Source of the DNA: Bdellovibrio sp.
GTDB taxonomy: Bacteria; Bdellovibrionota; Bdellovibrionia; Bdellovibrionales; Bdellovibrionaceae
DNA length: 24,004 nt
NCBI GenBank assembly: GCA_019104905.1
Contig: JAHRXB010000036.1
Span: forward strand, 1 to 24,004
Direction: 5' to 3'
Of the stretch, positions 1-24,004 are shown in pieces. The position numbers were made by a program, and so were the translations under genes. The notes beneath the pieces are model-generated. The model did no database searches. It was not told the origin of the DNA and saw only the letters and a program-made list of their open reading frames with translations. Each line of letters begins with the position of its first letter. Position 1 is the first letter of the stretch.

Positions 1-414
1 CACACTAACAGTGCCGCAAAAACAATCGATCGTATCATTGACGTTTTCCCGGCAGGACAACAGCAACAAATTCGCACGATGCTTGCTGAAAGTTTGCGTG
101 GCGTCGTCGCCCAAACGCTCTTCTCGCGCGCCGATGGACAAGGTCGCGTGGCTGCCTATGAGATCATGAGAAACTCCAAAGCCATCTCGAACCTAATTCG
201 CGAAGGAAAAGTGCATCAGATCACTTCGGCAATGCAAACGGGCTCCAGCCAAGGCATGGTGCTTTTCGAAAAGTACATCGAAGATCTGGTTCGCAAAGGA
301 AAGGTCTCTGCTGCCGACGCCAAGACCTTCTTGGGTCAAGCTGGAGGCGGAGATACCACTGTTCAAGGAACCGTGGCGGGAGCCGCTCCGGGGGGGCGCA
401 CCAAAGTTGGCTAA
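1..414 (+). CDS. pilT: PilT-type twitching motility ATPase, C-terminal part (5' end outside window)
   Basis: Open from the first base in frame 1 to TAA at 412-414, giving about 137 residues of a C-terminal domain. PilT is the hexameric cytoplasmic ATPase that depolymerises type IV pili for retraction. The seen part carries the hallmarks of the PilT C-terminus: RVAAYEIM followed by AISNLIREGK (the AIRNLIRE box, with Ser for Arg, codons near 181-210), then HQITSAMQTG and GMVLFEKYIEDLVRKGK. The Walker motifs must lie upstream of the window. The last 20 or so residues are a Gly/Thr-rich tail. The stop codon directly abuts the stop of the convergent gene on the other strand. PilT rather than PilB/PilU is chosen from the AIxNLIRE-like box; PilU is the main alternative. 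Confidence 0.88.
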   Translation, partial: HTNSAAKTIDRIIDVFPAGQQQQIRTMLAESLRGVVAQTLFSRADGQGRVAAYEIMRNSKAISNLIREGKVHQITSAMQTGSSQGMVLFEKYIEDLVRKGKVSAADAKTFLGQAGGGDTTVQGTVAGAAPGGRTKVG

Positions 415-789
415 CTAGAAATCAAATTGAAACTGAATCATCGGAGGGGTTTTAGCCATTGAAGCTAAAACCCTTCTGCTTTTTTGATCCTGATCAAAGG
501 CCTGCGAATAGTCATAACTCGGCGACGTAGGCCGCGAAGAGTCATAGACAACATATCCGACACCACTCACAAAACCAACCAAAGCGCCTAGGGTAATATT
601 CTCGGTGTGCTCTTGAGGTTCCCCATAAAAGGACAGCGTGCTTAGACCCAACACGGCACCCCCCAGACTGGCAAAGAGGACCGTCGCAATGTTGCGCTTA
701 ACCGTTCTGTCGGTCTGCGAAAAAGAGGCTTGAGAAGTGAAAAGGACTAGTGTCGCCAATAAAATCGAGGTCCACTTCTGTGGTGTCAT
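415..789 (-). CDS. Small exported membrane protein, function unknown
   Basis: A protein of 124 residues if read from the ATG at 789-787. That start is chosen because AGGAGG lies 5 nt upstream of it; an upstream in-frame codon at 804 lacks such a site. Residues 1-24 look like a Sec signal peptide (MTPQKW, then a hydrophobic core ending near SQASFSQ). Two further hydrophobic glycine-rich stretches follow, about residues 32-55 (LFASLGGAVLGLS) and 66-84 (LGALVGFVSGVGYVVYD). Spaced glycines there suggest a glycine-zipper-like helical hairpin. The chain ends MIQFQFDF, with a terminal Phe like an outer-membrane beta-signal, although no barrel is evident. It converges on pilT with no bases between the stop codons, and its start region is divergent from deoC. 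I recognise no family. Confidence 0.72.
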   Translation of the reverse strand: MTPQKWTSILLATLVLFTSQASFSQTDRTVKRNIATVLFASLGGAVLGLSTLSFYGEPQEHTENITLGALVGFVSGVGYVVYDSSRPTSPSYDYSQAFDQDQKSRRVLASMAKTPPMIQFQFDF

Positions 790-848
790 GATTGCCTCCT
801 GCAATGAACTGAGATAACTTTCTTTATTTAAACATTCCGAGGTGCCCC

Positions 849-1511
849 GTGCAACTAAGTCGTTATATTGATCACACCCTTTTAAAACCCGAAGCTCAGC
901 TTGCGCAAATTGAAAAACTTTGTGGTGAAGCTAAAGATCATAGCTTCTTCAGTGTTTGCGTGAATACGTCTTACGTGACGACCTGTGCGCAACTGCTGTC
1001 TGGATCTGCGGTGAAAGTTTGTTGCGTGGTCGGCTTCCCCTTAGGAGCTATGGACACCGCAAGCAAAGCCTTTGAAACACAGACTGCCATTAAAAACGGT
1101 GCCCAAGAAATTGATATGGTCATTCATGTCGGTGCCTTGAAGGATCGGCGCCTTGATTATATCCGTGATGATATCAAAGCCGTCGTCAAGGCGGCTCAGG
1201 GACACACGGTTAAAGTTATCATTGAAACTTCCCTTCTTACCCAAGACGAAAAGGTTCTTGCCTGCCAAGCTGCCCTCGAGGCCGGGGCTCATTTCGTTAA
1301 GACGTCCACTGGCTTTGGTGGGGGCGGCGCGACCGTCGATGATGTTAAACTTATGAAATCCATCGTGGGTTCGCAAATGGAAGTAAAAGCCTCTGGGGGA
1401 ATTAAGGATCTTGCTCAGGCCCATGCGATGATTGAGGCGGGGGCGACCCGCTTGGGAACAAGCTCTGGCGTCGCCATCGTTCAAGGTGGCACTGTGCAAG
1501 GAGGCTATTAA
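849..1511 (+). CDS. deoC: Deoxyribose-phosphate aldolase
   Basis: Cleaves 2-deoxyribose-5-phosphate to glyceraldehyde-3-phosphate and acetaldehyde in the cytoplasm, the last step of deoxynucleoside use. The 220 residues match the short bacterial DeoC class. Visible signatures are [11 protein letters not shown] at the N-terminus, [12 protein letters not shown] (Asp89), [13 protein letters not shown] with the Schiff-base lysine at Lys151, and [10 protein letters not shown] with the second lysine at Lys180. The start is GTG at 849, with GAGGT 5 nt upstream and the alignment beginning immediately. The stop TAA shares one base with the ATG of the next gene (TAATG), so translation is probably coupled. 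A weak promoter-like pair (TTGCCT at 792, TAACTT at 815, 17-nt spacer) lies upstream but is not convincing. Confidence 0.96.
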
Positions 1512-2830
1512 TGGCTTTTCTTCCTGCAGAGATTATTAAAATCAAAAGAAATGGCGGAGTTCTTTCTTTTGATGAGATCAATGAATTTATTTTGGGCTAC
1601 TCTCGAGGCCATATTCCAGACTACCAAATGTCTGCCTTATTGATGGCCATTTATTTTCGAGGCATGACTTCTGAAGAAACGCTCTCTCTCACTAAGGCCA
1701 TGCTTCATTCTGGCGAGGTCGTGGACTTTTCTTCTCTTCCCCAGTTTAAGGTGGATAAACACTCTACCGGCGGCGTCGGCGATAAGACCAGTTTAATTCT
1801 TGGACCTATTGTCGCGGCCGCGGGCGTTCCGGTTCCGATGATCTCGGGCCGCGGCCTGGGACATACCGGAGGCACGCTTGATAAGCTTGAAGCCATTCCT
1901 GGGTTTAATACGCAAAAGTCATTGCCAGAATTTATCGAGCTGGTTCGCAAACATCTTATTTGCTTTATCGGACAGACCAAAGAGATCTGCCCTGCGGATA
2001 AAAAAATCTATGCCCTTCGTGATGTCACAGCGACGGTTGAAAGTCTTCCCCTGATCTGTGCCTCGATTATGTCCAAGAAGTTGGCCGAAGGAATCGACGG
2101 ACTGGTTCTTGATGTGAAGTATGGCTCTGGAGCTTTCATGAAAACTCCCGCGCTTGCCGAAGAGCTTGCTTTGAATCTGATGTCGATTGCTCGAGGTTAC
2201 GGAAAAAAAGTCACGGCGCTCTTAACCAACATGGATCAACCTCTGGGCCGCTATGCGGGGAACTCTTTGGAGGTCGAAGAATGCGTCGCAATCATGAAAA
2301 ACGAAAAATTCATCGGCCCCGCTGGCTATGACCTATATCATGACACTCGCGAACTCAGCTTGCGCCTTTCTGCGCACATGTTGCTTTTAGCGGGTGTCGG
2401 GAAAACCGAAGACGAGTCCTACAAGATTGCAAATGATATTTTGGTTTCAGGAAAAGCCCTGGCAAAATTCGAGGAGCTTTGTTCTATCCATGACGGAGCT
2501 CTTGAAAAGCTTCCCAAACCAAAACATAACATTATCGTAACGTCTGAGAAATCAGGCTTTGTTCATGGCTTTCACACCGAGAGCATTGGCGTTGCGGGAA
2601 TTCTTATCAAAGCAGGAAGAGCGCAAACCTCCGACGTCATTGCACCCACGGCGGGGATCGAATTTCATGTTAAGGTGGGGGATGAAATTCAAGCAGGAGA
2701 TGCGATCTTCACACTGCATGGCGATGATAAAGATTTACTTCAATCAGCGCTTCCCTTGCTTAAATCTGCCATCAATATTTCCTTGCCAAAAATTGCAAAG
2801 CCTAGTTTGATACTCAAGACTTTGAGTTAA
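1511..2830 (+). CDS. deoA: Pyrimidine-nucleoside (thymidine) phosphorylase
   Basis: Phosphorolysis of thymidine, deoxyuridine and perhaps uridine to base plus (deoxy)ribose-1-phosphate. At 439 residues it has the usual length of the DeoA/Pdp family. Seen: KHSTGGVGDKTS at 83-94, which binds phosphate; the family signature SGRGLGHTGGTLDKLE at 112-127; a central Gly-rich VLDVKYGSGAFMKT segment; and a C-terminal barrel-sandwich domain (EFHVKVGDEIQAGDAIFTLH). Whether it is thymidine-specific (DeoA) or takes uridine as well (Pdp) cannot be settled by eye. It overlaps deoC by one base and is followed after 23 nt by a purine-nucleoside phosphorylase, so the three form one salvage operon. No phosphopentomutase gene is present in the window. 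Confidence 0.95.
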   Translation: MAFLPAEIIKIKRNGGVLSFDEINEFILGYSRGHIPDYQMSALLMAIYFRGMTSEETLSLTKAMLHSGEVVDFSSLPQFKVDKHSTGGVGDKTSLILGPIVAAAGVPVPMISGRGLGHTGGTLDKLEAIPGFNTQKSLPEFIELVRKHLICFIGQTKEICPADKKIYALRDVTATVESLPLICASIMSKKLAEGIDGLVLDVKYGSGAFMKTPALAEELALNLMSIARGYGKKVTALLTNMDQPLGRYAGNSLEVEECVAIMKNEKFIGPAGYDLYHDTRELSLRLSAHMLLLAGVGKTEDESYKIANDILVSGKALAKFEELCSIHDGALEKLPKPKHNIIVTSEKSGFVHGFHTESIGVAGILIKAGRAQTSDVIAPTAGIEFHVKVGDEIQAGDAIFTLHGDDKDLLQSALPLLKSAINISLPKIAKPSLILKTLS

Positions 2831-2853
2831 TACTCTGGAATAAAGGAACTCAC

Positions 2854-3669
2854 TTGGTACTCAATAAACTTCAAGAAACCGTCAGCTATATTCGCACTAA
2901 ATCTTCGGCAAAACCGAAGGTGGGTGTGATATTGGGTTCGGGTCTTGGAGCTTTTGTCAAAGATGTTGAGATCGAGTGCACTCTTCCTTACAAAGAGATT
3001 CCGCACTTCTCGCCCCCCACGGTTGAGGGGCATTCGGGAAATCTTATTTTCGGCAAGGTGGACAATCAGTCCATCGCGATTTTACAAGGCCGCAATCACT
3101 ACTACGAAGGTCACAGCATGGAAAGTGTTGTGTTCCCCACTCGCACACTGGCGATGCTAGGAATTGAAACCTTAATTCTTACCAACTCTGCGGGTGGTTT
3201 TGGTGAAAACATGCAGGCCGGAGATTTTATGATCATCGAGGATCATATCAATCTGATGGGCACAAATCCTCTGATGGGACCCAACATCAAAGAACTCGGA
3301 CCTCGCTTTCCCGACATGACAGAGGCTTACGATAAGCGCCTGATCGAAATCATGGAAAAATTGTTGCAGAAACAAGGCACTCGTTATCACAAAGGTGTTT
3401 ATTGCGGCGTCAGTGGACCTACTTACGAGACTCCGTCAGAAGTTCGCTACTTGAAGTTGATCGGCGGCACGGCTGTCGGCATGAGTACGGTTCCCGAATC
3501 TATTGCCGCAAACCACTTAGGCCTTCGTGTAGCAGCCCTCAGTTGTATTACAAATTTGGCAGCGGGTATTTCATCTCAAAAGCTTTCCCACGATGAAGTC
3601 ACCGAAACCGCCAAAAGAGTTGAGCTTCAGTTCAGTTCTTTTTTACGAGAGTTCATCACACAAATCTAG
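2854..3669 (+). CDS. punA: Purine-nucleoside phosphorylase, trimeric (PunA) type
   Basis: Converts inosine, guanosine and their deoxy forms to free purine and (deoxy)ribose-1-phosphate. The 271 residues fit the trimeric PNP/MTAP class. Visible motifs: VGVILGSGLGAF (phosphate-binding glycine loop), HFSPPTVEGHSGNL, LQGRNHYYEGHSM, LTNSAGGFGENMQAGDFMIIEDHIN, GPTYETPSEVRYLK with the purine-site Glu, and TAVGMSTVPE. The start is TTG at 2854, supported by AAAGGA at 2843-2847 with 6-7 nt spacing; no ATG is available near the conserved N-terminus. It is the last gene of the nucleoside operon. A 6-bp hairpin (AAGGTC/GACCTT, 3679-3698) follows the stop but has no U-run, so termination there is doubtful. 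Confidence 0.94.
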   Translation: MVLNKLQETVSYIRTKSSAKPKVGVILGSGLGAFVKDVEIECTLPYKEIPHFSPPTVEGHSGNLIFGKVDNQSIAILQGRNHYYEGHSMESVVFPTRTLAMLGIETLILTNSAGGFGENMQAGDFMIIEDHINLMGTNPLMGPNIKELGPRFPDMTEAYDKRLIEIMEKLLQKQGTRYHKGVYCGVSGPTYETPSEVRYLKLIGGTAVGMSTVPESIAANHLGLRVAALSCITNLAAGISSQKLSHDEVTETAKRVELQFSSFLREFITQI

Positions 3670-3800
3670 CTCTCATCAAAGGTCCAGTTTTAGACCTTCT
3701 AGCCTCAAAATAAGACATATAATTTCCGAAGAGCTAACCGGTCGGGCCGATTGCTTGAGTCCTATTGATGGGACCAGATGGGCCCGCACAGGGAGTGAAC

Positions 3801-5033
3801 ATGGATGTTCAAAAGATTCTCTCGGCGGTTGCTTGCATCTTCGTTTTAGCATCTTGTAGCAACAATAAGTCGAGCAGTTCTGTATTTCCGGAAAATGGCG
3901 CCTTAGATTCAAGCGCCTGCATGGGTCAAGCCATCGAAAACAAGTTTATTGTTCAATGGGAAGATGGAAAATTCACCGTCGAGTCCGCTGAAAATGCCGA
4001 CGCCTTTACTAAAAACTTTATTGAGCCTCAGCTTGAAAAAATTAAGTTTGTAGAATTTGATCGCCAACTTCAAGTCGACAAGACCGATGAAGTTCGCGCC
4101 AGCGGATTCACTGACAGTTGGGGACAAGATAAAATCTCGGCGCGCTCTGTGTGGGCTCAAGGGGTTTACGGTCAAAATATCAAAGTCGCCGTTGTTGATG
4201 CCTACGTGGATTACACCCATCCACAACTTCAACCACGTATTGCCATCAACACCCAAGAAATTCCTAACAATGGAATCGATGACGACGGAAATGGTATTGT
4301 TGATGACTACTATGGAGCAAGTTTCGTCTCTGTTCCCAGCAGCAATCCCACTCCCAGCGCTCACGGCTCCCATGTGGCCGGAATCATTGCGGCAGATCCC
4401 CGCTTTGGGTCTGTCGAGGGGGTTGCCCCTCAGGCGCAAATCATCCCGGCTCAATTTATTGCCAATGATGGTGGCGGGTCATTAGGAGACGCCGTTTTGG
4501 CTTTGCAGTATTCGGCCAGTCGAGGCGCTAAAGTCATCAATGCAAGTTGGGGTGGAGCCCCGTGCGTGGCCTCTTTGCGCAACACCTTTCAAGAGTTACA
4601 AAATAAGGGAATCCTTGTCGTTGTCGCCGCAGGAAATGATGGCCGGGATATCGATGTCTATCCAGAATTCCCCGCCTCTTTCAACATCGGCACACAAATC
4701 ACCGTGGCCGCTTCGTCAATGAGTGACTTTATGACCTCTTGGTCAAACAGTGGTTTCGAATTTGTTCACGTTGCCGCGCCAGGAGAGCATATCTTGAGTA
4801 CCGTTCCGGGCAACACCACGGCTTATATGGATGGAACAAGTATGGCTGCCCCTTTTGTCAGCGGAGCTGCGGCTTTGATTTGGAGTGCTCGCCCCCAGGC
4901 GACAGCGGTGCAAGTTAAAACCGCTCTTTTGAAGTCTGTTGACGTGTCCCCAGGACACGAATTTAAAGTAAATACTCGAGGACGCATTAACGTCGAAAAG
5001 GCTCTTCAGGTCTTGAAGCAGTTAGTCCCATAA
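3801..5033 (+). CDS. Subtilisin-like (S8 family) serine protease, lipoprotein
   Basis: Read from the ATG at 3801 (410 residues). GGGAG at 3791-3795 sits 5 nt upstream, and this start yields a clean lipoprotein signal peptide MDVQKILSAVACIFVLAS ending in the lipobox LASC with Cys19. An upstream in-frame ATG at 3765 would spoil the signal. The S8 triad is complete: Asp133 in VAVVDAYVDYTHP, His188 in SAHGSHVAGII, and Ser347 in DGTSMAAPFVSG. The oxyanion Asn279 lies in VVAAGNDG. An acidic loop (IDDDGNGIVDD, about 159-169) probably binds calcium. The short segment between Cys19 and the catalytic domain, about 20-110, could act as a propeptide or linker. The protein is expected to be membrane-anchored outside the cytoplasm. 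It stands alone between two metabolic operons; prey-protein digestion is a plausible role but only inference. Confidence 0.93.
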   Translation: MDVQKILSAVACIFVLASCSNNKSSSSVFPENGALDSSACMGQAIENKFIVQWEDGKFTVESAENADAFTKNFIEPQLEKIKFVEFDRQLQVDKTDEVRASGFTDSWGQDKISARSVWAQGVYGQNIKVAVVDAYVDYTHPQLQPRIAINTQEIPNNGIDDDGNGIVDDYYGASFVSVPSSNPTPSAHGSHVAGIIAADPRFGSVEGVAPQAQIIPAQFIANDGGGSLGDAVLALQYSASRGAKVINASWGGAPCVASLRNTFQELQNKGILVVVAAGNDGRDIDVYPEFPASFNIGTQITVAASSMSDFMTSWSNSGFEFVHVAAPGEHILSTVPGNTTAYMDGTSMAAPFVSGAAALIWSARPQATAVQVKTALLKSVDVSPGHEFKVNTRGRINVEKALQVLKQLVP

Positions 5034-5057
5034 AATCAACAAGATAGGGTGTATATT

Positions 5058-5094
5058 GCGGGGCATAATGAGTATGCTCCGCGTCTCTAGTTTT
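5058..5094 (+). terminator. Hairpin, possible weak terminator after the S8 protease
   Basis: GCGGGGCAT (5058-5066) pairs with ATGCTCCGC (5074-5082) over nine pairs, one of them G-U, around a 7-nt loop. A short T-run (TTTT, 5091-5094) comes 8 nt after the stem, farther than in a typical rho-independent terminator. It lies 25 nt past the protease stop and about 90 nt before the carboxylase start, so it either ends the first transcript or sits in the leader of the second. Confidence 0.45.
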
Positions 5095-5173
5095 AAGATG
5101 ATTCCTTAAGCCCCCATGGTAGATTGGTTCCTTGTTTTTTAAGGGATCAGACCCTTCATATAAAAGGAATCAT

Positions 5174-6742
5174 ATGAGCACAGAAATTTCCTCTGGCATT
5201 CAAGCTCGCCTTAACGACCTTGAAAAAAGAAACGACGCCGCGATGGCCGGCGGGGGCGCTGCCCGCATTGCAAAACACAAACAAGGTGGTCGCCTGACCG
5301 CGCGCGAGCGCATCGACATTCTTGTCGATCCGGGAAGTTTTGTCGAAATGGATCGTTTCGTTACTCACCGATGCACCAACTTCGGAATGGATAAAACCGT
5401 TGTTCCCGGCGATGGCGTCATCACCGGCTACGGTCGCATCAACGGCAAATTGATCTATGTATCTTCACAGGACTTCACCGTTATCGGTGGATCCATGTCT
5501 CGAACTCAGGCCAACAAAATCTGCAAAGTGATGGATTTGGCCATGAAGAACGGAGCTCCGTTTATCTCCATCAACGACTCTGGCGGGGCCCGTATCCAAG
5601 AGGGCATCGAGTCCCTTGGTGGATATGCCGACATCTTCACTCGCAACACCATGGCGTCGGGCTTAATCCCGCAGATTACAGCCATTATGGGGCCTTGTGC
5701 GGGTGGTGCGGTTTATTCTCCGTCAATCACTGACTTTGTTTTCATGGTTAAAAATACCAGCTACATGTTTGTCACGGGTCCTGATGTTATTAAGACGGTG
5801 ACTCATGAAGAGGTTACGAAGGAAGAGCTTGGGGGCGCAACGACTCACTCCGCGAAATCGGGCGTGGCTCACTTTGCCGCAGAAGATGACAAACACTGTT
5901 TGTTGCTCATTCGCGAGCTGATGAACTTCCTTCCTTCAAACAACTTGGACGATGCGCCGATCTTGCCAACAAATGATCGTCCCGATCGTGTGACTGAGGC
6001 TTTGAACACTTTGATCCCAGAAAATCCAAAGAAGCCTTACGACATGTTGAGTGTGATCACCGAGTGTGTGGATGAAGGATATTTCCTTGAGATTCACAAA
6101 CACTATGCCCAAAACATCATTGTCGGTTTTGCGCGTTTCAATGGTCGCCCGGTCGGAATCGTCGCCAATCAGCCCAATGTTCTTGCCGGCTGCTTGAATA
6201 TCGAAGCCTCTCGCAAAGCGGCTCGTTTTATCCGCTTCTGTGATGCGTTCAATATTCCCATCGTTTCTTTTGTCGACGTGCCTGGCTTCTTGCCTGGAAA
6301 AGACCAAGAGTGGAATGGCATTATCACTCACGGAGCAAAACTTCTTTATGCTTACGCTGAAGCCACGGTTCCAAAAATCACCGTGATCACTCGTAAAGCG
6401 TATGGTGGTGCTTATATCGTGATGGGCTCTAAGCTTTTAAGATCCGACGTGAACCTCGCCTACCCTTCCGCAGAAATTGCCGTGATGGGTGCCGACGGTG
6501 CGGTTAGCATCATCTTCCGCGAAGAGATCAATAAAGCTAAAGACCCTGCCGCTGAAAGAGCCCGCTTGACGGCGGAGTACGAAGCGAAATTCAGCAATCC
6601 GTATGTTTCCGCTGAATTGGGATACACCGATGAGGTGATTGAGCCTGCGATGACTCGCAAGCGCATCATCGATTCTTTGGAGATGTTAAAGTACAAACGC
6701 GACATCACTCCGGCGAAGAAACACGGTAACATTCCTCTCTAG
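5174..6742 (+). CDS. pccB: Acyl-CoA carboxylase carboxyltransferase (beta) subunit, PccB/AccB type
   Basis: Transfers the carboxyl group from carboxybiotin to propionyl- or acetyl-CoA. The start at 5174 is preferred over the in-frame 5132 because AAAAGGA lies 5 nt upstream, giving 522 residues. Crotonase-fold motifs are clear in both halves: [11 protein letters not shown] (134-144) and [13 protein letters not shown] in the N-domain, then [13 protein letters not shown] and [14 protein letters not shown] (407-420) in the C-domain, and [15 protein letters not shown]. The [14 protein letters not shown] stretch is typical of propionyl-CoA carboxylase beta chains. Residue Ile415 occupies the position that controls acyl choice in studied relatives (Asp in PccB, Ile in the broader AccB), so acetyl-CoA may also be accepted. 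It heads a three-gene operon with the biotin carboxylase and carrier, which supports the assignment. Methylcrotonyl-CoA or another acyl-CoA substrate cannot be excluded. Confidence 0.93.
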
Positions 6743-6762
6743 GAATGGATTAAGGAACTATT

Positions 6763-8265
6763 ATGGCATTGTTTAAAAAAATCTTGATCGCAAACCGTGG
6801 AGAAATCGCCATTCGTATCACTCGCGCTTGCCGTGAGTTGGGAATCGCCTCCGTGGCAGTATTCTCGGATGCAGATCGCGACAGTCTTCATGTCTTTTTG
6901 GCGGATGAGGCCTACCATATCGGCCCCTCACCTTCTAAAGAAAGTTATTTGAACTACAACAAAATCATCGAGGTCGCCAAACAAGCGGGCGTCGATGCGA
7001 TTCACCCGGGCTACGGATTTCTTTCTGAGAACACCGTTTTCGCCAAGGCCCTCGAGGCGGCCGGGATCACCTTTATCGGGCCGACGGTTGCAAACATCGA
7101 AGCCATGGGAGACAAGTTGTCCGCCAAAGCTTTGATGAAAAAAGCCGGCGTCCCCACCGTCCCTGGCAGCGATGGCGGCGTCGATACGGTCGAGCAGGCT
7201 CAAGCTGTTGCCGAGAAGATCGGTCTACCCGTGATCATCAAGGCCTCCGCTGGTGGCGGCGGTAAGGGCATGCGTGTGGTTCGTAAAATGGACGAACTGG
7301 AAAGTGCTTTCCGTGCGTGTCGCTCTGAGGGGCAAAACTATTTTGCCGATCCTACGGTTTATATTGAAAAATTCATCAACGATCCAAAACACATTGAAAT
7401 CCAAGTGTTCGGCGATAAACACGGTCACCATGTGCATTTGTTTGAACGTGAGTGTTCGGTTCAACGTCGTCATCAAAAGATCATTGAGGAGTGTCCGTCC
7501 CCGTCGGTGCCGCATGAAGTTCGTCTGCGCATGGGCGAGGCGGCCGTTCGTGCTGCGAAACAAATTAATTATGTCGGCGCAGGAACCATCGAGTTTATCT
7601 TTGATAACACAACAAAAGAGTTCTACTTCATGGAGATGAACACCCGTCTTCAGGTGGAACATCCGATCACGGAAATTGTGACCGGATATGATTTGGTAAA
7701 AGAACAAATCTATGTGGCCGCCGGAAAACCTTTGTCCTTCAAACAAGAGGACATTAAACAAAAAGGCCACGCCATCGAGGCGCGAATCTGTGCGGAAGAT
7801 CCGATTACTTACAAACCCCATCCCGGAACCATCCGCGCTTGTCGCCATCCGCAAGGACCGTTCATGCGTGTGGATTCTTATGCTTATCCTGGTTATGAAG
7901 TTCCCATCTTTTATGATCCAATGATCGCTAAAGTGATTACCTGGGGCGAAACACGGGAAGAGGCCATCGATAGAATGCAGCGCGCGCTCAGCGAATTTGT
8001 TCTAACCGGTATCAAAACCAACATCGTTTTGCATAAAACGATTTTGGACCATCCTAAATTCCGTGATGGTTCCTACACCACTCAGTTCATCGAAAAGAAC
8101 TTCGAGGTGATCGAGCCTCAACTCTTTAAAGAGGTGGAAGATCCGGTGTTCCTCATTGCGGCGGCCATCACCGCTTACAATGATCGTAAATCCAAAGACG
8201 TGCGTCAGCTCAATCTGACTTCCAACTGGAAGCGCGTGGGCCGCAAACTTCAATTAAGGACGTAA
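6763..8265 (+). CDS. accC: Biotin carboxylase subunit of acyl-CoA carboxylase
   Basis: ATP-dependent carboxylation of biotin using bicarbonate. The 500-residue protein shows the biotin-carboxylase N-domain (FKKILIANRGEIAIRI, residues 4-19; DAIHPGYGFLSEN, 78-90), the ATP-grasp glycine loop KASAGGGGKGMR (160-171), ECSVQRRHQK (230-239), the active-site EMNTRLQVEHP (291-301) and the C-domain GHAIEARICAEDP. It is about 50 residues longer than E. coli AccC; the extra C-terminal tail (about 450-500) resembles the linker seen in propionyl/acetyl-CoA carboxylase alpha chains. The biotin carrier is a separate downstream gene rather than fused. AAGGA at 6752-6756 is 6 nt before the ATG. Its position between carboxyltransferase and carrier suggests it serves this complex, and it may or may not also serve fatty-acid synthesis. 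Confidence 0.94.
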   Translation: MALFKKILIANRGEIAIRITRACRELGIASVAVFSDADRDSLHVFLADEAYHIGPSPSKESYLNYNKIIEVAKQAGVDAIHPGYGFLSENTVFAKALEAAGITFIGPTVANIEAMGDKLSAKALMKKAGVPTVPGSDGGVDTVEQAQAVAEKIGLPVIIKASAGGGGKGMRVVRKMDELESAFRACRSEGQNYFADPTVYIEKFINDPKHIEIQVFGDKHGHHVHLFERECSVQRRHQKIIEECPSPSVPHEVRLRMGEAAVRAAKQINYVGAGTIEFIFDNTTKEFYFMEMNTRLQVEHPITEIVTGYDLVKEQIYVAAGKPLSFKQEDIKQKGHAIEARICAEDPITYKPHPGTIRACRHPQGPFMRVDSYAYPGYEVPIFYDPMIAKVITWGETREEAIDRMQRALSEFVLTGIKTNIVLHKTILDHPKFRDGSYTTQFIEKNFEVIEPQLFKEVEDPVFLIAAAITAYNDRKSKDVRQLNLTSNWKRVGRKLQLRT

Positions 8266-8267
8266 TT

Positions 8268-8795
8268 ATGTACTTTGAAGCAGAACTCAAAGGTAAAAAA
8301 TATAAAGTCGACGTGGCCGAACAAAAGAATTCCTGGAAGCTCTCTTTACAAGAAGAGGGCAAAGAGTGGGTTCATTACGACATCTCCAAACGCGACTACA
8401 AACAAGCCGAGCAGTACATCAGCTTTCTTTTTGAAGGGAAATCTTATCTCATTGATGTCATTGGGCAAGACACTGAGTACACGGTGTTTACAAGAAACTC
8501 TTTCCGCGCCATCAAAGTCTTCAACGACGAAATGCTTTTGCATGAGTCTTTGAAAAAAGGCGGCGGTTTCGGCGGCGATCAAGAGCTCAAAGCCGGTATG
8601 CCAGGAAAGATCATCGAGATTTTTGCTAAAGAAGGCGAAATCGTGAAAGCCAATAAGCCGCTTTTAATTATGGAAGCGATGAAAATGGAAAACGAAATGC
8701 GCGCCTCTCGTGATGTGAAGATCAAAGAGATCAAGGTTAAACAGGGTGACTCTGTTGAGTCTGGAGCTGTTCTAATCAAATTCGAAGAACCATAA
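8268..8795 (+). CDS. Biotin carboxyl carrier protein of acyl-CoA carboxylase
   Basis: A 175-residue carrier. The C-terminal 70 residues are a biotinyl domain: LKAGMPGKIIEIFAKEGEIVKANKPLLI, then the canonical biotinylation site EAMKMENEM with biotin-accepting Lys139, then a closing VKQGDSVESGAVLIKFE. The N-terminal 95 residues are polar and beta-rich (FEAELKGKKYKVDV, SYLIDVIGQDTEYTVF) and resemble the BT/linker region of fused propionyl-CoA carboxylase alpha chains. This suggests that an ancestral alpha chain is here split after the carboxylase part. A Gly-rich hinge (GGGFGGDQE) joins the two halves. The start is only 2 nt after the accC stop, with AAGGA inside the accC end at 8256-8260, so the two are probably translationally coupled. 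A strong terminator follows. Confidence 0.93.
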   Translation: MYFEAELKGKKYKVDVAEQKNSWKLSLQEEGKEWVHYDISKRDYKQAEQYISFLFEGKSYLIDVIGQDTEYTVFTRNSFRAIKVFNDEMLLHESLKKGGGFGGDQELKAGMPGKIIEIFAKEGEIVKANKPLLIMEAMKMENEMRASRDVKIKEIKVKQGDSVESGAVLIKFEEP

Positions 8796-8818
8796 AAAGT
8801 TGCATCTTGAAAAACGAC

Positions 8819-8845
8819 AAAAGGGGCTGATTCAGCCCCTTTTTT
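8819..8845. terminator. Bidirectional rho-independent terminator
   Basis: AAAAGGGGCTGA (8819-8830) and TCAGCCCCTTTT (8832-8843) are perfect inverted arms around one central base; the usable stem is GGGGCT/AGCCCC with A/T flanks. There is a T-run to 8845 on the plus strand, and a T-rich tail also on the minus strand. It separates the convergent carboxylase operon and the tat-cluster secreted gene and probably ends both. Confidence 0.93.
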
Positions 8846-8866
8846 ATTTTGTAATCTGGAGTTCTT

Positions 8867-9562
8867 TTAAGGCGCCTTCAGTTGAGGACAGCGTTTTTTG
8901 ATAAAAGCTGGAAATGTATTTTCAGAGTACTTGAAGATCACATCCCCATCGCTTGTGTATTTAAAAAGTTCACTGTTTCGAATCGAACAGGTTTTTCCCA
9001 CCGAATCCTTCATCACCGAACTATTGCTGGCATTTCCCGTTGGAGCACTGCCAACTTTAAAGCCACCATCTAATAAGAGACCATGGTAACCGGAAATCTC
9101 GACACCCCCTCGATTGCCGGGTTCGACATAGTCAGCCACTTTTACGCTGGCGGCGCCCGAAATGCTTTTCAAACGTGCTTTGCGGGTGTCAAAGATAAAC
9201 TTATCTCCCGTAACATGGGTGACTTCCAACTCTTGGGCATCGAAGTTCCATTTAAATTTAATGTCGCTCAGCGGGCGTGGGAACATAAAGAACTCTCGCG
9301 CTGCCGTCGTCTGAGACTCATCACCAGGGCCATAGGAGTTAAACACCATGAAGAGGCCCTCGGTCGAAAATAAAAAATCACGATAGACTAAGTCCACGTA
9401 ACCATCCATTGGGTGCACGGAGAAAAAGCAAGAGTTGGTCGCGTCTGACCAAATCATCTGCACTTGTGTGTTGTCCTGGCGCTCAACAATATCGGGACAG
9501 GTTGCGGGGTCTGCTGCATAGACCGAACTCACCATCATCAAAAGACCAAATAAGAATGACAT
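8867..9562 (-). CDS. Secreted protein with four cysteines, function unknown
   Basis: A protein of 231 residues starting at the ATG at 9562, with GAGGAG about 9 nt upstream; a stop codon lies in frame just above, so no longer start exists. Residues 1-16 (MSFLFGLLMMVSSVYA) form a hydrophobic Sec-type signal peptide, short and without the usual basic residue, probably cut before ADPATC. The mature part has four cysteines (near residues 22, 44, 192 and 224), consistent with two disulfides, and is rich in aromatic beta-type segments. No catalytic motif or known family is recognised. There is no twin-arginine motif although it lies 55 nt after tatC on the same strand, so co-transcription with tatBC is possible but not proof of Tat dependence. 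It ends at the bidirectional terminator. Confidence 0.8.
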   Translation of the reverse strand: MSFLFGLLMMVSSVYAADPATCPDIVERQDNTQVQMIWSDATNSCFFSVHPMDGYVDLVYRDFLFSTEGLFMVFNSYGPGDESQTTAAREFFMFPRPLSDIKFKWNFDAQELEVTHVTGDKFIFDTRKARLKSISGAASVKVADYVEPGNRGGVEISGYHGLLLDGGFKVGSAPTGNASNSSVMKDSVGKTCSIRNSELFKYTSDGDVIFKYSENTFPAFIKKRCPQLKAP

Positions 9563-9617
9563 AGGATTTTTCTCCTCTGTCTTCTAGCTCACTTTATGCC
9601 TCTTGAGTTGTCAGCAT

Positions 9618-10379
9618 TTATTCGCGTTCGTTAATTCTTTGGGCTAGGTCGCGCTTGTTCTCGAAGACTCCGACGATGACAACGGAAATCTCAAAGAGAA
9701 GCCACATGGGCGCCAGCATCATGACCATGCTTAAAAGGTCTGGTGGGGTGATCACTGCGGCAATCACCGCAATCGTCATAATCGCGTAACGACGGTTCTT
9801 TTTAAGAAAAGCCTGACTTACGATTCCCAACATACCAAGAACGACAATGACTAATGGCAATTCAAACGCCACCCCGAACATCAAACACATCTGGGTAAAA
9901 AATCCCATGTATTGATCAATCGAAATCATGGGCTTATCGATGTCGCCCCCAAAGGTCATTAGGAACTGAAACGCCATGGGCAGGGCGATGTAATAAGAAA
10001 AAAGGGCTCCTAGAAGAAAAAGTCCTGTCCCTGACAAGATGAAACCCAAAGTGTATCGTCGTTCTTTCGCATACAAACCCGGAGCAATAAACTTCCAGAC
10101 CTGATAAAGCCAAAAAGGACAAGACACAAGAATTCCACACACAAATGCGAGCTTAAGATGGGCAATAAACTTATCGAGTGGACCCGTGTAGATCAAACCA
10201 CCACCCGGAAGATAGGGCGCAATGGGGGCTCTCACAAAGTTGAAGATCTTTTCGCTGAAGCCATAACAAATCCCAGTGGCAATCACGAGTATATAAGCGC
10301 AATTGATCAAACGCTTACGAAGTTCCGCCAAATGTTCATACAAGGATTGCGCTTTAGAATCGAGTTCTTCACTTCTCAT
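9618..10379 (-). CDS. tatC: Sec-independent (twin-arginine) protein translocase subunit TatC
   Basis: Core receptor of the Tat system in the inner membrane; it recognises twin-arginine signal peptides of folded proteins. The 253 residues start with the cytoplasmic segment LYEHLAELRKRLINCAYIL, matching the conserved HLxELRxRL motif, and then show about six hydrophobic segments. Other family marks are the periplasmic PFWLYQVWKFIAPGLYAKERR and the FGVAFELPLV and VITPPDLLSMVMM segments near the end. Length and topology are normal. The start overlaps the tatB stop by 4 nt (ATGA, 10376-10379), so the pair is translationally coupled. TatA is not in the window and must be encoded elsewhere if needed. 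Confidence 0.97.
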   Translation of the reverse strand: MRSEELDSKAQSLYEHLAELRKRLINCAYILVIATGICYGFSEKIFNFVRAPIAPYLPGGGLIYTGPLDKFIAHLKLAFVCGILVSCPFWLYQVWKFIAPGLYAKERRYTLGFILSGTGLFLLGALFSYYIALPMAFQFLMTFGGDIDKPMISIDQYMGFFTQMCLMFGVAFELPLVIVVLGMLGIVSQAFLKKNRRYAIMTIAVIAAVITPPDLLSMVMMLAPMWLLFEISVVIVGVFENKRDLAQRINERE

Positions 10380-10663
10380 GACGGTTTATGCTCTTCTTTT
10401 TTTTCTTCGGCTCCAGCTTGTTCTGCAGGGGCTTCCTGAGAAGTGCTTGTAGACTGCGGCGTGCGAGGAGGTGGTTCGTTGAAATCAATGCGGTCCACGC
10501 GAGCTTGTTGCTTCAGCTCTTCACCTAAAACATTAGTACTTCTTTTGAGTTCATTAAGAAAACGCCCCACCGTGCGAGCCACCTCAGGAAGCTCTTTCGG
10601 CCCAATCACAATCAGGGCGAGTATTGCGAGGAAAATGATTTCTGACATGCCAAGGCCAAACAT
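10376..10663 (-). CDS. tatB: Sec-independent protein translocase subunit TatB (TatA/B family)
   Basis: A 95-residue protein. It has one N-terminal membrane helix (MFGLGMSEIIFLAILALIVI), the hinge GPKELPEVARTVGRF, a long amphipathic helix with ELKRSTNVLGEELKQQ, and a proline-, glutamate- and lysine-rich disordered tail. TatB is preferred over TatA because of Glu8 in the helix, the GPKELPEVART hinge and the longer tail. A protein doing both jobs cannot be excluded. Partner of TatC in substrate recognition; its stop overlaps the tatC start. No good Shine-Dalgarno site is visible before the ATG at 10663, and the preceding gene stops 18 nt upstream, so translation may depend on coupling. Confidence 0.93.
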   Translation of the reverse strand: MFGLGMSEIIFLAILALIVIGPKELPEVARTVGRFLNELKRSTNVLGEELKQQARVDRIDFNEPPPRTPQSTSTSQEAPAEQAGAEEKKEEHKPS

Positions 10664-10681
10664 GGCGTCAGCATAGTGGAA

Positions 10682-11317
10682 TCAGCCTTGCTTGCCAAGC
10701 TTTACTTGGTCTTGAGGAAGAGTCAAAACCCCCATTTCCACAAGTTTTTCACGAGCCAGTTCTGAACCGGTTCTCATATACCGATCATAGAGGCGCAGAA
10801 TGCTTTCATCGCTTTTTACAAAGGAATGGTGACTGATATAAGTTAGGACATCGACAAAATCCAAAAACCGATGCGCGAAGGTCTTATACACCTTGGCCAT
10901 GGTGTCTTCCCGGGTACAGTGAGCCAAAGACGCATAGGCGGCCCCACCGATCTCGGCATAATAATCAATATCCACGATTTTACGCGATAAAGAGTCACCA
11001 AAAAAGCCGCTGATATACAGCGTCCGATCTCCCAGCTTTCGCAACATCTCCACCCTCACCGGGGGCTCGGAGTTTTGTGCCGTGAGATACATTTCCGCCA
11101 AAGTTTTTGGATTCTTTTGCCCACTCTCATTGGCGTACTCCGCCTCAAAGAGATTGCGTGCATCGAGATAGTGCTGAAGAAGATTTACAAGATAATTTTC
11201 CACCAAAGGAAAGGTTTGAATCTTCCTCTGCGAGAGACCTTTTTGAACAAGCTCTTGAAAGAACCCTTCGGGACTTACAAAAAGCTCAATTGATTCGCTT
11301 GACGCCTTTTCCCTCAT
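10682..11317 (-). CDS. Conserved-looking soluble protein of unknown function
   Basis: I read this from the ATG at 11317 (211 residues). A longer frame reaches a TTG at 11386, but that would start inside the likely terminator of the upstream gene and lacks a well-spaced ribosome site. The ATG itself has only GAGG one base away, so the start remains uncertain. The protein has no signal peptide or membrane segment and is largely helical. Recognisable stretches are LFVSPEGFFQELVQKGL, LVENYLVNLLQHYL, LRKLGDRTLYISGFFGDSL, a tyrosine-rich VDIDYYAEIGGAAYASLAH, and FAHRFLDFVDVLTYISHHSF. No catalytic motif is evident and I do not recognise the family. It lies 18 nt before tatB on the same strand, suggesting one transcript with tatBC. 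Confidence 0.75.
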   Translation of the reverse strand: MREKASSESIELFVSPEGFFQELVQKGLSQRKIQTFPLVENYLVNLLQHYLDARNLFEAEYANESGQKNPKTLAEMYLTAQNSEPPVRVEMLRKLGDRTLYISGFFGDSLSRKIVDIDYYAEIGGAAYASLAHCTREDTMAKVYKTFAHRFLDFVDVLTYISHHSFVKSDESILRLYDRYMRTGSELAREKLVEMGVLTLPQDQVKLGKQG

Positions 11318-11396
11318 ACCTCTTAGTTTAACAAAACTGAGACAGTTTTCGGTTAATGTTTTTTTGTTCCTGGGCCTAAGTCTCAAAATAGAACAG

Positions 11397-11417
11397 AAAA
11401 GGCCTCGGGGGCCCTCT
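11397..11417 (-). terminator. Likely rho-independent terminator of the M16 peptidase gene
   Basis: Read on the minus strand directly after the M16 stop, AGAGGGCC pairs with GGCCTTTT (eight pairs including two G-U) around a CCCGA loop. It is followed by a T-rich stretch (TTTTCTGTTCTATTTT). It separates the peptidase from the tat cluster. Confidence 0.6.
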
Positions 11418-11418
11418 T

Positions 11419-14019
11419 CTATTTCACGTCAGAGGGACCCACAAGACTGATCACCGTGGGCTGCGCAAAAATTCGTTGCGCCAATCGCTGCACCTCTTCA
11501 GGTGTGACTGCGAAATATTTTTCCGCCACATCCAGGCTTTCGCGATAGTTTAAGCCGTAAATGTCATCAAACAAAATGGCGTTCCCCACCGTGCTCTTGC
11601 GTTGCAATTCAATATCGTGACGACCAATCAGATAGCGTTGAGCCCGAGTGAGCTCTTCAGAACTAATTTTTGTTTCTGCCAACTTCTGAAACTCAGCCTT
11701 TAACATCTGAACTGCTTTTTCGGATTTCTCTGGAGAGCAGCCGATGTATCCACCGAAATATCCACACTCGATGCCCTCCATGTGCATCGGCGAAACTGAA
11801 TAGGCCAAGGAGTTCTTATCGCGAAGTTCAAGAAACAGTCTGCCACCCTGTCCACTTAGAATAGACTGAATAATCTCAAGCGTAAAACGCTCGGGATCTT
11901 TTAAAGTCAGCCCCCGATAGCCCACAATAATGTGGCTTTGTTCCTTTTTAAGCTCATGGAAAAGTTTTTTGTTCTCTTTAAGGTCGCCGATCGCAAAACT
12001 ATTGGTGATCTTTTCGCCTCGCGGAAGTTCTTTTGTGAGAGCCTCCATCGACTTCACCCATTTATCCTTATTGACGTCCCCGACCACACAGATGGTCAAG
12101 TTCTTGGCGTGGGCAATTTTTCCATAGTAATTTTTAAGTTCTTTGGTGCCAATGGCCGAAATAGACTGTTCGCTGCCAATGACGTCCCGAGAATACGGAT
12201 GCCCCTTAAAGATCTCTTTCATGAAGTTAAGCACACAAATCTGTGCAGGGTTGTCGTTGCGGGATTTAATCTGGTTTTTGATGATGACTTTTTCACGCTC
12301 CAGAATGGATTCAGGAAACTGCGGCGTCAGCAACGAGTCCGAGTAGATTTCCAACATTCGATCTTCAAATGGCGATAGATAATCCATAGAAAGACCCACA
12401 GAGTTGCGCCCCCCAAAGGCTCCGATGCCTGCGGCCATTTCATCTACTTTCAGATTGATCTCATCCTCTGAAAATTTCTTTGAGCCCGAAAGCCAGTTGC
12501 GCGAGAACAGCTCGGTCAATCCGTTCTGACTTTCATCTTCTACGCGCACACCGCCCATGAAGGCGGCCTTCATGGCAACATAAGGAGTTTCTTTCTGTTC
12601 GCGAATGAGCAGCGTCGCCCCCGAAGAAAGGATGATTTTTTCCGTCTTCGGAGTTTGTCGTTCCGCCCCCAGATTGATGTTAAACTTTTTTGCGACAAAT
12701 TTTTGTTGGGCCTTCGCCGGCTTGATTTTTTCTAGGGCCTTTTTAAAATCTTTCGAAAAACTCTTTAAGATTTTTTCCGCTTCTTTCTTTTCCATGTTAG
12801 TCAAAAGAGAAAGGCCAAAAGAGTTGGCTTTAAAATACTTCCTCGCCACCTTTTGAATATCTTCGGGTTTCAAAGCGTAGATCTGTTTCATGTACTTCTT
12901 ATAGTAGTCATGATCTCCATAATAGAACTCGTTGCTTCCGGCTTTTCTCGCAATGTTATCCACAGTCTCCATGGAATAGACTTCGTGGCTTGCGAAGTTA
13001 GTAATTGCTTTTTGCATTTCTGCCGCCGTGGGCGGAGTTTCAATGATTCGGGTCATTTCAGGAATGAGTGCTTGCAAAGCCCTTCCCAGATTCTCCTTTT
13101 CAAGATTGAAGGAGATCGCAAAAAGACCGTCATCTTGCATCGAATAGCTAAATGATCCCACTGAGTTTGTAAGGGGTTCTTTGATGCGCAGACTTTGCAT
13201 TAGGCGCGATGAGTCCCCCTGACCCAGAATGGCCGACAACACCTCCAGCGCCGCAATATCCTTGTTTTTTACGCTGGGAATTCTCCAGGTCAGATATCCC
13301 GTTGTCTGTTCAAATTTAGCGTGCTCAACCTTAATGCGAATATTCTTTTGCGCAGGCTCTTTGCTGCGGGAAACCTTACGAAGCTTGTAGGGCGCAAATT
13401 CGCCAAACATTTGCTCCACCTTCTTCTTCATTTCTTTCGAATCAAAATCCCCGGCTACAACCAGGAACATATTTGAAGGCACATAGCGGCTTTGATAATA
13501 GTCACGAATTTTTTTGGGGGACACCTTGTTCACAACTTTGTCGTAACCGATCACAGGTCGGCCATAGGGACTTTTCTTAAATACGTTTGTGAACAAGAGT
13601 TGACTGGCACGACGGCCCGGGCTGTCTTGACCTCGTTTGATTTCTTCTATGACCACTTCGCGCTCGTTATCAATTTCTTGCGGATCAAAGGTGGGAAAGC
13701 CCATCATCTCGCTAATCACATCCAAGGCGACATCCGAGAATTGCTTGGAAATCGTCACATAAAAGACCGTCTGATCAAAAGAGGTATAGGCATTAAGCTC
13801 TCCGCCAGATCCCTCAACAGTCGCCGCAATTTCTCCGACTTTATATTTGCGAGTGCCTTTAAAGACCAGATGCTCGATAAAGTGAGAAATCCCCTCCTCG
13901 CCCTTTTTTTCATCCGCAGAGCCTGTTTTCACCCACATTTGAACTGAGACCACCGGTGACTTATGGCTTTCCAAGAAAAGGACTTTGAGACCGTTTTTTA
14001 GTTGAAATTTTTTAGACAT
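11419..14019 (-). CDS. M16 family zinc metallopeptidase, two-domain (pitrilysin-like)
   Basis: A protein of 866 residues with two M16 repeats. The first (about 1-430) carries the inverted zinc motif HFIEH (His46, Glu49, His50) and the downstream Glu126 in NEREVVIEEI, so it should be catalytic. The second repeat (about 445-866) begins similarly (SSGATLLIREQKETPYVAMKA) but has GLTELFSRN in place of the zinc motif. It keeps the substrate-binding GGRLFLELRDKNSLAYSV segment (725-742). This active plus inactive pairing in one chain resembles fused forms of the two-subunit processing-peptidase type. There is no signal peptide, so a cytoplasmic location or non-classical export is suggested. The start codon lies 16 bases from the divergent hemW start; GGGAG is 11 nt upstream. 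Substrate unknown. Confidence 0.93.
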   Translation of the reverse strand: MSKKFQLKNGLKVLFLESHKSPVVSVQMWVKTGSADEKKGEEGISHFIEHLVFKGTRKYKVGEIAATVEGSGGELNAYTSFDQTVFYVTISKQFSDVALDVISEMMGFPTFDPQEIDNEREVVIEEIKRGQDSPGRRASQLLFTNVFKKSPYGRPVIGYDKVVNKVSPKKIRDYYQSRYVPSNMFLVVAGDFDSKEMKKKVEQMFGEFAPYKLRKVSRSKEPAQKNIRIKVEHAKFEQTTGYLTWRIPSVKNKDIAALEVLSAILGQGDSSRLMQSLRIKEPLTNSVGSFSYSMQDDGLFAISFNLEKENLGRALQALIPEMTRIIETPPTAAEMQKAITNFASHEVYSMETVDNIARKAGSNEFYYGDHDYYKKYMKQIYALKPEDIQKVARKYFKANSFGLSLLTNMEKKEAEKILKSFSKDFKKALEKIKPAKAQQKFVAKKFNINLGAERQTPKTEKIILSSGATLLIREQKETPYVAMKAAFMGGVRVEDESQNGLTELFSRNWLSGSKKFSEDEINLKVDEMAAGIGAFGGRNSVGLSMDYLSPFEDRMLEIYSDSLLTPQFPESILEREKVIIKNQIKSRNDNPAQICVLNFMKEIFKGHPYSRDVIGSEQSISAIGTKELKNYYGKIAHAKNLTICVVGDVNKDKWVKSMEALTKELPRGEKITNSFAIGDLKENKKLFHELKKEQSHIIVGYRGLTLKDPERFTLEIIQSILSGQGGRLFLELRDKNSLAYSVSPMHMEGIECGYFGGYIGCSPEKSEKAVQMLKAEFQKLAETKISSEELTRAQRYLIGRHDIELQRKSTVGNAILFDDIYGLNYRESLDVAEKYFAVTPEEVQRLAQRIFAQPTVISLVGPSDVK

Positions 14020-14035
14020 ACTCTAGATAACTCCC

Positions 14036-15208
14036 ATGGCATTTGGCGTCTACGTTCACATTCCTTACTGCATTCAGCGCTGCACTTATTGTGACTTCGC
14101 AACTTACGAGCAAAGTAAGATTTTGCCGCCGGATCAGTACGTCGAACTGCTCTTTAAAGAAATTCGCCAGAAGCATCGGTATTACACCCCCCAAAGTCTT
14201 GATACGATCTATTTTGGAGGAGGAACACCCAGCCTGATCCCTGCTCATCTTATTGTAGCGATTATCAAAGAGCTGGGAAGGTTTGGGTATACAACTAGAC
14301 CCGACACCGAAATCACTATCGAAATTAATCCGGCAACGATCGACGAAGAAAAGTTGAAAGTCTATTTAGACCACGGAGTAAATCGTTTTAGTGTGGGCGC
14401 TCAAACTTTTGATGATCGCTTGTTGAAAATGGTGAATCGCGAACACTCGGCCCGGCAAACTCTCCAGACGCTGGACCTTTTGCGAGCCTACGATCTTAAC
14501 TTCAGCTTCGACATCCTATTTGCGCTCCCATCCCAAACGGTGGCTGGCCTTAAAAACGATGTCAAAATAGCCATTGAACAAGGCGCACGACATATCAGTC
14601 CTTATTGCCTGACCGTTCCTGACGGTCATCCGCTATCTAAAGGCCGACCTGTCGACGACGAACAGATTGAGATGTTCGACATTATCGCCTCAGAACTCAC
14701 GGCGAGTGGTTTTCAACAGTATGAGATTTCTAACTTTGCACGCCCCGGCTTTGAGTCTCGACATAATATGCTTTATTGGGTTGATGAGCCTTATTGGAGC
14801 CTTGGCCTGAGTGCCCACTCTTACTCCAAGGAGTCCGCCTGGGGAACACGCTATTGGAATATCAATTCTATCGGCGAATACCAAAGGCAGATCCTCGCCT
14901 TTGATGGTCGGGAATTTGCGACCCCCACCCAGCATTTACCGAAAGAACAGTACGAGATCCTTGAAATGCATCAGGCGCTCACCGACTTTTGTCATACTTC
15001 GATGCGTTTAATGCGAGGGCTCAAAACAGAGCAGTTGGCTCAAAAATTTCCAGCCTCTGTTCAAGAAAAAGTGTTTGGTCTTCTTAAAGGGCTTGAGGAA
15101 AAATCTTGGGTTCAACATGACAACGGGCATTGGTCTTTAACTCGCTCTGGCCTGGTTCTAAGCAACAAAGTATTTCAAGAACTGACCTTCCTTGAAGGGG
15201 ATGTTTAG
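14036..15208 (+). CDS. hemW: Radical SAM protein HemW (heme chaperone, HemN-like)
   Basis: A protein of 390 residues. The radical-SAM cluster motif is CIQRCTYCDF (Cys12, Cys16, Cys19) within VYVHIPYC, followed by IYFGGGTPS for SAM binding and EITIEINPAT. It has the three-cysteine form with Phe after, and the C-terminal RHNMLYWVDEPYWSLGLSAHSY signature. These separate HemW from the coproporphyrinogen dehydrogenase HemN, which has a fourth Cys and an extra N-terminal region. HemW proteins are thought to hand heme to target proteins. The N-terminus matches the family from the first residue, so the ATG at 14036 is firm. No Shine-Dalgarno site precedes it, and a TTGAAA...GATAAC pair (14002, 14026) would give a leaderless transcript. 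Confidence 0.93.
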   Translation: MAFGVYVHIPYCIQRCTYCDFATYEQSKILPPDQYVELLFKEIRQKHRYYTPQSLDTIYFGGGTPSLIPAHLIVAIIKELGRFGYTTRPDTEITIEINPATIDEEKLKVYLDHGVNRFSVGAQTFDDRLLKMVNREHSARQTLQTLDLLRAYDLNFSFDILFALPSQTVAGLKNDVKIAIEQGARHISPYCLTVPDGHPLSKGRPVDDEQIEMFDIIASELTASGFQQYEISNFARPGFESRHNMLYWVDEPYWSLGLSAHSYSKESAWGTRYWNINSIGEYQRQILAFDGREFATPTQHLPKEQYEILEMHQALTDFCHTSMRLMRGLKTEQLAQKFPASVQEKVFGLLKGLEEKSWVQHDNGHWSLTRSGLVLSNKVFQELTFLEGDV

Positions 15209-15283
15209 GGACCGGTCTGGGACCCTCGCGCATTGACAATCCTAAATCAATACACAATCTTAAGTATTGCGAAAGGATGTGCC

Positions 15284-15802
15284 ATGTCAGAAGAAAACAA
15301 CTCTCAAAACTCCAATCCTCCAAAGAATGAAAATTTGGATGCCTCTTCTGAAATTCAAAAGCTGCAAGAGCAAGCTGAGAAATTCAAAAATGACTATCTT
15401 TATCTGCGTGCCGAGTTTGAAAACTACAAGCGCAACGCCATCAAAGAACGCTCTGATTTGATGAAATACGGGGGCGAACGTTTTATTCGCGAACTTCTTG
15501 AGGTTGTCGATAATTTTGAACGCGCCCTTCAGGTCAATGTCGGAGCAGAAAACTTCAACACCTACAAACAAGGTGTCGAGTTGACGGCCCAGGAGCTTAA
15601 GTCCTTGCTACAAAGAAATGCCGTCACCGAAGTTCCTTCTCATGGAACTCCTTTTGATCCGATGGTGCATGAAGCTCTCGGTGCTGAGCCCTCTGAACAA
15701 GTCGCGCCGGGGCATATTCTTCGTGTCTTTAAAAAACCTTATAAACTTCATGATAAATTAATTCGTCCCGGGCAAGTGGTTGTCGCCAAAAAGCCGGAAT
15801 AA
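15284..15802 (+). CDS. grpE: Nucleotide exchange factor GrpE
   Basis: Exchanges ADP for ATP on the chaperone DnaK. The start at 15284 has AAAGGA 6 nt upstream and gives 172 residues; an in-frame codon at 15233 lacks such a site. Residues 1-20 are an Asn/Ser-rich disordered tail. Residues about 22-80 form the long dimerising helix (EIQKLQEQAEKFKNDYLYLRAEFENY, then KERSDLMKYGGERFIRELLEVVDNFERAL). The C-terminal beta domain contains FDPMVHEALG and VFKKPYKLHDKLIRPGQVVVAK, the family signature. It is followed after 11 nt by dnaJ, but dnaK is not present. No CIRCE element or convincing heat-shock promoter is seen upstream. Confidence 0.96.
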   Translation: MSEENNSQNSNPPKNENLDASSEIQKLQEQAEKFKNDYLYLRAEFENYKRNAIKERSDLMKYGGERFIRELLEVVDNFERALQVNVGAENFNTYKQGVELTAQELKSLLQRNAVTEVPSHGTPFDPMVHEALGAEPSEQVAPGHILRVFKKPYKLHDKLIRPGQVVVAKKPE

Positions 15803-15813
15803 GTGGGTGTTGA

Positions 15814-16815
15814 TTGTCTAAAAAAGACTTCTACTCTATTTTAGGTGTTGCAAGATCAGCCTCTCCAGAGGAAATAAAAAAAGCGTATCGCAAGCTAGCG
15901 ATGCAATATCATCCTGACAAAAATCCTGGAGACAAAAAGGCCGAGGAAAAGTTCAAAGAGATCAGCGAAGCTTACGACACCCTCAGCGATACCAAGAAAC
16001 GTGAAATGTACGACCAATTCGGCCATGCTGGCGCCCAAGGATTCGGCGGCGCCGGAGGTCCCTTTGGGGGCGCTGGAGGCGGCTTTGGCGGTTTCGGGGG
16101 CGCAGGACGTTCACAAGCCGGTGGAGACCCTTTCCAAGATATCTTTGGCGATGTCTTTGGTGATATCTTCGGTGCAGGACGAGGCCCTGGCGCTGGCGGT
16201 CCTCGCGCTCGTCGACAACAAACTAAGGGCACAGATCTTCGTTACACTCTCAATATTTCATTTGAAGACTCTGCTCTTGGTTGCGAAAAAGTGATCAGCT
16301 TTATGCGCCAGCGTGGCAACAAAGAGGAGTCCGCAAAACTCTCTGTCAACGTGCCTGCAGGCGTAAAGGAAGGTCAACGACTTAAGTTGGCGGGCGAGGG
16401 CGACGCTGCGCCCGGTGGCGGAACTCCCGGGGATCTTTACGTGATCGTCAACATTCAAGATCATCCCCTTTTTAAGCGCAGTGAAAATGATGTCACTTTG
16501 GATCTACCAATCATTTATACAGACGCCATTTTAGGAACAAACATTGAGGTTCCCACTTTAACAGGGAAAGCGATGATTCGTATTCCACCGGGAACTCACT
16601 CTGGCCAGACCTTCCGCCTGAAGGGAAAGGGTTTCCCTAAGATAGGTGGATTCGGATCTGGAGACATGTTGGTGCGAATTCTTGTCGATACTCCTCCCCA
16701 TCTTTCCGCGCGACAAAAAGAACTAATTGAAGAATTGTCCAAGGGCGCGGAAACAACTCCCTTAGTAAAGTCTTTCCAGGAAAAAGTGTCTCAGCTTATG
16801 AGGAACAGAAAATGA
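15814..16815 (+). CDS. dnaJ: DnaJ-type co-chaperone lacking the zinc-finger domain (class II, CbpA-like)
   Basis: A protein of 333 residues. The J-domain occupies 1-70 ([25 protein letters not shown]) with the HPD motif at 33-35, which stimulates DnaK ATPase. A glycine/phenylalanine-rich linker covers about 72-135 with many GGF/GGA repeats and [15 protein letters not shown]. Two beta-sandwich substrate domains follow ([60 protein letters not shown]). The CxxCxGxG zinc repeats of classical DnaJ are absent, so this is a class II J-protein. The start must be TTG at 15814: an in-frame TGA stands immediately before it and no ATG occurs before the J-domain. Its stop overlaps the next start (ATGA). 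Confidence 0.92.
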
Positions 16816-18473
16816 CCCCACGATTTACTCTTTTACTTGGGGCCTGCCTTTTGGCCTCGTGCACGACCGTCGCAACAAAGAAGCGCGCCGCCTTCAAGCA
16901 ACCCTATAAGCCACCAACGGCCGCTGCAGAAAAAAAACCCAAAGCCCTCGCGGGCATGAGCGCAGGAAAAGCTCCTGAACCGGTGAAGAGCGAGTCAAAA
17001 GCTCAGGACGCCATGGGGTACCTTAAGTCTTTAGTAGACAAGTCTGTCCAGGCGCCGAACAAGCAAGAGCAAGACTCTAACCGTCTTCACGCCATTGATA
17101 TCGTCGAAAACAAGCTCAATGAAGAACAACTTGAGGACGTCGCAGACAATTCTGATTTTGGTTTCTTGCGCGGCCACGCGATGTTTAGATTGGGAGAAAA
17201 TGCTCTTGAACACAAAGACACCTCGGCTGCGAAAAAATATTTTTCAGGAGTTATAGATTATCTGCCCGGAAGTGATCTTGCGGTTCGAGCTCAAGAAATC
17301 GTTCAACAACTTGAAGCCGCGAAGAACGTTCAAACTCAAACAGTCGGTGTTGTTCTACCTTTGAGTGGAAAAAACGCTCCCGTGGGTCAGCGCGCTTTGC
17401 GCGGCCTTGAAATGGGTTTGGGCCTTCACATTCCCGGTTCAGGATTTAAGTTGGCCGTCATGGACAGTGAGGGGAATCCCGACTCTGCCCGCCGAGGCGT
17501 CGAGCGTCTTGTTAAAGAAGATAACGTGATTGCGATCGTGGGCAGCCTGTTAAGCAAAACAGCGCCTGCCGTAGCCGCAAAGTCTGATGAACTGGGTGTC
17601 CCGACCATTGCCCTCTCGCAAAGATCCGGTTTGACGGAAATTGGGCCGACAGTTTTTAGAAACTCCCTGACAAGTGGGATGCAAGTCCGCGCCTTGGTTC
17701 GCACCGCCATGGAAGACTTGGGTATGAAGAAGTTTGCTATTCTTTATCCCAACGATCTTTATGGGGTTGAGTTCACAAATATTTTCTGGGACGAAGTTTT
17801 AGCTCGAGGCGGGCAAATTACAGCGGTGCAAACGTATTCAACAAAAGAAACAGATTTCAGGCTTGTCATTCAGCGACTCGTCGGAACGTATTTTGGAGAA
17901 GCTCGCCAAGACGAGTTTTCGGTACGACTGAAAGAGCTTCAACATGCTGATAAAAAAAGATCGGTCCGCCAATCCAACTTAGAAACAGTTCTTCCTCCCA
18001 TTGCTGATTTTGATGCCGTCTTTATTCCTGACAGCGCAAAGGCCATGGGGCAAATCTCTGCCATGCTTTCCTACAATGACGTTCGCAACGTGAAGTTGAT
18101 GGGAACAAATCTGTGGAACACCAAGGATGTCGCTCGCAGAGCTGGGAATTTTTCTAATAATCTTCTTTTTGTGGATAGCGTTTCTCCCACCACCCACAAC
18201 AAGGCTCGTTTTGTGACTGAGTATAAAGCTCTTTACAATGAAGAGCCCTCCCTCATTGAGATTCAGGCTTACGATGCGGGCCTTATTTTGCGTCAATTGA
18301 TCGCCTCAGGGGCCAGTTCTCGCGAAGACCTCACCAAGCGCCTGACTGAACTTAAACACTTCCCTGGAGCCCTGGGCTCTGTCTCCATGAGCTCTGAACG
18401 GGAGATTGAGCGCCCCGTGACCCCCCTAACTATTGAAAAAGGCGAAGTTATTCCCCTTAATGTCACCAAATAG
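16812..18473 (+). CDS. Lipoprotein with type 1 periplasmic-binding fold, LpoA-like
   Basis: A protein of 553 residues. The signal peptide [16 protein letters not shown] ends in the lipobox LASC with Cys17. A Lys/Pro/Ala-rich linker (20-65) is followed by a helical TPR-like part (about 88-172, with [25 protein letters not shown]). A periplasmic-binding type 1 domain follows from about 176 ([82 protein letters not shown]). This is the architecture of LpoA, the outer-membrane activator of penicillin-binding protein 1A. Branched-chain amino-acid-binding proteins share the second domain only. The ATG overlaps the dnaJ stop by 4 nt, so the two are co-translated. Its role in peptidoglycan synthesis is inferred from architecture, not shown. 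Confidence 0.86.
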
Positions 18474-18504
18474 AGTCCATAAGAATATTTTATGACGATT
18501 TTTT

Positions 18505-18581
18505 AACCCCCTTTTTGGGATGCCCCGTCTAAGAATCACCTGCGGCGAAGACGCTGCAAAATTCTAAAGAAGGGGGTTGTT
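18505..18581 (+). promoter_or_regulatory. Structured leader that can hide the ribosome site of the first DksA-like gene
   Basis: AACCCCCTTTTT (18505-18516) can pair with AAAGAAGGGGGTT (18567-18578, one G-U) over 12 positions, five of them consecutive G-C. Nested inside are AGAAT/ATTCT (18532-18536 with 18561-18565) and TGCGGCG/CGCTGCA (18541-18547 with 18552-18558, loop AAGA). The outer right arm contains AAGGGGG, the Shine-Dalgarno sequence, 5 nt before the ATG at 18582, so this fold would block translation. No T-run follows, so it is not a terminator. Competing reading: the left arm and the CGTC at 18526-18529 could instead be the -35 and -10 of an ECF-sigma-like promoter. Confidence 0.5.
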
Positions 18582-18953
18582 ATGACGAATCGTATTTCTG
18601 AAAACTTAGTGATGGAGTGCAGAAAGAAACTTCTTATTGCAAAGCAGGACGTTTTAAACCGCTTCAGAACAGCCCAGCGTGAACTTGTCCACGCCGAAAA
18701 AGGTGGTGACGAGGCCGATCAATCTGTCGCTCACATCGAGGAACACTCTTTTTTAGTTTCCCAGGAGCGCATGAGAAATCAACTGGTCGAGATCGAGATG
18801 GCCCTGGCCCGTATCGAACAGGGCACCTTCGGTGTTTGCGAGGAGACCGAAGAAATGATTGAAGCCGATCGCCTTTTGGCAATTCCTTGGACACGCCTCA
18901 GTATCGAAGGTGCAGAACTTCGAGAAGCAGTCAGTCGTAGATTTGCGCGCTAA
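18582..18953 (+). CDS. DksA/TraR-family protein with a degenerate zinc finger
   Basis: A 123-residue protein with the layout of DksA: an N-terminal coiled coil (about 5-80), a tip with DEAD (Asp43 and Asp46, the DxxD pair that acts in the RNA-polymerase secondary channel), then the globular end LARIEQGTFGVCEETEEMIEADRLLAIPWTRLSIEG. In intact relatives this last part holds two CxxC pairs. Here only Cys86 remains; the other three are Thr89, Ser107 and Gly110, so zinc cannot be bound in the normal way. Zinc-independent DksA paralogues are known in other bacteria, so the protein may still bind RNA polymerase and respond to stress or ppGpp. The strong AAGGGGG ribosome site lies in a sequestering stem. 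A second, intact paralogue follows 138 nt later. Confidence 0.88.
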   Translation: MTNRISENLVMECRKKLLIAKQDVLNRFRTAQRELVHAEKGGDEADQSVAHIEEHSFLVSQERMRNQLVEIEMALARIEQGTFGVCEETEEMIEADRLLAIPWTRLSIEGAELREAVSRRFAR

Positions 18954-18986
18954 CGCTCGAGAGTCGCCACAATGGCGCGAGTCATG

Positions 18987-19021
18987 GCGCTGCTTACTAA
19001 AGCATCACGCAGCGCTTTTTT
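18987..19021 (+). terminator. Rho-independent terminator between the two DksA-like genes, possibly conditional
   Basis: GCGCTGC (18987-18993) and GCAGCGC (19009-19015) are perfect 7-bp arms with a 15-nt loop, followed at once by six T (19016-19021). The loop allows a rival hairpin, TGCTT (18991-18995) with AAGCA (19000-19004), that uses part of the left arm. A micro-ORF of 19 codons (18972-19031) runs through the whole structure. These features suggest attenuation, but a plain terminator is the simpler view. Confidence 0.75.
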
Positions 19022-19038
19022 GATGACATGAATCCATT

Positions 19039-19091
19039 CCCCCGTAATAAGGAATCCGACTTCGGCCAGGATCATCATATCGGGGGGTGAG
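19039..19091 (+). promoter_or_regulatory. Leader that can hide the ribosome site of the second DksA-like gene
   Basis: CCCCCG (19039-19044) can pair with CGGGGG (19081-19086), extended by a T38-G87 wobble, enclosing about 36 nt that contain a weaker ATCC/GGAT pair (19054-19057 with 19069-19072). The right arm is the G-run that forms the Shine-Dalgarno region of the gene starting at 19092. The stem is shorter than that of the first gene and could be chance. Confidence 0.35.
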
Positions 19092-19463
19092 ATGAACGTA
19101 ACCGAACTTTCGGAAACCGAGTTAAAAAATTTGAAGGATTCTTTGCTCTTCCAAAAGAGCTCGATCCTTAATAAGACACACGAGTTCAAAGCGGAACAAT
19201 CCAGCATTTCATCCGTTGCAGATGAGGCTGAAGTAGCGTCACTTGATATCTCGAACAACATCTCCATTCATTTGCATGAAAGAGACCGCACGGCTCTTTA
19301 CGCCATCGAAAAAGCGTTGGGTAAGATTGCTGATGGGACTTATGGTCAGTGTGAGTCCTGTGGTGAAACCATTGGGGCACGCCGACTTCAGGCCAGACCT
19401 TTCACAGCCCTTTGTATTGAATGTATGGAAGAACAAGAGAACCATTCTAATCTTTTCCAATAA
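19092..19463 (+). CDS. DksA/TraR-family zinc-finger transcription factor
   Basis: A 123-residue protein with a long N-terminal coiled coil (TELSETELKNLKDSLLFQKSSIL to about residue 80) and a complete four-cysteine zinc finger: GTYGQCESCGETIGARRLQARPF and ALCIECME, with Cys87, Cys90, Cys108 and Cys111. The tip region is ADEAEVAS (Asp44, Glu47) rather than the strict DxxD of E. coli DksA, so effects on RNA polymerase may differ. Members bind in the RNA-polymerase secondary channel and adjust initiation, often with ppGpp. It lies on the same strand as the zinc-less paralogue, separated by a terminator, and ends before another terminator ahead of lon. It is too short for full-length DksA (about 150 residues) and closer to the shorter general stress/TraR-like type. 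Confidence 0.9.
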   Translation: MNVTELSETELKNLKDSLLFQKSSILNKTHEFKAEQSSISSVADEAEVASLDISNNISIHLHERDRTALYAIEKALGKIADGTYGQCESCGETIGARRLQARPFTALCIECMEEQENHSNLFQ

Positions 19464-19478
19464 AATCTGATTTATTTC

Positions 19479-19519
19479 ATTGGATGAAGTCCGCTGACAT
19501 GGATGTCAGTCCAATTTTT
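19479..19519 (+). terminator. Rho-independent terminator after the second DksA-like gene
   Basis: CTGACAT (19494-19500) and ATGTCAG (19503-19509) are perfect arms about GG. An outer ATTGGA (19479-19484) pairs with TCCAAT (19510-19515) across a bulge, and five T follow (19515-19519). It lies 16 nt after the stop and upstream of lon. Confidence 0.7.
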
Positions 19520-19604
19520 CAAATTTGATTCAAGCTCCCACTGTCTCACGCCGAGAAGACTCATACTAGAAAACATAAATTCCCGCATTACGCGGAGGAG
19601 CGGT

Positions 19605-22010
19605 ATGAGTTTTGACGACAAAGTCCTAGAAATCCCACAGACCCTGCCCATGTTACCTGTGAGAGACATCGTAGTTTTCCCCTACATGATCATTCCCTTG
19701 TTTGTAGGTCGCGATGCTTCTATCCGTTCTGTTGAAGAGGCCTTGGCGAAGAATCGTTTGATCTTTTTGGCTTCTCAAAAAGATATCACCGAAGAAAATC
19801 CTTCTCCTGATAACATCTACACAGTAGGAACTGTGGCGATGATTATGAGAATGAGAAAACTTTCTGATGGTCGCGTAAAAATCCTTATTCAAGGGGTTGC
19901 AAAGGGTCGCGTGAAAAACTTCACGAAGACAGCTCCCTCTTTTGAAGTGGCTGTTGAAAAGATCGAAGAAGCTCCAACACAAAAAACTGTTGTAGAAAAT
20001 GAGGCTTTGATCAGAACAGCGAAAGAACACATCGAGCGCATCATTGCCCTCGGCCGTCCCCTTTCGCCAGATATTCTTTTGGTTTTGGATGATGTCTCTG
20101 ACCCAGGTCGCGTTGCAGATCTTATTGCCTCCAATCTTGGCGTTAAAGTTCAAGACGCTCAAAAAGTTCTTGAGACTTCTGATGCCACAGAAAGACTTAA
20201 ACTTGTAAACGAAATCTTGGCGGCAGAGCTTGAAGTGATGCAGAGCCAACAAAAAACTCGTGGTGGCGCCAAGGAAGACATGTCCAAGTCGCAACGTGAG
20301 TACTTCTTGCGCGAGCAAATGAAGGCTATAAAGAATGAGCTTGGAGAAGGCGACTCCAAATCTGAAGAAATGGATGAGCTTCGCGAAAAGCTGATGAATG
20401 CTGGAATGCCTCCTCAAGTCGAAACAGAAGCCTTAAAACAATTAGGCCGCCTAGAAAGAATGCACCCAGATGCTTCTGAAGCCACAATGGTTCGCACCTA
20501 CCTTGACTGGATGGCAGACCTTCCTTGGAGTAAAAAGTCTGAAGATCATATTGATCTTAAACGTTCCAAGGAAATCTTGGACGAAGACCACTATGAACTT
20601 GAAAAAGCAAAAGATCGTATCATGGAGTTCTTGGCTGTTAGAAAACTTAAGCCAAACTTAAAAGGTCCAATCCTTTGTTTCGGTGGCCCTCCAGGGGTTG
20701 GTAAAACATCTCTTGGAAAATCCATCGCCAGAGCCATGGGCCGTGAATACTTCCGCATCGCCTTGGGCGGCGTGAAGGATGAAGCTGAAATCCGTGGTCA
20801 CAGAAGAACTTATGTTGGCGCAATGCCCGGTAAAATTATCCAGGCCCTTCGCCAGGCGAAGACAAACAACCCTGTTATCGTTCTTGATGAAGTTGATAAA
20901 TTGGGTTCTGACTTCCGCGGCGACCCTTCAGCGGCAATGCTAGAAGTGTTGGATCCAGAACAAAACTCAACTTTCCGTGACAACTATTTGAATGTCGATT
21001 TCGATCTTTCAAATGTGTTGTTCATCGCCACTGCCAACGTGTTGGAAAATATTCCACCCGCATTGCGCGATCGTATGGAAATTCTGAACATTCCTGGCTA
21101 CACAGAGAATGACAAACTTTTGATCACTAAAAAGCATTTGATCAGAAGACAAATGGAAGCCAATGGCATCACTGACGCCAACATCCGATTTACTGATGAA
21201 GGTATCAAGTACTTGATCGCGGGCTACACTCGCGAAGCAGGTCTTCGTAACCTAGAGCGTGAAGTGGGTTCTGTGTGCCGTAAAGTAGCTAAAATGGTTG
21301 TTATGGATGAAGCCCAATTTGTGGAAATCAACGCAACAACTGTTCCCGAGCTTTTAGGCCCTCCAAGATTCCAACGCGATGACAAGATCGCTGACTCTCA
21401 GGTGGGAGTGGTTCAAGGTCTTGCGTGGACACAGGCCGGTGGTGAGGTTCTTACTATCGAAGCTTTGAAAATGAAGGGAAAAGGACATCTTGCTTTGACC
21501 GGCCAACTTGGCGACGTCATGAAAGAGTCTGCTCACGCAGCGATGTCTTATGCTCGCGCTCATCAAGAAGAGCTTGGCATCCCCGAAGACTTCTTTGAGA
21601 AATACGATGTTCACGTTCACTTGCCTGCGGGAGCGATTCCTAAAGATGGACCTTCTGCTGGTATCACTCTCACAACAGCTCTTGTGAGTTTGATGACGGG
21701 AACCCCTGTTCGTCACGATATTGCGATGACAGGTGAGGTGACCCTACAGGGTCGCGTTCTTCCGGTCGGTGGAATTCGTGAAAAATGTTTAGCCGCTTTG
21801 AATCTTGGAATTACAAACATCATCATCCCGCTGGCTTGCCAAAAGGATCTTGCTGATATTCCAAAGATTTTTAAAGACAAAATCAATTTCATCTTGGCTG
21901 AAAATCTTGATGAAGTATTTGCGGTGGCTTTCGATAAGAGCGCCAAAGCTCAAGAGAAAAAGCCAACACTTAAGAAAGATCCAAAAAAATCAAAGAGCTT
22001 GGCTGCTTAA
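19605..22010 (+). CDS. lon: ATP-dependent protease Lon (LonA)
   Basis: Cytoplasmic AAA+ serine protease degrading misfolded and regulatory proteins. Read from the ATG at 19605 with GGAGGAG 4-6 nt upstream, giving 801 residues, close to other LonA proteins; an earlier in-frame ATG at 19503 overlaps a terminator and is rejected. Domains in order: LAN substrate domain (LPMLPVRDIVVFPYMIIPLFVGR, about 14-215), coiled coil (REYFLREQMKAIKNELGEGD), AAA+ module with Walker A GPPGVGKTS (361-369), Walker B IVLDEVDK (425-432) and an arginine-finger region (PALRDRME), and the protease domain with Ser684 in PKDGPSAG and Lys727 in GGIREKCLAA. The tail is lysine-rich. It follows chaperone and DksA genes, so the region is a stress-response neighbourhood. 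No clear heat-shock promoter is visible. Confidence 0.97.
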   Translation: MSFDDKVLEIPQTLPMLPVRDIVVFPYMIIPLFVGRDASIRSVEEALAKNRLIFLASQKDITEENPSPDNIYTVGTVAMIMRMRKLSDGRVKILIQGVAKGRVKNFTKTAPSFEVAVEKIEEAPTQKTVVENEALIRTAKEHIERIIALGRPLSPDILLVLDDVSDPGRVADLIASNLGVKVQDAQKVLETSDATERLKLVNEILAAELEVMQSQQKTRGGAKEDMSKSQREYFLREQMKAIKNELGEGDSKSEEMDELREKLMNAGMPPQVETEALKQLGRLERMHPDASEATMVRTYLDWMADLPWSKKSEDHIDLKRSKEILDEDHYELEKAKDRIMEFLAVRKLKPNLKGPILCFGGPPGVGKTSLGKSIARAMGREYFRIALGGVKDEAEIRGHRRTYVGAMPGKIIQALRQAKTNNPVIVLDEVDKLGSDFRGDPSAAMLEVLDPEQNSTFRDNYLNVDFDLSNVLFIATANVLENIPPALRDRMEILNIPGYTENDKLLITKKHLIRRQMEANGITDANIRFTDEGIKYLIAGYTREAGLRNLEREVGSVCRKVAKMVVMDEAQFVEINATTVPELLGPPRFQRDDKIADSQVGVVQGLAWTQAGGEVLTIEALKMKGKGHLALTGQLGDVMKESAHAAMSYARAHQEELGIPEDFFEKYDVHVHLPAGAIPKDGPSAGITLTTALVSLMTGTPVRHDIAMTGEVTLQGRVLPVGGIREKCLAALNLGITNIIIPLACQKDLADIPKIFKDKINFILAENLDEVFAVAFDKSAKAQEKKPTLKKDPKKSKSLAA

Positions 22011-22050
22011 TTACGAGTAGTTCAAGCCCATCGCCCCTCCCGAAACGATG

Positions 22051-22087
22051 AAGAAGAAGGACTGAGCAATCAGTCCTTCTTCTTTTT
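22051..22087 (+). terminator. Strong rho-independent terminator of lon
   Basis: Perfect 15-bp arms, AAGAAGAAGGACTGA (22051-22065) and TCAGTCCTTCTTCTT (22070-22084), enclose the tetraloop GCAA and are followed by a T-run to 22087. It lies about 40 nt after the lon stop. Confidence 0.96.
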
Positions 22088-22268
22088 CAAATCCGAGAAA
22101 ACTCAAAAAAACACATGGGATCCAAAACTCGTTTTGTTTATTTGTCCGCTAAGGATCCACTCTACTTCGTTTAGAAATATTAAATCTCTCCAGCCTCGGC
22201 CCAATTTTCCTTCCTGGCCTTCTTTTCCCACCTTCACTAACGCTACGATAGATGAGTGGGGTTCAATA

Positions 22269-23648
22269 ATGCGCGTTCTTGATCTTGGGGTCATTTCTAA
22301 TAACGAAAGATTTCGCCGTCGGGCTGAACTTGTAGCGCGTTTTTTTGATTTTGAATTTCGTCTTTTTAATAACGACGAAGATTTTTTTTCAAATTCAGGC
22401 GACTACAAAGGCATTAGCTGTGTTGTTCTGGATTGCAGTGAGTTGACCAAGCCCAACGAAGTGGCTGGTCAAGTCCAAGTGGCCAAACAAGCGGCTCCCG
22501 AAAGTTATATTCTCACGGTCGTCAGCTCTAAGCTGTCTCCCGAGGATGCGCGAATTGTGAAGACCTCCGGGGCGTCCTTAGTGATTATGGAGAACGAGTA
22601 TTTTTCTTCCAGCAAACCCGAGTTCATTCTTTCTCAGGTCATTCGCTCAACATATTTTCCCATTAAAGCCTTGGATCTGGTTCAAGGAACAGGGGTTTCG
22701 TTTCCCATCTTTCATCTTCTCTCTGTCAACAAACGCTTTTTAAAAATCGCAAAGCCAGGATACAAAGTTGGAAAAGACTTTCTGGAAAAATATGCCGACG
22801 TCGGCGACCTCTACCTTCAAAGAAGTGACCTGCCCGCGTGGGTTCAGTACACAAACCTTCATTCAACGGAGGGAGCTGAAAGTCACTTACGCAAGTGTCG
22901 TCTTCGATTCTTGCAATTAAATCAGTCTTTCTTAAACCTGATCCTTTTGATCACGGATCAAAGCTCGGCGGCTTCATTTGCTCAAGGGCGCGAGCTGTTT
23001 GAGATCTGCGAAGGTTTTGCCGCTGACTTGCTGGATTCCATGGCGGATCTTCCAGATCCTTGGAGCGTGATCAGCAATTCAGCGATTGGAGATTTCGGAT
23101 CCGTGGAGCGCGCGCCGGCGATTGCCGCCTATGCGGGCATCTTAAGCTCTCAAGCACGAATGGGAAATCCAAAAGAAGTGATGATCGGAGCCCTGCTTGC
23201 GGATGTTGGCTTTTTGGATCTCAGTCCTTCAACGACCGAGAAGGTTCGTCAAAATCGATTGAATGACCTCAACGCTGAAGAAAAGATGGAATATCAGAAG
23301 CACCCCATCTACAGCTTAAATCAATGTCTTTCAAGAAAACTACCCCTCAGCGAAGACATCAAAGAGATCATCATCCAAAGCCATGAACGTATGGATCAAA
23401 AGGGTTTTCCCCACCATGTACGCTCCGATAAACTCAATGAAGCCGGAATGTTGGTAAGACTTTGCTGGGATTTGGATATGCGCTGTCAGGTTCGCATGGG
23501 CGAAAAGCGGGTCGATATTAGAGAGGTGAAACAAAAACTCTCGGAATCGGCCACCAATGACACCGGAAATTACTCGTTTATTTTTTTAAACAAGATTCTC
23601 AAGCTTCTTAATAAGCCAGAAAATAACGGCGAAGTGATAGTCGTTTAA
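22269..23648 (+). CDS. Pseudo-receiver plus degenerate HD-GYP-domain protein
   Basis: Read from the ATG at 22269 (459 residues), with a GTGGGG ribosome site about 6 nt upstream; the frame runs open to 22134 but without a good start. Residues about 1-130 look like a receiver-type alpha/beta fold (MRVLDLGVISNNERFRRRAEL; CVVLDCSEL; LVIMENEYF). Residues about 140-250 are a helical linker. The C-terminal part (about 275-450) follows the HD-GYP order but is altered: ALLADVGFLDL where active enzymes have LLHDIGK, KHPIYSL kept (His345), SHERMDQKGFP for HHERxDGxGYP. The catalytic His of the HD pair and the Tyr of GYP are lost, so it probably binds c-di-GMP or a partner instead of cleaving it. Bdellovibrio is known to carry unconventional HD-GYP proteins. 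It converges on the next gene with 3 nt between stops. Confidence 0.82.
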   Translation: MRVLDLGVISNNERFRRRAELVARFFDFEFRLFNNDEDFFSNSGDYKGISCVVLDCSELTKPNEVAGQVQVAKQAAPESYILTVVSSKLSPEDARIVKTSGASLVIMENEYFSSSKPEFILSQVIRSTYFPIKALDLVQGTGVSFPIFHLLSVNKRFLKIAKPGYKVGKDFLEKYADVGDLYLQRSDLPAWVQYTNLHSTEGAESHLRKCRLRFLQLNQSFLNLILLITDQSSAASFAQGRELFEICEGFAADLLDSMADLPDPWSVISNSAIGDFGSVERAPAIAAYAGILSSQARMGNPKEVMIGALLADVGFLDLSPSTTEKVRQNRLNDLNAEEKMEYQKHPIYSLNQCLSRKLPLSEDIKEIIIQSHERMDQKGFPHHVRSDKLNEAGMLVRLCWDLDMRCQVRMGEKRVDIREVKQKLSESATNDTGNYSFIFLNKILKLLNKPENNGEVIVV

Positions 23649-23651
23649 AAT

Positions 23652-23900
23652 TTATTGCTTAAAGCCTTTAAGGCGGTCGTTCTCAGATTCAAGCACGCGA
23701 ACCAGAGTCTTCAAGTCAGAAACCTCGTCTTTCAGTTGAAAGATCTGCTCTTCCTTTTCTTGAAGAATCTGCGTGTAAGCTTTCTTGAGTTCGTTGAGAA
23801 GCTTGTTGGCGGCGGTCAAAATGGGCTCATCCTTGTTTGCCTTGACTGTTTTGTCCTGTAGGTCCTGAGCCTTCATTTCGTCTTTTGAAGAAGCAGACAT
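23652..23900 (-). CDS. Small coiled-coil protein, function unknown
   Basis: From the ATG at 23900, 82 residues, with AAAGG 10 nt upstream. Alternative starts are the ATG pair at 23921/23918, which overlap the stop of the preceding frame and have AAGGA close by; the frame itself is open to 23993. After a polar Lys/Asp/Ser-rich head, about residues 28-78 form a continuous heptad coiled coil (LLNELKKAYTQILQEKEEQ, then IFQLKDEVSDLKTLVRVLES) ending ENDRLKGFKQ. No cysteine, signal peptide or membrane segment is seen. Size and structure resemble cell-division coiled-coil proteins such as ZapB, but low-complexity coils cannot be assigned by eye. It converges with the HD-GYP-like gene, with no visible terminator between them. 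Confidence 0.65.
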   Translation of the reverse strand: MSASSKDEMKAQDLQDKTVKANKDEPILTAANKLLNELKKAYTQILQEKEEQIFQLKDEVSDLKTLVRVLESENDRLKGFKQ

Positions 23901-23917
23901 AGTGTCGTTACCTTTCA

Positions 23918-24004
23918 TCATTCCTTGATGAGCACCCACCAAAGCGAGGTCGCTTTCTTGGGAGGGGCGATGTACTCTTTGATGGGTACCCATCGGTTCG
24001 TCCA
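23918..24004 (-). CDS. C-terminal end of an unidentified gene running into the window edge
   Basis: Reading the minus strand from the last base gives 28 sense codons ending in TGA at 23920-23918: WTNRWVPIKEYIAPP then KKATSLWWVLIKE. Codon choice (ATC, AAC, TAC, CCC, CTC) looks like genuine coding sequence, whereas the overlapping frame used for a longer coiled-coil start is rich in His/Gln/Arg and looks like a shadow. The TGA overlaps an ATG by 4 nt (ATGA), typical of an operon with the coiled-coil gene. Four tryptophans in 28 residues is unusual. No family recognised. Confidence 0.5.
   Translation of the reverse strand, partial: WTNRWVPIKEYIAPPKKATSLWWVLIKE

Follow-up and report, generated by a model that had tools for sequence, protein, structure and literature searches.

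What governs the expression of a DksA-like gene in Bdellovibrio: a folded leader RNA that hides the ribosome binding site, or a promoter written in the same letters? The window, i.e. the whole analysed stretch of 24,004 nucleotides, stems from a Bdellovibrio sp. genome of 2.93 Mb and contains, directly upstream of this gene, a nested RNA fold that an earlier note, made without any comparison to other genomes, interpreted as a thermosensor, riboregulator or protein-binding leader. The features that bear on this question are listed below.

16812..18473, + strand: Peripla_BP_6/LppC-like (lipoprotein) gene by profile match, possible source of read-through RNA
18478..18494, + strand: A/T-rich CATAAGAATATTTTATG, putative UP-like part of the promoter, placed by the tract position in the logo
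18504..18508, + strand: TAACC, predicted -35 element of an ECF-type promoter, supported by 79 of 82 leaders and the spacing test
18505..18516, + strand: left arm of the outer stem, made up largely of promoter spacer and able to pair with the Shine-Dalgarno (SD) sequence
18527..18532, + strand: GTCTAA, predicted -10 element, 18 bases past TAACC (logo GTCTwA)
18538, + strand: predicted transcription start, an A after the conserved C 18537
18541..18558, + strand: inner hairpin, close to the 5' terminus of the mRNA as predicted, with 96% of cells paired and three of the five pairs changed on both sides (20 genus leaders)
18567..18578, + strand: right arm of the outer stem, assigned by complementarity and containing the SD sequence AAGGGGG (18570-18576)
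18582..18953, + strand: DksA/TraR-family gene of 123 aa with a degraded zinc finger (PF01258, 32.1 bits, cut-off 24.9)

The DksA-like gene and its neighbourhood

The earlier identification of the downstream gene as a DksA/TraR-family paralogue is borne out by PF01258, which matches above its cut-off. As judged by profile scores, the product is a member of the DksA/TraR family but not a DksA equivalog, for it reaches 54.9 bits against the equivalog model TIGR02420, below the cut-off of 115.5. Reading of the sequence and the alignment revealed that one of the four finger cysteines is kept. The neighbourhood comprises grpE, dnaJ, the LppC/periplasmic-binding-like gene and then a second DksA-family gene and lon.

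Other DksA paralogues of the Bdellovibrionales are preceded by a recurring AGTTCCAAATTGGCACT-like palindrome, often after TTTAAGATTTT...TTGC (loci L067, L069, L071, L073, L074, L076, L078, L079 and L080), which is perhaps an operator or a promoter. A direct repeat of TTATGACGA, which lies in the A/T-rich section of the promoter and again at the ATG, had suggested a mobile element; this idea was rejected, as the 211-bp stretch matches its own genome once.

A fold around the Shine-Dalgarno sequence

The nested arms described from the single sequence do exist, and as a sequence the folded structure is real. The arms of the outer stem, AACCCCCTTTTT (18505-18516) and AAGAAGGGGGTT (18567-18578), are 12 nt long and 92% complementary, including one G-U pair, and the inner hairpin consists of seven base pairs between TGCGGCG (18541-18547) and CGCTGCA (18552-18558). 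The minimum free energy of the 91-nt stretch is -33.9 kcal/mol versus a mean of -20.2 kcal/mol in shuffles (z -4.16), and none of 200 shuffles equals it. The SD sequence lies within the outer stem, ahead of the ATG at 18582, and the fold is not followed by a U-run, both as previously stated. It is likewise correct that the fold would bury the SD sequence in any RNA holding both arms; in read-through RNAs of the 23 genus leaders, the SD sequence is on average 84% paired.

Two further proposals stand only in part. The middle stem AGAAT (18532-18536)/ATTCT (18561-18565) is able to form in the window, though not in most genus leaders: in the alignment of 23 leaders, its left half reads AGAAT in the window-like loci L002 and L003, and AGGAAC or AGGTAC, which are unable to pair in this way, in most others. 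The letters of the TTGAAA/CTTAAT pair, proposed as a possible start of a transcript with the full structure, are present, but they lie within the lipoprotein gene, at the 3' end of its coding sequence; across the genus, TTGAAA is found at the same offset in 6 and CTTAAT in 2 of 23 leaders (in G009, TTGAAA is a few bases off). The left arm overlaps a conserved TAACC-N18-GTCTAA (18504-18532), which had been missed.

A probable promoter motif conserved across the Bdellovibrionales

To the 23 genus leaders, homologous leaders from 71 further genomes were added, each taken from the stretch that follows the lipoprotein gene. Eleven of the 71 regions were excluded because the correct strand carried no DksA match, and G036 because it had no usable start. 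The final set comprises 82 leaders (23 from the genus, 59 others) and retains G039, G040 and G096, whose DksA matches are only 31-40% identical and may not be orthologs.

TAACC is found at most 180 nt before the start codon in 79 of the 82 leaders, the three exceptions being G039, G040 and G096. Across the Bdellovibrionales, the combined signature TAACC-N18-GTC is located before the orthologous gene in 62 of the 82 leaders, with 0.22 expected from shuffles; if ATC is allowed in place of GTC, the number increases to 71, the expectation of 0.22 applying to the GTC form. The remaining 11 leaders include sites with a 17-base spacing (G026, G061, G073, G094) or a 19-base spacing (G027, G045, G074), and no site was found in G039, G040, G046 and G096. 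In G004, the DksA-like gene is located approx. 8.6 kb away from the lipoprotein gene, and TAACC-N18-GTCCTA is still kept.

The consensus consists of TAACC, exactly 18 bases and GTC(T)NA, and the columns of the spacer are low in information. The logo of the 62 leaders additionally contains A and T tracts at a constant distance 5' of TAACC, which may act as an UP-like element, and a conserved C followed by A or C, five and six bases past the -10 element, from which we infer the transcription start at about 18538 (in the HD100-like G006, at about 3738171, some 6 nt past GTCTTA). ECF promoters have an AAC-containing -35 and a GTC-containing -10 element, and a gap of 18 bases is slightly longer than usual for this class. 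Because boxes at a fixed spacing with a free spacer in between are what is expected of DNA read by a sigma factor, we interpret the feature as a promoter. The proposal of a sensing leader on the main mRNA is at odds with this pattern, since the part conserved throughout the order, a fixed spacing around a poorly conserved spacer, is promoter-like. We consider it probable (roughly 0.8) that the feature is a conserved ECF (RpoE-like) stress-type promoter with its predicted start inside the fold. A search of the open-licence literature found no paper on this leader, the promoter motif or the regulon. The window contains a second TAACC-N18-GTCCTA match at position 3735 on the + strand, within ORFs 2854-3859, which is probably due to chance.

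The candidate sigma factor and its proposed regulon

One TAACC-N18-GTC site is located directly before an ECF sigma gene with Pfam sigma regions 2 and 4. The letters of the bd0743 RT primer published in PMC3464611 occur in locus L203 of this gene, which is therefore considered as the ortholog of Bd0743. The survey of the sigma gene covered 30 loci, taken from 88 genomes with a match; in L217, which is near a contig end, the true upstream region is not covered. The signature precedes the Bd0743 ortholog in 25 of the 30 loci by pattern and in three more by reading, with six outside the genus, and the L241 locus is without the motif. As its own gene bears the same signature, the ortholog of B. 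bacteriovorus Bd0743 is most likely the sigma factor that would recognise the promoter of the DksA-like gene.

Within the genus, the signature is also present before a second lon gene (lon2; 14/23 loci, with diverged spacers) and, less clean, before an HPF/S30AE gene (hpf; 16/23 loci), and the reversed control yielded 0/23 for each; in this survey, L322 is cut by a contig end. Because spacer conservation is rather high at the ECF and hpf loci, their sites are weaker evidence than those of lon2. The distribution of the motif suggests an ECF regulon that would include the DksA-like gene, the sigma gene, lon2 and hpf. A genome-wide excess over the reversed control is absent, both for the counts of 2/5, 3/5, 3/7 and 6/10 (sites/control in G000, G006, G020 and G011) and, overall, for other pattern counts of 8/10, 11/6 and 12/10 (G006, G020 and G009). 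Regulon membership is therefore judged by conservation at orthologs; the missing excess is compatible with a small regulon and gives it no support.

The signature could also be the promoter of another sigma factor (of the Bd0881 type or the larger Bd3314) or the site of a DNA-binding regulator. The motif is kept in G056 and G067 (94% and 98% complete), in which no match to the Bd0743 ortholog was found at 1e-20, and constitutive expression of Bd0743 is reported in PMC3464611, both of which would fit such a factor. Nevertheless, it is the Bd0743 ortholog that carries the signature at its own start, and none of the other sigma genes scanned in G000, G006 and G020 has TAACC-N18-GTC; an assignment to a different sigma factor or regulator appears unlikely. 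The eight other region-4 sigma matches in G056 and G067 are without the exact signature, with a looser TAACC-N20-ATC at L339. The less complete genomes G047, G048 and G073 resemble G056 and G067 in having the promoter without a match to the ortholog, and G039 and G040 have neither. According to PMC3464611, Bd0743 differs from E. coli RpoE in the residues that contact the -35 element, and the groES genes are derepressed upon its loss.

The -10 element of the sigma gene is located only 2-5 nt before the ATG, and the predicted start would thus fall in or next to the start codon. The stretch before the Bd0743 ortholog (L212-L234) is strongly conserved among species and its ATG has no clear SD sequence; the mRNA may be leaderless with a closer start, which is a guess. 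In most of the hpf loci L302-L324, the stretch that separates the TAACC motif from the start of hpf contains CCGATAAG, which is similar to the -10 element of the published Bdellovibrio FliA consensus, and hpf may have two promoters. TAACC-N18-GTCxTA together with similar TNANTARGA-type letters was also observed at G006:C1:2159836 (L251), G009:C4:44399 (L255) and G011:C5:25358 (L190), where no ORF longer than 60-70 aa follows within 250 nt; the same sigma factor may control a small RNA or a small protein there. The gene behind L246/L247 was rejected as a regulon member, based on its palindromic context and the absence of a Pfam match.

Predicted pairing of the putative promoter spacer with the Shine-Dalgarno sequence

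The predicted start near 18538 falls downstream of 18516, where a start would, by the earlier note's own criterion, speak against its interpretation. With this start, the mRNA would contain neither the left arm nor the 5' strand of the middle stem (18532-18536), and would carry a leader of about 44 nt that retains the 5' hairpin and the SD sequence. Between the lipoprotein gene and the DksA-like gene, no terminator-like site was found on the + strand, which makes read-through plausible. RNA that reads through from the lipoprotein gene would contain both arms, fold the SD sequence away and be poorly translated, as the C-rich promoter spacer of Bdellovibrio is also complementary to the SD sequence.

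The difference between the two RNAs was compared for the 78 of 82 leaders with a site, G034 having entered with a wrong, later site. Median SD pairing was 0.89 in read-through RNA versus 0.50 from the predicted start in genus leaders, and 0.75 versus 0.43 in the 55 other leaders. In the HD100-like G006, the contrast is weak, because the SD sequence of the short RNA is still 0.76 paired. Within the genus, the DksA-like gene's own promoter pairs with the SD sequence at 0.82, versus 0.35, 0.16 and 0.13 when the lon2, hpf and ECF promoters are swapped in; DksA promoters of other genera yield 0.49. The spacers at the DksA-like gene are pyrimidine-rich (0.73 in the genus, 0.64 elsewhere) as compared to lon2 (0.52), hpf (0.30) and ECF (0.28).

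The spacer-SD duplex of the window leader is beyond all 400 spacer shuffles. Of the 51 of 78 leaders scored in a duplex test (genus numbers up to 20), 16/23 from the genus and 3/28 from elsewhere reached a shuffle fraction of 0.05 or less; the independent cases are fewer than 23, because the genus leaders are related. Across 29 genera, represented by the 72 of 78 leaders of at least 20 nt, pairing does not exceed the controls significantly (shuffled spacers, p = 0.07; swaps, p = 0.08). Spacer-SD complementarity may have been selected within Bdellovibrio, as far as the compared leaders indicate. That one stretch serves both as promoter and as anti-SD strand is a tentative reading, which we hold to be rather less likely than not and far less probable than a promoter role by itself.

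The short RNA expected from the predicted start can also form a pairing of GGGGTT with AATTCT, which reads AATCT in relatives (window 18561-18578); part of the SD sequence then lies in a loop. G021 has AGTCC/GGGCT at this pairing, which is a compensating change.

Conservation of the fold

A cis-regulatory RNA, such as a thermosensor, riboswitch or protein-binding leader, would sequester the SD sequence on the main mRNA by a stem junction that opens upon a signal. The stability of the fold relative to shuffles is in line with this idea, and a covariance model matches at the DksA-like gene in 20 of 24 genus genomes with E 6e-4 or better (five weaker matches elsewhere have E 0.004 to 0.76). Covariation was analysed by aligning 20 of the 23 genus leaders to a model, with L013, L016 and L022 left out. 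Five of 23 pairs changed on both sides, a number reached by 19 of 500 shuffles, and the covariation score is above all 500 shuffles. This support is modest, may be inflated by the kinship of the leaders, and comes from the outer stem and from the inner hairpin. The second hairpin, however, is 71% paired and shows zero pairs changed on both sides in these 20 leaders, the share of paired cells is 84.9% versus 83.0% in shuffles, and the count of further pair types is no better than in shuffles (244/500). RNAalifold retained only 5 outer pairs in the 23-leader alignment.

Beyond the genus, the fixed-spacing motif is the sole common part of the leaders, and pairing of the arms over 29 genera is not above shuffles. 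Rfam yielded 0 matches at the gathering score in the window, and three sub-threshold matches look like chance. A riboswitch-like junction was rejected on the basis of the second hairpin, which does not covary, and of the few outer pairs kept by RNAalifold. In the read-through RNA, the SD sequence is predicted to be at most 10% open at temperatures of up to 65 C; the intended positive control, E. coli ibpA, likewise remained closed, which renders the temperature computation uninformative both for and against a thermosensor. The ideas of a thermosensor, riboswitch or protein-binding leader gained no support, and we regard a cis-regulatory RNA on the main mRNA as improbable. Mimicry of 16S rRNA was also rejected: seven leaders compared with the 16S rRNA of G006 were not clearly above shuffles (40 to 196 of 200 as good).

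Translational coupling, in which a ribosome terminating on a mini-ORF (ATG-N9-TAA) opens the left arm, is highly improbable, since its ATG, 12 bases ahead of the TAA in TAACC, is largely confined to the genus (19/23 leaders, but only 4/55 outside) and the mini-ORF, located before the predicted start, shares letters with the A/T-rich part of the promoter.

Significance and comparison with known systems

We propose that the promoter TAACC-N18-GTCTAA, with its A/T-rich upstream part, would start the mRNA of the DksA-like gene. This reading provides a candidate consensus for an RpoE-like sigma factor in predatory bacteria; a mutant study of this factor from 2012 reported no E. coli-like RpoE consensus in HD100 promoters (PMC3464611). 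The predicted targets, a DksA paralogue, a second Lon protease and an HPF-type factor, would link transcription control, proteolysis and ribosome hibernation. The locus also illustrates that a promoter can resemble a regulatory RNA when a single sequence is read alone, and it is a candidate for one DNA stretch serving as both promoter and anti-SD.

As a promoter, the site would add a new member to the known ECF class. It shares with ECF/RpoE-type promoters the AAC-containing -35 element, the GTC-containing -10 element, the fixed spacing and the likely autoregulation of the sigma gene. The -35 element of E. coli RpoE-type promoters is GGAACTT; the Bdellovibrio site differs from it by TAACC and by the gap of 18 bases. 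RNA thermometers such as the ROSE element of E. coli ibpA resemble the locus in having the SD sequence in a stem, and grpE, dnaJ and lon provide a heat-shock neighbourhood. Unlike ROSE, the stem is very stable and G-C-rich and its left arm is probably absent from the main mRNA, with the computation not separating the two. Bdellovibrio FliA promoters of attack-phase genes, which carry TTAAG-N16-CCGATA boxes according to PMC3627812, also belong to an alternative-sigma class and are from the same organism, but the window site does not match their boxes.

The closest anatomical parallel is gene e of phage T4. In this gene, and also in soc, 49 and I-TevI, long early RNAs hide the SD sequence, and a late promoter located in the DNA that encodes the 5' strand produces a short RNA that is translated (PMC3014915). 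The Bdellovibrio promoter would similarly overlap the 5' strand of an SD-hiding stem and give rise to a short transcript without that strand; the likeness is one of anatomy. In contrast to T4, the gene is a chromosomal bacterial gene and its putative promoter is of the ECF type. A chromosomal arrangement resembling T4 gene e, in which only the stress-sigma RNA is well translated, combined with a regulon of sigma gene, DksA paralogue, Lon protease and ribosome-hibernation factor throughout the Bdellovibrionales, is a possible but still doubtful extension of the promoter reading.
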